A DNA stretch of 64,000 nt from Halpernia humi. GTDB taxonomy: Bacteria; Bacteroidota; Bacteroidia; Flavobacteriales; Weeksellaceae. Below are positions 1 to 64,000 of this stretch, piece after piece; the first letter of the stretch is position 1, and each line of letters opens with the position of its first letter. The translations under genes were made by a program, and so were the position numbers. The stretch covers positions 62,001 through 126,000 of the forward strand of contig NZ_FNUS01000004.1 of the NCBI RefSeq assembly GCF_900108025.1, read 5' to 3'. A model generated the notes under the pieces. The model had not been told where the DNA came from. It made no database searches and saw only the letters and a program-made list of their open reading frames with translations.

Positions 1-472
1 TGAAGTCTGAAAATTCTTCTATAAAACCAGAACGGATAAACAATATTGTTGAAATAATCATTAAAAGCAAATTCAATAGAGATAAAATCAGAAAAAGCAA
101 AAATTTATTGTAAAAAGCAAAAACAACGGATAATGCACAATTTATCACTATTAGCAAATAAAAAAACATCGGAAGAGAATTCCAATCAAAGTATTTTTTC
201 AATTGGAAATCTTTTTCGTTTAATTGTGTTAAACCACTTAACTGATAAGCATTTAAATTAACTTCAATTTTCGCTAAACCATCTAATTGATATGTTGGAA
301 TATCAACAGTTTTTGGTTGTTTTCCAATTTGTTTCTTTGTATCGAAATCTCCTATTTGAGTTGAATCTGCAATCTTTACAGGTTTATGACACATTCTCAA
401 AAATGGCATAAAAAAAATCAGAAAACAAATTGGTGTAAAATATTTAAATTTTAAAATTATTAATTTCTTCAT
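1..472 (-). CDS. Hypothetical membrane protein (3' end outside window)
   Basis: An open frame on the minus strand starts with ATG at 472, two bases after the nadE stop, and runs without a stop to the window edge (about 157 codons). The N terminus (MKKLIILKFKYF followed by a hydrophobic stretch to about residue 27) is a signal anchor. A polar region of about 70 residues follows, then at least two hydrophobic segments around residues 98-145. The two-base gap to nadE suggests the two are co-transcribed. I do not recognise the family. Because the C terminus is missing, nothing firm can be said about its role beyond being membrane-bound. Confidence 0.6.
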   Translation of the reverse strand, partial: MKKLIILKFKYFTPICFLIFFMPFLRMCHKPVKIADSTQIGDFDTKKQIGKQPKTVDIPTYQLDGLAKIEVNLNAYQLSGLTQLNEKDFQLKKYFDWNSLPMFFYLLIVINCALSVVFAFYNKFLLFLILSLLNLLLMIISTILFIRSGFIEEFSDF

Positions 473-474
473 TA

Positions 475-1266
475 TTAATTTCTCCACTCTTCCGGAATAT
501 CACACACCGGAATTGGGTTTATTTTGTGTTGCGCGGCTTTGTTCATTTTAGAAAATATTTTAAAAACTTCCAAATCTCTTCCGTGATAATCCGCTTCCGT
601 TTTTGTTCCCCATTCTTTTTGAATTTTTTCTAATTCTGGGTAAGTTGCGCCAATTTGCTGCTCATCAGTTCTGTCAACATCCCACAAACCGTCCGTCGGA
701 ACTGCTTCCTGAATACTTTTAACCAAATCTAAATCACGAGACAATTGGTAAACTTCCGTTTTATATAAATCTGCAATCGGCGAAATATCGACACCGCCGT
801 CGCCATATTTGGTGTAAAAACCGATGCCAAAATCTTCTACTTTATTTCCTGTTCCGCAAACCAAAAGTCCGTTTATTTGGCCATAATAATACAACGTAAG
901 CATTCTTAATCTAGAACGTGTATTGGCAAAAGCCAATTTTTCTGCAGGAAATTTTTCATCATCCACATCAAACGTTTTGTATAATTTTTCAAAAACCGGC
1001 GTTAGATTTACCGACATTCCTTCTACATTTGGAAATTTACTTTTCAAATCTTCAATGTGTTCTTTGGCGCGATTTACTTGGTCTTCTTTCTGGCGAATTG
1101 GCATTTCTAAAACTAAAACTTTTAAACCTGTTTTTGCACATAAAGTGGAAACTACGGCAGAATCTACACCACCTGAAACACCTACAACATAACCATTTAC
1201 ACCTGCTTTTTCAGCATAATCTTTAAGCCAATTTACGATATAATCTATTACTTTTTGTGATTGCAT
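475..1266 (-). CDS. nadE: NH3-dependent NAD(+) synthetase
   Basis: This enzyme amidates nicotinic acid adenine dinucleotide to NAD+ using ATP and ammonia, the last step of NAD biosynthesis in the cytoplasm. The 263-residue protein has the ATP-pyrophosphatase loop SGGVDS at residues 31-36, the ANTRSRLRML helix near 115 and the GTGNKVEDFGIG substrate loop near 140. There is no N-terminal nitrilase (glutaminase) domain, so it is the short ammonia-dependent type rather than the glutamine-dependent one. The start ATG at 1266 lies close to the divergently transcribed gldB, with about 160 bp between them. A membrane protein gene follows two bases downstream. Confidence 0.93.
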   Translation of the reverse strand: MQSQKVIDYIVNWLKDYAEKAGVNGYVVGVSGGVDSAVVSTLCAKTGLKVLVLEMPIRQKEDQVNRAKEHIEDLKSKFPNVEGMSVNLTPVFEKLYKTFDVDDEKFPAEKLAFANTRSRLRMLTLYYYGQINGLLVCGTGNKVEDFGIGFYTKYGDGGVDISPIADLYKTEVYQLSRDLDLVKSIQEAVPTDGLWDVDRTDEQQIGATYPELEKIQKEWGTKTEADYHGRDLEVFKIFSKMNKAAQHKINPIPVCDIPEEWRN

Positions 1267-1390
1267 TTTTTATTTTTTTTAAATTAAACTGAAATTGTAA
1301 TAATTAAATTTTAAAATCACGAAGGAATTTTTTGTTCAATTTGGATATTTCATTTCTATTCCCTACACAAGTTTTCCGCTAAATTTTCAC

Positions 1391-1398
1391 TAATTTTG
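1391..1398 (+). promoter_or_regulatory. Bacteroidota -7 box before gldB
   Basis: TAATTTTG matches the Bacteroidota -7 consensus TAnnTTTG and lies 26 bases before the gldB ATG at 1425. No good -33 TTTG could be placed upstream, so this is a partial match. Confidence 0.4.
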
Positions 1399-1424
1399 CG
1401 TGAAAATTTAACTTGGTAAAAATA

Positions 1425-2408
1425 ATGAAGTTTTTTAAATATTTTATGCTTTCGGCGGTTCTAATTTTTGTACTAAATTCTTGCAAAAAAGATTCTGCAA
1501 ATAAATGGGACATTAAAATTGAAAATGAATTTCCAAATGTGAAATTAACAGATATTTCTAAAGAATTTTACGATTCTACAGTTTCTTTAGAAGAGTTTAA
1601 AAAACAATATCCTTGGTTTCAAGGAAGCGTTACAGATGCCGATTATAGCGCAAGAAGAGCCGATTCAGCAGAAATAAAAATTTACAAAGAAGCAATTGCA
1701 AAAATAGACCAACAAAAATTAAAAACCGAATTGTCTTCACTTTTTGCGCATATTCAATATTATTTTCCCGATTTTAAAACGCCACAAGTTTATCTATTTT
1801 CTTCTGATTTGCAGATGGCGCAAGACCCCATTTTTTTAGAACCAAAAAATAATTACCTTTTTATTGACATCACTGGTTTTATGGGAGAAAACAACCCGAA
1901 TTATAAAGGCATGGATCTTTATATTCAAAAATCCATGAATCCACAAAACATCATCCCAAAAGTATCTGACATTATTGCAAATCAACTCATTAGACCAGAT
2001 GCAAAACATCAAAAGTTTTTAGATAAAATTGTTTTTCAAGGAAAAATTTTAACGCTTCAAGATGTCTTTTTGCCACAAGAACCAGATTATCTTAAATTGA
2101 ATTACACACAAAAACAATATGAATGGTGTGAAGCCAATGAAGAAAATATCTGGAATTTTTTCGTAGAAAACAATCTGGTTTATAGCGATGATGCACGATT
2201 GGAAGAACGTTTCATGTCGAAAGCGCCATTTTCTAAATTTTATACAGCGATCGATAATGAATCTTCGCCACAAGTTGGAAATTTTGAAGGCTGGCAAATT
2301 TGTCGGAAATTTTTCAAAGAAAAACCAAATACTACTCTACAGGATTTTCTGAAAATGGATGCCCAAACTATTTTTAATGAGGCACAATATAGACCGAAAG
2401 TTGATTGA
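1425..2408 (+). CDS. gldB: Gliding motility lipoprotein GldB
   Basis: GldB is a cell-envelope lipoprotein of flavobacterial gliding motility whose biochemical role is unclear. The protein starts with a hydrophobic signal ending in the lipobox LNSC, with the acylated cysteine at residue 20. Family features include the segment IQYYFPDFKTP and the later LFIDITGFMGENNPNYKG region. I chose ATG at 1425; a TTG at 1413 in frame would add four residues before the signal sequence and is less likely. The neighbour gldC follows 112 bp downstream, the usual arrangement. Many gld homologues occur in non-gliding Weeksellaceae, so its presence does not prove gliding. Confidence 0.85.
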   Translation: MKFFKYFMLSAVLIFVLNSCKKDSANKWDIKIENEFPNVKLTDISKEFYDSTVSLEEFKKQYPWFQGSVTDADYSARRADSAEIKIYKEAIAKIDQQKLKTELSSLFAHIQYYFPDFKTPQVYLFSSDLQMAQDPIFLEPKNNYLFIDITGFMGENNPNYKGMDLYIQKSMNPQNIIPKVSDIIANQLIRPDAKHQKFLDKIVFQGKILTLQDVFLPQEPDYLKLNYTQKQYEWCEANEENIWNFFVENNLVYSDDARLEERFMSKAPFSKFYTAIDNESSPQVGNFEGWQICRKFFKEKPNTTLQDFLKMDAQTIFNEAQYRPKVD

Positions 2409-2439
2409 TATAGTAATTAAGTGTTTGAGTATAACAAAA

Positions 2440-2476
2440 TAATTTGATAATTTGATAATTTGATAATTTGATAATT
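2440..2476 (+). repeat. 8-bp tandem repeat (TAATTTGA, about 4.6 copies)
   Basis: Four perfect copies of TAATTTGA plus a partial copy lie between gldB and gldC, 45-80 bases before the gldC start. The unit is not a multiple of three and the tract is noncoding, so copy-number change would alter spacing rather than a protein. Confidence 0.8.
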
Positions 2477-2520
2477 AAAAAGAATCTTTTAATTTTTAAC
2501 CCTTTAATTAAATAAAAAAA

Positions 2521-2847
2521 ATGCGTGAAACCAACATAAATATCCGTGTAGAACTCGATGAAAACCACGTTCCTGAAAAATTGTATTGGAATGCCCAAGA
2601 TGGCGGAATTGAAAATGAAGAAACAAAAGCAACCATGATTTCCGTTTGGGACGACAAAAAAAAGGAAGCCTTAAGAATCGATCTTTGGACTAAAGATATG
2701 CCAGTGGATGATATGAAAATGTTTCTTCACCAAATTTTATTATCAATAAGCCACACTTACGAAAAAGCCACTGGCGAAGAAGATGTGGCACAATGGTTGG
2801 AAGATACCGCCGAAACTTTCGCGGTAAAAGCAGCAATAAAAATGTAA
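2521..2847 (+). CDS. gldC: Gliding motility protein GldC
   Basis: A 108-residue soluble protein with no signal peptide. The sequence (RETNINIRVELDENHVPEKL at the start, then WNAQDGG and a C-terminal AQWLEDTAETFAVKA segment) matches the small acidic GldC family found beside gldB in Flavobacteriia. Its molecular function is not known; in the model Flavobacterium it contributes to, but is not essential for, gliding. An 8-bp tandem repeat precedes the start codon. Co-transcription with gldB is likely given the same strand and short gap. Confidence 0.85.
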   Translation: MRETNINIRVELDENHVPEKLYWNAQDGGIENEETKATMISVWDDKKKEALRIDLWTKDMPVDDMKMFLHQILLSISHTYEKATGEEDVAQWLEDTAETFAVKAAIKM

Positions 2848-2935
2848 AAATAATATAACAATTTGCAAATGTAAAAATGTAGCAATTAAAACATTGGTAA
2901 ACTGTTAGACTATTAAATTGTTAAATTAGAAAAAT

Positions 2936-4081
2936 ATGAAATTCAATACCAAAGTAATTCACGGAAATCAACACCCAGAACCTACAACCGGCTCAGTAAA
3001 TGTTCCCGTGTTTTTAACTTCCACTTTTGCACAAAAATCACCCGGAAACCCAATCGGAGAATACGAATATTCCCGCGCTGCAAATCCCACAAGACAAGCG
3101 TTGGAAGACAGTTTGGCAAGTATCGAAAACGGCACAAAAGGTTTGGCATTTGGTTCAGGTTTGGCTGCGATTGACTGCGTTTTAAAACTATTAAAACCTG
3201 GCGATGAAATTATCGCTGTAGATGATTTATATGGGGGAAGTTACCGACTTTTCGTGCGTTTATTCGAAAAATATAATTTAAAATTTACCTTCATTAATTT
3301 TGATGATGTTTCAAAAGTTGAAGATAAAATCACGGATAAAACGAGATTAATCTGGATTGAAACGCCGACAAATCCGCTAATGAAATTGGTAGATATTAAA
3401 GCCGTTTGCGATTTGGTAAAAGGAAAAAACATTTTAGTCGCTGTTGATAATACTTTTGCAACACCTTATTTGCAAAAACCATTAGATTTAGGCGCCGATA
3501 TTGTGATGCATTCTGCCACAAAATATTTAGGCGGACATTCCGATTTGGTTGCGGGCGCGTTAGTTGCGAAAGATGAAAAATTAGGCGAAGAACTTCATTT
3601 TATTCAATTCGCAAGTGGCGGAATTCTTGGACCGATGGATTCTTACTTGGTTTTAAGAGGTATTAAAACTTTGGCTTTGCGCGTACAAAGACATTCTGAA
3701 AACGGAATGAAAATCGCGGAATATTTAGAAAATCATCCGGCGGTTGATAAAGTTTTTTATCCAGGATTAAAATCTCATCCGCAAAATGATTTAGCCCAAA
3801 AACAAATGTCAGATTTTGGCGGAATGGTTTCTTTTACCTTTAAATCAGGAAAAAAAGAAGATGCTATTAAATTTTTAGAAAACTTAAAAGTCTTTACTTT
3901 AGCAGAATCTTTGGGCGGCGTAGAATCTTTAGCCAACCATCCTGCATTGATGACACACGCTTCAATTCCTGCAAAAAAACGCGCAGAATTGGGCATTACC
4001 GACGATTTAATACGTTTAAGCGTCGGCATTGAAGATGCTGAAGATTTATTGCAAGATCTGGAAAACGCTTTTTCTAAATAA
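2936..4081 (+). CDS. Cystathionine gamma-synthase/lyase family PLP enzyme
   Basis: A 381-residue enzyme of the Cys/Met metabolism PLP family (fold type I). The PLP-binding lysine is K196 in SATKYLGGH. YSRAANPTR near 45 and the C-terminal ESLANHPALMTHASIPA region are typical of cystathionine gamma-synthase and gamma-lyase. These convert O-acyl-homoserine plus cysteine to cystathionine, or cleave cystathionine. The sequence alone does not separate MetB, a gamma-lyase or a homocysteine synthase, so no symbol is given. It is flanked by short AT-rich spacers and transcribed with the same orientation as gldC. Confidence 0.85.
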   Translation: MKFNTKVIHGNQHPEPTTGSVNVPVFLTSTFAQKSPGNPIGEYEYSRAANPTRQALEDSLASIENGTKGLAFGSGLAAIDCVLKLLKPGDEIIAVDDLYGGSYRLFVRLFEKYNLKFTFINFDDVSKVEDKITDKTRLIWIETPTNPLMKLVDIKAVCDLVKGKNILVAVDNTFATPYLQKPLDLGADIVMHSATKYLGGHSDLVAGALVAKDEKLGEELHFIQFASGGILGPMDSYLVLRGIKTLALRVQRHSENGMKIAEYLENHPAVDKVFYPGLKSHPQNDLAQKQMSDFGGMVSFTFKSGKKEDAIKFLENLKVFTLAESLGGVESLANHPALMTHASIPAKKRAELGITDDLIRLSVGIEDAEDLLQDLENAFSK

Positions 4082-4165
4082 TATAACAATATATCAGTTT
4101 AACAGTTTAGCCATATTTTTAAAATCGTTAAACTGTTAAATTTTTGCATTGGTAAATTTACTAAT

Positions 4166-4657
4166 ATGACAGAATTTCAAAAATACATTCAGCGTTATTT
4201 GGATCTAATTCCGACAGACCATTTTTTTGACGAACTTGGTCAATCTGAAAAAGCAACTTTAGCCATTTATTTAAATTTAAACGATGAATCTGCGCTTTAT
4301 AAATACGCAGAAAACAAATGGTCTTTAAAAGAAATTTTGCAGCATTTGATTGATTGTGAAAGGATTTTTCAATATCGTGCGTTGGCGATTTCCCGCGGTG
4401 AAACCCAAAATTTACCGGGATTCGATGAAGAAATTTATGCTAAAAATTCAAATGCAGACATTCGAAATGTTTCAGATTTAATTGCAGAATTTTCTTTGGT
4501 TAGACAATCTTCCATTTTATTATTCAAAAGTTTTACAGCCGAAATGCTTTTAAATAAAGGTTTTGCGAATGGAAATGAAATTTCTGTGGAAACAATCGAA
4601 AAATTGATTGTGGGACATAATCTGCATCATTTGAATGTGATTAAAGAAAGGTATTAA
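4166..4657 (+). CDS. DinB-family protein
   Basis: A 163-residue protein of the DinB/YfiT four-helix bundle superfamily. The likely metal-binding histidines are in LKEILQHLIDCERI (around residue 52) and the C-terminal GHNLHHLNVIKERY. Members often act as bacillithiol- or mycothiol-type thiol transferases or have unknown function; the substrate cannot be read from the sequence. It is unrelated to DNA polymerase IV (also called dinB) encoded at 17.2 kb. A cluster of palindromic repeats begins just after its stop codon. Confidence 0.75.
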   Translation: MTEFQKYIQRYLDLIPTDHFFDELGQSEKATLAIYLNLNDESALYKYAENKWSLKEILQHLIDCERIFQYRALAISRGETQNLPGFDEEIYAKNSNADIRNVSDLIAEFSLVRQSSILLFKSFTAEMLLNKGFANGNEISVETIEKLIVGHNLHHLNVIKERY

Positions 4658-4684
4658 AAGAGTAAATTTTTACAAATCGATAGG

Positions 4685-4949
4685 AACGGGCTTTAGCCCG
4701 TTTTTAATTTTGATTAAACAATTGGCTTTAGCCAAAATCATAATTTACAATTTCAAAGAATATTTTTAATGAGATAGGTTTTGGCTAAAGCCAAAAATGA
4801 TTCCAACCATTAAGCGGGCTAAAGCCCGCTCCTATTGATCAAAACCTAAAACGTATTCAAAAAGGTGAAATCATTTACTATACGAAAAAATCACTAGGAA
4901 CGGGCTTTAGCCCGTTTTTAATTTAGATAAATTGATTGGCTTTAGCCAA
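4685..4949. repeat. REP-like palindrome cluster (six hairpins) beside a REP transposase
   Basis: Six palindromes occur in 265 bp: 4685-4702, 4722-4735, 4779-4796, 4813-4830, 4899-4916 and 4936-4949. Two types alternate: a strong stem with core CGGGCTTTAGCCCG and a weaker TTGGCTTTAGCCAA, paired as strong-weak, inverted weak-strong, strong-weak. The flanking base pair differs compatibly between copies (AACGGG...CCCGTT versus AGCGGG...CCCGCT). This fills the intergenic gap 4658-4990 just upstream of an IS200-like transposase, the classic REP/RAYT layout. Confidence 0.88.
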
Positions 4950-4990
4950 AACTTACAAAAATTCATACATTTGAATAAATAATTTTCCTA

Positions 4991-5422
4991 ATGTCGTTTA
5001 TTAAAATTTACATTCATTTGGTATTCTCAACGTTAGAAAGAAAGCCATTTCTTAATTCGAAAGATTTAAGAATTAAAGTTTGGAAGCACATTAAAGAAAA
5101 TGCAACGGAAAAAGGAATTTTTATTGATATGGTGAATGGATATTCAGACCATTGCCACTGTTTAATTTCACTTTCTTCAAATCAAAATATTGAAAAAGTA
5201 GTTCAGTTGATAAAAGGTGAATCTTCATTTTGGATAAACAAAAATAATTTAACCGAAGAAAAATTTAACTGGCAAGAACAATATTTTGCAGTTTCCGTTT
5301 CAGAATCAAATATTGAAAAAGTAAGAAATTATATTAAAAACCAAGAAAAACACCATCAACAAAAGACTTATACTCAAGAATATGAAGAATTTATTGAGAA
5401 AATTAATTTTAAAATAAATTAA
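4991..5422 (+). CDS. REP-associated tyrosine transposase (IS200-like, HUH/Y1)
   Basis: A 143-residue single-domain Y1 transposase. The HUH motif is H54-C55-H56 in SDHCHCLIS, and the likely nucleophile is Y114 in VRNYIKNQEKHH. IS200/IS605-type TnpA enzymes cleave single-stranded DNA at hairpins. The single-copy gene with no flanking accessory genes, next to six REP-like palindromes, fits a domesticated RAYT rather than an active insertion sequence. No separate IS ends or target duplication were seen. It is followed after two bases by a DNA glycosylase gene. The middle residue Cys in the HUH motif is slightly unusual but hydrophobic. Confidence 0.85.
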   Translation: MSFIKIYIHLVFSTLERKPFLNSKDLRIKVWKHIKENATEKGIFIDMVNGYSDHCHCLISLSSNQNIEKVVQLIKGESSFWINKNNLTEEKFNWQEQYFAVSVSESNIEKVRNYIKNQEKHHQQKTYTQEYEEFIEKINFKIN

Positions 5423-5424
5423 AG

Positions 5425-5913
5425 TTGGAAAACCGCATTTCATCATTTCCGCCAATTATTGATGACAATTCTAAGATCTTAATTTTAGGCTCAATTCCCG
5501 GTGTAAAATCTTTAGAAAAACAGCAATATTACGGACATCCGCATAATAAATTCTGGAAAATTATCTTCCAATTATTTAATGAAGAATTTTCCGAAGATTA
5601 CATAGAAAAAATTAAACTTTTAAAGAAAAACCACGTCGCACTTTGGGACGTGATTGATTCCTGTGAAAGAAAAGGAAGTTTAGATTCTGAAATAAAAAAC
5701 GAAGAAGCAAACCCAATATTTGAACTTTTAGAAAAATATCAAAATATTTCCGCCATCTTCTGCAATGGCGGAAAATCTTTTAAAATTTTACAAAAGATTT
5801 TAGGTAAAAACTTTAAAATTCCCATACTTTTACTGCCTTCCACAAGTCCGCTTCACACGATTTCTTTTGAAAAAAAATTGGAAAATTGGAAAATTATTAA
5901 AAATTATCTGTAA
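5425..5913 (+). CDS. DNA-deoxyinosine glycosylase (UDG superfamily family 6)
   Basis: A 162-residue uracil-DNA-glycosylase-fold enzyme that would remove hypoxanthine (deaminated adenine) or uracil from DNA in base excision repair. Motifs are GSIPG at 22-26, GHPHNKFW at 37-44, CNGGKSF near 113 and PSTSPLHT at 138-145; the first and last form the active-site pocket in this family. The start is TTG at 5425, two bases after the transposase stop; no ATG exists nearby that keeps the conserved N terminus, so translational coupling is likely. The stop codon overlaps the left arm of a 17-bp inverted repeat that probably acts as terminator. Confidence 0.82.
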   Translation: MENRISSFPPIIDDNSKILILGSIPGVKSLEKQQYYGHPHNKFWKIIFQLFNEEFSEDYIEKIKLLKKNHVALWDVIDSCERKGSLDSEIKNEEANPIFELLEKYQNISAIFCNGGKSFKILQKILGKNFKIPILLLPSTSPLHTISFEKKLENWKIIKNYL

Positions 5914-5966
5914 AATTTAGCAAAATTACTCCCTTTAGGGTCGGGGCAATAATTTTGCTAAATTTT
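5912..5966. terminator. Bidirectional terminator-like hairpin with conserved loop
   Basis: Perfect 17-bp arms AAAATTTAGCAAAATTA (5912-5928) and its complement (5950-5966) enclose a 21-base loop. The loop reads on the minus strand as CCCCGACCCTAAAGGG plus flanks. It sits between two convergent genes and starts in the stop codon of the first. The loop core recurs at 12.1-12.3 kb with unrelated arms. Confidence 0.75.
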
Positions 5967-5986
5967 TAAAGGATTTTTTTAAATTT

Positions 5987-7006
5987 TTACTTCACTTCTG
6001 GCGCTACTTTTTCGCCAAATAATTTTATAGAATCCATCATAATGTCGTGCGCTGGATCACCAACATCCATGTGACCTATAAATCTGGTAATACCGAAAAT
6101 CTCTTTCATGTAATTTATTTTATCGGCAACTTCTTTCGGATTTCCGATAAATAAAGCACCATCTTTCATTCTTCCGCCTTCATACTGCATTTTTGTGTAT
6201 GGCGCCCAACCGCGTGATGAACCAATTCTGTCCATTTGCGATTTATAATTTTCAAAATATCCGTCGATCACATTTTGATCTTCACTTACAAAAGTGTGAG
6301 AATGAATGGCGATCTGCATTTCTGCTTCCGGAAATCCTGCTTTTAAATATTCCTGTTTGTAAAATTCTATTAAATTTTTAAACTGAATCGGCATTCCGCC
6401 AATGATCGCGACAACAAGCGGCATTCCAAGTCTTGCGGCACTTAAAACCGATTGTGGCGTTCCACCGACGGCGCGCCAAATTGGCAATTTTCCACCATTT
6501 TTTGCTCTTGGATAAACGGTTTGGTTTTCCATCGGCGCACGCAATTTTCCTGACCAAGTGATATTTTCCTCAGAATTAATTTTTAATAATAAATCTAATT
6601 TTTCATCAAAAAGTTCTTCATAATCATTTAAAGAATAACCAAACAAAGGAAAAGATTCTATAAAACTTCCTCTGCCCACAAATATCTCTGCTCTTCCATC
6701 TGAAATTAAATCTAAAGTTGAAAAATTTTGATACACTTTTACTGGTTCCGATGAACTTAAAACCGTTACACCACTTGCCAATTTTATATTTTTTGTGATA
6801 CTTGCAGCGGCGGCCAAAAGTATTTCGGGTGAAGAAACTGCATATTCTGGACGGTGATGTTCACCCATCGCAAAAATATCAATTCCCACTTCATCCATTA
6901 ATTTTACCTGTTCCAAAATCTCACGAAGTTTTATTCCGGCATCTCTGTATTTTCCTGTGGTTTGGTCAAACGCAAGATCGCCAAACATTCCTATTCCTAA
7001 TTCCAT
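5987..7006 (-). CDS. LLM-class flavin-dependent oxidoreductase
   Basis: A luciferase-like monooxygenase family protein (about 339 residues) with an N-terminal MELGIGMFGD strand, the MGEHHRPEY loop and a C-terminal half typical of bacterial LLM oxidoreductases (for example IGNPKEVADKI). Such enzymes use FMNH2 or F420-type cofactors; the substrate is unknown. I chose ATG at 7006 because the 13 residues encoded upstream (from 7045) are not family-like and overlap a promoter box. A minus-strand TAAATTTG at 7025-7032 lies just upstream. It is convergent with the glycosylase gene, sharing the hairpin at 5912-5966. Confidence 0.82.
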   Translation of the reverse strand: MELGIGMFGDLAFDQTTGKYRDAGIKLREILEQVKLMDEVGIDIFAMGEHHRPEYAVSSPEILLAAAASITKNIKLASGVTVLSSSEPVKVYQNFSTLDLISDGRAEIFVGRGSFIESFPLFGYSLNDYEELFDEKLDLLLKINSEENITWSGKLRAPMENQTVYPRAKNGGKLPIWRAVGGTPQSVLSAARLGMPLVVAIIGGMPIQFKNLIEFYKQEYLKAGFPEAEMQIAIHSHTFVSEDQNVIDGYFENYKSQMDRIGSSRGWAPYTKMQYEGGRMKDGALFIGNPKEVADKINYMKEIFGITRFIGHMDVGDPAHDIMMDSIKLFGEKVAPEVK

Positions 7007-7024
7007 TTTGTTAATTTTATAATA

Positions 7025-7032
7025 CAAATTTA
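7025..7032 (-). promoter_or_regulatory. -7 box for the LLM oxidoreductase
   Basis: TAAATTTG on the minus strand fits TAnnTTTG and is 18 bases before the chosen ATG at 7006. The -33 element is not clear. Confidence 0.4.
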
Positions 7033-7102
7033 CAGCAAACAACATCCAAAAACATTGATGTATGATATATTCTCAAACGTAAAAAAGCGAACATTTTTTC
7101 CC

Positions 7103-7110
7103 TATTTTTG
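7103..7110 (+). promoter_or_regulatory. -7 box before the YrdC/Sua5 gene
   Basis: TATTTTTG matches TAnnTTTG on the plus strand, 59 bases before ATG 7170, implying a leader of about 50 nt. Confidence 0.4.
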
Positions 7111-7169
7111 TACATTCAAAATCTGATTTAAACGATGTTTAATTTTGTTTAAAAGATTTAAAAAAAATT

Positions 7170-7718
7170 ATGGAAAACATTATAGAACTATTAAAATCAG
7201 GCGGAACGATACTTTATCCAACGGACACGATTTGGGGAATTGGTTGCGATGCGACAAATATTGAAGCCATTCAAAAAATATTTGAAATCAAAAAAAGAGA
7301 GCCTTCAAAATCAATGATTATTTTGGTGGAAAATGACAAGCGTTTGCAGGATTTAGTCGATGTTCCAGAAATTGCTTGGGAAATTATGGATTTAAGTGAA
7401 AAACCAGTAACAATAATTTATGAAACAGTCAGAAATTTACCAAAAGAACTTTTAGCAGAAGACGGTTCTGTGGGAATTCGTGTGGTGAAAAATGATTTCT
7501 GTAAAAAATTAATTTCAAAATTAAATAATCCTTTGGTTTCAACTTCTGCTAATTTAAGTAGTGAAAAAAGTCCAATAAAATTTTCTGATATTTCGCCGGA
7601 AATTAAAAATTCTGTCGATTTTGTAGTGAAAGATTTGGAAGATAAAGTGTCGGAATTTTCGGGTTCTTCTATTATGAAAATCTGGAATGACAGTAGAATT
7701 AAAATAATTCGTGAGTAA
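7170..7718 (+). CDS. L-threonylcarbamoyladenylate synthase (YrdC/Sua5 family)
   Basis: A 182-residue single-domain YrdC protein. It makes threonylcarbamoyl-AMP from threonine, bicarbonate and ATP for the t6A37 modification of ANN-decoding tRNAs. Visible features are GGTILYPTDTIWGIGCDATN near residues 12-31, KKREPSKSMIILV near 43-55, and the C-terminal STSANLSSEKSP segment. There is no Sua5 C-terminal extension, so it is the short TsaC type. The next gene, after a palindromic repeat, is a CCA-adding enzyme, so two tRNA-processing genes are adjacent. Confidence 0.88.
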   Translation: MENIIELLKSGGTILYPTDTIWGIGCDATNIEAIQKIFEIKKREPSKSMIILVENDKRLQDLVDVPEIAWEIMDLSEKPVTIIYETVRNLPKELLAEDGSVGIRVVKNDFCKKLISKLNNPLVSTSANLSSEKSPIKFSDISPEIKNSVDFVVKDLEDKVSEFSGSSIMKIWNDSRIKIIRE

Positions 7719-7764
7719 TATAATTTTCTAATTGTATTTTAATTATCTTGGTTTTTAAGACCAT

Positions 7765-7817
7765 TTTTGTCATTCCACAGGAATCTAAGCGGTTGAGATT
7801 CCTGCGGAATGACAAAA
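7765..7817. repeat. Palindromic repeat, TCATTCC/AGGAATCT family, copy 1
   Basis: 22-bp arms (7765-7786 and 7796-7817) reading TTTTGTCATTCC then AGGAATCT, with a single mismatch and a nine-base loop. A second copy of the same family is at 9349-9414, on the other side of the CCA-adding enzyme gene. Confidence 0.8.
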
Positions 7818-7872
7818 TTATGTTTTATTTGATTTAATTTTAAACTAAAACACTCAAAATATTTCTGAATCG

Positions 7873-7880
7873 TATCTTTG
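7873..7880 (+). promoter_or_regulatory. -7 box four bases before an ATG (possible leaderless start)
   Basis: TATCTTTG ends four bases before ATG 7885. With a Bacteroidota -7 box the start of transcription would fall at or next to the A of ATG. The same geometry occurs at 18322 and 27651. Confidence 0.5.
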
Positions 7881-7884
7881 CAAA

Positions 7885-9309
7885 ATGACCATCAATCTTA
7901 CTCAAAATAAAAATTTTAAATTATTTAAAACCATTTCTGCAGTTGCGGAAAAGAATAATCAATCGGTTTTTATTGTCGGCGGTTTTGTGCGGGATCTTTT
8001 GATGAAACGAAAAGCGCCAACTGACATTGATTTCGTCACCGAAGAAAGCGGAATCGACCTTGCAAAAGCCGTTGCCAAAGAATTGGACCCGAATTTAAAA
8101 GTGTCTATTTTTAAAACTTACGGAACGGCAATGGTGAAATTCAACCATTTAGATTTGGAATTTGTTGGTGCGAGAAAAGAAAGTTATAATGAAAATTCAA
8201 GAAAACCAGCCGTGGAAAACGGCACTTTGGAAGACGATCAAAAACGCCGGGATTTTACAATCAACGCTTTAGCGATATCATTAAATAAAGAAAATTTTGG
8301 CGAATTAATTGACCCTTTTAACGGACAAAAAGATTTAACCAATAAAATTTTACGCACGCCGCTCGAACCTTCAAAAACCTATTCTGACGATCCTTTACGA
8401 ATGATGCGCGCTTTGAGATTTGCATCGACGCTGAATTTTACGATTGAAGAAAATTCCTTAGAAGCCATAAAAAACGAAGCCGAAAGAATTAAAATCGTTT
8501 CTCTGGAACGCGTGATGGTTGAATTTAATAAAATTATGCTTTCGGAAAAGCCTTCGGTTGGTTTAAAATTAATGGAAGAAACAGGTTTATTAAATTTAAT
8601 TTTACCGGAATTAACGGCGTTAAAAGGTATCGAAGAAAAAGAAGGACAAACGCACAAAGATAATTTTTGGCATACTTTGGAAGTCGTAGATAATATTTCT
8701 GAAAACACTGATAATCTTTGGCTTCGATGGGCGGCTTTGCTTCACGACATTGGAAAAGCGCCAACAAAAAAATTTATAAAAGGAATCGGTTGGTCTTTCC
8801 ACGGACACGAATTTGTAGGTTCAAAAATGGTAAAAAATATTTTTTATCAGTTGAAATTACCTTTGGGAAATGACATGAAATTTGTGCAGAAAATGGTGAA
8901 ATTATCTTCTCGACCTATTGCTTTAATAGACGATGGAACCTCAGATTCTGCTTTGCGACGTTTGCTTTTTGATGCGGGTGATGATTTGGAAGATTTATTT
9001 ATTTTAAATAAAGCCGATATCACTACAAAAAATGCAAAAAAGCAGGAAAAATTTAAGAAAAACTTTGAATATGTCGCCGAAAAAATAAAAGAAGTGGAAG
9101 AAAAAGACCACATCAGAAATTTTCAACCGCCCATTTCTGGCGAAGAAATTATGGCATTATTTAATTTAAATCCTGGTCGGGAAATCGGGATTTTAAAGGA
9201 AAAAGTAAAGGAAGCGATTTTGGAAGGCGAAATTTCAAATGATCCAATTGAAGCGAAAAATTTCGTGATTTTGGAGGCGGGAAAGATGGGTTTGGTTTTA
9301 GCAAAATAA
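7885..9309 (+). CDS. CCA tRNA nucleotidyltransferase / poly(A) polymerase-like with HD domain
   Basis: A 474-residue class II nucleotidyltransferase that adds or repairs the 3' CCA of tRNAs. The catalytic head has GGFVRDLL at 32-39, the metal-binding DID at 47-49 and RRDFT at 121-125, followed by the helical tRNA-binding region (YSDDPLRMMRALRFA near 167-181). The C-terminal half contains an HD phosphohydrolase domain with LLHDIGK around 285-291, which can remove 2',3'-cyclic phosphates. The ATG follows a -7 promoter box by only four bases. Flanking palindromic repeats of one family bracket the gene. Confidence 0.88.
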   Translation: MTINLTQNKNFKLFKTISAVAEKNNQSVFIVGGFVRDLLMKRKAPTDIDFVTEESGIDLAKAVAKELDPNLKVSIFKTYGTAMVKFNHLDLEFVGARKESYNENSRKPAVENGTLEDDQKRRDFTINALAISLNKENFGELIDPFNGQKDLTNKILRTPLEPSKTYSDDPLRMMRALRFASTLNFTIEENSLEAIKNEAERIKIVSLERVMVEFNKIMLSEKPSVGLKLMEETGLLNLILPELTALKGIEEKEGQTHKDNFWHTLEVVDNISENTDNLWLRWAALLHDIGKAPTKKFIKGIGWSFHGHEFVGSKMVKNIFYQLKLPLGNDMKFVQKMVKLSSRPIALIDDGTSDSALRRLLFDAGDDLEDLFILNKADITTKNAKKQEKFKKNFEYVAEKIKEVEEKDHIRNFQPPISGEEIMALFNLNPGREIGILKEKVKEAILEGEISNDPIEAKNFVILEAGKMGLVLAK

Positions 9310-9348
9310 TTACTGTAAAAAATATTTTAGCAGTACATCCTATTAGGT

Positions 9349-9414
9349 TTTTGTCTTTCCGTAGGAATCTAAGCAGTGCAATTAAACCGCCTAGATTCCT
9401 TCGGAATGACAAAA
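9349..9414. repeat. Palindromic repeat, TCATTCC/AGGAATCT family, copy 2
   Basis: Arms at 9349-9370 and 9393-9414 end in AGGAATCT and AGATTCCT as in the copy at 7765, with a 22-base loop. It lies between the converging CCA enzyme and TonB receptor genes and could serve as a terminator in either direction. Confidence 0.78.
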
Positions 9415-9469
9415 GTGGAAGTATTATACTCGCAGATTTGGCTGATTGTGCAGATTTAATTTATAGCAT

Positions 9470-11374
9470 TTAAAACTTATAATCTACGCCAACTGTATAA
9501 TTTCGGGGTTTCATGGTAAAGCCGACAACATCGACGTAACTTGTATTAAATAAATTACCAATGTTTGCAAAAACCGAAAGGTTTTTCACCAACGTCTGGC
9601 TCACATTTAAATTAAATAAATGGTAAGATTTCAACTCAACCGGAACAACGGCGAAAGTAGCGGAATCGTAATAGGAATCGCTTCTTTTTGAGACAAATTG
9701 GTGCGTGAAATTGATTTTATTTCCCTTAAAAGCATCGATTTCTAAGAAAGAATTGACCCGTTGTTTTGGCTGACGAAGCATTGTTGCTTCTTTCTCTTTT
9801 TCCACATAACTGAAATTTCCGCCTATGTTAAATATTGGATTAAATCTGTATTTAAAACCAACATCAAAACCTTTCACTTTATTAGAATCTACGTTTAAAA
9901 ATTGACCCGCGTAACTCACAAAATCTACTGTTTCGTAGGCAAAAGCATCCTTTTCCTGACGTTGATAAAGTGAAGCATTAATGACAAAACTTTGGTCTTT
10001 TTTACCAAAAGACAAATCAATTTCGTGGGAAGAATTGGTTTCTGGTTTTAAATCAAAGTTTGGCAAAGTGTAAGGCAAAGAACCAAAATTTTGGTATAAA
10101 GTCGGCGCAATAAATGCCGTGGAATAAGAATATCCTAATTTAAAATAATTTTCATCAAATTCTTTTAAATAAAATGGATTGATGCTATAAACCAAATGAT
10201 TACCAAATTTCGATTGGTTCGTATTTCTAATTCCCAAGTCTAAATTAAAGCCAGAATAATTAAAATTGGCTTGTGCAAAAGCATCGAAATTATTGTTTTT
10301 TGTATCACTTTTTAGCAATACATCTTCTAAAGAATTTCCACCAAAAGGCAAAGATTTTGCACCCATATTTTGGGTTTCATACTGAATTCCGGCAACTAAA
10401 CTAATGTATTTTGAAAATGAGTATTGGTTAAATAATTCCGAAAAAAAGTTGGCTCCTGCGTAAGAATATTGATCTTGATAAGCATTTCCCACAAAACTTT
10501 GCCCAACTCTCTCCGTTGCAGAAAGTCTGGAATTGAAATGAATCTCGCCATTTTTATAAGTGTATTTTGAACTTAAACCTGCAAATTTTTGAATGTCATT
10601 TCCCCGATTATTACCGTCTGTGAAAGCGCCGTCATCGTAATGAAACAAATTGTGGCTGTAATTTCCGTTTACATTTAGGCTGAAATTATTTTTGTTGTAG
10701 CCCAAATTTGCCGCAAAATTCTGCTTTTCGTAGCCATCTTTATTAAAATTTTCACCTTCTGCAGAACTCAAACCTTCTGATTTTTCATTAAAACCGGAAA
10801 CCTCATAATTAAAATCTGACAATTTTCCTTTTAAAGTTAAATCTTGCGCAAAAGTGGAAAAAGAGCCGCCACGCGCGGAAAGCAAGCCTTCAATTTTCTT
10901 ATTTGCAGATTGTTTGGTTTTAATATTAATCACCGAAACTGTTGCGTTGCTACCGTACAAAACCGAAGACGCGCCATTTAAAACTTCAATACTTTCAATA
11001 TTTTCTAAAGCAATCAAGCGTAAATCTGAAACGGTGTAATCATTTCCTGTAACGTCTTTCAGCGGAACGCCGTCCATTAAAATTAAAACATTGGCACTTT
11101 TTCCGCCTCTAATTTTCAGCGATTTTGGCTCGGAAGTGTTGTTGAAATTTCCAGTGATTTGAAAGCCAACCAACTGATTTAAAACGTCATTCAAATTCTG
11201 ACCTTTAAATTTTTCTAAATCTTTAGCGGAAAGCAACTGGACGTTTTTTCCTGATTTGTAAATAGGTTTTGAAGTTTTGGAAGCAATCGTCACTTCCTGA
11301 ATTCCTGTTTCTTGTTGGGCAAACGCGCATGAACTTACGATAAGCATGGCTCCAACTAAAATTTCTTTTTTCAT
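9470..11374 (-). CDS. TonB-dependent outer-membrane receptor, probable cobalamin (BtuB-type) transporter
   Basis: A 634-residue outer-membrane TonB-dependent receptor. Residues 1-19 form a signal peptide (MKKEILVGAMLIVSSCAFA). The plug domain runs from about 38 to 155 with LKIRGGKSANVLILMDGVPL and the GASSVLYGSNAT segment. The rest is a 22-strand barrel ending in the expected aromatic strand (VGVDYKF). Its 634-residue length and lack of a carboxypeptidase-like N-terminal domain resemble BtuB rather than SusC. The strongest clue to substrate is the cobalamin riboswitch 125 bp upstream on the same strand, so vitamin B12 or a related corrinoid is the likely cargo. Confidence 0.85.
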   Translation of the reverse strand: MKKEILVGAMLIVSSCAFAQQETGIQEVTIASKTSKPIYKSGKNVQLLSAKDLEKFKGQNLNDVLNQLVGFQITGNFNNTSEPKSLKIRGGKSANVLILMDGVPLKDVTGNDYTVSDLRLIALENIESIEVLNGASSVLYGSNATVSVINIKTKQSANKKIEGLLSARGGSFSTFAQDLTLKGKLSDFNYEVSGFNEKSEGLSSAEGENFNKDGYEKQNFAANLGYNKNNFSLNVNGNYSHNLFHYDDGAFTDGNNRGNDIQKFAGLSSKYTYKNGEIHFNSRLSATERVGQSFVGNAYQDQYSYAGANFFSELFNQYSFSKYISLVAGIQYETQNMGAKSLPFGGNSLEDVLLKSDTKNNNFDAFAQANFNYSGFNLDLGIRNTNQSKFGNHLVYSINPFYLKEFDENYFKLGYSYSTAFIAPTLYQNFGSLPYTLPNFDLKPETNSSHEIDLSFGKKDQSFVINASLYQRQEKDAFAYETVDFVSYAGQFLNVDSNKVKGFDVGFKYRFNPIFNIGGNFSYVEKEKEATMLRQPKQRVNSFLEIDAFKGNKINFTHQFVSKRSDSYYDSATFAVVPVELKSYHLFNLNVSQTLVKNLSVFANIGNLFNTSYVDVVGFTMKPRNYTVGVDYKF

Positions 11375-11498
11375 TTTTTTTGAAAATAAATTTGGTTAAA
11401 GTATGACTTATCGGAAAAATGTAGGCAAATAGAACTGAACCGAAAAATTCAGCAAATTTGGCTTTTCCTCCGAAAGCATAAAAATTAAAAACAAATTT

Positions 11499-11660
11499 GG
11501 CAGGTCTCCTGACTTTCACATTTTTTGCGCCTTCCCATCTTTAGACAGTGGCTAGTTTTGCAAAAAAATTTTCGCGTGATTTACAGTTGCGGGGACAGTT
11601 GAAGATTTGCGCTTCATTCCCTATTAATCCCGATTTTACTCAGGAACCAAAAGTTGGGCG
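11499..11660 (-). ncRNA. Cobalamin riboswitch
   Basis: Read on the minus strand, the element starts with GGTTCC (11648-11643), then AATAGGGAAT (11625-11616), the B12-box core GTCCCCGCAACTGTAA (11596-11581) and the closing GTCAGGAGACCTGCC (11513-11499). These are the diagnostic parts of the adenosylcobalamin riboswitch in the right order. It lies in the 5' leader of the TonB receptor gene and should switch expression off when cobalamin is plentiful. The region 11375-11498 between switch and start codon carries no other gene. Confidence 0.93.
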
Positions 11661-11728
11661 AAGATAGTTATTTTAAGTTAATTGAGTTTTTGAGTTTTTG
11701 AGAATGTGAAAATGAAATAATTTGGAAA

Positions 11729-12040
11729 TTATTCGCCATGAGAATATTTGATGACTCTTTGATTTTTAACATCAACTTCACCAAAAGCAACGCCGCCAAA
11801 ACCTTTACTATTGAAAGTTCCACTAACAAACCAAACAGAATCATTTATTTTTTTGGCTTTCAAAGGTTGTTCTTTCGCCATTGTTTCTTTGCCATAAACT
11901 TCATTAAACTTTTCTTCAGCGATTTCAATGGCTTTTTGGCTTTTCTCTTGGCCAGAAAGATTTTGATAATTGTATTTTGAAACTTCTTCTTTTTTATTAC
12001 AAGAAAGTACGATTAATAAAAAGAAAAGGTAGATTTTCAT
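11729..12040 (-). CDS. Small lipoprotein, resembles NTF2-fold immunity-like family
   Basis: A 103-residue protein with a short signal ending in the lipobox VLSC (acylated Cys at residue 14) and a soluble domain. The pattern of an AIEIAEEKFNEVYG helix, NDSVWFVSGT and a glycine-rich GFGGVAFGEVDV strand, then a lysine/histidine end, resembles NTF2-fold immunity proteins of polymorphic toxin systems. That assignment is by eye and uncertain, and no toxin gene is seen nearby. It lies upstream of and divergent from nothing obvious; its 3' end is about 65 bp from the riboswitch start. Confidence 0.5.
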   Translation of the reverse strand: MKIYLFFLLIVLSCNKKEEVSKYNYQNLSGQEKSQKAIEIAEEKFNEVYGKETMAKEQPLKAKKINDSVWFVSGTFNSKGFGGVAFGEVDVKNQRVIKYSHGE

Positions 12041-12080
12041 AGGTATAAATTATTTTTAAATTTAAAAAAAATACACAGAA

Positions 12081-12345
12081 CTGTTTAAAATTCCATCAAA
12101 AATTTTCCCCGGCCCTAAAGGGTGTATTTTTGATGGAATTTTTTTCGAAATTTTCCTGCCGAAAGAAAATATCATTTGTGTACATTTTCCCAAATTTAAA
12201 GAAAAAATACAGTCGCAGAGACTGTTTAAAATTCCAGCAAAAATATTTCCCCGGCCCTAAAGGGTGTATTTTTGATGGAATTTTTATCGAAATTTTCCTC
12301 CCGAAAGAAAATTTCTTTTGTGTACATTTTCCCAAATTTAAACAA
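12081..12345. repeat. Tandem duplication of a conserved-loop hairpin element (two ~141-bp units)
   Basis: Two units, 12081-12221 and 12222-12345, are nearly identical. Each holds a hairpin: 12087-12142 with perfect 17-bp arms AAAATTCCATCAAAAAT and complement, and 12228-12284 with one arm mismatch. Both loops contain CCCCGGCCCTAAAGGG. After each hairpin comes a shared tail with CCGAAAGAAAAT and TGTACATTTTCCC. Open frames crossing this block on both strands are not believable genes. The element fills the gap 12041-12448 between two minus-strand genes. Confidence 0.85.
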
Positions 12346-12448
12346 AAAAAACACCTCATTTCTGAAGTGTTTTTAAAAGTAGTATTAAACTTTGTGTCCT
12401 TATTTTAAATAAGAAAATAAAATCTTTGTGACTTTTTGGTAAAAATAA

Positions 12449-13507
12449 TTAGTTTTTCAAACTTTTCATATCAATCACGAAACGGTATTTGACGTCGCTT
12501 TTCAACATTCTTTCATACGCTTCGTTGATGTTTTGCATGTTGATCATTTCAATATCAGAAACAATATTTTTCTCACCACAGAAATCCAGCATTTCCTGAG
12601 TTTCCGCAATTCCGCCAATTAATGAACCAGCAATAGATCGTCTTCCTAAAACAATAGGAACTGTGCTGATTATTGATTCTAAATTTCCGATGAAACCTAA
12701 TAAGACCAAAGTTCCGCTCACGTTTAAAGTAGAAACATAAGGATTCAAATCGTGTTCATAAGGAACGGTGTCGATAATGACATCAAATTTCCCTTGCACT
12801 TTTTGCATTTCTTCTTCATTGGTAGAAATTACGACTTGATCTGCGCCTAAATCCAAAGCATCTTGCGTTTTTTCTGGCGAACGTGAAAATAAACTCACGT
12901 GTGCGCCCAAACCTTTAGCCAATTTGATTGCCATGTGACCAAGACCGCCCAAACCAACAACCGCAACTTTAGAATTTTCATTCACATTCCAGTGTTTTAG
13001 CGGCGAATAAGTTGTGATTCCCGCGCAAAGCAAAGGTGCAACTGCGGCTAAATCAAGATTTTCTGGTACTCTTAAAACGTAATTTTTATCAACCACCACT
13101 TTTTCAGAATAACCACCGAAAGTATGGCCGCCCAAATGTTTGTCGTTTCCGTTGTAAGTTCCCACCATTCCTTGAGTGCAATATTGTTCAAGATTCTGTT
13201 TGCAATTCTCACATTCACGGCAAGAATCTACCATACAGCCAACTGCTGCCAAATCACCTACTTTAAAATTGGTCACTTCTGCCCCAACATTGGTGATTCT
13301 ACCCACAATTTCGTGTCCGGGAACAGCAGGATATTTTGAACCGCCCCAATCATTTCTTGCAGTGTGAAGATCAGAATGGCAAACGCCACAAAACAAAATG
13401 TCAATTTCCACGTCATTTGCAGTCACTTCTCTTCGCTCAATATTCATTTCTTTTAAATCCGCCGTTTTGGATTCTGCACCAAAGGCTTTTACTGTAGTTG
13501 TATCCAT
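12449..13507 (-). CDS. Zinc-dependent alcohol dehydrogenase, NAD(P)-dependent
   Basis: A 352-residue medium-chain dehydrogenase. Catalytic zinc ligands are C40, H65/E66 (PGHE) and C161. Structural zinc cysteines are C96, C99, C102 and C110 in SCRECENCKQNLEQYC. The Rossmann loop is GLGGLG at 185-190. The pattern (FCGVCHSDLHTARNDWG) resembles the cinnamyl-alcohol/aldehyde reductase branch (YahK-like) that usually reduces aldehydes with NADPH. The physiological substrate cannot be told. Monocistronic by position, with a duplicated hairpin element downstream. Confidence 0.88.
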   Translation of the reverse strand: MDTTTVKAFGAESKTADLKEMNIERREVTANDVEIDILFCGVCHSDLHTARNDWGGSKYPAVPGHEIVGRITNVGAEVTNFKVGDLAAVGCMVDSCRECENCKQNLEQYCTQGMVGTYNGNDKHLGGHTFGGYSEKVVVDKNYVLRVPENLDLAAVAPLLCAGITTYSPLKHWNVNENSKVAVVGLGGLGHMAIKLAKGLGAHVSLFSRSPEKTQDALDLGADQVVISTNEEEMQKVQGKFDVIIDTVPYEHDLNPYVSTLNVSGTLVLLGFIGNLESIISTVPIVLGRRSIAGSLIGGIAETQEMLDFCGEKNIVSDIEMINMQNINEAYERMLKSDVKYRFVIDMKSLKN

Positions 13508-13654
13508 ATATTTATTTTTTTCAATTGTAAATTTAAGGCCTTAAAAATTGAATATCTCACAATTTCATTTTTTGAGAAAATTTTAACATTTGTAGAATTT
13601 TTAGAAGCAACAAAGTTTCAGATTTGTCGGAAGATTCGTCCGGCTTTTCATTCC

Positions 13655-13690
13655 AATCTTTTTCTTTTTTCAGGAAAAAGAAAAAGGATT
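13655..13690. terminator. AT-rich hairpin, possible terminator
   Basis: AATCTTTTTCTTTTT is followed by its near-complement AAAAAGAAAAAGGATT with a short CAGG-containing loop and one bulge. It lies downstream of the restriction endonuclease remnant on the minus strand. The stem is purely poly-purine/poly-pyrimidine, so it could also form unusual DNA structures. The surrounding gap 13508-13752 shows no gene. Confidence 0.4.
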
Positions 13691-13752
13691 TTCCCTTCAA
13701 TCCAGGCTAGAATGACCGGGATTTTTTTGTGTGAGGGAAGAAGTATATGTTT

Positions 13753-14524
13753 TCAACTAATAAACAATTGATTCGAAAAAAGAGAATGTGGTGCTGAAAT
13801 TAAATTAATATCAAATTTTAAAGATGGTTCAATTCTAGAACTTGCGTTATGAATACGAAAAGAAATTTGCCAACCTTCACTTAAGGTAACTAAAAGCGTT
13901 GTTTTAGAGTTATCTTGATAAACAACTTCTATTAGTCGATTTGGTAATTTTAATTTTTGAATTTTTGCTTTTGGTTTAATATTTTCAAAGGGCAAATTCA
14001 AAGTCCCGTGCAAATTGTAGGCTTGAATTTCGACCTTATTTTTACCTTTTATTACTTTATAAAAATCTTGATTTCCAACTAAGTATTCAACTAATTTTTG
14101 TGCAACTAAACTGGGATTTTGCTGATCTAAACGTACTAATTCCTTTTTAAAAGCATCTAGAACAGGCATATAAACAGAGGAATGATAATCACCGAGGGTA
14201 TTCCATTTTTGAGTTGCTTTACTTGCCGTTCTTAACTTCGCTAAATTATCAAATATAGGTTTGATTTCTTCAAAATAAGAAACAGAACAAGGATAACCTA
14301 ACCATTTTTGTCCGAAATCAATGTCATTCGATAGTCGAGAATGTTTAACCGCTCTATGATTATTTTTTGCTGAAATTCCAATTTCCCAGGTTTGTAAAGA
14401 TCTTATTGCTAAAACATCTCGAACATTACCGGTTTGACAGCCTTATCTGGAACAATTTCTAGTTGTAAAATGTCTTGATCACTAATTCCATTCGACAAAC
14501 GTGGTTCTATATCAAGCAAAAAAT
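13753..14524 (-). pseudogene. Broken HaeIII-family type II restriction endonuclease
   Basis: The minus-strand frame ending at 13753 is open upstream to about 14442 and reads ...NVRDVLAIRSLQTWEIG, then SAKNNHRAVKHSRLSNDIDFG, GYPCSVSYFEEIKP, and at the end QAYNLHGTLN and GWQISFRIHNASSRIEPSLK. These blocks are characteristic of HaeIII-like endonucleases (GGCC specificity in the type member). At 14440-14446 a one-base shift is needed: the continuation LDIEPRLSNGISDQDILQLE and IVPDKA lies in another frame. The expected N-terminal part before LDIEPR is not recognisable. No cognate cytosine methyltransferase is in the window. The enzyme is therefore frameshifted and probably N-terminally truncated, unless the shift is a sequencing error. 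Confidence 0.7.
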
Positions 14525-15031
14525 TTAGTATCCAATTAATAAAATTCCTTTTAAAGGTAGATGAAGACGATTAGAAATATACAGAGTTTCTAAAAAGGTA
14601 TGTATAATCTCAAAATCCTTGTGTTTACGATATACATTTCTAACAACAATAACTAAATATTCTACTTCGAACATCATGCACGCTTGAAAAACATCTTTTA
14701 AAAATTGATTATTTTCAGTTGCTCTACCTGCTTCAATTTCAATCACAATTTTTCCATCAGAACTTACTGCATCAGCATTAAACGACTTGTCTATTTTGTT
14801 ATCATAACCAAACAATACTGGAACACTTATTTTTTTTGCGGCTGTTTTACCTGTCTCGCAAGTGAAATTAATTTTCTCTAAATGAGGTCTTACAATTTCT
14901 AAAACATCATTACTTGAAAGGTTAAATTCTGGGGATTTTATATTTTGATATTCCAAATCAAAGCAAGAAATTATATTTTGTATTTCTTTTGTAATTCCTT
15001 GTGAGCGCGGAAAAAACTGAAATCTTAACAT
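14525..15031 (-). CDS. PD-(D/E)XK nuclease-like protein
   Basis: A 168-residue protein without signal peptide. The stretch FNADAVSSDGKIVIEIEAGRATENNQ looks like a restriction-endonuclease fold core: an acidic residue on one strand, then E-x-E on the next, as in some type II enzymes, followed by a helix (FLKDVFQACMMF) and the strand YLVIVVRN. The C terminus LPLKGILLIGY follows. It overlaps the upstream small gene by seven bases (ATGTTAA) and lies directly before the HaeIII-like remnant, so the group looks like a restriction or defence remnant. The exact family is not recognised and activity is unproven. Confidence 0.5.
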   Translation of the reverse strand: MLRFQFFPRSQGITKEIQNIISCFDLEYQNIKSPEFNLSSNDVLEIVRPHLEKINFTCETGKTAAKKISVPVLFGYDNKIDKSFNADAVSSDGKIVIEIEAGRATENNQFLKDVFQACMMFEVEYLVIVVRNVYRKHKDFEIIHTFLETLYISNRLHLPLKGILLIGY

Positions 15032-15267
15032 AATATCTCAATTTTTAATAATTTTAATAATTCTTCTTCAGAATAATATATTTCACCTACATCAACAAAA
15101 TAATAAATACTTTCATCAACTGCTACTGCTTCCTCAGAGACATAACTGCCATCATTATTTAATAATAATTTATTTAAAACTGTAGTTGAAATGTTAACAT
15201 TTCCTACGTTGGGCAACGTAATTTGTCGCACATCATATTGTTTGTTTTGAAATAGTATTTTATCCAT
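15025..15267 (-). CDS. Small acidic protein of unknown function
   Basis: An 80-residue acidic protein (DESIYYFVDVGEIYYSEEELLKLL near the C terminus, counting both halves) with no signal or membrane segment. Its last seven bases overlap the start of the nuclease-like gene, so the two are translationally coupled. A small acidic partner in front of a nuclease could be an inhibitor, a DNA mimic or a specificity factor; this is speculation from context only. No family recognised. Confidence 0.5.
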   Translation of the reverse strand: MDKILFQNKQYDVRQITLPNVGNVNISTTVLNKLLLNNDGSYVSEEAVAVDESIYYFVDVGEIYYSEEELLKLLKIEILC

Positions 15268-15403
15268 TTATAAAATTTAAACACAGAAAAAAATTAAAAC
15301 ATTAATTTCAAATATACTACTTAAAATTAATCCTTTCAAATTAAGAGTGAAAAACTATTTAGAAAAAAGAAAATTTTCATTAAGTTAAATGAATTAAAAT
15401 CCC

Positions 15404-16879
15404 TCACTCTTCCGCCACCCAAACCGAAACATTTCCCGCCGGAACTGGGAAATTTCCCCAACCGTTTTCATCTATGGTTACTTTGTCTTCAAACCAACCG
15501 AGATAATCGCAAAAGGTTCTTCCAGCATAATTTTTCCCGACTTCCATCGCCTTTTCATAAGCATCTTTATTGCTTAAAACCACGGCGCAACCGGCGTGTT
15601 CATCATTTCCTAAACGCACCCAACCGAGACAATTCGCGTCTTCAAAATAATCTTTTTGCTCGCCGTAAGCGTAATTTTTTCGGGCTTTCAGAAGTTCTTC
15701 TATTTTCTCGACTTTATCTAAAAATATTTCCTGATCATTTCCTTCCTTGTCCTTATCTGTATAATGAGCGCCAAATAAATCTGGATAAAAAACGCATGGA
15801 AAACCGTTTTCGCGCAATAAAATTAACGCATACGCAATCGGTTTGAACCATTTTTCAACGGGCGCTTCCAAAGCCTGCAAAGGTTGTGTATCGTGATTAT
15901 CAACCAAAGAAACAGAATGTTGCGGATCGGCTAAAGTTAAAGTTTCATTGAAAATCTCGCGCAAATCATAAGTATTTCCCTCGGTTGAAGCCGTGTGAAA
16001 ATTTTGTTGCAGAGAAGAATCAAACAAATTCATGCAGCCTTCCGTATAATCAATGTATTTTTGAAGAAGCGGCAATTCTCCTGGTGCCCAATATTCGCCA
16101 ACTGCGAAAATATTTTTCCCTGAATTGGTACGCAATAATTGCAGCCATTCTTTGTAAAATTCTGCCGATTGATGTTTCAACGCATCCAAACGAACGCCGT
16201 CAAAATTGGTGAGTTCTTGGTACCATTTTGCCCAATAATTGAGTTCTTCGCGCACGAAAGGATTTCGGTGATCAATGTCATTATACATCAAAAAATCATA
16301 ATTTCCTTTTTCATCGCTAATCATTTCTTCCCAACCATTGCCGTGATCATGAATAATTTGAAAAATTCCTTCATCTTGACCTTCGGCAAAATCCACCCCA
16401 GAAAAGCAAGTGTAATTCCACACAAAATCTGAATATTTTTTTTCTCTGCTCGGAAAAGTAAATTTCGTATAACTTTCAATTTCAAAAGGCTCAGAAATAT
16501 TTTTCTGGCGGTTTTCTGGATCGACTTCCACCGCTAGAAATTTTTCTTTTTCATCGCCGCCGGCTTTGTGATTGAGAACAATATCTACAATTGTTTTGAT
16601 GTTTTTTTCCTTTAAAGATTTGATGGCGTCTAAATATTGATCTTTTGAACCGTATTTTGTAGGAATTATGCCCTTTTGATCAAATTCGCCCAAATCAAAC
16701 AAATCATAAGGATCATAACCGACAGAATAACCGCCGGCATTTCCTTTCATGGCGGGCGGAAACCAAACATAATCTATTCCTAAATCATTGAGATAGTCCG
16801 CAGAATTTTTTATTTGGTCATACAATTGGGAATTTCCATCTGTGTACCAATGGAAAAATTGAATCATGGTAGAATTCAT
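15404..16879 (-). CDS. Cytoplasmic alpha-amylase (GH13)
   Basis: A 491-residue glycoside hydrolase family 13 enzyme that hydrolyses alpha-1,4-glucosidic bonds in starch, glycogen or maltodextrins. The four conserved regions are present: DIVLNH at 99-104, GVRLDALKH at 228-236 with nucleophile D232, the acid/base E262 in AVGEYW, and VDNHD at 326-330. There is no signal peptide, so it acts inside the cell, like the cytoplasmic amylases of the AmyS/MalS-like subfamily 5. No other glycan genes surround it. Confidence 0.88.
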   Translation of the reverse strand: MNSTMIQFFHWYTDGNSQLYDQIKNSADYLNDLGIDYVWFPPAMKGNAGGYSVGYDPYDLFDLGEFDQKGIIPTKYGSKDQYLDAIKSLKEKNIKTIVDIVLNHKAGGDEKEKFLAVEVDPENRQKNISEPFEIESYTKFTFPSREKKYSDFVWNYTCFSGVDFAEGQDEGIFQIIHDHGNGWEEMISDEKGNYDFLMYNDIDHRNPFVREELNYWAKWYQELTNFDGVRLDALKHQSAEFYKEWLQLLRTNSGKNIFAVGEYWAPGELPLLQKYIDYTEGCMNLFDSSLQQNFHTASTEGNTYDLREIFNETLTLADPQHSVSLVDNHDTQPLQALEAPVEKWFKPIAYALILLRENGFPCVFYPDLFGAHYTDKDKEGNDQEIFLDKVEKIEELLKARKNYAYGEQKDYFEDANCLGWVRLGNDEHAGCAVVLSNKDAYEKAMEVGKNYAGRTFCDYLGWFEDKVTIDENGWGNFPVPAGNVSVWVAEE

Positions 16880-16923
16880 ATTTTTATTATTTTTATGCGG
16901 ACTAAAATTATTTACAACTTATA

Positions 16924-17143
16924 AGAGCCTATTTAAATTTCATTCAATAAATTTTTTATAGCCTTTTCTTAATTTTCTAAATTAAAATAAAATCTGTTTA
17001 TTCTTAAATTTAACATTAAGAATTTCAGTGAGTTAAGTTTATTCTGATTAAGCAATCAATAAATTGATTTTTATTAAGTTTTTTAAGCGAAAATGGCTTA
17101 ATTCCTTAATGGTAAAAATAAATTATAAATTTAAACAGGCTCT
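16924..17143. repeat. 220-bp element with terminal inverted repeats (MITE-like)
   Basis: AGAGCCTATTTAAATTT at 16924 is matched by an inverted AGAGCCTGTTTAAATTT-like end at 17143, enclosing AT-rich noncoding DNA with no open frame. The size and inverted ends suggest a miniature transposable element, but no clear target duplication is visible. It occupies most of the gap 16880-17240 between alpha-amylase and DNA polymerase IV, where nothing else was seen. Confidence 0.55.
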
Positions 17144-17240
17144 AAATATGGTGAAAACTTTTTTAAAAGTGTAAATTTTTACAATTTATGGCGAAAAAAA
17201 ATCTGTGGAAATCTGTGCGCCAAATTTTAGTTCATAAATT

Positions 17241-18317
17241 TCAAAAGTCTTCAAAAGGAATTTTCAACTGTACGGAAATCTGCTTTTTCTCTTCCGTATT
17301 TAAGTTTGAAAGCGACAAACCCAAAAGCCGAATCGCTTTATTATAAGGTCTCGCTTGCCAAAGTTGAAGCGCTGTTTTATAAAAATCTGAGGAAGTTTGG
17401 TAAAAATCTAATTGGGTTTTGCTACGTGTAAATTGGGTAAAATCTTTGTATTTTATTTTTAAAGTTAAAGATTTACCTAAAATATTATGTTTTTGCAAAC
17501 GCAGTTCTAATTCTGCGCTTAAGTCCTTTAAACGTTCACTAATTTGTTGGTCATCATTCAAATCTTCTGAAAATGTGCGTTCTACGGCGACACTTTTTTG
17601 AATGCGATTTGGTTTTACCTCACTATTGTGAATCCCACGAACGACATTAAAATAATAATTGCCAGATTTCCCGAATAAATTTGTGAGTTCTTCTAAAGTT
17701 TTTTGTTTTAAATCGGCACCATTAAAAATATGTAGAGTGTGCATTTTGTTGGCCGTCACTTTTCCAATTCCATAAAATTTTTCGATGGGTAGTTTTTCTA
17801 AAAATTCTGCAATTTTTGAAGGATGAATAGTTTTTTGTCCGTTTGGTTTGTTGATATCCGAGGCTACTTTTGCCAGAAATTTATTTACGGAAATCCCTGC
17901 GGAAGCCGTTAAACCGACCTCATCGAAAATTCTTTTTCTAATTTCTCGCGCCAAATCATTAGCAGAAGTGATGTTTTTTTTATTTTCTGTAACATCAAGA
18001 TAGGCTTCGTCTAAAGACAAAGGTTCTACCAAATCTGTATAATCTAAAAATATTTTGCGGATTTGTTGCGAGATCTCTTTATAACGCACGAAACGAGGTT
18101 TCACGAAAATCAATTGTGGGCATTTTTCTTTGGCGATTTTACTCGGCATTGCAGAACGCACGCCAAATTTTCGGGCTTCATAACTTGCTGCTGCAACTAC
18201 GCCTCTTTCGCCACCGCCTACTGCCAAAGGTTTTCCACGCAATTCCGGGAAATCCATTTGTTCTACAGAAGCATAAAAAGCATCCATATCGATGTGGATA
18301 ATTTTGCGTTGTTGCAT
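17241..18317 (-). CDS. dinB: DNA polymerase IV (Y family)
   Basis: A 358-residue translesion polymerase of the DinB clade. Catalytic acidic residues are D10 and D12 in HIDMDAFYASVE and D103/E104 in SLDEAYLD. The helix-hairpin-helix region GIGKVTANKMHTLHI and the little-finger domain (SVAVERTFSED) follow. The C-terminal clamp-binding peptide is QLKIPFEDF-like. ATG at 18317 lies four bases after a -7 box, suggesting a leaderless mRNA. Usual regulators such as a LexA box were not recognised. Confidence 0.92.
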   Translation of the reverse strand: MQQRKIIHIDMDAFYASVEQMDFPELRGKPLAVGGGERGVVAAASYEARKFGVRSAMPSKIAKEKCPQLIFVKPRFVRYKEISQQIRKIFLDYTDLVEPLSLDEAYLDVTENKKNITSANDLAREIRKRIFDEVGLTASAGISVNKFLAKVASDINKPNGQKTIHPSKIAEFLEKLPIEKFYGIGKVTANKMHTLHIFNGADLKQKTLEELTNLFGKSGNYYFNVVRGIHNSEVKPNRIQKSVAVERTFSEDLNDDQQISERLKDLSAELELRLQKHNILGKSLTLKIKYKDFTQFTRSKTQLDFYQTSSDFYKTALQLWQARPYNKAIRLLGLSLSNLNTEEKKQISVQLKIPFEDF

Positions 18318-18321
18318 GTTG

Positions 18322-18329
18322 CAAAATTA
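18322..18329 (-). promoter_or_regulatory. -7 box four bases before the dinB ATG
   Basis: TAATTTTG on the minus strand ends four bases before ATG 18317, the same geometry as at 7873 and 27651. No good -33 box is seen. Confidence 0.5.
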
Positions 18330-18353
18330 CGGATTGAGTTTTAAAAAAAGGCA

Positions 18354-18411
18354 TAAAAAAAACTGATGATTCTGCTTTAGATTTTTTCAAATCCTTTGCT
18401 GAATCATCAGT
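18354..18411 (-). terminator. Intrinsic terminator of the A-rich RNA
   Basis: On the minus strand an 11-bp stem (ACTGATGATTC/GAATCATCAGT, 18411-18362) with a smaller inner stem is followed by a run of eight U. It is a strong rho-independent terminator for transcription entering from higher coordinates, and lies just upstream of the dinB promoter. Confidence 0.85.
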
Positions 18412-18917
18412 CTAATAAGTTTTCACTTTATTCGTTTCGTATAAATCAACTTTAATTTTTTAATTCTTTTCACCTTTCGGTTCTATTTATTAATTTCTTT
18501 TCCGTTAATTTTTTTTGTCGAACAAATTGTTTAACCTTTGTCTCTATTTCTAACTTTGAAGTCCAATTTCAATCTTTGCGATTTATTTTCTTTTTTCAAT
18601 GTTTTACGTTAAGACTTTTTCGTTTTAACATTTAAAGTTCCAACTTATACAATCTACACTTGTGTTTTTTGCATTTCCAATTTTTCTTTCGAATCTTTTA
18701 CAATACAATTTTTCAAGTTTTGATTTTTAAGCCTTCGCAAAAAAAATTTCGATTTTAATTTTCTTCTAACTCATTTTTGATTTCTAATTTCCATCTTTCG
18801 ATTTATTTTAAAATTCAACAATTCATTAAATTTGAAATTCTTTTCTAATTTTTTTCAATTTTTAATTTTAATCCTCTTACAATTTTTAAAATTAAATTTT
18901 ACTGCTATGCTTTATTG
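18362..18917 (-). ncRNA. Candidate ~550-nt A-rich noncoding RNA
   Basis: Between a promoter at 18924-18955 and the terminator at 18354-18411, the minus strand is strongly purine-rich and A-rich, poor in C, and has stops in all frames. Two imperfect internal repeats share ATAAATCG then AAAGAT and GAAATT (about 18560-18590 and 18780-18810). Short motifs such as TCGAAAGA recur. It lacks the signature sequences of RNase P RNA, tmRNA or SRP RNA as I know them. I infer a stable or regulatory RNA of unknown kind. The start at about 18917 is estimated from the -7 box. Confidence 0.5.
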
Positions 18918-18923
18918 TTGAAT

Positions 18924-18955
18924 CAAAGATGGGGCAAGAAATCCTTAAATGCAAA
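18924..18955 (-). promoter_or_regulatory. Promoter for the A-rich RNA
   Basis: On the minus strand TTTG (18955-18952), a 20-base spacer and CATCTTTG (18931-18924) match the Bacteroidota promoter with one mismatch. The rest of the gap up to 19410 has no gene; it contains an 8-bp inverted repeat (AATCGCCA/TGGCGATT) at 19332-19376 in the leader of the next gene. Confidence 0.5.
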
Positions 18956-19410
18956 AAAAAATGTCCGTTTTTACAAACAATTTTCCTACAAGATATAAAC
19001 CTTAAATTGTGGATAAAAAAAGCCGTAAACAGTACAAATTCAATAGCTTATCTACATTTTAATTAAAATTTTTTAAACAATTTAATTCTAAAATTTAGTG
19101 AAAATTTAAAGATTTTATCTAAAAAAATGAATTCATAATAAAATAGAACGGTAAAAAATCTCTTTTTTCAGAACTTAAAATAATTTAATGCATTAATTTC
19201 AAGTTCAACATTTCATTAATCATTTTATTTATAATTTCTCGCAAATACCTCCTAATTTTTCGGGTGTTTTTCCTGTATGCCGATATATTTATTTTAATTT
19301 ATCTTTAACAGATAATAAAATATTTATATAAAATCGCCAGTAACAAGCTTGCAAACACTCTTAAACTTTGGCGATTGCATATTAACTTTAAAACAATAAA
19401 AAAATCACCT

Positions 19411-20094
19411 ATGAAAACCAATTATTTTTTTTCGATTGCTTTCGCAATTTTAACCTGTGGCGCACTATCTTCTTGTAATGAACCAAAAACGACCGAAGAA
19501 CAAACCAAAAGTTTAGAAGTGCCTTCACATCTTATTTCTGTGGCACAAAGTGTAACGATGAAGAAAGAGTATGAGGAAAATATTGCATCATTAATTAAAA
19601 AAAGTAAAATGGATGGAAAGTATCAACCGACCCAGTTTGCGTACATAGAACTAGATTCGCTGAAAAAATACATTGCTTTTTTAGACCAAGTAGGAAAATT
19701 GAATAATAAAGAAATATCTGGCATTAGAATTTATTATGGTGCATACCCTGAAATAGGAAGCAAAAACATTGAACATGCAGGTCGCGAAACTTTTTTCTTT
19801 GCTCCAACAATTAAGCAAAACGCACCTGGAAAGATGACAGAGGAACAAAAGAAATACAATTATCTGCAAAACGTGCCATTTTCTATCGCGGCAAAAGATG
19901 CTAAAAATAAATTCATTGGGGATTTTACACCGATTAATGAACTTCTTTTTTCTAAAGATGTTCGGGTAAATATAGAAACGGCATCTCTAGAAAACAGCAC
20001 ACAAAAAGCGTCTTCTAAACAATCCCTAAATGAAAATGAAAATACAAGTGTAATATTAAACGAATTAAACATTTGCCCACCACCTGCTCAATAA
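19411..20094 (+). CDS. Lipoprotein of unknown function
   Basis: A 227-residue predicted lipoprotein: MKTNYFFSIAFAILTCGALSSCNEP gives a lipobox LSSC near residue 24 (quoted with its two flanks). I use ATG 19411; an upstream ATG at 19375 would place 12 residues before the signal and is unlikely. The mature part is mixed alpha/beta with a polar, Ser/Asn-rich tail ending in NICPPPAQ. No family recognised. It is followed by a membrane protein and a two-component pair in the same direction, so it may be the sensory or target partner of that system; this is context only. Confidence 0.65.
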   Translation: MKTNYFFSIAFAILTCGALSSCNEPKTTEEQTKSLEVPSHLISVAQSVTMKKEYEENIASLIKKSKMDGKYQPTQFAYIELDSLKKYIAFLDQVGKLNNKEISGIRIYYGAYPEIGSKNIEHAGRETFFFAPTIKQNAPGKMTEEQKKYNYLQNVPFSIAAKDAKNKFIGDFTPINELLFSKDVRVNIETASLENSTQKASSKQSLNENENTSVILNELNICPPPAQ

Positions 20095-20102
20095 AATTAT
20101 TT

Positions 20103-20765
20103 ATGTTTTTGTCACAAATACCTTTAGAAATATTTAAGAATGGCGTTTTGTATTTTCTCATCATTACGGCTATTCTATCTACTGTTTTTTACAATAAATA
20201 TAAATCAACCTTTCTAAAATACTTCATGCCACTCATTTGGCTTGAGTTAGCAACAGAGTTATTCGCACCCTACTATTCGGCATATATTGATCATAATAAT
20301 ACTATTATATATAATATTTACAGAGTAATAGAATTTAGTTTTTATTTTCTATTATATCGCCATTTGGTAGTGAAGCCACAAAACAGGAAATTTATTAGCA
20401 TTTTTCTCTTCATTTACTACCTTTCTGTCTTTATAAACTGCTTTTTCCAAAATTTTAGATTCGATTATTTTTCTAATACCTATTTTGTTGGCGCAAGCCT
20501 TATTGTCATCAGCATCGTGCTATATTTTTCAGAAATTTTGAATTCGGAAAAGATTATTATTGTCACAAGAATGTTTTCATTTTGGATCAGTATTGCGGTT
20601 TTCATCTATTATGTAACCAGTATTCCCTTTAAAGTTATCATAAATTATTACAAATACTCACCTACAATTCCATATATTTATGCGTTTAATTATGCTGTGG
20701 TCTTTATTTTTTATCTAATTATTTCAATCGGTTTATTTTGGAGCAAGAAAGAACAGTCTATCTAA
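20103..20765 (+). CDS. Polytopic membrane protein of unknown function
   Basis: About 220 residues with roughly seven hydrophobic helices (for example GVLYFLIITAILSTVF, YLSVFINCFF, YFVGASLIVISIVLYF, MFSFWISIAVFIYYV). The start at ATG 20103 is preferred over the TTG at 20073, which would overlap the lipoprotein gene. The compact multi-helix protein directly before a histidine kinase resembles membrane sensor partners common in Bacteroidota. Its 3' end overlaps the kinase frame by 28 bases if the kinase begins at TTG 20738. Confidence 0.65.
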   Translation: MFLSQIPLEIFKNGVLYFLIITAILSTVFYNKYKSTFLKYFMPLIWLELATELFAPYYSAYIDHNNTIIYNIYRVIEFSFYFLLYRHLVVKPQNRKFISIFLFIYYLSVFINCFFQNFRFDYFSNTYFVGASLIVISIVLYFSEILNSEKIIIVTRMFSFWISIAVFIYYVTSIPFKVIINYYKYSPTIPYIYAFNYAVVFIFYLIISIGLFWSKKEQSI

Positions 20766-21499
20766 TAACTGCAATGATTTCACTTTTTTTATTAAGTGGC
20801 GTCACGATATTTCTGTTTTTAATTTTCCAGAAAAAGAAAATATACTTAATAAAAAAGCAAGTAATTGAAAAAAAACAGTTCGATGATGAAATCATTAATT
20901 TGCAAAGCGAAATAAAGGAACAAACTTTAAGAAACATCAGTTGGGAATTGCATGATAATATCGGCCAAATGCTCACTTTGGCAAAAATACAGTTGCAAAC
21001 TTTAGAAGGAAACGCAACTTTAGATGAAGTGAAAAACACCTTGGGCAATGCCTTACACGAAGTAAGAGCTTTAACCAAAAGTATAAATCCCGAATTTCTA
21101 AAAAGCATCAGCCTTTTTGATGCAGTAGATTTGGAAATAAAAAGGTATAACCGCCTGAATTTTATAAAATCTGATTTGCGCCAAGAAGGCACCACATTCA
21201 AAATTTCGAAAAAAATTGAAATCGTTTTATTTAGAATCTTACAAGAATTTTTCACCAATACCATCAAGCATGCGCAAGCAAAAGAACTTCTGGTAACTTT
21301 TAAATTTGATGAAGACAACTTAACGATTGTGGCGAAAGAAAATGGAATAGGATTTAATCTAAAGAATTTAAAAAACAATGGCATCGGAATTTTTAATATT
21401 CAAAAAAGAGGAAAATTAATAAATGCTGAAATAAATATTGAATCTGAAATTGGCGCTGGTTCTAAACTTACTATAAATTACAAAAAGCAAGAAATATGA
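20738..21499 (+). CDS. Sensor histidine kinase (HisKA_3/NarX type)
   Basis: A 253-residue kinase with one N-terminal membrane helix (about residues 8-30), a coiled-coil linker, the dimerisation helix with phospho-acceptor H72 in SWELHDNIGQML, and a C-terminal ATPase domain with FFTNTIKHAQ (N box) and NGIGFNL/NGIGIFNIQ (G boxes). There is no extracellular sensor domain, so the adjacent membrane protein or lipoprotein may provide sensing. The start is uncertain: TTG 20738 overlaps the upstream gene, ATG 20774 gives a shorter membrane anchor. The last four bases overlap the response regulator start (ATGA). Confidence 0.85.
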   Translation: MEQERTVYLITAMISLFLLSGVTIFLFLIFQKKKIYLIKKQVIEKKQFDDEIINLQSEIKEQTLRNISWELHDNIGQMLTLAKIQLQTLEGNATLDEVKNTLGNALHEVRALTKSINPEFLKSISLFDAVDLEIKRYNRLNFIKSDLRQEGTTFKISKKIEIVLFRILQEFFTNTIKHAQAKELLVTFKFDEDNLTIVAKENGIGFNLKNLKNNGIGIFNIQKRGKLINAEINIESEIGAGSKLTINYKKQEI

Positions 21500-22125
21500 A
21501 AAAATATAGTGTTGCAATTGTTGAAGATTATAAATTACTTTCGCAAGCAATTGGTGAAATCATCAATAGTTTTGACAATTTTGAACTATTATATACCTGT
21601 GAAAATGGCAAGGAACTTATAGAAAAAATAAAACTAAAAAATATTCCAGATATTATTTTAATGGATGTGAATATGCCAATAATGGGCGGTATAGAAACCA
21701 CAAAATGGCTGCAAAAAACCAATCCTGAAATCCATATATTAGCACTTACCGTAGAAGATGACGAAAAAACGATCATTACCATGATAAAATCTGGTGCAAA
21801 AGGCTATTTGCTAAAAGATGTTGATAAAAGCACGCTAGAAAATGCAATGATTTCACTAATGAAAAACGGCATTTACCACACAAAATTAGTGAACGACGCC
21901 ATGTTTCATTCCATAAACGAAGATGAATTTAATCTTAAAGAAAACGAAATAAAATTTATGGAATTGGTTTGCACTGAAATGACTTACAAAGAAATTGCCG
22001 ATAAAATGTTCCTAAGTCCCAAAACAATTGATGGCTACAGAGACCATCTTTTTTCAAAACTAAATGTAAAAAACAGAATTGGATTGGTGCTATTTGCCAT
22101 AAAAAATAAAATCTATGTGCCATAA
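21496..22125 (+). CDS. LuxR/NarL-family response regulator
   Basis: A 209-residue regulator. The receiver domain has the phospho-acceptor D57 in ILMDVNMP, T85 in LALTVED and K107 in YLLKD. The C-terminal helix-turn-helix of LuxR type is at about 150-207 with MTYKEIADKMFLSPKTIDGY. It overlaps the kinase by four bases, so it is the cognate partner. The target genes are unknown; autoregulation of the four-gene operon is possible. It ends eight bases from the convergent purine nucleoside phosphorylase gene. Confidence 0.9.
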   Translation: MKKYSVAIVEDYKLLSQAIGEIINSFDNFELLYTCENGKELIEKIKLKNIPDIILMDVNMPIMGGIETTKWLQKTNPEIHILALTVEDDEKTIITMIKSGAKGYLLKDVDKSTLENAMISLMKNGIYHTKLVNDAMFHSINEDEFNLKENEIKFMELVCTEMTYKEIADKMFLSPKTIDGYRDHLFSKLNVKNRIGLVLFAIKNKIYVP

Positions 22126-22133
22126 CTAGCACT

Positions 22134-22949
22134 TTAGTTAAAATCCCTCACCAAACCTCTCACAATTTTTATAACATTTGGCGTTGCTTTTTTTGCCGCT
22201 TGTAAAACTTCATCGTGCGAAACAGAAAAGGCAATTTCTGGCCCGCCCATATCTGTGATAATTGAAATTCCGAAACAATTCATACCCATGTGTTTTGCAA
22301 CGATAATTTCAGGAACAGTGCTCATACCAACGGCATCGCCACCAAGAATTCTTACCATTCCATACTCTGCTGGCGTTTCAAATGTAGGGCCTTGCAGACC
22401 AACATAAATACCTTTTTTAATAGAAATATTTAGAAGATTTGCTACATTTTCGGCAACATTTAGCATTTTTCGGCTATAAGATTCGCTCATATCCACAAAA
22501 CGCGGCCCAAGTTCATCCAAATTTTTTCCACGAAGAGGATGCTCGGGAAACATATTAATATGATCCGTAATCAACATAATATCTGCCACATTAAAATCTG
22601 GATTTACACCGCCGGAAGCATTAGAAACAATTAAATTTTTAATACCTAGAAGATGAAAAATTCGCATCGGAAAAGTGACCGTTTGCATATCATAACCTTC
22701 ATAATAATGAAACCTACCGCTCATTAAAAGTACTTTTTTGCCTTCTAAAAGCCCGTAGATTAATTTTCCGCCGTGCCCAATTACAGTTGTTTGTGGAAAA
22801 TTGGGGATTTCTGAATAATCTAAAGTGTGAATGGCATCAACCTCATCTTTCAATTTTCCCAAACCAGAACCTAAAACTATTGCAAAATCAGGAGTATCTT
22901 TTATAATTTGTTTTATAAAAGCGGTGGTTTCTTTAATTTTTTCTAACAT
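22134..22949 (-). CDS. Purine nucleoside phosphorylase
   Basis: A 271-residue trimeric-type phosphorylase that splits purine (deoxy)ribonucleosides with phosphate to base and sugar-1-phosphate. Visible features are VLGSGLGKL near residue 25, GHGGKL (phosphate/ribose loop) near 59, LIVSNASGGVN near 108, GLQGPTFETPAEYGMVR near 183-200 and the SIITDMGG segment. These define the inosine/guanosine phosphorylase family (PNP class I). Its start overlaps the end of lpxK by 17 bases, so the two form an operon. Confidence 0.9.
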   Translation of the reverse strand: MLEKIKETTAFIKQIIKDTPDFAIVLGSGLGKLKDEVDAIHTLDYSEIPNFPQTTVIGHGGKLIYGLLEGKKVLLMSGRFHYYEGYDMQTVTFPMRIFHLLGIKNLIVSNASGGVNPDFNVADIMLITDHINMFPEHPLRGKNLDELGPRFVDMSESYSRKMLNVAENVANLLNISIKKGIYVGLQGPTFETPAEYGMVRILGGDAVGMSTVPEIIVAKHMGMNCFGISIITDMGGPEIAFSVSHDEVLQAAKKATPNVIKIVRGLVRDFN

Positions 22950-23958
22950 AATCTAAAATAATTTGGTCAAATTTCTCCTTCTCCTGAATGTTCACATTTA
23001 TTGGCCAATAATACATTTTATCCCTTAAATAATCAAAAGTTTTTAAGCGAACATAATCTTTTTCAGTCGTTAAAATTATTTTGTATTCGCCTAATTTTTT
23101 ATATTCCGAAGCAATTTTTTTTATATCAGTATCACTGAAGTGGTGATGGTCTTTAAATTTCAAATGTTTTACCCTACTGCTAAATTTCTTTAAATGTTTT
23201 AGCAATAAAGTAGGATTTGCGATCCCAGTTATCAACAAAATATCATAATAATTAAGGTTATTGTCTGGCAAAAATTGGTCTTTACTGTACACGTTTTCGT
23301 CGTAACTTATGGAACTAAAAAACACTTTTTGGTTATGTTGTGGCTTAATTCGGCTAATGTAATACTGCTTTTTTTCTTGCGTTAATTGATCTGGACATTT
23401 TGTGACGATGATTAAATCTGCCCGTTTTACGCCATTTCTGCTTTCGCGCAAATCTCCGGCTGGTAAAATAAAATCTTTAAAATAAGGATCATTATAATCC
23501 GTTAAAAGTAAATTGAACCCAGGTTTAATGGCGCGGTGCTGGTAAGAATCATCTAAAACTAAAACCTCCAAATCCATATCTGAAATTAATTTTTTTGCAC
23601 CAGGAACGCGCTCTTCAGAAAGCCCAATTGCAAAACGGTTCTTAAAACGTTCGAATAATTGCATCGCTTCATCGCCAACAGTTTTATAATTGCTGTCGTA
23701 ATTCACCACAGCATAACCTTTCGTAATTCTCCCATAACCTCTAGAAAGCACGCCTGTTCGGTAAGTTTTAGATAATAATTCTGCCAAATACATCACCATT
23801 GGCGATTTTCCACTTCCACCAACAGACAAATTTCCGACGCCAATTACGGGTGTCTTAAAAGTAGTCGATTTATAGATTCCCCAGTTATAAAGGCGATTTC
23901 GGAGTGAAGTTGCCACATGATAACCGAGAGATAAAGGGTAGAGATACCATCTTTTCAT
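22933..23958 (-). CDS. lpxK: Tetraacyldisaccharide 4'-kinase
   Basis: LpxK phosphorylates the 4' position of the lipid A disaccharide precursor at the inner membrane. From ATG 23958 the protein has 341 residues, with an N-terminal amphipathic membrane-associated segment (MKRWYLYPLSLGYHVATSLR) and the P-loop GNLSVGGSGKSP at 42-53, then the LSRGYGR motif and DDSYQHR near 155. An upstream ATG at 24015 would add 19 residues before the usual N terminus and is rejected. It is followed by purine nucleoside phosphorylase with a 17-base overlap. Confidence 0.9.
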   Translation of the reverse strand: MKRWYLYPLSLGYHVATSLRNRLYNWGIYKSTTFKTPVIGVGNLSVGGSGKSPMVMYLAELLSKTYRTGVLSRGYGRITKGYAVVNYDSNYKTVGDEAMQLFERFKNRFAIGLSEERVPGAKKLISDMDLEVLVLDDSYQHRAIKPGFNLLLTDYNDPYFKDFILPAGDLRESRNGVKRADLIIVTKCPDQLTQEKKQYYISRIKPQHNQKVFFSSISYDENVYSKDQFLPDNNLNYYDILLITGIANPTLLLKHLKKFSSRVKHLKFKDHHHFSDTDIKKIASEYKKLGEYKIILTTEKDYVRLKTFDYLRDKMYYWPINVNIQEKEKFDQIILDYVRKN

Positions 23959-24159
23959 ATAATTCTGGTCAAAAAATTTAAAATATTTAGTCCTTACTTT
24001 TAAGTAAAATACCAATCTGCAAAATTACTGAAAATAAATTGGTGAAAAAACCTGATTTTTTTTTAAAGTTTCATGTTGTAAATACGATATAAAATCCAGT
24101 CGAAAATTAACAAACTAAGCCTATTTTTCTTAAACCATCAAATAATTCAAAAATTTATC

Positions 24160-24191
24160 TTGCACAATTCAAAAAAATGTAATTATATTTG
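24160..24191 (+). promoter_or_regulatory. Promoter for the leader peptide/rtcB region
   Basis: TTG at 24160-24162 and TATATTTG at 24184-24191 are separated by 21 bases. A transcript would start around 24197, some 33 bases before the leader peptide ATG. Confidence 0.55.
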
Positions 24192-24229
24192 CAACTTATT
24201 AAGTATAAAATCTAAAAAAAACTGAAGTA

Positions 24230-24307
24230 ATGTTCAAATTAAATCAATTTAACACCAACAACTTACCACTTTCTGTGGTAATGCTTCGGGCTTTTACATT
24301 CTCATAG
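24230..24307 (+). CDS. Leader peptide (25 codons) upstream of rtcB
   Basis: A short frame begins MFKLNQFNTN, continues with LPLSVV and ends LRAFTFS before a TAG stop. It sits between a promoter and a factor-independent terminator. Four Leu, four Asn and four Phe are present, but no single amino acid dominates as it does in classical attenuator leaders. Its codons for the Leu-Arg-Ala stretch overlap CTTCGGG (24284-24290), which can pair with the left arm of the terminator. I infer a translated attenuator leader. It is too short to be sure that it is translated. Confidence 0.5.
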   Translation: MFKLNQFNTNNLPLSVVMLRAFTFS

Positions 24308-24330
24308 AAAATTTTCTTAAATGATAAAAC

Positions 24331-24366
24331 AAACCCGAAGTTGAAAAATTTCGGGTTTATTTTTTG
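24331..24366 (+). terminator. Attenuator-like terminator upstream of rtcB
   Basis: AAACCCGAA (24331-24339) pairs with TTCGGGTTT (24350-24358) and is followed by ATTTTTT. The upstream CTTCGGG at 24284-24290 could alternatively pair with CCCGAAG (24334-24340), which would prevent the terminator from forming. From here to the rtcB start (24367-24537) there is no gene, but a palindrome ATGGATTATCCAT near 24480 and an inverted repeat CAGATTTC/GAAGTCTG just before the ATG are visible. Confidence 0.75.
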
Positions 24367-24537
24367 TCAATATTTTTCAATTTAAAACTTCTCCGAAATT
24401 TTTGATGCCAATTTAACTGTTGATTATTTCAGCAGCATTATTCTTGCAAAAATGTGCTAATGTTTTGTGAAAATAACTATGGATTATCCATAAAAAACAG
24501 ATTTCAAAAAGAAGTCTGATTATTAAAATTAAAAAAA

Positions 24538-25929
24538 ATGGGAAATTTAAAATTAAAAGGGAAAGACATTTTAAAGTTGGGATATCCTAATAATAAAGTG
24601 GTTACAACAGCTTTGGAAGTGATGAAGAAAAACTTTCCGAACAAAAATATCAATTATGTAAAAAGTATTTTAAAAGACATTATTTTGCAACCAGAACACT
24701 ATAAAAATCATTTGTCATTTGGGCAAATTGCTGAAGAATTATTATCATTAAGCAAAGTAGAAAAAAGAGAAATACAATCTCAAAGAGCGCCCTATAAAAT
24801 TTTTGGAGAAAATATTGCGAACGAAGCAATTAACCAATTATACACCGCTTTAAAATTACCAATTTCTGCGAAAGGAGCTTTAATGCCCGATGCACATTAT
24901 GGTTACGGCTTACCAATTGGCGGAGTTTTGGCAACAAAAAACGCAGTAATTCCTTTTGGAGTTGGGATGGATATTGGCTGTAGAATGTGTTTAAGCATTT
25001 TAGACACACCAGTAACTTATCTAGATGGTGCAAGAGATAAATATGAAAAAGCACTTAACGACAACACGAAATTTGGAATGAATGAAGTGCACAAATCACA
25101 ATTTGAAAATGAAATTTTTGATCGTGATACTTTTGATTTGCTACCAATTTTGAAAAGATTAAAAGGAAAAGCAATCAAACAATTGGGAAGTTCAGGAGGT
25201 GGAAATCATTTTGTAGAATTCGGCGAAGTAGAAATTTTAGAGGAAAATAATGATTTTGCTTTGCCAAAAGGCAAATATTTAGGCATTCTTTCTCACAGTG
25301 GTTCACGCGGTTTGGGAGCAGAAATTGCACAATACTATTCAAGAGTTGCAGTAGAACAATGTCCGCTACCAAAGGAAGCACAGCATTTCGCTTGGTTAGA
25401 TTTAGACACGCATCTGGGTTTAGAATATTGGGTTGCAATGAATTTAGCGGGAGATTACGCTTCAGCCTGTCATCACGATATCCACAGAAGATTAATAAAA
25501 TCTGTGGGCGGAAGATTAAAGGCGCGAATAGAAAATCATCACAATTTTGCTTGGAAAGAATTGCACAATGGCGAAGAATTAATAGTCCACAGAAAAGGTG
25601 CAACACCCGCATCTGATGCCGAAATTGGTTTTATTCCAGGTTCTATGACGGCAAAAGGTTTTATTGTTCGTGGGAAAGGAAATCCAGATTCTATAAATTC
25701 TGCTTCTCATGGGGCAGGAAGAGCGCATTCTAGATCTTCAGCAAGAAATTTATTTACAAAAAATGATATTAAAACCGAATTGAAAAAACATAAAGTTAGC
25801 CTCATTGGAGGTTCTGTGGAAGAAGCGCCAATGGCGTATAAAAATATCAATGAAGTGATGAATTCTCAAAAAGATTTAGTAGATATTTTAGGAACATTTC
25901 AACCGAGAATTGTTAGAATGGACAAATAA
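24538..25929 (+). CDS. rtcB: RNA-splicing ligase RtcB
   Basis: A 463-residue GTP- and Mn2+-dependent RNA ligase that joins 2',3'-cyclic phosphate (or 3'-phosphate) and 5'-OH RNA ends. Metal and catalytic residues are visible: D145 and C148 in GMDIGCRM, N223/H224 in GGGNHFVE, H253 in LSHSGSRGLG, H334/H335 in IENHHNF and the guanylylated H391 in SASHGAGRAHSR. The next gene, 11 bases downstream, is the release-factor homologue prfH, a known partner; in that pairing RtcB is thought to repair damaged RNA, including rRNA, while PrfH frees stalled ribosomes. An attenuator-like leader lies upstream. Confidence 0.95.
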   Translation: MGNLKLKGKDILKLGYPNNKVVTTALEVMKKNFPNKNINYVKSILKDIILQPEHYKNHLSFGQIAEELLSLSKVEKREIQSQRAPYKIFGENIANEAINQLYTALKLPISAKGALMPDAHYGYGLPIGGVLATKNAVIPFGVGMDIGCRMCLSILDTPVTYLDGARDKYEKALNDNTKFGMNEVHKSQFENEIFDRDTFDLLPILKRLKGKAIKQLGSSGGGNHFVEFGEVEILEENNDFALPKGKYLGILSHSGSRGLGAEIAQYYSRVAVEQCPLPKEAQHFAWLDLDTHLGLEYWVAMNLAGDYASACHHDIHRRLIKSVGGRLKARIENHHNFAWKELHNGEELIVHRKGATPASDAEIGFIPGSMTAKGFIVRGKGNPDSINSASHGAGRAHSRSSARNLFTKNDIKTELKKHKVSLIGGSVEEAPMAYKNINEVMNSQKDLVDILGTFQPRIVRMDK

Positions 25930-25940
25930 AAATAGAAAAA

Positions 25941-26639
25941 ATGGAAAAAATAATACAAATTTCTTCTGGAAAAGGGCCTTTGGAATGCCAATATGTGGTA
26001 GCAAAAGTTCTGAAGGTTTTCTTAGAAGAAACTAAGCAAGAAAATTTAGAATATGAAATCTTACACAGGGTTTGTGGCGATGAAAATCTAAGTTTAAAAT
26101 CTGTAACTATAAGATTAACAGGCAAAAATACCAGTATTTTTCTGAAAAATTGGTTGGGAAGTATTTGTTGGATTGGCAAAAGTACTTTCAGAAAACTTCA
26201 CAAAAGAAGCAATTGGTTTATTGGGATTTTTGAAATTAAAACCTTAGAAAAAATAGAATTTAATGAGAAAGACATCCAATTTCAAACTACAAGAAGCCAA
26301 GGAAGTGGCGGCCAAAATGTAAACAAAGTAAATACCGCAGTTCGCGCCACACATTTGCCAACAAAAATTTCAGTTTTTGCACAAGATACAAGGTCGCAAC
26401 TAGAAAATAAAAAACTAGCAACAGCCAGATTGAAAGAAAAATACAAAAATTTTGAATTGCAACAACTAGAACAACAGTTGCAAGAAACTTGGTTTTCACA
26501 ATCTCAATTAGAAAGAGGAAACCCAGTGAAAACCTTTACAGGAAAAGATTTCAAGAAAAATGAAACAAACCCATCTTTCAAAAAGAAAAGAATTGTTTTG
26601 AAAAATGAACTAAAAAATTACCGAAATGAACTTAACTAA
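25941..26639 (+). CDS. prfH: Peptide chain release factor homologue PrfH
   Basis: A 232-residue class I release-factor homologue. The peptidyl-tRNA hydrolysis motif GGQ is at 123-125 in QGSGGQNVNKVNTAVRATH. It lacks the stop-codon recognition domain of RF1/RF2, as is typical of RF-H. Encoded directly after rtcB, it probably hydrolyses peptidyl-tRNA on ribosomes with cleaved rRNA decoding centres. The N-terminal half (about 100 residues) is a less conserved RF-H domain. The last 14 bases overlap the following TPR gene. Confidence 0.9.
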   Translation: MEKIIQISSGKGPLECQYVVAKVLKVFLEETKQENLEYEILHRVCGDENLSLKSVTIRLTGKNTSIFLKNWLGSICWIGKSTFRKLHKRSNWFIGIFEIKTLEKIEFNEKDIQFQTTRSQGSGGQNVNKVNTAVRATHLPTKISVFAQDTRSQLENKKLATARLKEKYKNFELQQLEQQLQETWFSQSQLERGNPVKTFTGKDFKKNETNPSFKKKRIVLKNELKNYRNELN

Positions 26640-27138
26640 AAACAAATATTATTTCGAAGCATTAGATTTTTATCCCTACAATTTACCCGATTGTTTAGAG
26701 GCTTTAAATTACGCTTTGTCCTATGATCCCGAAGATTCAGACGCGCTTTGTTTAATGGGCAGAATCTATTCTGAAGTGCTAAAAGATTACGAAAAAGCCA
26801 AAGACTATTTCGAAGAAGCAATGCTTCACAATGTTTCAAATATCAATACGCCACAATATTATATCGCCTGTTTACTCAATAACGAAGATTATTATGAAGC
26901 AGAAAAATTAATCAATTATGCACTAAAAATAAAAGGAATTGATAGATATAACCTACTGTATTACAGATCTATACTCTCTGAAAAAAGAGGAAGTTTGCGC
27001 AACGCTTTGCAATTTTTAAAAGATGCAGAACAACTCTGTTTCTGCGCTTCAAGTTTAGAAATAGTGAAAGAACGAAAGAAATTCATAAAATCTAAAATTG
27101 CGAAGAAAAAATCTAAACAAAAGAAGGAAACCAATTAA
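26626..27138 (+). CDS. TPR-like repeat protein in the rtcB-prfH operon
   Basis: A 170-residue helical protein whose middle part looks like tetratricopeptide repeats (for example DSDALCLMGRIYSEVL then KDYEKAKDYFEEAM), ending in a very basic Lys-rich tail (KSKIAKKKSKQKKE). Its start overlaps the end of prfH by 14 bases, so the three genes are co-transcribed and probably translationally coupled. The basic tail suggests RNA or ribosome binding. No specific family is recognised, so a role in RNA repair or rescue is inference from context. Confidence 0.7.
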   Translation: MNLTKNKYYFEALDFYPYNLPDCLEALNYALSYDPEDSDALCLMGRIYSEVLKDYEKAKDYFEEAMLHNVSNINTPQYYIACLLNNEDYYEAEKLINYALKIKGIDRYNLLYYRSILSEKRGSLRNALQFLKDAEQLCFCASSLEIVKERKKFIKSKIAKKKSKQKKETN

Positions 27139-27152
27139 GGTTTCTTTTTTTT
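27125..27152 (+). terminator. Intrinsic terminator of the rtcB-prfH operon
   Basis: GAAACC (27127-27132) pairs with GGTTTC (27139-27144), followed by eight T. The stop codon of the TPR gene lies in the loop. Confidence 0.8.
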
Positions 27153-27154
27153 GG

Positions 27155-27219
27155 GCGCCTTTTTCCGTCCTCCACTCCCGCTTCCGCCGAGGCGGAGAGC
27201 TCCGTTCAGGCCGGGGCGC
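27155..27219 (-). repeat. 65-bp GC-rich palindromic element, copy 1
   Basis: On the minus strand it carries GAACGGAGCTC followed by a TCCGCC/GGCGGA hairpin and AGCGGGAGTGGA. The outer ends GCGCC and GGCGC pair. An inverted second copy is at 28615-28679. The element stands out from the AT-rich surroundings. The rest of the gap to 27313 contains a further inverted repeat (TTTGATAAA/TTTATCAAA at about 27264-27311) enclosing a TTCGACAGG-containing segment. Confidence 0.8.
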
Positions 27220-27313
27220 AGATTTTAGCGATTTTCAAAATGATCCATCAGTAAGAAATTATTTTTGATAAAGCACTTCGACAGGTTCAGTGTGACAGTG
27301 ATTTTTATCAAAG

Positions 27314-27562
27314 TTAGTCTGAATCTCTCGCCGACTTCTTTTTCTGGCGTAAAACGTAGAGATAAAGGCTTTCCACTTTTGCTCTTGCCCAATCTGTCTT
27401 TCGCAAAAACTTTAAAGAAGAATTGATGCTTGGGTTATCCGTAAAACATTTAATATTAATTTGCTTTCCCAATTCCTCAAAACCGTTGTAATAATCTACT
27501 AATTCTTCAAGAATAGCATCCAAGCGTTTCCCGTGCAAAGGATCTTTTGATTTTTGTTCCAT
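27314..27562 (-). CDS. VF530/DUF2132 family DNA-binding-like protein
   Basis: An 82-residue protein. The pattern DPLHGKRLDAILEELVDYY, then FTDNPSINSSLKFLRKTDWAR and KVESLYL matches the VF530 (DUF2132) family of small conserved bacterial proteins with a fold resembling a DNA-binding domain. The function is unknown. It is the only minus-strand gene between the rtcB operon and the PLP enzyme, and lies between the two inverted copies of the 65-bp GC-rich element. Confidence 0.75.
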   Translation of the reverse strand: MEQKSKDPLHGKRLDAILEELVDYYNGFEELGKQINIKCFTDNPSINSSLKFLRKTDWARAKVESLYLYVLRQKKKSARDSD

Positions 27563-27650
27563 AATTAGATGTAAAATTACTCAAAAAATTTATTTATATC
27601 TTAAACCAAAAGATTGCTCCCTTCCTCGCAATGACGCAAAAAAAGTTTAC

Positions 27651-27658
27651 TAATTTTG
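27651..27658 (+). promoter_or_regulatory. -7 box four bases before the PLP deaminase ATG
   Basis: TAATTTTG ends four bases before ATG 27663, the third case of this geometry in the window (see 7873 and 18322). Confidence 0.5.
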
Positions 27659-27662
27659 CCGA

Positions 27663-28568
27663 ATGCAACTTCCAATAATTAAAATTCCAATCACCGAGAT
27701 TTTATTAGGTAAAAACGTTCGTTTATTTCTAAAACGTGAAGACTTAATTCACACAGAAATTTCAGGAAATAAATTTTGGAAATTATTTTACAATATTAAT
27801 CTTTATTTAGACCAAGCGATTAAAGAAAAAAAAATAATCACTTTCGGTGGCGCTTTTTCCAATCATATTTTCACAGTTTCGGCGGTTGGTAAAATATATA
27901 AAATACCAACTTTAGGATTGATTCGTGGTGAAGAACTAGCAGGAAAATGGCAAGAAAACCCAACTTTGAGAAAAGCAAAAGAAAATGGAATGGAATTCCG
28001 CTTTATTTCTAGAGAAAAATATCGGGAAAAAGAAATTTTAACCAAAAATTTAAAGAAAGAATTTCCCGATGCTTTAATTATTCCTGAAGGCGGTTCAAAT
28101 ACACTCGCTATAAAAGGAATACAACATATGCTCACAGATGAAACCAAAGAATTTGATTATCTTTGCAGCGCAGTTGGGACGGGCGGAACTTTAGCAGGAA
28201 TTTCTCATTATGCAGCAGAAAATCAGAAAGTTTTAGGGTTTAATGTGGTGGAAGATTCTTCTTTAGAAGAAAAGATTTTTAATTGGTCTGGAAAGAAAAA
28301 TTTTGAATTAATTTCCGCGAGTTTTGGTGGATATGGAAAAATATCTGCGGAAAATGTTCGTTTTATAAATGGTTTTAAAGAAAAATACAGCATTCAATTA
28401 GACCCAATTTACACCGGAAAAATGATGCAGAAATTATTTGAAATGATTGAGAATAATTATTTTGAAGATGGAACTAAAATTTTAGCATTTCATACTGGTG
28501 GTTTGCAAGGCATTGAAGGTGCGAATTTATTATTGCGCAAAAAATTTGAAAATTTGAAAGTTCAATAG
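27663..28568 (+). CDS. ACC deaminase / D-cysteine desulfhydrase family PLP enzyme
   Basis: A 301-residue fold-type II PLP enzyme. K37 in ISGNKFWKL is the PLP lysine. FGGAFSNHIFTVSAVG near 63-78 is the PLP phosphate-/substrate-binding region, and VGTGGTLAG near 172-180 the glycine-rich loop. The family includes 1-aminocyclopropane-1-carboxylate deaminase and D-cysteine desulfhydrase; which reaction this member performs cannot be told from sequence by eye. The ATG is four bases after a -7 box. Confidence 0.82.
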   Translation: MQLPIIKIPITEILLGKNVRLFLKREDLIHTEISGNKFWKLFYNINLYLDQAIKEKKIITFGGAFSNHIFTVSAVGKIYKIPTLGLIRGEELAGKWQENPTLRKAKENGMEFRFISREKYREKEILTKNLKKEFPDALIIPEGGSNTLAIKGIQHMLTDETKEFDYLCSAVGTGGTLAGISHYAAENQKVLGFNVVEDSSLEEKIFNWSGKKNFELISASFGGYGKISAENVRFINGFKEKYSIQLDPIYTGKMMQKLFEMIENNYFEDGTKILAFHTGGLQGIEGANLLLRKKFENLKVQ

Positions 28569-28614
28569 TTTGAAAATGGGCTAATTAGAACATAATTTTA
28601 TTTTTGCGAAAAAC

Positions 28615-28679
28615 CGCAGCCCGACTTGAACGGAGCTCTCCGCCGCGGCGGAAGCGGGAGTGGAAGGCGGAACAAGCTG
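28615..28679 (+). repeat. 65-bp GC-rich palindromic element, copy 2
   Basis: Same core as the copy at 27155-27219 (GAACGGAGCTC, TCCGCC/GGCGGA, AGCGGGAGTGGA) but in the opposite orientation. The outer stem is GCAGC/GCTGC instead of GCGCC/GGCGC, a compensatory change that keeps pairing. An open frame running through it into the glucosaminidase gene is not real coding. Confidence 0.8.
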
Positions 28680-28699
28680 CCCAAATAAAAAAGAAAAAT

Positions 28700-29749
28700 A
28701 TGAAAAGATTATTCCAATTAATTGGTTTTTTAATATTAGCAAAATTGGGCGCTCAAACCTGGGCAACTGAAGACCAATACATCCAAAGATTCGCTCCTTA
28801 TGCGGTGGAAGAAATGGAAAAATATAAGATTCCTGCAAGTATTACTCTCGCGCAAGGACTTTTAGAAACAGCAGGCGGACAAAGTATTTTGGCGCAACAA
28901 GGCAATAACCATTTTGGTATAAAATGCAAAGATGACTGGACGGGAAAAACAATGAAACACACCGATGATGCACCAAATGAATGTTTCCGCGTATATGACG
29001 ACCCAAAACAATCGTATGAAGACCATTCAAAATTCTTGGCCTACAGAAAATATTACGTGAATCTTTTTAAACTAGACCCGAAAGATTACAAAGCCTGGGC
29101 TTATGGATTGAAAAAAGCAGGCTATGCTACAAACCCACGCTACGCCAATATTTTAATTGATAAAATTGAAAAATACCATTTGTATGATTTCGATAATACT
29201 AATTCTAAAACGGTTTTGTACGCGATTCTTAAAATGTATCCAGACCTAAACAACGACAAAGTTTTTATGGCAAAATTGGGGCAAAATGCAGTAATTACAA
29301 AACCGAAAACTGTTATCGTTCCGTATAAACAAGAAACTTATGCCAACCAACAAGTACGCGTTGAAAAAATAAAAACCAAAAGCGAAATTTTAAATTCTAT
29401 TTTAGTTAAAAACCATCCAAATGGCGGTTTAAAATTCATCATTGTTCCGGAAGATTTACCTTTAAAATCAATTGCTGAAAAATTCGACATTAGTGAAAAA
29501 CGACTCGAAAAATGGAATGAGCTGACTTCGACAAACCTCAAGAAAAACGATATTCTCTTTTTAGAATCCAAGAAATCTAGTGGAAACGTAGATACTTATA
29601 AAACCGTTTTAGGCGACACAATGCACAGTATTGCACAAAAATTCGGCATAAAAGAAAGAAAATTATATTCTAAAAATAGAATGAACGACGGACAACAACC
29701 ACGCGTTGGACAATTAATTTATTTAAATCATAAAAAACCAAGAAATTAA
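28700..29749 (+). CDS. Exported N-acetylglucosaminidase with LysM domains
   Basis: A 349-residue exported peptidoglycan hydrolase. Signal peptide [19 protein letters not shown] (1-19). A glucosaminidase (FlgJ/LytG type) domain at about 25-170 has [15 protein letters not shown] with the catalytic glutamate, then GNNHFGIKC and [15 protein letters not shown]. The C-terminal part has two LysM-like segments (about 255-300 and 303-346, the latter with [19 protein letters not shown]) for peptidoglycan binding. ATG 28700 is chosen because an upstream ATG at 28604 would add 32 residues encoded by a palindromic repeat. It ends with TAATG overlapping hemL. Confidence 0.87.
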
Positions 29750-31035
29750 TGTTATACGAAAGAAGCAGTAAACTTTTTGAAGAAGCTTATAAATATATTC
29801 CTGGCGGTGTAAATTCACCAGTTCGGGCCTTTAAATCCGTCGGTGGAACGCCACTTTTTATGAAAAACGCACAGGGCGCTTATTTAACAGACGAAGACGA
29901 CCGACAATATATCGATTATATCAATTCTTGGGGACCAGCAATTTTGGGACACACGCATCCCGAAGTTTTAGAAGCCATTAAAAAACAGGCAGAAAAAGGT
30001 TTTTCTTACGGAACACCAACAGAACTGGAAACGGAAATTGCAAAATTTATCGTGGAAAATGTGCCTAATATCGACCAAATCAGAATGGTTTCTTCTGGCA
30101 CAGAAGCCTGTATGAGCGCAATTAGATTGGCGCGTGGTTTTACGGGACGAGAAAAATTCATCAAATTTGAAGGCTGTTACCACGGGCATTCCGATTCTTT
30201 TTTAATAAAAGCCGGAAGTGGTTTGGCAACGTTCGGAAATCCAAGTTCACCAGGTGTGACGAAAGGAACGGCAAAAGATACTTTGACGGCGGAATACAAT
30301 AATATTGAGCAGGTTGAAGATTTATTTAAACATAATTCTGGTGAAATTGCAGCAGTGATTATAGAACCAGTTGGTGGAAATATGGGTTGTGTTTTACCAG
30401 AAAATAATTTTCTTCAAAAACTTCGCACTTTGTGTGATGAAAATGGTGCTCTACTGATTTTTGACGAAGTGATGACTGGTTTTAGATTGGCTTTTGGCGG
30501 CGCACAAGAACTTTACAACGTGAATGCCGATATTGTTACTTATGGAAAAATAATTGGCGGTGGACTTCCTGTCGGTGCTTTTGCGGCAAGAAATGAAATT
30601 ATGGATTATCTGGCGCCAAAAGGTGCGGTTTACCAAGCCGGAACTTTAAGTGGAAATCCTTTGGCGATGCGCGCTGGTTTTGAAACTTTAAAATTGATTA
30701 AAAAAGACGAAAATTTCTATAAAAATTTAGCCAAAACCACGGAAACTTTAGATTTTGAAATCGGAAAGATTTTGAATGAAAAAGGAATTCAGCACAAAAT
30801 TAACCGAAAAGGTTCGATGATGTCTATATTTTTTCATATTTCTTCGGTTTCTAATTTTGCAGAAGCCGGAAATGCGAATCATGCTTTGTTTAATAATTTT
30901 TTCCATCAATTGTTAGCAAATGGTATTTATTTGCCGCCAAGTGGCTATGAAAGTTGGTTTATCTCTGACGCAATTAAAGAAACAGAAATTGATAAAACTT
31001 TGGAAGCGGTAAGAAAGTTTGAGTATTTTAATTAA
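29749..31035 (+). CDS. hemL: Glutamate-1-semialdehyde 2,1-aminomutase
   Basis: HemL converts glutamate-1-semialdehyde to 5-aminolevulinate in the C5 branch of tetrapyrrole synthesis. The 428-residue protein has [10 protein letters not shown] near 19-28, FDEVMTGFR near 238-246 and the PLP lysine K267 in [15 protein letters not shown], all typical. The start codon overlaps the preceding stop by one base (TAATG), so expression is coupled to the glucosaminidase gene. Heme demand and B12 uptake genes elsewhere in the window are not physically linked to it. Confidence 0.95.
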
Positions 31036-31169
31036 AAGTAGATTTTATTTTAAACGCGAAGACGCAAAATTATTTTCTAAACTTTGATAAGGCGCAGGTC
31101 GGCTTCGCCGATGGGAAAAATTTAAAATTTTAAAAAAATAGGTGTTAATCAGCTATTATAAAAAATACA

Positions 31170-31202
31170 AAGGCACAAAGATTTTAAAAAACTTTGTGCC
31201 TT
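31170..31202. terminator. Hairpin between hemL and the repeat array
   Basis: AAGGCACAAAG (31170-31180) and CTTTGTGCCTT (31192-31202) form an 11-bp stem with a T/A-rich context on both sides, suitable as terminator for hemL and for minus-strand transcription. Confidence 0.6.
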
Positions 31203-31220
31203 CGTGTTTAAAAAATTTTT

Positions 31221-31688
31221 AAAATCACGGTTTTGCCCGCAAATATTGATGCGGAAAAAAGCAATCTCGCTCTGCTTTAAATGAACTTTCTACCGCAAGA
31301 TATGGATTTCTCAAAATCTCACGTGCTACGAAAATTAAATCTGCTTTTAGATGTTTCAAAAAACCGCTTTTACTGCCGTTTAATATTTTCACCTATTTTT
31401 AAAACGCATTATTAACCATTGCGCTCATTGCGAAATTCATAGCGTCATTGCGTGAAAATCACGGTTTTGCCCGCAAATATTGATGCGGAAAAAAGCAATC
31501 TCGCTCTGCTTTAAAAGAACTTTCTACCGCAAGATATGGATTTCTCAAAATCTCACGCGCTACGAAAATTAAATCTGCTTTTAGATGTTTCAAAAAACCG
31601 CTTTTACTGCCGTTTAATATTTTCACCTATTTTTAAAACGCATTATTAACCATTGCGCTCATTGCGAAATTCATAGCGTCATTGCGTG
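31221..31688. repeat. Two tandem 234-bp copies of a gene tail
   Basis: 31221-31454 and 31455-31688 are nearly identical, differing at a few bases. Each holds about 123 bp matching the 3' end of the oxidoreductase gene that follows (31689-31812) plus 111 bp of spacer with repeats of CATTGCG. The array thus has 2.5 units. The copies on the minus strand encode the last ~40 residues of the enzyme with a stop, without a start. The gap 31036-31692 contains nothing else except the hairpin at 31170. Confidence 0.9.
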
Positions 31689-31692
31689 AAAA

Positions 31693-32742
31693 TCACGGTT
31701 TTGCCCGCAAATATTGATGCGGAAAAAAGCAATCTCGCTCTGCTTTAAAAGAACTTTCTACCGCAAGATATGGATTTCTCAAAATCTCACGCGCTACGAA
31801 AATTAAATCTGCTTTGCTTTGCATAAGAATTCCTTCCGCCTGTTCCGCTGAAGTGATTAAGCCGACCGCGCCGGTTTTAATTTCGGCACCTTTTTTCACC
31901 GCTTCAGCCATCGGAACTTGATAAGAAGGAAAAACCGGAATTTTTGCACCATGAATATTTCCACCACTGGAAACATCGATTAAATCTACATTTCTCTCTT
32001 TTAAAATTTTAGAAAGTTCTACACTTTCCTCTAAATCCCAACCATTTTCAGCATATTCTGTGGCAGAAATTCTTACAAAAAGTGGGTGATTTTCATCTAA
32101 AACTTCATTTACAGCATCAACAATTTCGATTAAAATTCGGCTTCTGTTTTCTAAACTTCCACCATATTCATCCGTTCTGGTGTTTGATAAAGGCGACAAA
32201 AACTGATGCACTAAATAACCGTGCGCCGCGTGAATTTCAATAATATCAAAACCCACATCTATAGCACGTTGCGCTGCTATTTTAAATAAATTTACCGTTT
32301 CTTTTATTTCTTCTTTGCTAAGAGAATGCGGTTTTCTTTCAGCTTCTTCGTAAGGAATATCGCTTGCAGAAACCGTTTCCCAGCCTCCATTTTCCAAAGT
32401 TAGTTGCTTATTTTCCCACGTGGATGCTTTTCTACCAGCGTGCGCCAATTGAATTGCTATTTTACTTTCAGAATTGTTTTTAGTAAACTTTACGATTTCA
32501 CCTAATTTTGCAGCCTGCTCATCATTCCAAATTCCCATGCATTTTGGCGTAATTCTCCCCTCTGGTGTTACAGCAGTTGCTTCCACCATAATTAATCCGG
32601 TTCCACCTTGCGCACGACTTCCATAATGCACGAAATGAAAATCGTTGGCCAAACCATTTTCGGATGAGTACATGCACATTGGCGACATTACCCAACGATT
32701 GGGAAGTTCTAAATTTCTAAATTTTATTGAAGAATATAACAT
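31693..32742 (-). CDS. NADPH dehydrogenase, old yellow enzyme family (YqjM/NamA type)
   Basis: A 349-residue FMN-dependent ene-reductase that reduces activated C=C bonds or nitro compounds with NAD(P)H. C23 and Y25 (PMCMYS) and H171, H174 and Y176 (HAAHGYL) correspond to the active-site set of the thermophilic-like YqjM class. TRTDEYGGSLENRSR is a further family signature. The last 40 codons are duplicated twice downstream in tandem. Divergent from cytidine deaminase with a 100-bp gap containing a minus-strand TATTTTTG box at 32765-32772. Confidence 0.9.
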   Translation of the reverse strand: MLYSSIKFRNLELPNRWVMSPMCMYSSENGLANDFHFVHYGSRAQGGTGLIMVEATAVTPEGRITPKCMGIWNDEQAAKLGEIVKFTKNNSESKIAIQLAHAGRKASTWENKQLTLENGGWETVSASDIPYEEAERKPHSLSKEEIKETVNLFKIAAQRAIDVGFDIIEIHAAHGYLVHQFLSPLSNTRTDEYGGSLENRSRILIEIVDAVNEVLDENHPLFVRISATEYAENGWDLEESVELSKILKERNVDLIDVSSGGNIHGAKIPVFPSYQVPMAEAVKKGAEIKTGAVGLITSAEQAEGILMQSKADLIFVAREILRNPYLAVESSFKAERDCFFPHQYLRAKP

Positions 32743-32843
32743 ACTATTTTTATTTATTGCACAGCAAAAATACGATTAGCAGAAAGAATAGCTTAAGTAA
32801 AATTGATAAAAAAAATCTATCTTTACATCCCTTAATTTAACTA

Positions 32844-33323
32844 ATGCAAAAAGAAATTAATATCCATTTTGAAGCGATTGAAAATTATCAAGCATTAAAT
32901 GATGTTGAAAAAAAGTTATTTGATGCAGCGATGAACATAAGAAAAACAGCGTATGCGCCATATTCCGAATTTTTAGTCGGCTGTGCAATTTTACTGGAAA
33001 ATGGTGAAATCTACACCGGAACAAACCAAGAAAACGCCGCTTATCCTTCAGGTTTGTGCGCAGAAAGAACCACAATTTTTTGGACTGCATCTAATTTTCC
33101 AGATGTGAAAATTAAAAAACTTTTCGTGATTGGCGCGCCAAGAGACGCAACTTCTTCTACGCCAATTCCGCCGTGCGGCGCTTGCCGACAAAGTATTTTG
33201 GAATATGAAGCCAAGCAAAAAGATTTAATTGAAATTTATTTTGCTTCTTTGGATGGCGAAATTTTTAAAACAAAATCTATACGGGATTTACTGCCGTTTT
33301 CTTTTGATGCTTCGTTTTTGTAG
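32844..33323 (+). CDS. cdd: Cytidine deaminase
   Basis: A 159-residue cytidine/deoxycytidine deaminase giving uridine, part of pyrimidine salvage. The zinc site is formed by C72 with catalytic E74 in LCAERTTIF and by C111 and C114 in PPCGACRQ. Cys rather than His as first zinc ligand is typical of the homotetrameric form. The N-terminal AYAPYSEFLVGCAILLENG is also characteristic. The gene stands alone, and the 140 bp to the next gene shows no recognisable element. Confidence 0.92.
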   Translation: MQKEINIHFEAIENYQALNDVEKKLFDAAMNIRKTAYAPYSEFLVGCAILLENGEIYTGTNQENAAYPSGLCAERTTIFWTASNFPDVKIKKLFVIGAPRDATSSTPIPPCGACRQSILEYEAKQKDLIEIYFASLDGEIFKTKSIRDLLPFSFDASFL

Positions 33324-33463
33324 AATTTTTAAAATAAGTTTTTAACCACAAAAGGCACAAAAGTATAATGCTTTAAAAGATTATATTACTACGTTTTAAA
33401 GTTTGAAAAAGGCTAAACTACATGTTTTTTTCAATAATTTCAAACAACTTGAAATAATAAAAT

Positions 33464-34729
33464 TTACTTTAAAATCCGATCTAAAACCTGAATTTTCCCG
33501 TCAATCGGTTCGGTGATTTTTAAGCCTAAAATTTTTGCGATTAAGGGATAAACATTCACGTTTGAGAATTTATTAATTTCTAAATGTTCTTTAAAAGCGG
33601 GACCGAAAGCGTAGAAAGTCGCACGCATTTCAGGTGTTGTTTTTGGGTCGTAACCATGTTTTCCTATTGAAGTTTTTTTGCCTTTTTCAAGAAAAATATT
33701 TGGTGCTTTTGGAACTAAAAGAATTTGACCAATTCTGTTATAGCGATCGTCTTTTTCACTGAAATGTAATCTTTTGGGAAATCTTTTATCTAAAAATACT
33801 TTGTAATCCTTGGTTTCATTTTTTTTCAATTCGTGGTAAACGCTTTTTACTTCTGCGGGATTTTTCACCACGACGCGCAATAAAGTTTGAGAATTGAAAT
33901 AATCGAATCTTTTTTTATCTAACAGCATTTCAGGAATTGCGATTGGTTCTTGTTTATTCACTTTTATCATGCCGTGATCTGAAAGGAAAATGATATTGAC
34001 ATTTTTTAAGCCCAAATCTTTTACTTTTTGCACCAAACTTCCGACTGCCGCATCAATTAAATGAACCGATGCTTCTGTTTCCGGCGAATCTGGACCAAAC
34101 TTATGACCTTCGTGATCGACTTCCGGGAAATATAAGGTGATGAAATGTGGTCTTTTATCCATCGGTAATTTTAACCAACTTACTACTTTTTCGACTTTAT
34201 CTTCAGGTGAAAATTTTTCGTGATAATTGTAATAATAACTTGGTCTTTTTCCGCCTGCATCACTTTCTGAACCCACCCAAAACATTGATGCAGAAAGCAT
34301 TCCTTGTTTTTCTGCTAAAGACCAAAGTGGTTCGCCGCCATACCAACTTCCGTCTCGAACGCGGTCTTTATTATTCATGGCATAAAAATCTTTACGTTTA
34401 TAATCATAAAAAAAATTATCCACCAAACCGTGGTGAGACGGATATAAACCTGTGATTATTGAGTAATGATTTGGAAAAGTAATGCTCGGAAAACTCGGCA
34501 TCATGGCTTGTGCCGCAACACCATTTTCTGAGAGTTTTAATAAATTTTTTGCATTGTATTTTTTAGCATAATCGTATCTGAAACCATCTGCAGAAATTAA
34601 AATGACATAAGGTTTGGTTTCTGAAAGTTTTGAGTTTTCTCTTTGTGGAATGACGATTTGCGCCGTATCTGATTGTGAAAAGAAGAAATTGAAACTTAAA
34701 ATTAAAAGGAAAAATAAGTGCTTTTTCAT
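33464..34729 (-). CDS. Exported alkaline-phosphatase-superfamily phosphodiesterase
   Basis: A 421-residue protein of the type I phosphodiesterase/nucleotide pyrophosphatase family. Signal peptide MKKHLFFLLILSFNFFFSQS. Metal ligand D48 in LISADGFRYD, nucleophile T84 in FPSITFPNHYS, and later LYFPEVDHEGHKFGP, IFLSDHGM and GKHGYDP supply the remaining metal-binding Asp/His residues. It likely hydrolyses phosphodiesters or pyrophosphates in the periplasm (ENPP-like); the natural substrate is unknown. A minus-strand TACTTTTG box is at 34747-34754, about 20 bases before the ATG. Confidence 0.88.
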   Translation of the reverse strand: MKKHLFFLLILSFNFFFSQSDTAQIVIPQRENSKLSETKPYVILISADGFRYDYAKKYNAKNLLKLSENGVAAQAMMPSFPSITFPNHYSIITGLYPSHHGLVDNFFYDYKRKDFYAMNNKDRVRDGSWYGGEPLWSLAEKQGMLSASMFWVGSESDAGGKRPSYYYNYHEKFSPEDKVEKVVSWLKLPMDKRPHFITLYFPEVDHEGHKFGPDSPETEASVHLIDAAVGSLVQKVKDLGLKNVNIIFLSDHGMIKVNKQEPIAIPEMLLDKKRFDYFNSQTLLRVVVKNPAEVKSVYHELKKNETKDYKVFLDKRFPKRLHFSEKDDRYNRIGQILLVPKAPNIFLEKGKKTSIGKHGYDPKTTPEMRATFYAFGPAFKEHLEINKFSNVNVYPLIAKILGLKITEPIDGKIQVLDRILK

Positions 34730-34821
34730 GGTTTAATATTTAAGGGCAAAAGTAGATAATTTGTGCGTGAAGTTGAGTTAAATAAATATTAATTTCATGA
34801 TAAATTCTGCTCTTTTTATTT

Positions 34822-34860
34822 AAAAAAAACCGCCTTAAAAAATTAATTTTAAGACGGTTT
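34822..34860 (-). terminator. Intrinsic terminator of the TonB receptor gene
   Basis: A 14-bp stem with one mismatch (AAACCGCCTTAAAA / TTTTAAGACGGTTT, 34827-34860) followed on the minus strand by eight U. Confidence 0.75.
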
Positions 34861-34877
34861 AAACAGTTGCAATTTAT

Positions 34878-37043
34878 TTAAAAATGATATTTTAAATTGA
34901 GTCCGCCAAAGAAATACGCTTTGTTTGGACCAGGATTAAGGTCGGTTTGTTGATTTCCAAATTGTGAACCTTTATCGCTGTCATTAATATTAGAACCTAA
35001 AAACAAGAAGGTATAATTTATTTGACTTGTAAGATTATTTCCTGCGATGTATAAATCGGTATCAAATTTACCAAAACGCATTTTGTAACCCAATTTTGCA
35101 TTGTATTGCGTGAAACCTTTTACGAGTCTTTCATTTGCAAAATCTGCATAAACATCGCCTAAATAAGTGAAAGTATTATTTAGATAAAGTCCAACATTAG
35201 TATCTAAATCTAAACCAATTGCAAGTTTATTACGCGGAACTCCCACAACAGTTTTGTGGTCATAATTACCCGGTACAGTAACACCTCTTCCAACAATTGT
35301 TTTAAAATTAGTGTATTTAAAATCATAGTAAGACCAGTTTACGAAAGGGCGAACTGTTTTTAGAAAACTATTATTTTTGCTATAAACATAACCCAAACTT
35401 AGTTCTAAACCTTGGTTTCTTTGGTCGCCGGTGTTCGCAGTGTAAGTGTAAATATCTCCTGTAGAAGTAGATGTTGGAATGGTCGTTAATTTATCTTTTA
35501 CATTTATTCTAAAAACGGAAACTTGATAATCAAATCTTGTTTTACTTAAAAGACCTTGCACACTAAAATCCCACATTTTTGCACGTTCTGGTTGCAAATT
35601 TTCATTGGTAGAATTAATTGGTGCCCCAATAAAAGTAGCAGAAGAAGTTGGCGCATTATAACCTTCGCTGTAGCTCAAATTAAAAATCTGCTCCTTATAC
35701 ACTTTTTGCAAAGCGATATGCGGCGTGAAAACAGTATTGTATGTTTTGCTGAAAGAATTATCTGTATGACCAGGAATTAAATTTGGAATGGCAAGTAGAT
35801 CTTCACGGTTATATTTGGTATTGTTGCCGCTTAAACCTGCGATTAAAGTTAAATCCCACGGTTTGTAAGTCACTTTATCTATGGCAAAAAATGAAAGGGC
35901 TTGGTTGTAAGTTTTTCCATAAGACGAGCCTGCGATTCCTGTGGTTTCCAAAGGAACTGTTATGCTTCCGGTAAATCTATAACTGGTTCCTAAAGACCGC
36001 GAAATTTGATATTCTGTCCCAAATTCAACATCGTTTTTGAAGTTTTCATCAATATTATTTTTTAGATGAAACACAGATCTAAAACCGTAACTAGGATTTG
36101 AAGAATTACCTAAAGCACCTGCAGAAACGCTATTTGCATCTAAATTTGAATAAAAAATGGATGTTTGATTGCTTAAATTTGGTAGCATTTGCCAATTGTG
36201 CGTTACTGATGCTCTAGTTGTAATAAATTTATTACCAGAATTTTTTCTAGTGTACGCATCGTTTCCTTCTACACTTCCAGCGTAGTAACTGTCATAAGGA
36301 ATTTGTCCTGGCGTACCTTCATGCGAGTAATTTTGGCTGGCATAAACCGTCAAACTTTGCTTTGGATTTAATTTAAAATTACTTAAAAAAGCATAATCAT
36401 TACGTAAACTTGAGCCGTTTGGTCTGTAACCGTCGCTTTGGATATGGCTATAATTAAACATCACAGAATAATCATCACCAACTGCATCTACTCTAGTGGC
36501 AGATTGCAACAATCCGAATGAACCGCCCGCGGTTTTTTGTGATAGAGTAACGCCTTTTTGAGTTTCTGGGCGCATATAAAAACGTGCAACGCCGCCTACT
36601 CCGCTGCCGTACATTGTTCCGGCTGGTCCTTTGATGACTTCTACACTGTTTATTAAAGAAAAATCGATTCCTTCTAGAATAGTTGTATTATCTGCATTTG
36701 TAATTGGAACAGAATTTAGGTAAAATTTCACACCCCAATTGTTGAATTTTTGATCGTTTCCGTAACCACGGATTACAAATCTTTGTCCACCAAGATTAGT
36801 GCGTTTATCTACTTGTACGCCTGCCATGGTATTCATACTTTGTTCTATAAATGCAGAATTATTTCTGTTCAATTCATAGACGCCCAAAGTTTCGGTGCTT
36901 TGCGCATGTCTAGAAAATTCGGCGCGTTCGTGTTTAATTTTATTTCTACCTAATATTTGGACAGAATCTATGGTTTGCTCTCGGTTTTGTGCCAACGCAA
37001 ATGGAGATGCTAAAATAGCACCTAATAATAGTTGTATTTTCAT
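34878..37043 (-). CDS. TonB-dependent siderophore-type receptor
   Basis: From ATG 37043 the receptor has 721 residues: signal peptide MKIQLLLGAILASPFALAQ, a plug domain (MNTMAGVQVDKRTNLGG, FVIRGYG, VEVIKGPAGTMYGSG) and a 22-strand barrel ending in LNLKYHF. Plug motifs and the YSEGYNAPTSS and LQPERAKMWDFSVQG segments match ferric-siderophore or FecA-like receptors. An upstream ATG (37115) adds 24 residues encoded by a short-repeat leader and is rejected. No Fur box was recognised. There is a terminator immediately downstream. Confidence 0.85.
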   Translation of the reverse strand: MKIQLLLGAILASPFALAQNREQTIDSVQILGRNKIKHERAEFSRHAQSTETLGVYELNRNNSAFIEQSMNTMAGVQVDKRTNLGGQRFVIRGYGNDQKFNNWGVKFYLNSVPITNADNTTILEGIDFSLINSVEVIKGPAGTMYGSGVGGVARFYMRPETQKGVTLSQKTAGGSFGLLQSATRVDAVGDDYSVMFNYSHIQSDGYRPNGSSLRNDYAFLSNFKLNPKQSLTVYASQNYSHEGTPGQIPYDSYYAGSVEGNDAYTRKNSGNKFITTRASVTHNWQMLPNLSNQTSIFYSNLDANSVSAGALGNSSNPSYGFRSVFHLKNNIDENFKNDVEFGTEYQISRSLGTSYRFTGSITVPLETTGIAGSSYGKTYNQALSFFAIDKVTYKPWDLTLIAGLSGNNTKYNREDLLAIPNLIPGHTDNSFSKTYNTVFTPHIALQKVYKEQIFNLSYSEGYNAPTSSATFIGAPINSTNENLQPERAKMWDFSVQGLLSKTRFDYQVSVFRINVKDKLTTIPTSTSTGDIYTYTANTGDQRNQGLELSLGYVYSKNNSFLKTVRPFVNWSYYDFKYTNFKTIVGRGVTVPGNYDHKTVVGVPRNKLAIGLDLDTNVGLYLNNTFTYLGDVYADFANERLVKGFTQYNAKLGYKMRFGKFDTDLYIAGNNLTSQINYTFLFLGSNINDSDKGSQFGNQQTDLNPGPNKAYFFGGLNLKYHF

Positions 37044-37178
37044 TTTTGAAAAGTTGTTGAGTTGTATAATTGCGAAGTCGTGAAGTTGTAAAACAGCATA
37101 GTTATGCATTTGCAAAGTTTTTACAAATACTTCAACAATTAATATTTTAAATTAATTAAAAAAAGGGTTTTAAAAAAT

Positions 37179-37712
37179 TTAAACTTCTGGCGGAATACTA
37201 GGTTTTTCAATAAAATCTGAAAATTTAATTGAAAATTGATAGAAATGAACATTTGTCTTCAAAAAAGATTGACCCTCGATTTTCACAAAAAAATCTGAAT
37301 TATTCTTAAAAACTGGGTTTAATTTAAAAATTTTTACAAAATATGGTTTAATTTCAGGTTTGCTGAATTTAACAGAGAAAATATCTCTTATTTTGGATTC
37401 TATATTTGCTATTTTAGTTTCTTTTTTATCTTTAAAGCAGTAGTGAATTTTTTCTCCGTTTATGATTTTGATGGAGACTAAATCATAATAATAACCCTCA
37501 AAAATAAATTCTTTATCCTCAATCCATGTAGCTTGTTTTAGATCTTTGGCATTAAATTTTACAATTTCTTTAGAATCTAAATTTTGGAGAAAAATCTGAG
37601 TTCTCACTTCTTTTTTCACTTCATTTTTTAGATGGCGCAAAAAAGGAAGAGTCATAAACGAAAGGCTTATGATGACTGGAATAAGAAGAAAATAGTAAAA
37701 TTTTAATTTCAA
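37179..37712 (-). CDS. Membrane-anchored hypothetical protein
   Basis: A 177-residue protein with an N-terminal hydrophobic helix (YYFLLIPVIISLSFMTLPF, residues 5-23) and a polar, beta-rich remainder rich in Lys and Phe. It has no recognised domain. It lies between the TonB receptor and the large T9SS protein, transcribed in the same direction, but a strong terminator at 37832-37864 separates it from the latter. No function can be assigned. Confidence 0.6.
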   Translation of the reverse strand: MKLKFYYFLLIPVIISLSFMTLPFLRHLKNEVKKEVRTQIFLQNLDSKEIVKFNAKDLKQATWIEDKEFIFEGYYYDLVSIKIINGEKIHYCFKDKKETKIANIESKIRDIFSVKFSKPEIKPYFVKIFKLNPVFKNNSDFFVKIEGQSFLKTNVHFYQFSIKFSDFIEKPSIPPEV

Positions 37713-37831
37713 ATGGATGATTATTTTAGAAATTAATTTTTGGCTCTAAACAAATTAATCTTCGGCTAATTTAACAAATTTTAACAAAACAGAAGGTTTT
37801 ACAGACTATTTATTTTATTTAAAATTAAAAA

Positions 37832-37864
37832 TAAAAAAAAGAAGCAGAAAAAATCTGCTTCTTT
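37832..37864 (-). terminator. Intrinsic terminator of the large T9SS gene
   Basis: AAAGAAGCAGA (37838-37848) and TCTGCTTCTTT (37854-37864) form an 11-bp stem; on the minus strand it is followed by eight U. Confidence 0.85.
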
Positions 37865-37886
37865 AGGTTCATATTAAATTAGAATT

Positions 37887-40800
37887 TTATTTCTTCATTA
37901 ATTTTAATGCTTTGTTTCCTGATTCGGTTTTTACTAGAACTAAGTAAACTCCTTTTTGGAAATTATTTACATTAATATTGATTTTAGAAGTTGCTGTTTC
38001 GGAAATTGATTTCACTAATTTGCCTGATGCATCATAAATACCAACCTGTATTTTTCCTTTTAAAACTGAAGGTAGATAAAGAGTTGTACTTTCGCCCGCA
38101 GGGTTCGGCGCAATTATGATACTATTTCCTTTTGCTATATCAGAAGTGCCTAAGGTAGTTGAAGGAATGATGGATTTTATCAACCAACCATATCTATTTT
38201 CTAAAGGGTCTGTAGTTAAACGCAGACGAACTGCAACTTCATCGCCTGCTGTAAACTTCGAAGGGAAATCTAAAACACTAGTTTTGAATTGCGATCCTGA
38301 TGCTAAAACTTGACTTGAAGTATTGATATTGGTCCAATCTGAATAAGATTTTTCATCATAAGACCCTACAGGAACCCAATTAACTAAATCTTTTGAGGCT
38401 TCTACAACTGCAAAATCATAATCACCTTCCGTAAATGCTGCATGAGTAAGAGTTTCCGAAGAATTAGCACCTACAACAATTGGAGTTCTAAGATAAGTTT
38501 GATAAGTTGTATTAGCTAAATAAGGATGATCAGAATTATTTAAAACATTATAAGTAAATTTACCACCTACTTTATCTACTACAAATTTACCTCCACCAAC
38601 GTACACATCAGAAGCTGTAAAAGTCGGCAAATTAATATTTGCTGCACCAGCATTGAAACTAATAATTTCGACAGACTTCGTTTCTTTTAGACTTTCGTTT
38701 GGACCGTAAACACCAACTACAGAAATAGTATGTGTTCCTTCTGAAAGTGCATTCGTACTTGTGAAAGTGTAATCTGTATTTGCAACAGTGCCTGAAATTG
38801 TAGAATCGTAAACATTGTCTACATAAACTTTTAATGCTGTAACAGAAGTACTTGTATAGTTAAAAACCGCTTTTCCATGCATATCATGAATACCCGCTTG
38901 GCTAGTGCTTTTAATATTTGGTGGTCCCACAAAATCTGGTAACACATAAGTCGAAAGTTCTGGGATAGTGGCCGTCCAAACGCCTCTACCGTGAGTAGCA
39001 AGAACTACTTGATCATCCACTATTTTCATTCCCCAAACTGATACTGGTGGAAGGCCTGTAATTAAATACCAAGAGGCACCACCATCTGTAGTTTCAAAAA
39101 CACCTACATCTGTACCTGCCCATAAGACATTAGTATCAAAAGGCATTTCTAGTAAACTGTGTACTGGCACATCTGGAAAACCAGTATTAGTAGAAGTTGA
39201 AAAACCTGTAATGTCTGTCCAAGTTGCACCATAATCGCTTGTTTTCGCAATCTTTGCCATTCCCGCTACACTGAATAAAACATAAGCTTGAGCAGCGTTC
39301 ACACTTGACGCAGAAAGGCCAGATATATAATAAGCACCATTTATTGGAAGCCCACCAGTTGTTTTTGCAAAAGTGGCTCCATTATCTTTAGAAACGTTGA
39401 TTTTGTAAGAACTCGTTGGTGAATTTGAAGCAACAGCTCCTGCCCAAACAACATTAGGATTTGCAACAGAAACTTTTACAGTTGCTGGCGATTGTGATGC
39501 ATAAGTCCAATTGCCGTTGTCTGTAGTATTAAATGCAGTAACCGACCAACTAGCACCAAAATCTGGACTTCTCCATACCCCAGTGGAAGATACTGTAAAT
39601 ACTACATCTGGATTATTATTGGCATTTGCTAATTTAGAGTAAAAAGGAGATTTTGCTGAACCTTGGTCTGCATTGGAGGCATTAATATAAGTTGTATTTT
39701 GGACACCAGTAACAGATCTCGCAAAATTATTATACTGTGAGCCGTAAATTAATTTGTTTGTGTCTTTGTAATTCCAAAGCACTTCGAAACCATCACCGCC
39801 TAACATAGGAAGATAACTTGAAGTTGCAGAAGATGGTGCAGTTATAGTTGCATTACAGCCATTATCTTGCGCACCAGCAATATAAGCATCTACGCCTTTC
39901 TTTTTATCAGCACCGTAAAATTGCGTGGCATTTAATCCAACTGCTTTTGCTTTGAAATCACCTTCTGTTTCACCCGGATTTGTTTTATAGTCTGTGTACC
40001 AAACGCCGCCATCATTATTTAATAATAATCTAAATTGGCTTGCATTATTCGGATTCACTTGGCAAACCAAGCCATGTTGATCTGGATGCACATAAGTATT
40101 TAAGGTACCTGCTGTGTAACCACTTGCAAGACTTTTCACAGTATAAGTATTAGCAGTTGCATTTACAGTAATTTTCGCAAGATAAACGCCACCTACATAA
40201 GCAACATTCACATTTGTTGGGTGCGCTGTGATGACATTATCATACCATCCTTGGCTACTTAAAACCGCGCTACTGTCACCGGAAGCGTAGGCAAGTGCAG
40301 TCCAAGTTGTACCTGCGTTCTTACTATAATACATACCTGTTAAGTTTCCAGTATTCAGTTGAGTACTTAAGTATATTCTATTATTATCTGCTGGTGAAAC
40401 TGCAATTTCGATTCTATTAACGCTTGTTGGGGCTGAAAATGCTGTAGTCCAAGTTGCACCACCATCAGTAGATTTTATAACACCTACAGAATTTACACCA
40501 CCATATATTGCACTAAAATCTGCATTCGATTTTAAATCTTGAACATTACCCGCACTACTGGTTTTTGCCCAAGTTGTTCCACCATTTGTACTGCGATAAA
40601 CACCTGAAGATGTGCCAACTAAAACTTTATTTGCATCAGCAGGATCTACTAAAACTCTCCCTACACTACCGAAAGCAGAAGTATTTGAAAGATAAGACCA
40701 AGTAGCGCCACCATCAGTTGATTTCACAAGGCCTGAACCTGTAATATTATCTAAGTTTCCAAAAGGCTCTCCAGTTCCCGCATATACTATATTAGCATTT

Positions 40801-41585
40801 GCAGGAGAAATTGCAATAGTTGATGTTGCTAAATTTGGAACCGCATAATCAGTGGTATTTGCCCAACTTGTACCCGCATCGTTAGTAATCCACACACCAC
40901 CGCCTGCAGTTCCATCATACCATTTGTCTGGATTTGTTGGTGAAACCACAATTGCTCTACCTCTTCCTGGTACATTATTTGGCCCTCTTTCCGTCCAAGT
41001 TACGTTGGCTAACGAATAACTGTTCGGTTTTCCTGTCTTGTAATTTGCCGCTTTTGCTTTTGCTAAAAACGGACTTTGAAGTGCTTTTTCATACGCAGTT
41101 TCCAAAAATCCATTTTTGTAAAGCATTTTATTTGTACCTAAAGGCATTGTAATATTTCGGCGATATTCTGCCATTTCCTCAATACCTGTTTTTGCATTTG
41201 GTGATCTACCTTTGAGTTTTTTATCTATTGCATCTTTATAGATATTTTCGCCCGGTTTAGAAAGGCTCATTAAGAGTTCTTTTCTAACTTCCGCTTGGCT
41301 TCCATTTTCATCCAAATTACGGAACACATCATCAAAATCTGACTTTTCATTTTTGGTGGAAGCGAATTTCTTGTCATGTTGCGCTAGACCTTCTGTTTCC
41401 TCTTCTTCTGCTTCAGACATGGCCGGCGTAATAGCTTGTCCATTACCAATCAATACTTTTCCTTGCTCAGAAGGACTTTGATGAGGGATATTTTTGGAGT
41501 ATGAATTATTAAAATGCTGGCAAGCACTTAATAAAGACAAGGAACTCGCAATTATTAATCCTCGGATTAAATAGTTGTTTTTCAT
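37887..41585 (-). CDS. BNR/sortilin-like repeat protein with T9SS type A sorting domain
   Basis: A 1232-residue surface or secreted protein. The N terminus (SSLSLLSACQHF) has an apparent lipobox at Cys22. An acidic, Glu-rich segment follows, then about 700 residues of beta-propeller-like repeats with Asp-box motifs (SxDGGxTW, for example KSTDGGATW) resembling sortilin/GH74/exo-sialidase folds. The C-terminal ~75 residues (PNPAGESTTLYLP, then GIYDASGKLV and GVYLVLVKTESGNKALKLMK) are a type A T9SS sorting signal. Having both a lipobox and a T9SS signal is unusual. It starts 10 bases after a small lipoprotein gene, so the two form an operon. Confidence 0.82.
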   Translation of the reverse strand: MKNNYLIRGLIIASSLSLLSACQHFNNSYSKNIPHQSPSEQGKVLIGNGQAITPAMSEAEEEETEGLAQHDKKFASTKNEKSDFDDVFRNLDENGSQAEVRKELLMSLSKPGENIYKDAIDKKLKGRSPNAKTGIEEMAEYRRNITMPLGTNKMLYKNGFLETAYEKALQSPFLAKAKAANYKTGKPNSYSLANVTWTERGPNNVPGRGRAIVVSPTNPDKWYDGTAGGGVWITNDAGTSWANTTDYAVPNLATSTIAISPANANIVYAGTGEPFGNLDNITGSGLVKSTDGGATWSYLSNTSAFGSVGRVLVDPADANKVLVGTSSGVYRSTNGGTTWAKTSSAGNVQDLKSNADFSAIYGGVNSVGVIKSTDGGATWTTAFSAPTSVNRIEIAVSPADNNRIYLSTQLNTGNLTGMYYSKNAGTTWTALAYASGDSSAVLSSQGWYDNVITAHPTNVNVAYVGGVYLAKITVNATANTYTVKSLASGYTAGTLNTYVHPDQHGLVCQVNPNNASQFRLLLNNDGGVWYTDYKTNPGETEGDFKAKAVGLNATQFYGADKKKGVDAYIAGAQDNGCNATITAPSSATSSYLPMLGGDGFEVLWNYKDTNKLIYGSQYNNFARSVTGVQNTTYINASNADQGSAKSPFYSKLANANNNPDVVFTVSSTGVWRSPDFGASWSVTAFNTTDNGNWTYASQSPATVKVSVANPNVVWAGAVASNSPTSSYKINVSKDNGATFAKTTGGLPINGAYYISGLSASSVNAAQAYVLFSVAGMAKIAKTSDYGATWTDITGFSTSTNTGFPDVPVHSLLEMPFDTNVLWAGTDVGVFETTDGGASWYLITGLPPVSVWGMKIVDDQVVLATHGRGVWTATIPELSTYVLPDFVGPPNIKSTSQAGIHDMHGKAVFNYTSTSVTALKVYVDNVYDSTISGTVANTDYTFTSTNALSEGTHTISVVGVYGPNESLKETKSVEIISFNAGAANINLPTFTASDVYVGGGKFVVDKVGGKFTYNVLNNSDHPYLANTTYQTYLRTPIVVGANSSETLTHAAFTEGDYDFAVVEASKDLVNWVPVGSYDEKSYSDWTNINTSSQVLASGSQFKTSVLDFPSKFTAGDEVAVRLRLTTDPLENRYGWLIKSIIPSTTLGTSDIAKGNSIIIAPNPAGESTTLYLPSVLKGKIQVGIYDASGKLVKSISETATSKININVNNFQKGVYLVLVKTESGNKALKLMKK

Positions 41586-41595
41586 AATTAATAAA

Positions 41596-41973
41596 TTATT
41601 TTATCTTGATTAAAATTTCGTTCGGTTGATTTATTTCTCCTACTACATCACTTTTTTGAATCATTTCTGTGTAGGGTATAATGGCTAATGTATTGCTATC
41701 TTTCCAATAAATTTTTTCAGCAGCGATACTTTCAATCTTTTTCACCATCTTACCTGTATCGGTATCAGTGACGTAATATGTGAAAATTTTCACTGGACTA
41801 TTCATATTTTCAGCGATTTTATAATACAATGTATAAGTATTATTTTCACTTAAAGATTTTCTGAATGTACTCTGCTGATCCATCATTTCACTATTTTTAT
41901 TGAGTTCTGTGGTTTTACTTACATTGGTTTTGCAAGAAATTATAGAAAACGCAATTAAAAATAGGTATTTCAT
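41596..41973 (-). CDS. Small lipoprotein of unknown function
   Basis: A 125-residue predicted lipoprotein (MKYLFLIAFSIISCKTN, lipobox IISC with Cys14). The mature domain is short, with alternating polar/hydrophobic strands (TYTLYYKIAENM, KIFTYYVTDTD). Ten bases separate it from the large T9SS gene, so the two are co-expressed and could interact on the surface. A TATATTTG box on the minus strand is at 42013-42020, about 40 bases before the ATG. No family recognised. Confidence 0.65.
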   Translation of the reverse strand: MKYLFLIAFSIISCKTNVSKTTELNKNSEMMDQQSTFRKSLSENNTYTLYYKIAENMNSPVKIFTYYVTDTDTGKMVKKIESIAAEKIYWKDSNTLAIIPYTEMIQKSDVVGEINQPNEILIKIK

Positions 41974-42172
41974 ATTTATAAGTAAAAACGGGATGCTTTA
42001 CATAAATTTTATCAAATATATTAATAATTTTTAATATTTCAGGTCTTAATTTAATTTTTTTTTAACATAAATAACAAATAAAATGAAATAAGTTTTGTTA
42101 AAATTTTATCAATGAATTTGATTATAACCTACTAAAATATAAATATTTAAACAAAATAAATGGAACTTTAAA

Positions 42173-42207
42173 TAAATAAAAATGCCACTGCAAATTGCAG
42201 TGGCATT
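42173..42207 (-). terminator. Intrinsic terminator of the rpoB-rpoC-DUF3467 unit
   Basis: A perfect 13-bp palindrome AATGCCACTGCAA (42181-42193) / TTGCAGTGGCATT (42195-42207), followed on the minus strand by a U/A-rich tail. It is placed just after the DUF3467 gene. Confidence 0.85.
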
Positions 42208-42229
42208 CATAAAATATCTTAAAAAAATA

Positions 42230-42538
42230 TTAAGCTTGTACGTTGTTATTTTGTCCAACTACGAAAGGTTCCATTTCTTTAATTTCGCCAAATTGTTGCT
42301 CATAATTAGCAATATTTTGCTGTAAAGCAGCCATCACTCTTTTTGCATGCAAAGGTGCAAGAATTACTCTTGATCTTACGTTTGCTTGCTGAACGCCAGG
42401 CATTAATTGGATAAAATCTACCACAAATTCTGAAGGTGAATGGTTTACTAATCCTAAATTGCAGTAAACACCTTGTGCTACCATTTCATTAAGGTTAATG
42501 TTGATGTTATTTTGATCTTGATCTTGATTGTTGTCCAT
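42230..42538 (-). CDS. DUF3467 domain-containing protein
   Basis: A 102-residue protein. YCNLGLVNHSPSEFVVDFIQLMPG followed in order by VRSRVILAPLHAKRVM and ALQQNIANYEQQFG (three separate segments) matches the DUF3467 family, small cytoplasmic proteins of unknown function often encoded after rpoC in Bacteroidota. It follows rpoC by 108 bp on the same strand and is the last gene before the terminator, so it belongs to the rpoBC transcription unit. The gap contains a bulged inverted repeat around 42588-42634. Confidence 0.82.
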   Translation of the reverse strand: MDNNQDQDQNNININLNEMVAQGVYCNLGLVNHSPSEFVVDFIQLMPGVQQANVRSRVILAPLHAKRVMAALQQNIANYEQQFGEIKEMEPFVVGQNNNVQA

Positions 42539-42646
42539 TTTTTTAATTTTTAAATATTATTTATTGTTGTTTAATTTCGTTTGATATTGTTTGAAAAATT
42601 TAAGCGATGTTAAAAATTTCAAACAACTTCAAACGATTTAGAATTA

Positions 42647-45600
42647 TTAATTTAAATCTTCAAATTCTTTGTTAGAACCGACGATTACATTTTGATATTC
42701 TGCTAAACCAGTTCCTGCAGGAATTTTATGACCTACAATTACATTTTCTTTTAGACCAGTTAGGTAATCTATTTTACCAGAAACGGCTGCCTCATTCAAT
42801 ACTTTGGTTGTTTCCTGGAAGGAAGCGGCCGACATGAATGATTTGGTTTGCAATGCTGCTCTTGTAATTCCTTGAAGCACTGGTGTCGCCGTGGCAGAAA
42901 GCGCTTCGCGCACTTCTACTAAAGCTAGATCTTCACGTTTAAGTTTAGAATTTTCATCTCTTAACTCTTTAGTGGTAATCATTTGTCCTGGCTTAAACAC
43001 TTTGGAATCACCCGCATCTGTTACTACTTTCAAGCCGAAAACACGGTTGTTTTCTACCAAGAAATCGTATTTATGCTCTAAAGCATTTTCTAGGAATTGC
43101 GTATCACCGCCGTCCACTACAGAAACTTTAGTCATCATTTGGCGCACAATTATTTCAAAATGCTTATCATCAATTTTCACACCTTGAAGTCTATAAACCT
43201 CCTGAATTTCATTAACCAAATATTCTTGCACGGCAGTTGGCCCTTTAATTTTAAGGATATCATCTGGAGTTACAGAACCGTCTGATAAAGGCGTTCCGGC
43301 ACGTACAAAGTCATTTTCTTGAACTAAAATTTGGTTGGATAATTTTACTAAATATTTACGGATTTCACCAGTTTTGGCTTCCACGATTAACTCGCGGTTA
43401 CCTCTTTTGATTTTTCCGTAAGAAACTACTCCGTCGATCTCCGTTACAACAGCAGGATTGGAAGGATTTCTCGCTTCGAATAATTCTGTTACACGTGGTA
43501 AACCACCGGTAATATCTCCAGATTTTGCAGATTTACGTGGGATTTTAATCATGACTTTACCTGCCTTAATTTTCTCACCATCATTTACCATAATGTGTGC
43601 TCCAACTGGAAGGTTATATGATTTAATTTCTTCACCTTTTGTATCCACAACTTTCAATGTAGGAACTGCTTTTTTGTTTCTAGAATCAGAGATTACTTTT
43701 TCTTCGAAACCGGTTTGCTCATCAATCTCTAATTGGAAAGATACACCTTGTATAATATCTTCGTATTCTACTTTACCAGCAGATTCTGCAATAATTACGG
43801 CGTTGTATTGATCCCATTTCGCAATTAGATCGCCTTTTTTAACTTTATCACCTGGTTTAACGGATAAAACTGAACCATAAGGTACGTTTGCAACCATTAA
43901 AGGTGTTCTTAAAGCATTATCGGCAACTAATCTAAATTCCGTTGAACGTGATACTAAAACTTCTGCTTTATTACCGTTTTCGTCTTCTGAAGTTACTGTT
44001 CTTACCTCATCCATTTCTACAATACCGTCGCGACGTGCAACGATGCTAGGATTTTCAGTAATATTTCCTGCGGTACCACCTTGGTGGAAAGTTCTCAATG
44101 TTAACTGAGTTCCTGGTTCACCGATGGATTGTGCCGCAATTACACCTACGGCTTCACCCATGTGGATTGGTTTTCCTGTGGCTAAATTTCGACCATAACA
44201 AGCGGCGCAAATTCCTTTCGGTGCTTCACAAGTTAATGGAGAACGAACTTCTACTAATTCTATACCAGCTTCTTCAATCTCTCTCGCTAAAGTTTCGTTG
44301 ATAATAGAATCTGCTTCTAGGATTAATTCATCTGTTTCTGGGTGGTAAACATTATGCAAAGAAACACGACCAAGGATTCTCTCGGAAATTCTCTCTACAA
44401 TATCATCATTTTTCTTCAAGGCGCCAATTTCAGTACCTCTTAAAGTACCACAATCCGCTTCAGTGATAATTACATCTTGTGCAACATCTACTAATCTTCT
44501 CGTTAAGTATCCAGCATCTGCTGTTTTCAAAGCGGTATCTGCCAGACCTTTACGTGCACCGTGGGTAGAAATAAAGTATTCTAAAATTGATAAACCTTCT
44601 TTAAAGTTGGCCACAATTGGATTTTCAATAATTTCTGCACCACCTGCGCCGGCTTTTTGTGGTTTTGCCATCAAACCACGCATTCCTGATAACTGACGTA
44701 TTTGCTCTTTGGAACCACGCGCACCAGAATCAAGCATCATATAAACAGAATTAAATCCGCCTTGATCGACTTTCATACGGCTCATGATCATTTCTGTTAA
44801 ACCTGCGTTGGTATTCGTCCAAACATCAATTACTTGGTTATAGCGCTCTGTATCTGTAATTAAACCCATGTTATAATTGGCTTTAATTTCATCTACATTT
44901 TCTACGGCGTCGGCAATCATCTTTTTCTTTTCATCTGGGATTACTATATCTCCAAGACTAAAAGAAAGACCACCTTTAAATGCGTTTGCATAACCCAAAT
45001 CTTTCATGGCATCCAAAAACTTCACAGTCGTTGGAAAATCGGTTTGATCTAGAATTCTACCAATAATATTTCTCAATGATCTTTTAGTTAAAAGTTCATT
45101 AATGTAGCCTACGCTTTTAGGAACGATTTGATTAAATAAAATTCTACCAACAGTTGTTTCTGTTAATTTAATGACTAATTCGCCATTTTCTTTTACAGGA
45201 ACTCTACATCTTACTTTTGCATTAAGAGAAACTTGTTTCTCTGCATAAGCAATTTCTACTTCTTCAGGAGAATAAAAAGCAAGACCTTCGCCTTTCACTT
45301 TCATATCGTCTGTTGATGATAATTCTTTGGTCATAAAGTAGAGACCTAAAACCATATCTTGAGATGGAACTGTGATTGGGGAACCATTTGCAGGATTCAA
45401 AATATTTTGTGAACCCAACATTAAAAGTTGTGCTTCTAAAATAGCTTCTGGCCCTAAAGGTAAATGCACCGCCATTTGATCTCCATCAAAATCCGCGTTA
45501 AATGCGGTTGTAACTAATGGATGCAATTGGATTGCTTTTCCTTCAATCATTTTTGGCTGAAACGCCTGAATTCCTAATCTGTGCAAAGTAGGCGCTCTGT

Positions 45601-46912
45601 TCAAAAGTACAGGATGACCTTTCATTACGCCTTCTAAAATATCGTAAACAACAGGTTCTTTTCTATCGATGATTCTTTTAGCAGATTTTACGGTTTTTAC
45701 AATTCCTCTTTCAATTAATTTCCTAATGATAAACGGTTTGTAAAGTTCTGCTGCCATATCTTTAGGAATACCACATTCGTGAAGTTGCAAGTTTGGCCCC
45801 ACAACAATTACAGAACGCGCTGAATAATCTACACGTTTTCCTAATAAATTCTGACGGAAACGTCCTTGTTTTCCTTTTAAAGAATCTGAAAGCGATTTCA
45901 AAGGTCTGTTAGATTCAGATTTTACAGCAGAAGATTTTCTTGTATTATCGAAAAGTGAATCTACAGATTCCTGAAGCATTCTTTTTTCGTTTCTTAAGAT
46001 TACTTCTGGTGCTTTTATTTCTAATAATCTTTTTAGACGGTTGTTTCTGATGATTACTCTACGGTAAAGATCATTTAAATCTGAAGTTGCAAAACGGCCA
46101 CCATCTAGAGGAACTAAAGGTCTCAATTCTGGTGGAATTACTGGCAAAACGCGCATAATCATCCACTCTGCTTTATTGATCATTCTTGTGTTTGCACCTC
46201 TTAAGGCTTCCACAACATTTAATCTTTTTAAAGCTTCGGTTCTTCTTTGTTTAGAAGATTCATTGTGTGCTTTGTGACGAAGATCAAAAGAAAGCGTATC
46301 TAAATCTATTCTTTTTAATAATTCTTCTACCGCTTCCGCACCCATTTTGGCAAGGAATTTATTCGGGTCAGAGTCATCAAGATATTGATTTTCTTGTGGT
46401 AATGTTTCCAAAACATCAAGATATTCTTCTTCCGTTAAAAATTGCATTTCTTCGAAATCTGAACCATCGGCTTGTTTTGCAATACCTTGCTGAATTACGA
46501 CATATCTTTCGTAGTAGATTATCATATCCAATTTCTTGGATGGTAATCCTAAAAGATAACCAATTTTATTTGGCAAAGAACGGAAATACCAGATGTGCGC
46601 AACTGGCACCACCAAACTGATGTGCCCAATTCTTTCTCTTCGTACTTTTTTCTCTGTTACTTCTACACCACAACGGTCACAAACGATTCCTTTGTAACGG
46701 ATTCTTTTATATTTTCCGCAAGCACATTCATAATCCTTCACAGGACCAAAAATTTTCTCACAGAATAAGCCGTCTCTTTCGGGTTTATGGGTTCTGTAAT
46801 TAATCGTTTCTGGTTTTAAAACTTCACCTCGTGAATCTTGTAAAATAGATTCTGGGGAAGCTAAACCAATACTGATTTTAGTAAAATTACTTGTTTTATT
46901 TTTATTTGACAT
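42647..46912 (-). CDS. rpoC: DNA-directed RNA polymerase subunit beta'
   Basis: A 1421-residue largest catalytic subunit of RNA polymerase. Visible are the N-terminal zinc-ribbon cysteines ([20 protein letters not shown]), the catalytic Mg2+ loop [12 protein letters not shown], the bridge-helix region [13 protein letters not shown] to [21 protein letters not shown], and a second zinc cluster ([23 protein letters not shown]). It starts 94 bases after rpoB. Its ATG is preceded almost directly by a heptanucleotide repeat instead of a Shine-Dalgarno sequence. The normal rpoB-rpoC pairing is kept although rplL is 10 kb away. Confidence 0.97.
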
Positions 46913-46920
46913 TTGATTAG

Positions 46921-46948
46921 ATTTTAGATTTTAGATTTTAGATTTTAG
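46921..46948 (-). repeat. Heptanucleotide repeat in the rpoC leader
   Basis: Four perfect copies of ATTTTAG (plus strand; CTAAAAT on the transcript strand), with partial units on both sides, start nine bases before the rpoC ATG. The repeat makes up the translation initiation region. Confidence 0.85.
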
Positions 46949-47006
46949 ATTAAATGCAAAGCGCAATAATTAAAATCATCTAAAATTCATAATTTAAAAT
47001 TTAGAA

Positions 47007-50000
47007 TTACTCTTCCAGTCTTATATCTAGACCAAGACCTTGTAACTCATGAAGCAATACGTTGAAGGATTCCGGAATACCAGGTTCTGGCATTGCTTCA
47101 CCTTTTGCGATGGCTTCGTAAGTTTTCGCTCTTCCAATCACATCATCAGATTTCACGGTTAAGATTTCTCTTAAAATGTTGGATGCACCGAATGCTTCTA
47201 GTGCCCAAACTTCCATTTCTCCAAATCTTTGCCCACCAAATTGCGCTTTACCACCTAAAGGTTGCTGCGTAATTAATGAATATGGCCCGATTGATCTTGC
47301 GTGCATTTTATCATCTACCATGTGTCCTAATTTCAACATGTAAATAATACCAACAGTTGCAGGCTGTGTAAATCTCTCGCCGGTTCCACCATCATAAAGA
47401 TAAGTGCTTCCAAATTCTGGAACACCTGCTTGCTTGGTATATTCTGTAATCTGGTCGATATTTGCACCATCAAAAATTGGCGTTGCAAATTTTAACCCAA
47501 GCTCTTTACCTGCCCATCCGAGAACGGTTTCGTAAATCTGGCCAATGTTCATACGAGAAGGTACACCAAGCGGATTTAAAACGATATCAACTGGGGTTCC
47601 GTCTTCCAAAAATGGCATATCTTCTTCGCGCACAATTCTGGAAACAATTCCTTTATTACCGTGGCGACCGGCCATTTTATCACCTACATTTAATTTACGT
47701 TTTTTAGCAATGTATACTTTTGCTAATTTCATAATACCTGCAGGCAACTCATCACCGATGGAAACTGCGAATTTCTCGCGGTTTTTCACACCTTGTATTT
47801 CGTTGTATTTGATTTTGTAGTTGTGAATTAATTTTACAATCAACTCATTTCTATCTGCATCAACCGTCCAGTTTGCACCACTTATATTTACATAATCTTC
47901 AACGCTTGATAATAATTTTTGGGTGAATTTTACACCTTTACCAATTACTTCTTCGTCTAAATCATTGGTAACACCTTGTGATGTTTTGCCGCTTACCAAA
48001 GTATTAAGTTTCTCTAATAAAACTGCTCTCAATTCATCGGTTTTCGCTTTGTATGCGTTCTCGATTTCTTCAAGTTTCAATTTCTCTTCGCTTCTTTTCT
48101 TTTTGTCTTTGATGTTTCTTGTAAATAATTTTTTATTAATTACAACTCCACGAAGTGAAGAATCTGCTTTTAGAGAGGCATCTTTCACATCGCCGGCTTT
48201 ATCACCAAAGATAGCACGAAGCAATTTTTCTTCTGGTGTTGGGTCAGACTCGCCTTTTGGCGTAATTTTCCCGATTAAAATATCACCAGGTTTTACATCT
48301 GCACCAATACGGATCATACCGTTTTCGTCTAAATCTTTGGTTGCTTCTTCGGAAACGTTCGGGATGTCGGAAGTTAATTCTTCCATACCTAATTTTGTAT
48401 CTCTTACTTCTAGAGAATACTCATCTATGTGGATTGATGTAAACCAATCTTCACGCACTACTTTTTCATTAATAACGATTGCATCCTCAAAATTGTAACC
48501 TTTCCATGGCATAAATGCCACTTTTAAGTTTCTACCAAGTGCTAATTCACCTTTTTCAGTTGCATAGCCATCGCAAAGAACTTGTCCTAAAACTACTTTA
48601 TCTCCTACTCTTACGTTTGGTCTTAAAGTAATGGTTGTTCCTTGATTGGTTTTACGGAATTTTGTTAATTTATATTCTTTAACAGAAGTATCAAAACTAA
48701 CTAAATCTTCATTTTCAGTTGATTCGTAATTAATAATAATTTTATCTGAATCTACATATTCTACAACACCATTTCCTTCTGCATTAATTAAAATTCTAGA
48801 ATCTTTTGCAACTTGTTTTTCTAAACCAGTCCCTACGATTGGTGCTTCTGGATTTAATAATGGTACGGCTTGACGCATCATATTGGATCCCATCAAGGCT
48901 CTGTTTGCATCATCATGCTCCAAGAAAGTAATTAATGAGGCAGAAATACCAGAAATTTGGTTTGGTGCAACGTCAATTAAATCAACTTGTTGTGGTTCCA
49001 CAACTGGATAATCTCCATCTAAACGAGCAATGACACGGTCAGTAGAAATTGTTCCATCGTCTTTCATTTCCACATTCGCCTGCGCAATTACTTTATCTTC
49101 TTCATCTTCTGCATTTAAGAAAATCGGTGCAGAATTTAATTCTACTTTACCGTTTGTTACTTTTCTATAAGGCGTTTCAATGAAACCAAGATTGTTAATT
49201 TTTGCATAAATACCAAGGGAAGAAATCAAACCAATGTTTGGTCCCTCTGGTGTTTCAATCGGGCAAATTCTGCCGTAGTGCGTGTGGTGAACGTCTCGTA
49301 CCTCAAAACCTGCTCTTTCTCGTGAAAGTCCACCAGGTCCTAGTGCGGAAAGTCTTCTTTTGTGTGTAATTTCAGAAAGTGGATTGGTTTGATCCATAAA
49401 CTGTGACAACTGGTTGGTTCCAAAGAAGGAATTAATTACAGAAGTTAAAGTTTTAGCATTAACTAAATCTGTAGGTGTAAATATTTCATTATCACGAACG
49501 TTCATTCTTTCTTTAATGGTACGTGCGATTCTGGATAAACCAACACCAAACTGACCGGAAAGTTGCTCACCAACAGTTTTAATTCTACGGTTTGATAAGT
49601 GATCAATATCATCTACCTCTGCTTTAGAATTCACCAACTGAATTAAATATCTTACAATTGCAATGATATCATCTTTGGTTAAAACTTGTTTGTCATCGGC
49701 AATTTTTAGATTCAATTTTTTATTTAATCTATAGCGGCCTACTTCACCTAAAGAATAGCGTTGCTCTGAGAAGAATAATTTTTCAATAATTCCGCGTGCA
49801 GTTTCTTCATCGGGTGGATCTGCGTTTCTTAATTGTCTATAAATATATTCAACGGCTTCTTTTTCAGAATTGGTTGGATCTTTTTGTAATGTGTTTTGAA
49901 TAATAGAAAACTCATTAGAATTTTCTTTGTGAATCAAAATAGTTTTCACACCTGAATCTAAAATTAGATCTAAATGTTCTTTATCTAAAATAGTTTCACG

Positions 50001-50834
50001 GTCTAGGATAATTTCATTTCTTTCGATAGAAACTACTTCCCCAGTGTCTTCATCCACGAAATCTTCGAACCAAGTGTTCAAAACCCTTGCGGCTAAAGTT
50101 CTACCTTCTACTTTTTTTAATGCTGCTTTAGAAACTTTTACTTCTTCTGCTAGATCAAAAATTTGAAGAATATCTTTATCAGATTCGTAACCAATTGCTC
50201 GAAGCAAAGTAGTTAAAGGTAATTTTTTCTTTCTATCAATATACGCATACATCACATTATTGATGTCGGTTGTAAATTCCATCCAAGATCCTTTGAAAGG
50301 GATAATTCTGGAATAATATAATTTTGAACCATTCGCGTGATAGGTTTGTCCAAAAAACACACCCGGAGAACGGTGAAGTTGTGTTACAATTACACGTTCT
50401 GCACCATTGATGATGAAGGATCCAGAAGGCGTCATATAAGGAATTGGCCCTAAATAGACATCTTGCACAACCGTTTGAAAGTCTTCGTGTTCTGGGTCTG
50501 TACAGTATAATTTCAAACGCGCTTTTAGTGGCACATTGTAAGTTAAACCACGTTCCACACATTCGTCTATAGAATACCGTGGTGAATCTACCAAATAATC
50601 CAAAAACTCCAATACAAATTGGTTTCTGGAATCGGTAATTGGGAAATTTTCTTCAAAGGTTTTATACAAAGATTCGTTTAATCTCTGCTCTGGAAGGGTA
50701 TCCAATTGAAAAAATTCTTTGAAGGACTGGATCTGAATGTCCAAAAAATCAGGCATTTCAATTTTTCCTTTTGCTGTAGAAAAATTAATTCTTTCTGTTT
50801 CCTGAGATCTTGCAACTGCTTTAGATTTACTCAT
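47007..50834 (-). CDS. rpoB: DNA-directed RNA polymerase subunit beta
   Basis: A 1275-residue RNA polymerase beta subunit. Recognisable regions include the rifampicin-binding cluster ([19 protein letters not shown], then [20 protein letters not shown]), [42 protein letters not shown] and the C-terminal [18 protein letters not shown]. rpoB is normally cotranscribed with rplL; here a separate strong promoter lies at 51164-51194, and a 330-nt leader with a heptanucleotide repeat precedes the ATG. Confidence 0.97.
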
Positions 50835-50888
50835 AAAATTTTTAAGAAGGGTTAAAAAATATTTTGATTTAAAAAATATCAGAAAAGC

Positions 50889-50922
50889 AAAAAGTAAAAA
50901 GTAAAAAGTAAAAAGTAAAAAG
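50889..50922 (-). repeat. Heptanucleotide repeat in the rpoB leader
   Basis: Four perfect copies of AAAAAGT plus six bases of a fifth (plus strand), about 55 bases upstream of the rpoB ATG inside its predicted 5' leader. The rest of the gap 50835-51252 holds the rpoB promoter and a terminator; no gene was seen. Confidence 0.85.
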
Positions 50923-51163
50923 ACCGTGTGTTTGAAGCACTATTAATGAGCCTTTATCCTTGATTCTTGATTCTTATATTCTTAATTCATTTTCTAACTG
51001 CAACACGGGTATATCTTTTCACAGTGTAGTGCAAAATATTTTTTTTCTGTATGAAGATTTTAGATAAAAAAATCATTAAAACAAGAAAACCCTTTTAGTA
51101 AATTAAAAGAGTAAGTTATTGATTTTCAATAATTAAGATATGTATAGGCTTCAAACAGGAGTG

Positions 51164-51194
51164 CAAATTTACGATAAATTTTTTATTAATCAAA
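51164..51194 (-). promoter_or_regulatory. Near-consensus promoter of rpoB-rpoC
   Basis: On the minus strand TTTG (51194-51191), a 19-base spacer and TAAATTTG (51171-51164) match the Bacteroidota consensus exactly. It lies directly after the terminator of the surface-protein cassette and about 330 bases before rpoB, so rpoBC does not depend on read-through from rplL. Confidence 0.8.
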
Positions 51195-51231
51195 AAAAAA
51201 TCCACCCCAAATTTTAATTTTGGGGTGGATT
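51192..51231 (-). terminator. Intrinsic terminator of surface-protein cassette 2
   Basis: AATCCACCCCAAA (51199-51211) pairs with TTTGGGGTGGATT (51219-51231); a run of U follows on the minus strand. The U run overlaps the -33 box of the rpoB promoter. Confidence 0.88.
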
Positions 51232-51252
51232 GGTTTTAAAGATTTTTTACTT

Positions 51253-51846
51253 TTACGGTTTCCAAAAACTCCATTTTGTACCATTGAAAACGGCTAAACG
51301 TTTTGCACCCGGTTTGTTAACATAAACCAACATTCCTGGTGCCGGTTTTGGGATTAATTGCACGTCGCTTACGATTGGTAAAACCATAGCTTTCGGTATT
51401 TTCTGTCCACTCGTCGTTAATGGTGATTCTAGAACTAATACGCCATCTGCGGTAGTCGCCGGATTACCAATAATTGCTTTTGCTGTGGCTGATTCCGAAA
51501 CTTGTGCAATAGTTGGCTGAGTGGATAATGCAGAAGTAACATCTCCATCCTGCCCGCTAAGATCCGCCCAGGCGCCGTTGTAATATTTTACGCGTGCTTC
51601 TGTAGGTATTCTTGCATCTAAGATAAGCGTACCTCCTGTTGGTGAAGAGGGCAAAGTTCGAACATAAGGTAAAATAAGACCTTTGTTTTGGCCTGCTGCA
51701 AATTCTAAGATTACAGATTTATTATTTGGTGTTCCAGGTACCGTTTCAGGATAAGTAGATACCGTTCCTGTTGCATCTCCGATGATGACTTGGGCATTAG
51801 TTGCTGTTATGAATCCCAATAGGATTATTGAAAGTATTTTTTTCAT
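51253..51846 (-). CDS. Exported tail-module protein D2
   Basis: A 197-residue exported protein, signal peptide MKKILSIILLGFITATNA. It is a paralogue of the protein at 56538-57086 (shared AQVIIGDATGT, then AAGQNKGLILPYVRTLP, and the end FNGTKWSFWKP). It holds two copies of a ~45-residue module: one ending VKYYNGAWADLSG, the other with PGMLVYVNKPG and RLAVFNGTKW. The same module ends the large protein of the cassette (GMMVYDTTAKCLKLYNGTAW). Such modules occur in Bacteroidota surface and fibre-like proteins; no function is known. It is the last gene of cassette 2. Confidence 0.7.
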   Translation of the reverse strand: MKKILSIILLGFITATNAQVIIGDATGTVSTYPETVPGTPNNKSVILEFAAGQNKGLILPYVRTLPSSPTGGTLILDARIPTEARVKYYNGAWADLSGQDGDVTSALSTQPTIAQVSESATAKAIIGNPATTADGVLVLESPLTTSGQKIPKAMVLPIVSDVQLIPKPAPGMLVYVNKPGAKRLAVFNGTKWSFWKP

Positions 51847-51923
51847 TTTTTTTCATTTTTAAAATTAAACTGAATCGGAAAGCATTTCTATTCGAAATAC
51901 TTCCCTTTTTCAATTATTAATAA

Positions 51924-54643
51924 TTATGGACAAGTTGGGGTATTAAAACAACTCCAAGCGGTTCCATCATATAATTTTAAACATTTCGCTGTGGTATCAT
52001 ACACCATCATCCCTTCTTGTGGAGAGACCAGCGTGCCTATTTGAGCAGTCGTTAATCTAGTGATAACGAAACCTTTGGTGTTAGATTCTAATGCCGTCAA
52101 GCCTGAATTTCTATTCATTGGCCAGTTGCCATTGTCTGCGCCGGCTCTCTTTAATAAAGTAATGCCTTGCTTCGTACCTGTTGCTGTGCCTGTAAGGTTT
52201 GGCAGATTATAACATATACAAGAGTTAACCGTTTTATCTATAGAAGAACCAACGCCTTGCCCAATATCTGCAGTAGTTGGGCCAGGTACATCTGTATTAT
52301 CTGCGACACCCGCTAGATTAGAAGGATTAGAAACTGTATTCAAATTATTTCCTGCATTATTTACCAATTGGGGAACACCTAACGAAGCAGGCGTATTACT
52401 AATAATATTTGGTGGTGTATTGGTAGTCGTACCATCATAAGTGACTTTTATCTGTCCTCTTAAATTGTAATTAGGATCTGTTAATGCTAATGTTAATGGA
52501 TACACCTGATCAACTATTACATTTTCTGAACCCTCTACAGCATCGGGGCAACCGTCATTGTCTGAATCCACATCTAGATAATCTGGGATGCCGTCATTGT
52601 CTGAATCTACAATACATCTGGCTGCTGACCCATCGACCTGGCTTAGTTTTGTTGTTAGAAATTTTATAGCAGTATTACCTACATTTTCTTCTGCTACCAC
52701 ATAAGTCAGTACATCTCCAGGATTTAGAGTAAGTGTGGCTACATTTGTAATACTTGCTAATCCATTATTGGTGGTAGAGCCGTAAGCATTTTGTAATTGA
52801 TAGACTTTTACATTATTTTTATATAGAAAAACATGGTCATCTCCATAATCTAAATCAAACTGATACTTTCCTGCTTCAACCGAGGAAATGGTTTTACTAA
52901 AGTAAATCGCATAATCTTCTCCGCCATCATTGGGGATATTGGAGCCTATAAAATTCGATATTTTAGGATTTGTTGAAAGAGAAGTACCATCTCCTTGATA
53001 ATTTATAGAAAGTGCCTTGTTGGTCCCTGCTAACTCATTGTAATCAAAAGTAGCAAGTTTTGTGTAAGAAGCAGCCGGAAATGATGTTGCACCAGACAAA
53101 AGTGCCCAAGAGTTTGTATTTGGAATATCATATAATATGCCATTAAAACCTGAAAGACTTGTAACTCCTGAAGTGGGAGAACAAATTCCCATCTCATCTA
53201 CATCTAAAATACCATCATTATCCTCATCTAGATCATCCAAATCACCGATACCATCATGATCTGAATCATAGGAATAAGTACTAAAACCGTCGTTTCCTAA
53301 CGGATATATAGAAGGGGGCGGCCCATTATTTGTAAAATCGCTCACTGTAACGTGATTTGCTGGTGTACCAACATAACCGCTTGCTTGGCCTTGGTTAGTA
53401 TAAGCTTTACCAACAATAACATTAGTAACGCGAAATTTTAATAAGATTTTAATATAATTTGAAGTAATATTATTAGTTAAAGCCTGGCCTGGATTCAATA
53501 AATTTTTATTTGTCGTCCCATTATAGCTTGGATTGAGGGTAAGCCCAGATGGATTGTCTGTAGCAGGATTTATAATACTCGTGCTAAGATTTGAAATATT
53601 AGCCGCACCAAATATCGACCCCAAATCATCAGTAAGTTGTACTTCTTGTAATTTTACATTCCCAGTATTTTGCAAATAAAGCTCGTATTCTAAATCTGAA
53701 GTATTGCTGTTAATTGTAGTATTTTTTAACAATCGCTTTGTAGAACCGATTGAGGTATAAATAGAAGTGTCATCTACAGGCGAATCACCGTTAGAAAATG
53801 TAGAAACACTAGAAAGTGTTGAACTTGCAATATCGTATAAGTACGAATAACAACTACTGCTATCAAAGCCCGATAATTGTAACTGATTATTAATAAAGGC
53901 AATCCCGTAAACAGCTTTCGGAATATTTTTTAAGAATACCGCTGTTGCGTTACCAGTTGTACTACCATAGTTGGTAATTTCATATAATTTAGATGCTGTA
54001 GTTGCACCACTACCATTAACTGCGGAGCCAAACACGGCATACATTTTACCGTCCGCAACAAATGTCATATCACCTGAACCCAATGATTGCGGTTTGTTTG
54101 CAAGGGGAAATTGCACAGTCTGATTAATGATTGTAACGCCAGTTGCTATATTAAATTTATTAAATGTCGCAGTTGCAGAAGTTGAGTTATACCCGCTTAT
54201 CGAATAAACATCTCCTCCCTGATCGATAGAGAAATTATCTACACGAAAATTATAGGTGTAAGTTGGCGCTCCAAGTGTGGGGCAAGCAAAAGTTTGTGTA
54301 GGCAAACCTACATCATAACGCCATACTTTGGTTGAGTTTGTAAATCTTTTTGCAAGATATATATATAATTGTCTTTTGCATCATATTCAACAAATGCATC
54401 ATTTAGGTCTCCTAAAGTTGAAGAGACGTTACAGTCTAAAATTAAGGGATTTCCAGGAACCGATTTATCAGTGAGGGAAATATAAGGTGTGGTGGAGCCG
54501 CAGGAGTTGCTACCTAAATTTACTAAAATAGATTTAGAGTAGGTTTGGGCGTTGAAAAGGTTTGCGCAGCAAATTAACATTAGAAATATAACGCTGTATG
54601 CAAGCGAATTCATTTCCTTGTATTTTAAATATTTATTTTTCAT
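51924..54643 (-). pseudogene. Large calcium-repeat surface protein C2, split by a frameshift
   Basis: The frame starting at ATG 54643 (MKNKYLKYKEMNSLAYSVIF, a signal peptide) ends at a stop at 54308, and a second frame runs to 51924. They overlap at an (AT)n tract at 54357-54367: removing one AT joins DNYIYLAKRFTNSTKVWRYD smoothly into VGLPTQTFACP. The joined ~906-residue protein would have a propeller-like N-terminal part, a DUF11-like beta domain (LEYELYLQNTGNVKLQEVQL), two thrombospondin type 3 calcium repeats (around 458 and 680) and a C terminus nearly identical to C1. It is either a pseudogene, phase variable, or a sequencing error. The longer downstream part alone could start only at a TTG. 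Confidence 0.7.
54357..54367. repeat. (AT)5A microsatellite at the C2 frameshift
   Basis: ATATATATATA lies exactly where the reading frame of the C2 gene breaks. Loss of one AT unit restores the frame. Confidence 0.8.
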
Positions 54644-54738
54644 TATTGTGTTTGTGTGTGTGTAATAAATACCACAAATTGATCTAAAAATTATTGTGAT
54701 ATTTTTAAAATTATTGAGGTAAAAAAAAATGGTGAAGC

Positions 54739-55392
54739 TCACGCTAACAAGTAAGGAGGACCACGCCCAGAAAATTGAGGAAAAACAACATTTTTATAAA
54801 GTAAAGAAGTTGTTATAATTAAAAGAGAATTACATTCAGAAGGAGATAATTGCAGGCGAAGATTATTTGCAAAGACAAAAACGAAATCCTTAAAAGTAGT
54901 TGAAACTAGACTTCGGGTGCTTTCTGAAATAAACTTATCTGCATCTGAATTTTGATTTTTAAAAAAATGACTAAAATCGTAAGCAATAGTTGCGCTTTTA
55001 CGCTCTGCTTCATTTTTAATTTGAACTTTTTTATTGCGAACTAAATTTTTCTTATCAATCAGTTTTTTGTGACTGTCCGCTTTTTGGGAAACATCCACTA
55101 ATTTTGAAACTGTTTCTTGCTCTAATTTATCACCTTTAGAAGTAAGAATTTGTGCATCGCCAACTAAAACAATCTTATCTGATTTAGAACTAAGAATTTG
55201 TGCATCACCAATTAAAACAATCTTTTCTGAACCAACAGAAGTAAATTGGTTTACAGAATTTTGTGCAAAAACAAGTGAATTGCAGGAAATAAAAAAACCT
55301 AAAAACAACAAAAATACTTTAGTGTAAAATACATTAAAGTTAGGGTACCAAGAAAAACTTGAAAAATATCTATGTAGAAAATTTTTCATCAA
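54739..55392 (-). CDS. Exported protein A2 of unknown family
   Basis: A 217-residue protein with an N-terminal signal or anchor (VFLLFLGFFISCNSLVFAQ, ending near residue 44). Two direct repeats KIVLIGDAQILSSKSDK / KIVLVGDAQILTSKGDK follow, then a Lys-rich stretch, hydrophobic segments and the C terminus SGRGPPYLLA. It is a distant paralogue of A1 at 60250-60867: both have signal, a short 'IVxxGxGA'-like motif, a charged middle and an R-x-PP end. First gene of cassette 2 with a good promoter at 55407. No family recognised. Confidence 0.65.
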   Translation of the reverse strand: MMKNFLHRYFSSFSWYPNFNVFYTKVFLLFLGFFISCNSLVFAQNSVNQFTSVGSEKIVLIGDAQILSSKSDKIVLVGDAQILTSKGDKLEQETVSKLVDVSQKADSHKKLIDKKNLVRNKKVQIKNEAERKSATIAYDFSHFFKNQNSDADKFISESTRSLVSTTFKDFVFVFANNLRLQLSPSECNSLLIITTSLLYKNVVFPQFSGRGPPYLLA

Positions 55393-55406
55393 TATTTGTG
55401 TTAATG

Positions 55407-55436
55407 CAAAGATAATAAATTTTAACTAATAGCAAA
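55407..55436 (-). promoter_or_regulatory. Promoter of surface-protein cassette 2
   Basis: Minus strand: TTTG (55436-55433), an 18-base spacer, TATCTTTG (55414-55407), 15 bases before the A2 ATG. Confidence 0.7.
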
Positions 55437-55595
55437 ATTTATATTATTCTCTTGAAAATCAAAATCTTAATTTTCAAGACACCAACCGCTTAGATTTTTC
55501 GGAATTTGGTGCAAAAGGCTGTAAATATTGCATTTCAAAAAAGCACACTGGTGTTTTATCTTTTGTGAAATTATTTTTTTTAAACCAGGAGAAAT

Positions 55596-56280
55596 TTAAT
55601 CTAAAGAAAAAATATTACTTTGATAAAACTTAATCAAAGCTTGGCTGAAAAGAAGTTCGTATTTAGATTTTATAAAGTCTGATTGCGATGCTATGAAACT
55701 GTTTTTTGTAGTATTTACTTCATTAGCAGAAATCTTTCCATATTGAAATTTTAACTGATCTGCATCCAAACTTTTTTGCGCAAACTCAAAAGCAGACCTA
55801 GAAGCATCATATTTCTTGTACGCCACTTTCGAATCATTGATGGCTTGCAAAAATACTTACACCACTTTGTCTTTTTCTATTTGGGTTGTAATTTTAGATT
55901 TATTATAAAGCAATCTGCTTTCTTTTAAATTAAAAATATCCTGCATCTTATTAAAAACAGGAATAGAAATACCAATTGAAAAATTATTAGAAAAATTTTT
56001 TTTATTTGCTGATTTGAATTGAAAAGAAAATTAGAATTATAAAAAGAAGTTCCCAAATCTAAACCAGTAGAAATGGTAGGAAACAAAGGCGATCTTGCAA
56101 TGGAAATATTTATTTTGGCTTTCTGCTCGTTTATTTTTGCTATAGAATAGGTAGGATTTACCTCTAGAACCTTTTCAAGAAGTGTTTTAGAATCCATATA
56201 ATCGGTATCTGAAACTAATTTCTCACTTGGTTTGGTTAAAACTTTTTCTGTTTCTAAAGTGTTTCTATTGATTCTCTGTC
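55596..56280 (-). pseudogene. Remnant of a TolC-family outer-membrane efflux protein
   Basis: Three pieces of one protein are visible on the minus strand: LETEKVLTKPSEKLVSDTDY through NPTYSIAKINEQKAKINIS with SPLFPTISTGLDLG (56280-55990), then in another frame FSIGISIPVFNKMQDIFNLK and KITTQIEKDKVV, a stop, and finally LQAINDSKVAYKKYDASR through the end at 55596. This is the typical TolC/OEP order, with at least one frameshift near the A/T run at 55991-56003 and an in-frame stop near 55858. The N terminus is missing. It lies between the two surface-protein cassettes. The neighbouring 55437-55595 and 56281-56479 show no gene. Confidence 0.75.
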
Positions 56281-56479
56281 TAAATCATATTTTTAAGTTC
56301 GCAAATCGAAGATTCATCAATTCCTTTAAAACTATTATAAAAACATTGATAAAGGCGTTTGACTTCGTCGAATCTTTTATTTCACTTAGCAAAGTTCGTA
56401 AACAATAAAAACATTTATGCTGAATTACGGACATACAGATTTTTTTTAATTAAAAATGGTTCACGATTTATTTTAAAAA

Positions 56480-56514
56480 AAAACCATCTTCACAATAAAT
56501 GTAAAGATGGTTTT
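56480..56514 (-). terminator. Intrinsic terminator of surface-protein cassette 1
   Basis: AAAACCATCTT (56480-56490) pairs with AAGATGGTTTT (56504-56514), with a U run following on the minus strand. Confidence 0.85.
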
Positions 56515-56537
56515 AATTAATATTTTAAATTAAATTT

Positions 56538-57086
56538 TTACGGTTTCCAAAAACTCCATGTGGTGCCATTGAAAACAGCCAAGCGTTTGTAAAAAAATGG
56601 GCTAACTCCAGCGACATAAACCATCATGCCTGGTGATGGGCTTGGAATGTTTTGCACATCTGCAACTGTTGGTAAAACCATCGCTTTTGTTGTAGATTCT
56701 AATACTAATACGCCATCTGCAGTGCTTGTTGCTGCGCCTATTATTGCTTTGGATGTAGCCACTTCTGGGGCTTGTGCAATAGTGGGTTGAGCGGATAATG
56801 CGCTTGTAACATTTCCATTCTTACCGCTAAGATCCGTCCAGGCGCCGTTGTAATATTTTACGCGTGCTGCTGTCGCCGTACTTGCATCCAAGACCAAAGT
56901 ACCTTCCGTTGGTGAAGTTGGCAAAGTTCGAACATAAGGTAAAATAAGACCTTTGTTTTGTCCTGCTGCAAATTCTAATAATACGGATGTTTTGGTTGCC
57001 GCAGTTCCTGTTGCATCTCCGATGATGACTTGTGCATTGGCGGTTGCTATAAATCCTAATAGGATTATTGTAAGTGTTTTTTTCAT
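56538..57086 (-). CDS. Exported tail-module protein D1
   Basis: A 182-residue exported protein with signal peptide MKKTLTIILLGFIATANA, paralogous to D2 at 51253-51846 (same order of blocks, somewhat shorter linker). Two ~45-residue modules are visible: KGLILPYVRTLP to VKYYNGAWTDLSG, and KAMVLPTVADVQ to RLAVFNGTTWSFWKP. They resemble the C-terminal module of the adjacent C1 protein. It is the last gene of cassette 1, 76 bases after C1, and ends before a strong terminator. Confidence 0.7.
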   Translation of the reverse strand: MKKTLTIILLGFIATANAQVIIGDATGTAATKTSVLLEFAAGQNKGLILPYVRTLPTSPTEGTLVLDASTATAARVKYYNGAWTDLSGKNGNVTSALSAQPTIAQAPEVATSKAIIGAATSTADGVLVLESTTKAMVLPTVADVQNIPSPSPGMMVYVAGVSPFFYKRLAVFNGTTWSFWKP

Positions 57087-57162
57087 TTTTTTTATTTTTA
57101 AAATTAAACTGAATCAGGAAGTATTTTTATTCGAAATACTTCCCTTTTTCAATTATTATTAA

Positions 57163-59754
57163 TTATGGACAGGTTGGGGTATTAAAACAACTCCAAGCGG
57201 TGCCATTATACAATTTTAAACATTTTGCTGTGGTATCATAAACCATCATTCCTTCTTGCGGAGAAACCAAAGCATTTACTTGTGCAGTCGTTAATCTGGT
57301 GATGACGAAACCTTTGGTATTAGATTCTAATACTGTAAAAGCAGATTTTCTTATCATTGGCCAGTTGCCATTGTCTGCGCCGGCTCTTTTTAATAAAGTG
57401 ATGCCATGTTTTGTATCGACTCCTGCTGTGCCAGTATTTGGTGCGTTGTAACAAATACAAGCGTTAACTAAAGCATTTGCAGAGTCACCCACACCTTGCC
57501 CAACATCGGCTGTTGTAGGTCCTGGTACATCTGTATTATCTGCAACTCCTGCTAAATTTGATGGATTCGTTACTGTATTCAAATTATTTCCTGCATTATT
57601 TACCAATTGAGGAACACCGTACGCTGAGGCCGATTTACTGATAATATTGGGTTGTGTATTGGTGTTAATACCATCGTAAATCATTTTTATACGCCCTCTG
57701 TTGGCATAATTAGGATCTGTACTTGGTAAATTTAAAGGCCACACCTGATCAATCGTAACGTTTTCTGAACCTTCTACTGCATCTGGGCAGCCGTCATTGT
57801 CTGAATCTACATCTAAATAATCTGGGATGCCGTCACCATCGGTGTCGATGCTTAATATAGATTGCCCAATGGCAGCAAATCCAACCAGGGTTGGTGCTGA
57901 AAAAACCTGCACTTCAATTGTATTTGCACCTGTATGCCAACCATTATTCAGAGTTATCGTTGTTGCATTAGTATACTCTTGGCCTACAGGGGGATTATAA
58001 ACACCATTTACATAGAACACAGACAAGTTATCCGAAACGGTGCTCATTTGTAGTGAAATTTTTGTAGGATCCAGACTAGACGGAATGTTAACGGTAGTCC
58101 GGAATTTTAAGAGAACAAAATCACCTGTTGGTCCGTTCAATGGATAACCGGGGTTACCTTCCAAAGCGAATCCATCCCTGTCAGCATCGGTGTGGTTACC
58201 AATACCATTGTTGGCACCCGGAAAAACATAAGAAATCCAGTTACTGCCAGCAGGTGTATTTAAATAAGGACCGGGATTTGCAATTACTGTAGCTTGAACC
58301 GGGAAAGTACCTGTTGGCGCAGCATAATTAGCCAACACAGTATAATCAAATCCAGAAGAAACGAATACTTTGCTGAGTTCAGCGGATGTCGGCAGCGCCC
58401 ATGTAACCGTCCATTTGGGATCGTTGGTGCCTATGGCAGTGGTGCCAGTTCTTAAATCCAGTAAAGAATAGCCTTCTGCCGTATCCAATATCCCGTCATT
58501 ATCATCGTCTAGATCATCAATATCTGCAATACCATCGCCATCAGAATCTTTCAGTACAGTAATGGTTGCTATCGCAGTGGTGCAATTAGTTGGGACAACA
58601 TCGCATATTTGATATGTGATAGGATATACTCCTGGTGCAACCCCAGATCCTACGGATATTGTTCCATTGCTATTCACAGTAAATCCTGCAGGTACACCAA
58701 CACCAGAAACAGTAACATTTGAGGTAGTTGCAGCACCTCCGTTATATAAATCATTTGATAATACTGAGGGAGTTGTAAAACCAGGGTAGATGGAATAAGC
58801 ATCATTATTTGCCTTTATAACTGAAGTGGCAGAAATTGATTTTACAAAAACACCGGAATCTAAGGCTGCATCTCCAGTATCCGCAATAGCAATTTTAAAG
58901 TTATAAGTAGCACCTGGGGTCAGGTTAGAAATACTAAAAGTAATTCCCTTTGTAAGCCCATTAAACTGAACTGCTACAGGAAATGGGCCTGGATTATTAT
59001 TTGTATTAATGTAAGGCCCATTTGCATTGGAACTTGTAGTTATGGTATGACCATTCCTAACATATAAAGCTGACTGACTCAAATCAAGACCATATTGGCT
59101 TCCAGTATTGGTATTACCACTTACACCTTTAATTCCGTAATTCACAGCATTAATAGATGTAGGATTACCATTTGGCAACTTTCCTAAATTTTGTGTTCCA
59201 GTAATACCAGGTCCAGAAACAAAGAAACCAAATAAATCGTTATATACAGACCCAACATAGTCTGGATATTCTTCTGAAGCAAATTGATAAGTAATACTCA
59301 ATTTTGATGCGTTAGCAGCTAAAGTGACATTAAACGAATAGGAAACCACATCATAGATGGATTGTGGATTAATAGCTGTTAAATCACTATCATTATAAGT
59401 GGAGGCAGCAACAAAATCACTATGTTGTACGTCGCCGCCGCCGCTGGTTGCATTAGAATTACTATTTTTCCTCAAAAGACCTGCATTAGTTCCTGTTCCG
59501 AAAAAAACACCTTGATCTAAATCTAATCCCGCTGCTGTCCCACCTGTAAAAGTGGCTATTTGACTATTTCTTACCCCTGAATTAAGGACTCCTCCCGTTA
59601 TGGTCACCCCAGAAGATTGTAAAGCCGTGTTTATTTGTGTATTTGTAGGACCACTAGTATAAGATACTACTGTCTGGCCACTTACATCAACTATAAACAA
59701 CAATAGAGTTACTATAAGTTGAAATTTATTTAAATATTTAAATTTATTTTTCAT
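57163..59754 (-). CDS. Large surface protein C1, choice-of-anchor-L type with calcium repeats
   Basis: An 863-residue exported protein. After a signal peptide (to about 26), the N-terminal ~280 residues (FTGGTAAGLDLDQGVFFGTG, then SYSFNVTLAANASKLSITYQ and FASEEYPDYVGSVYNDLFGF) match the choice-of-anchor L domain. Thrombospondin type 3-like acidic calcium repeats are at about 401 (DSDGDGIADIDDLDDD) and 641 (DTDGDGIPDYLDVDSD). The last ~220 residues, including NNAGNNLNTV and GVADNTDVPGPTTAD, are nearly the same as in C2, and the end is GMMVYDTTAKCLKLYNGTAW plus a Cys-containing tail. It lacks a canonical T9SS domain, so its export route is unclear. Confidence 0.75.
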   Translation of the reverse strand: MKNKFKYLNKFQLIVTLLLFIVDVSGQTVVSYTSGPTNTQINTALQSSGVTITGGVLNSGVRNSQIATFTGGTAAGLDLDQGVFFGTGTNAGLLRKNSNSNATSGGGDVQHSDFVAASTYNDSDLTAINPQSIYDVVSYSFNVTLAANASKLSITYQFASEEYPDYVGSVYNDLFGFFVSGPGITGTQNLGKLPNGNPTSINAVNYGIKGVSGNTNTGSQYGLDLSQSALYVRNGHTITTSSNANGPYINTNNNPGPFPVAVQFNGLTKGITFSISNLTPGATYNFKIAIADTGDAALDSGVFVKSISATSVIKANNDAYSIYPGFTTPSVLSNDLYNGGAATTSNVTVSGVGVPAGFTVNSNGTISVGSGVAPGVYPITYQICDVVPTNCTTAIATITVLKDSDGDGIADIDDLDDDNDGILDTAEGYSLLDLRTGTTAIGTNDPKWTVTWALPTSAELSKVFVSSGFDYTVLANYAAPTGTFPVQATVIANPGPYLNTPAGSNWISYVFPGANNGIGNHTDADRDGFALEGNPGYPLNGPTGDFVLLKFRTTVNIPSSLDPTKISLQMSTVSDNLSVFYVNGVYNPPVGQEYTNATTITLNNGWHTGANTIEVQVFSAPTLVGFAAIGQSILSIDTDGDGIPDYLDVDSDNDGCPDAVEGSENVTIDQVWPLNLPSTDPNYANRGRIKMIYDGINTNTQPNIISKSASAYGVPQLVNNAGNNLNTVTNPSNLAGVADNTDVPGPTTADVGQGVGDSANALVNACICYNAPNTGTAGVDTKHGITLLKRAGADNGNWPMIRKSAFTVLESNTKGFVITRLTTAQVNALVSPQEGMMVYDTTAKCLKLYNGTAWSCFNTPTCP

Positions 59755-59756
59755 AA

Positions 59757-60104
59757 TTACTTATTTTTATTAATTAATATACTATCTACCGAAGTAAACG
59801 GACCATCTACAGTATCTAATTCCACAAAAGCAGAATAAACATTCCTAAAAAAAGGCGGATAATCCTCAACTCCAATTATAAGTTGTTTGATAGCGCTCCA
59901 ACTTGAAGCAGAAATACTTCTTAGCGCACTGGCAATCTTACCTGTATTACTTATTAATGTAACTAAAGCAGATCGCGTGAAACCATTACTTTTCTCACTA
60001 ATCGTTCCTGTTATTCTTTTTGATGCCGTACCCGCTTTTGAAAATACAAATACACTGCTCATAAAGCTGAGTAATGAAAATATCTTAAGTAGTTTATTTA
60101 TCAT
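59757..60104 (-). CDS. Small exported protein B1 of unknown function
   Basis: A 115-residue protein with a hydrophobic N-terminal signal (LLKIFSLLSFMSSVFVFSKAG) and a mature region of mixed character (SNGFTRSALVTLISNTGK, WSAIKQLIIGVEDYPPFF). It ends two bases before the C1 start, so it is coupled to C1. No counterpart is seen in cassette 2, where the C gene follows A2 directly. No family recognised. Confidence 0.55.
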   Translation of the reverse strand: MINKLLKIFSLLSFMSSVFVFSKAGTASKRITGTISEKSNGFTRSALVTLISNTGKIASALRSISASSWSAIKQLIIGVEDYPPFFRNVYSAFVELDTVDGPFTSVDSILINKNK

Positions 60105-60249
60105 TTTTAATTGAATTGTTAGTTGAATTTTGAATTTTCATTGTATAAAAACTTTGGTATTTACGATATATGACACGTCTAAATATTGAAATAGGATTTG
60201 CATCTATTTCGCATTTAGAAGTGAATAAAAAGTTTTTATTATTGCAGTA

Positions 60250-60867
60250 TTATGAAAACTGAGGCGGCGCGCGCAGAGAAGAATTTCTATATTTCTTAAA
60301 TTGTAAATAAGAAAGTGAGGTATAGAATTTTTGTTTTTTTAACTGTGTATTTATTTTACTTATTTGATAAAAATAAGTGGCAATTGCAAAATTTTTCGAG
60401 AAACTAAAAGACGAAATCACCGCCTGAAATGCAAACCCAGATTTTTGTTTAATATCTGAATTACTTAAAGGTGAATTATTGAAACTAAAATCATTTTTTT
60501 TATCAATTTTTGTATTTTTTTCTTGTTGATTTTTGCTTGCTTTTTCTTTGGCTTTCTTTTGGGACAAAGCAGTTTTAGTTCTATCGGAAAAAGTAGAATC
60601 TTTTGCTTTTTTTGATTCTTTTCTTTTTGCGCTACTTGCTTTTACAATTTTAGCCTTATGAAAATTCGAGAAACCTACAACATCTGCGCCTTCGCCTACA
60701 AAAATAATGGCAGAGGAGTTTTTTTGTACAGAATTTTTTTGATGATTATCCTTTTGCTTTTGAGAAGCCATTAAAAATATTGGCAAGAAAAATAATAGAA
60801 GAAGAGGTAGCCTTACAGATAATAGTCCTGCAGTACTATAAAAATCAAAAGAAAATTTATTTCTCAT
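60250..60867 (-). CDS. Exported protein A1 of unknown family
   Basis: A 205-residue protein with a long hydrophobic N-terminal segment (LPLLLLFFLPIFLMAS), the motif SAIIFVGEGADVVGFSNF, a very Lys/Ser/Glu-rich middle (about 70-125), hydrophobic C-terminal parts and the end SLRAPPQFS. It parallels A2 at 54739-55392 in order, length and the R-x-PP C terminus, although most residues differ. It is the first gene of cassette 1 and lies 180 bp after rplL. A TATATTTG box is just upstream. Confidence 0.62.
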   Translation of the reverse strand: MRNKFSFDFYSTAGLLSVRLPLLLLFFLPIFLMASQKQKDNHQKNSVQKNSSAIIFVGEGADVVGFSNFHKAKIVKASSAKRKESKKAKDSTFSDRTKTALSQKKAKEKASKNQQEKNTKIDKKNDFSFNNSPLSNSDIKQKSGFAFQAVISSFSFSKNFAIATYFYQISKINTQLKKQKFYTSLSYLQFKKYRNSSLRAPPQFS

Positions 60868-60890
60868 CTATTATAAAAACACAATTCATG

Positions 60891-60898
60891 CAAATATA
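60891..60898 (-). promoter_or_regulatory. -7 box of surface-protein cassette 1
   Basis: Minus-strand TATATTTG, 23 bases before the A1 ATG. A -33 box is weak (TTAG about 20 bases upstream). Confidence 0.45.
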
Positions 60899-60990
60899 TA
60901 ATTTAATTGTAAGTTAATCTAATAAAAGTTAAAGTATTGTTAATAATTGATAAATAATTAATATTAGGATAAATAATTAATATTAGTTAG

Positions 60991-61023
60991 AAAAAAAAGA
61001 CCTTTTCTTTCGAAAAGGTCTTT
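60991..61023 (-). terminator. Intrinsic terminator after rplL
   Basis: AAAGACCTTTTC (60996-61007) pairs with GAAAAGGTCTTT (61012-61023); eight U follow on the minus strand. It ends the rplK-rplA-rplJ-rplL unit, which in most bacteria reads on into rpoB. Confidence 0.88.
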
Positions 61024-61046
61024 ATAATTTAAGCGTGAAAAGTGAA

Positions 61047-61415
61047 TTATTTCAATTCTACTTCTGCACCTGCTTCTTCTAGTTGTTTTTTCAACGCTTC
61101 TGCAGCATCTTTAGGAATTCCTTCTTTGATGGCTGTTGGAGCAGAATCTACCATATCTTTAGCATCTTTCAAACCTGCGCCTGTAAGATCTTTTACTAAT
61201 TTTACGATTGCTAATTTAGAAGCACCTGCTGATTTAAGAATTACATCGAATTCTGTTTTTTCTTCAGCAGCCTCGCCACCTCCACCTGCAGCAGCAACCA
61301 CAGTTGCAGCAGCTGGCTCAATGCCGTACTCATCCTTAAGGATAGTTGCTAATTCATTTACGTCTTTTACTGTTAAGTTTACTAGCGATTCCGCTAAAGT
61401 TTTTAAATCTGACAT
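61047..61415 (-). CDS. rplL: 50S ribosomal protein L7/L12
   Basis: A 122-residue acidic stalk protein that binds translation factors. The N-terminal dimerisation part, an Ala/Gly-rich hinge ([20 protein letters not shown], about residues 40-59) and the conserved C-terminal domain ([21 protein letters not shown]) are all present. It is the last gene before a terminator, separated from rpoB by 10.2 kb, unlike the usual adjacency. Confidence 0.97.
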
Positions 61416-61488
61416 TTTAATAATGTTTTTTTGTTGTTAAACGATTTATATTTTTTTTTGAGTTTAAATTTTAATAGAAATTGAAAGC

Positions 61489-61992
61489 TTACTCAGCGCC
61501 TTCTTCTTTCATTTTATCTTGGTTTTGCAATGCAGATAATACATTTCTAAGTGGCGATTGTAGTAATCCGATAATCTCACCAATCATTTCCTCTTTCGAT
61601 TTAAGATTTGCAAGGGTTTCAAGATTTTCATCTCCTACATAAAAAGTATCTCCTAAAAACGCAGATTTCAATGCAGGATAGGCTGCTTTTTTTCTGAAGT
61701 TTTTAATCAATTTTGCTGGCCCATTGGCAATTTCGCCCACCATTATAGCGGTATTACCTTTAAATGTTTCATACATTTCAGAATAATCTGTACCATCCAA
61801 TTGCTCCATCGCTTTTTGCAGCAAAGTATTTTTTACCACTTTAAGTTTGATGTTTTGCTTGAAAGCCTGTCTTCTGAAATCTGAAGTTGCAGCGGCGTTT
61901 AAGCCTTCTAAACTTGCAACATATACTACTTTTGCATCCTGTAACAAATCTTTTATCTCCTGGATCGCAGTTACTTTTTGTTCTTTAGTCAT
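61489..61992 (-). CDS. rplJ: 50S ribosomal protein L10
   Basis: A 167-residue protein that anchors L7/L12 dimers on the ribosomal stalk. The N-terminal globular domain (DLLQDAKVVYVASLEGLNAA, then LKVVKNTLLQKAMEQ) and the C-terminal helix for L12 binding (LLQSPLRNVLSALQNQ) are visible. It starts 13 bases after rplA and is followed by rplL after 73 bases. No L10-binding leader can fit in the short gap before it, so autoregulation, if present, must act elsewhere. Confidence 0.95.
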   Translation of the reverse strand: MTKEQKVTAIQEIKDLLQDAKVVYVASLEGLNAAATSDFRRQAFKQNIKLKVVKNTLLQKAMEQLDGTDYSEMYETFKGNTAIMVGEIANGPAKLIKNFRKKAAYPALKSAFLGDTFYVGDENLETLANLKSKEEMIGEIIGLLQSPLRNVLSALQNQDKMKEEGAE

Positions 61993-62005
61993 TGTTTCTC
62001 AGGTT

Positions 62006-62695
62006 TTAGTTTGTTTTAGTATCAATTGCAATTCCAGGGCTCATTGTAGAAGACATATAAATGCTTTTTACATAAACACCTTTTGCTGCAGTTGGTTTCA
62101 ATTTATTCAAAGTTTGAATTAATTCTGTAGCATTTTCTTTGATTTTCTGTGCATCAAAAGATACTTTTCCAATCGCGGCATGTACGATACCGTATTTATC
62201 TACTTTGAAATCTATTTTACCTGCTTTTACTTCTGCCACTGCTTTACCAATATCCATGGTTACAGTTCCAGATTTTGGATTTGGCATTAAACCTCTAGGT
62301 CCTAAAACTCTACCTAATGGGCCTAATTTTCCCATCACGGCAGGCATAGTAACGATTACGTCAACGTCCGTCCAACCTTCTTTTATTTTTTGTAAATATT
62401 CGTCTAAACCAACATAATCAGCACCTGCTTCTTTCGCTTCTGCTTCTTTATCTGGAGTTACCAAAGCCAAAACTTTTACGTCTTTCCCGGTTCCGTGTGG
62501 TAAAGAAACTACGCCACGAACCATTTGATTTGCTTTTCTTGGATCTACACCCAATCTTACTGCTAAATCTACAGACGCATCAAATTTTGTAGTATTTATT
62601 TGTTTCACTAATGCAGCTGCTTCTTCTAAATTATAGATTTTATTTGCATCTACTTTGCTGTGTGCTTCTTTTTGCTTTTTTGTCAATTTTGCCAT
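62006..62695 (-). CDS. rplA: 50S ribosomal protein L1
   Basis: A 229-residue protein of the L1 stalk that binds 23S rRNA and assists E-site tRNA release. The motifs [27 protein letters not shown] and [14 protein letters not shown] are typical. It starts 11 bases after rplK; in many bacteria L1 represses its own operon by binding the mRNA leader upstream of rplK. Confidence 0.96.
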
Positions 62696-62706
62696 TTCTA
62701 TTAGTT

Positions 62707-63150
62707 TTAAGCGTTAGTTGGTTTCGTTCCTGTTACTCTTAAACCCATAGATCTTGCGGTTCCTGCCACCATTGTAAGTGCTGAATCTATTGTGAAACAA
62801 TTAAGATCACTCATTTTATCTTCAGCAATTTTTTGAACTTGCGCCCAAGATACTGTACCAATCTTTACACGATTTGGTTCGCCTGAACCTTTTTTTTGCT
62901 TAGACGCTTCTAACAATTGAATTGCAGCAGGAGGTGTTTTAATAATAAACTCGAAAGATTTATCCTCGAATACTGTAATTGAAACTGGTAAAACTTGCCC
63001 TGGTTTATCTTGCGTTCTTGCATTAAACTGTTTACAAAACTCCATGATGTTTACACCAGCGGAACCCAAAGCGGGACCAACTGGTGGTGAAGGATTAGCA
63101 GCGCCACCTTTCACCTGGAGTTTCACCATTTTAAAGACTTTTTTAGCCAT
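62707..63150 (-). CDS. rplK: 50S ribosomal protein L11
   Basis: A 147-residue protein of the GTPase-associated centre. [20 protein letters not shown] at the N terminus and the C-terminal [12 protein letters not shown] segment are conserved. It is the first gene of the L11-L1-L10-L12 unit, with its own promoter at 63244-63273. Confidence 0.96.
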
Positions 63151-63243
63151 TTTATTTTTTTAAAAAATTAATAATTTATGAATGTGGAAGCATTTATAAA
63201 TCTGCAGATTACCTCTCATCTGGCAACTCTACATTTCGGACTG

Positions 63244-63273
63244 CAAAATTAAGATTTTTTTTCTATTATACAA
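63244..63273 (-). promoter_or_regulatory. Promoter of the rplK-rplA-rplJ-rplL operon
   Basis: Minus strand: TTG (63273-63271), a 19-base spacer, TAATTTTG (63251-63244). The leader to rplK is about 85 nt and could hold the L1-binding site. The rest of the 370-bp gap to nusG contains only the nusG terminator. Confidence 0.7.
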
Positions 63274-63472
63274 GATAAATTATATTAATTTTAAATAGAA
63301 TTACAAAAAAAGTAGCGATAAAAAAGCAGTACATTTTAAATTTTTAAATAAATACAACTTCATTAATGGAATTTAACTTCAAAAAGTTAGAAAAATTTCG
63401 AAACACATCACTTAAAGGAAAAAAAAACTATTTTAGACTAAAAATAAACCATCATTTTGGTATTTCAACTAA

Positions 63473-63499
63473 AAAACCACTCTTTAAAAGAGTGGTTTT
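63473..63499 (-). terminator. Intrinsic terminator after nusG
   Basis: AAAACCACTCTTT (63473-63485) pairs with AAAGAGTGGTTTT (63487-63499), with a U/A-rich end on the minus strand. It separates nusG from rplK. Confidence 0.8.
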
Positions 63500-63520
63500 G
63501 CTATATTTTAAAGAAAAAAT

Positions 63521-64000
63521 TTAAACTTTTTCTACTTGCATAAAACTAAGTTCCATTGGTGTTTTTCTTCCGAAAATCATTACCGAAACTTCAATTTTTT
63601 TCTTGTCTTCGTGTATTTTTTCTACTGTTCCGTTAAATCCGTTGAAAGGCCCGTCTGTTACTTTGACGCTGTCTCCTACAATAAAAGGAATATCCATATC
63701 TACAGCAAACTCAGAAAGTTCATCCATTCTACCAAGCATTCTGTTAACTTCAGATTTGCGCATCGGTACAGGATCTCCACCTTTGGTTAAACTTAAAAAA
63801 GAAATTACACCCGGGATATTTTTTATAATGTGAGGGATTTCTCCGACTAAATTGGCTTCCACCATTAAGTAACCTGGATAATACGGTTTTTCTTTTGGCA
63901 CCTTTTTGCCATTACGCATTTGGATTACCTTTTCCATTGGAATGACAACTTGGGTAACGTCGTTTTCGAACCCCAATCTTTTCATTTCGTTTTCGATATA
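63521..64000 (-). CDS. nusG: Transcription termination/antitermination protein NusG (5' end outside window)
   Basis: The frame is open to the window edge; residues at the edge read YIENEMKRLG, which is internal to NusG, so the true start lies beyond 64000. The NGN domain includes KPYYPGYLMVEANL, and the C-terminal KOW domain includes VGDSVKVTDGPFNGFNGTVE. NusG stimulates elongation and links RNA polymerase to Rho or the ribosome. An internal ATG at 63985 should not be taken as the start. Confidence 0.93.
   Translation of the reverse strand, partial: YIENEMKRLGFENDVTQVVIPMEKVIQMRNGKKVPKEKPYYPGYLMVEANLVGEIPHIIKNIPGVISFLSLTKGGDPVPMRKSEVNRMLGRMDELSEFAVDMDIPFIVGDSVKVTDGPFNGFNGTVEKIHEDKKKIEVSVMIFGRKTPMELSFMQVEKV

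Follow-up and report, generated by a model that had tools for sequence, protein, structure and literature searches.

A conserved attenuator-like leader with alternative pairings precedes the rtcB-prfH operon of Halpernia humi and many other Bacteroidota

The window, meaning the whole 64-kb stretch of Halpernia humi DNA that was analysed, belongs to a genome of 3.1 Mb and contains lpxK on the minus strand and, beyond a gap, rtcB, prfH and a gene for a TPR-like protein on the plus strand. The closest named-genome matches of the window RtcB come mostly from Chryseobacterium and its relatives, with 75-79% identity. The three genes of the operon are the following.

24538 to 25929, plus strand: rtcB, RNA ligase (PF01139)
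25941 to 26639, plus strand: prfH, peptide chain release factor H (TIGR03072, 213.5 bits against a cut-off of 166.65)
26626 to 27138, plus strand: TPR-like protein, third member of the operon, overlapping prfH (Pfam TPR matches below the curated cut-offs)

In enterobacteria, rtcBA is under RtcR/sigma54 control, which relies on an activator protein and a -24/-12 promoter. That system and the window operon are alike in placing RNA-repair genes under what would be stress control, but the promoter of the window operon is -33/-7-like and is followed by an RNA leader, and the neighbouring genes checked (lpxK and VF530) do not encode regulators of the RtcR/sigma54 kind. Elsewhere in the window, a cobalamin riboswitch (11482-11664) and a Flavo-1 RNA (13633-13712) lie on the minus strand. 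Several related loci carry extra operon genes (L179:2336-3067, L065:4251-4994, L179:4573-5115, L069:3561-4931). One, between leader and rtcB, encodes a basic protein of about 245 aa for which Pfam gives no match; another, between rtcB and prfH, encodes a product weakly similar to NTP_transf_5 (nucleotidyltransferase; below cut-off); a PcfJ-like protein is also encoded.

Upstream of rtcB, the window carries these elements.

24160 to 24191, plus strand: promoter, with TTG at 24160-24162, a 21-nt spacer and TATATTTG at 24184-24191
24222 to 24229, plus strand: region 1, CTGAAGTA, abutting the leader start codon and predicted to pair with region 2 (minimum-energy fold and covariation)
24230 to 24307, plus strand: leader reading frame of 25 codons, ATG at 24230 and stop codon TAG at 24305-24307, MFKLNQFNTNNLPLSVVMLRAFTFS
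24263 to 24281, plus strand: in-frame hairpin TTACCAC-TTTCT-GTGGTAA, a candidate pause hairpin (fold; stems in the cluster representatives)
24282 to 24290, plus strand: region 2, TGCTTCGGG, alternative partner of region 1 or region 3
24334 to 24340, plus strand: region 3, CCCGAAG, antiterminator partner of region 2 or 5' arm of the terminator
24331 to 24366, plus strand: intrinsic terminator (regions 3:4), with a stem of 12 pairs at 24331-24358 followed by ATTTTTT
24393 to 24399, plus strand: CCGAAAT, 3' of the terminator and complementary to region 4, a possible partner in the read-through RNA

Bacteroidetes promoters have a -33/-7 consensus, which the TTG and TATATTTG elements fit. The preliminary description of this DNA had reported the promoter, the 25-codon frame, a CTTCGGG/CCCGAAG pairing and the terminator, and direct reading of the sequence found all four at their positions. 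It did not mention region 1, next to the start codon, or the in-frame hairpin. The predicted folding energy of the RNA from 24198 to 24366 is -37.1 kcal/mol; 200 shuffles average -19.9 (sd 3.3), which gives z -5.2, and none of them is as stable. In the minimum-energy fold of the leader RNA, CTGAAGTA (24222-24229) pairs with TGCTTCGG (24282-24289), while CTTCGGG (24284-24290) can pair with CCCGAAG (24334-24340) to give an antiterminator. Because region 1 pairs with the same CTTCGGG, the leader follows a trp-like 1-2-3-4 plan, and at the sequence level an intrinsic terminator sits between promoter and first gene. Attenuators of the trp and his type use this 1:2, 2:3 and 3:4 logic, with a terminator before the first gene and a ribosome near the stop codon blocking segment 2. 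The window leader has the logic and the terminator placement in common with them, but differs in that no control codons were found, segment 1 lies at the start site, and an extra hairpin stands within the frame.

The preliminary description had suggested looking for the leader in relatives. A DNA search of the window's own genome and 58 relatives gave a long, diverged leader match in 8 of the 58, and the frame has exactly 25 codons in the window and in all 8 relatives despite differing peptides. For 80 RtcB loci of named genomes, the upstream 2 kb were then subjected to a pattern scan that scored frame, start-site CGAAG, in-frame CTTCG and terminator. The leader was kept before the same operon at 65 of the 80 loci, whereas the controls gave 1 (reverse strand), 2 (2 kb downstream) and 0 (shuffles) positives. 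Together with the window and seven genome loci, these 65 make up a collection of 73 distinct leaders; the eighth genome locus, L004, is from the same genome as L042. The collection covers Chryseobacterium-like genera, Flavobacterium, Tenacibaculum, Polaribacter, Aquimarina, Myroides, Sphingobacterium, Neptunitalea and others.

The pairings were followed across this collection. Since the MAFFT alignment leaves region 1 unaligned, 1:2 pairs were counted on motif-anchored positions, and L089, which has no recognisable region 1, was dropped from the pair counts (n=72). Position 5 of the 1:2 pairing forms a standard pair in 72/72 leaders (A-U 30, C-G 27, U-G 11, U-A 4) and position -1 in 55/72. Successive positions of the 2:3 extension are paired in 71, 59, 68, 62 and 59 of 72; one switches between G-C and A-U (45/14; 59/72 paired) and another between C-G, U-A and U-G (31/29/8; 68/72 paired). 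The core CGAAG/CTTCG is nearly invariant and carries little covariation information. A swap test with 10000 partner permutations was also performed on 20 leaders, each representing one cluster at 70% identity. Native partners gave -10.8 kcal/mol against -7.8 for swapped ones in 1:2 (matched by 0 of 10000 permutations), and -14.7 against -11.8 in 2:3 (matched by 1 of 10000). With 13 clusters the corresponding numbers for 1:2 and 2:3 were 0 and 0, and with 7 clusters 4 and 63; at 3 clusters the signal was gone (3374 and 1649). As for the in-frame hairpin, each of the 20 representatives has at least 4 pairs before region 2, in unrelated sequences; the mean score is 9.25 against 5.75 in shuffles (0/200 as high), and L057, L089 and L090, with scores of 6-7, are near chance.

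These data support conservation of the predicted pairings 1:2, 2:3 and 3:4 and, in most leaders, of a hairpin within the frame, and the covariation backs a putative antiterminator that is mutually exclusive with the terminator. The attenuation layout proposed in the preliminary description is supported by the conserved leader and its pairings; its term, translational attenuation, has to be replaced by transcription attenuation controlled by translation.

The geometry of the frame is also conserved. Its length is 24-28 codons in the 73 leaders, which had been selected for 22-29. In 72/73 the ATG follows 2-6 nt after the CGAAG-like motif of region 1, and the distance from the start of region 2 to the stop codon is 21 nt in 56/73 and 15-25 nt in all. 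To model the ribosome, the RNA was truncated after region 3 and folded with a 30-nt mask, assuming an E. coli-like footprint. With the P site at codons 1 to 15, pairing 2:3 formed in at least 70 of the 73 leaders (in the window itself at codons 1-14). It formed in 4/73 at codon 19, in none at codon 20 or at the second- and third-last codons, and in one at the last codon; with the mask one step on, at the stop codon, it was back in 16/73. According to this model, the short frame is placed so that the position of the ribosome would decide the fold. An attenuator that stops transcription once its leader has been translated normally, and lets it continue when a ribosome is delayed early on, would be expected to behave in this way. 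In the ribosome-free equilibrium fold to region 3, 2:3 is favoured in 71/73 leaders and 1:2 in 2/73, so that an off state in untranslated RNA would depend on folding kinetics, with 1:2 winning because it forms first, which is a weak point of the model.

The encoded peptide appears to matter less. Codon differences within the collection were 288 synonymous and 583 non-synonymous, counted over non-independent pairs, and the synonymous share of 0.33 compares with 0.24 under neutrality, which suggests weak selection at the peptide level; translation of the leader is for this reason deduced from the open frame. Most peptides begin with MF, and they diverge widely between clusters. Their recurrent LR motif corresponds to the RNA segment CTTCG, and 3/73 leaders read region 2 in another frame (as FG or FA) with the RNA kept. 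In codons 2-15 of the 20 cluster representatives there are no single-residue runs or control codons, in agreement with the earlier remark that the peptide points to no single tRNA. Given the weak peptide selection, the lack of residue runs and the three leaders with another frame, the peptide seems to weigh less than the RNA itself and the process of translation.

These observations bear on two other kinds of attenuator. In the first, a classical one, the leader would sense a single charged tRNA. It would have the 1-2-3-4 layout seen here, and leader-peptide attenuation has been reported, from strong clues, before amino-acid operons of Flavobacterium psychrophilum (PMC9723704). Threonine and phenylalanine each occur in codons 2-15 of 19/20 representatives, and the Rfam match of lowest E value in the leader region is a Thr_leader over the terminator region, at 23.9 bits far below its gathering score of 55; no Rfam family was found at gathering score. 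Yet the residues form no runs, T and S accounting for 32/280 each (raw counts), and none of the strong model matches examined precedes a biosynthetic gene. Amino-acid genes as targets, which would have counted against the preliminary description, were thus not encountered among these matches. With both control codons and downstream amino-acid genes absent among the leaders and strong matches examined, sensing of one amino acid is not supported and is regarded as very unlikely. In the second, the ribosome would stall on a particular nascent peptide together with a drug or metabolite, as in erm or tna. The near-fixed frame length and the common MF start would suit such an arrest, as would the response of the Pseudomonas PA5471.1 system (see below) to antibiotics (PMC12057347), but it is unlikely in view of the wide divergence of the peptides between clusters, the weak selection within them and the changes of frame across an unchanged CTTCG.

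Another caveat raised earlier was that rtcB might have its own promoter after the terminator. Exact TANNTTTG occurs upstream of 49/73 leaders (5.0 expected from shuffles), in 34 of them together with the -33 TTG (0.3 expected), and in 0/73 of the 110-nt stretches past the terminator (4.7 expected). Within these 110 nt nothing bears the caveat out; a promoter further downstream may exist, notably where genes separate leader and rtcB. A constitutive terminator or small RNA unit, with rtcB driven from such a promoter, could account for the other genes or long gaps between leader and rtcB at many loci and for the conserved CCGAA-type stretch past the terminator. This stretch, C[CG]GAA within 75 nt, is present in 56/73 leaders against 4.7 expected, although in just 10/20 clusters. 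A constitutive terminator would leave the covarying 2:3 antiterminator without a role and, like the lack of TANNTTTG close behind all 73 terminators, this makes it highly improbable.

To examine how closely the leader is tied to the operon, a covariance model was trained on the 73 leaders. At RtcB loci it added L044, L049, L063 (Capnocytophaga) and L071 (E up to 3.3e-9), as well as L051 and L054 (E 1.9e-7 and 3.5e-6), where rtcB and the TPR gene are present and no prfH was found. In L044 and L063 the leader is upstream of prfH, which precedes rtcB there, and in L049 the distance from the leader to rtcB, further downstream, is 4.5 kb. Two weak candidates, recognised partly by eye, are L106 and L108; in Flexithrix (L108; model E 3e-4) the segments GGTTCAGG and CCTGAACC follow, by eye, the same plan with other letters. 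Neither pattern nor model gave a convincing leader at L050, L052, L053, L064, L081, L084 (where just 151 nt upstream were searched) and L109; L081 does have PrfH. About 1.7-2.1 kb upstream of rtcB, the Flavobacterium-type rtcB-TPR loci L051-L054, which lack a prfH match, seemingly carry units of leader frame and terminator with CCGG-type arms, in some two in tandem (e.g. L054, -1864 and -1712).

In a family scan, 63/148 genomes had a model match at E < 1e-7. All 63 matches were inspected: 61 lie before rtcB, one before prfH and the TPR gene (G091, with no rtcB between leader and prfH/TPR or within the 3 kb inspected) and one before a TPR gene (G001). Two of the strong matches, from one genus (L198 and L200, in G093 and G016), have a shorter frame of 19 codons. 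An open frame of 18-30 codons is found in 73/73 distinct strong matches of the model, whose training leaders had themselves been selected for having a frame. In a phylum scan of 395 Bacteroidota genomes, 27 had the leader at E < 1e-7 and 28 had PrfH over the curated cut-off; the leader occurred in 26/28 PrfH genomes and in 1/367 without PrfH (Fisher test 3e-37, with kinship ignored, a value that overstates independence because the genomes are related). The exceptions are G391, with the leader before a TPR gene, and G186 and G288, with PrfH and no leader found. As only 7 candidates per genome were scored in the phylum scan and 20 in the family scan, some leaders may have been missed. Among the matches listed, 15 weaker loci (E 9e-6 to 5e-3) were inspected by eye. 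L174, the same place as L209, has a leader-like unit before rtcB and a TPR gene in a genome without PrfH over the cut-off. The other 14 were rejected, none showing a leader of this kind by eye and most resembling terminators at gene ends. A plasmid search with the leader and the start of rtcB returned one record, which matched rtcB alone, with no leader.

G001 belongs to the same genus as the window. Its leader is kept before the TPR gene (G001:C2:304083-304237, L211), with no prfH in the 8 kb past it, and the genome has no RtcB of this type, the best match being a 31% paralogue. Since it keeps leader and TPR gene without this rtcB, the TPR gene is apparently tied to the same control. In G391, too, a TPR homologue directly follows the leader, without rtcB or prfH of this type adjoining. 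These two genomes also speak against termination being set by a ligand that binds the leader (RtcB, PrfH, the TPR protein or cleaved rRNA), with the frame incidental. The close association of the leader with the rtcB-prfH-TPR operon would agree with a ligand of that sort, and the near-invariant CGAAG/CTTCG cores could be its binding site, but the flanking pairs covary and both frame length and the distance from region 2 to the stop codon are conserved, so that ligand binding has little probability.

The preliminary description held that control of this type would be unusual for rtcB-prfH. A precedent has in fact been proposed. In P. aeruginosa, transcription of armZ (PA5471, RtcB-like), next to PA5470 (prfH), is proposed to be attenuated by the PA5471.1 leader peptide; the system is induced by ribosome-targeting antibiotics, and its mechanism, according to a review, still needs confirmation (PMC12057347). 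By its published description, this system resembles the window operon in having a leader and terminator before RtcB-like and PrfH genes. It belongs to another phylum, ArmZ acts as an anti-repressor of MexZ, and the window differs from it in having region 1 at the leader start site and a TPR gene in the operon. The precedent makes the mechanism proposed here likelier and the idea less new.

The same enzymes as in the window operon are encoded by rtcB2-prfH of E. coli, which protects against colicin E3, a toxin that cuts 16S rRNA (PMC9223846). A 15-codon frame precedes this operon (L221:2247), and in the minimum-energy fold the ribosome site of this frame pairs into it. The scan found no T-run terminator at this locus, where control may act on translation. 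Of 5426 E. coli genomes, 5347 match this region, at 95-100% identity. At L221:2225-2362 (E. coli), L220:2320-2450 (Aureibacter) and L223:2135-2270 (Shinella), rtcB-prfH is preceded by a short frame with codons or a ribosome site able to pair with adjacent segments. For these plasmid loci the fold z-scores are -2.4 (E. coli), -3.3 (Shinella) and -0.7 (Aureibacter); nothing clear was seen before the operon of the Thiodictyon plasmid locus L222, where the gene before prfH is annotated as hypothetical. The E. coli, Shinella and Aureibacter leaders are single cases and only a lead.

Among the matches listed, a literature search (open-licence papers; titles and abstract openings) revealed no report of a leader before rtcB-prfH outside Pseudomonas. 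A term search found neither 'leader' nor 'attenuat-' in the 2006 and 2022 operon papers (PMC1586002, PMC9223846). The F. psychrophilum study gives 64 structured 5' regions in its Table S7, and its main text contains neither 'rtcB' nor 'prfH' (PMC9723704). The leader family of the window was thus found neither in Rfam nor in the literature searched.

Taken together, these features indicate, as far as sequence comparison can, that the element is a real attenuator-like leader, conserved and specific to this operon, which forms a new sequence family and has a close functional precedent. It probably acts as a transcription attenuator that is controlled by translation and independent of any one amino acid. 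Of its four segments, the first lies where the leader frame starts and the second towards the frame's end, while 3 and 4 make up the terminator. RNA polymerase would start at the conserved promoter and may pause near the internal hairpin while a ribosome loads on the leader. A healthy ribosome would reach the end of the frame and cover region 2, leaving region 3 free, so that 3:4 forms and transcription terminates. If no ribosome loads, 1:2 would form first and occupy region 2, and 3:4 would win again. If a ribosome is stuck or slow in the first 15 codons or so, region 2 would stay open, with region 1 covered if the ribosome is near the start; 2:3 would then form, the terminator would be blocked and rtcB, prfH and the TPR gene would be transcribed.

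The best reading of the leader is that it would sense ribosomes that initiate yet stall early. With RtcB and PrfH encoded downstream, a sensible signal would be early arrest of any kind, damaged ribosomes included, for instance after damage to the decoding centre, and RtcB and PrfH would repair and rescue. The link from ribosome damage to the leader is one that we infer. A wider reading, which we put forward tentatively and with somewhat less than even confidence, is that the leader is a Bacteroidota-wide, amino-acid-blind sensor of ribosome health, that leader control is a general rule for rtcB-prfH, and that the response includes the TPR protein, so far unrecognised as a part of it. In this reading, the position of segment 1 at the start site of the leader would make read-through report ribosomes that are able to initiate and unable to move on, a state to be expected after damage to the decoding centre. 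The logic of a start site paired into a short frame might likewise have evolved, or been retained, before rtcB-prfH in E. coli and, with less certainty, in Aureibacter and Shinella.

The question at stake is how cells turn on ribosome repair only upon ribosome damage, outside the RtcR system. If the proposed mechanism is true, a conserved leader that reads early arrest would make this question testable with one reporter, the TPR protein would be a new operon member, and the Bacteroidota would be joined with the Pseudomonas armZ case in one regulatory theme.
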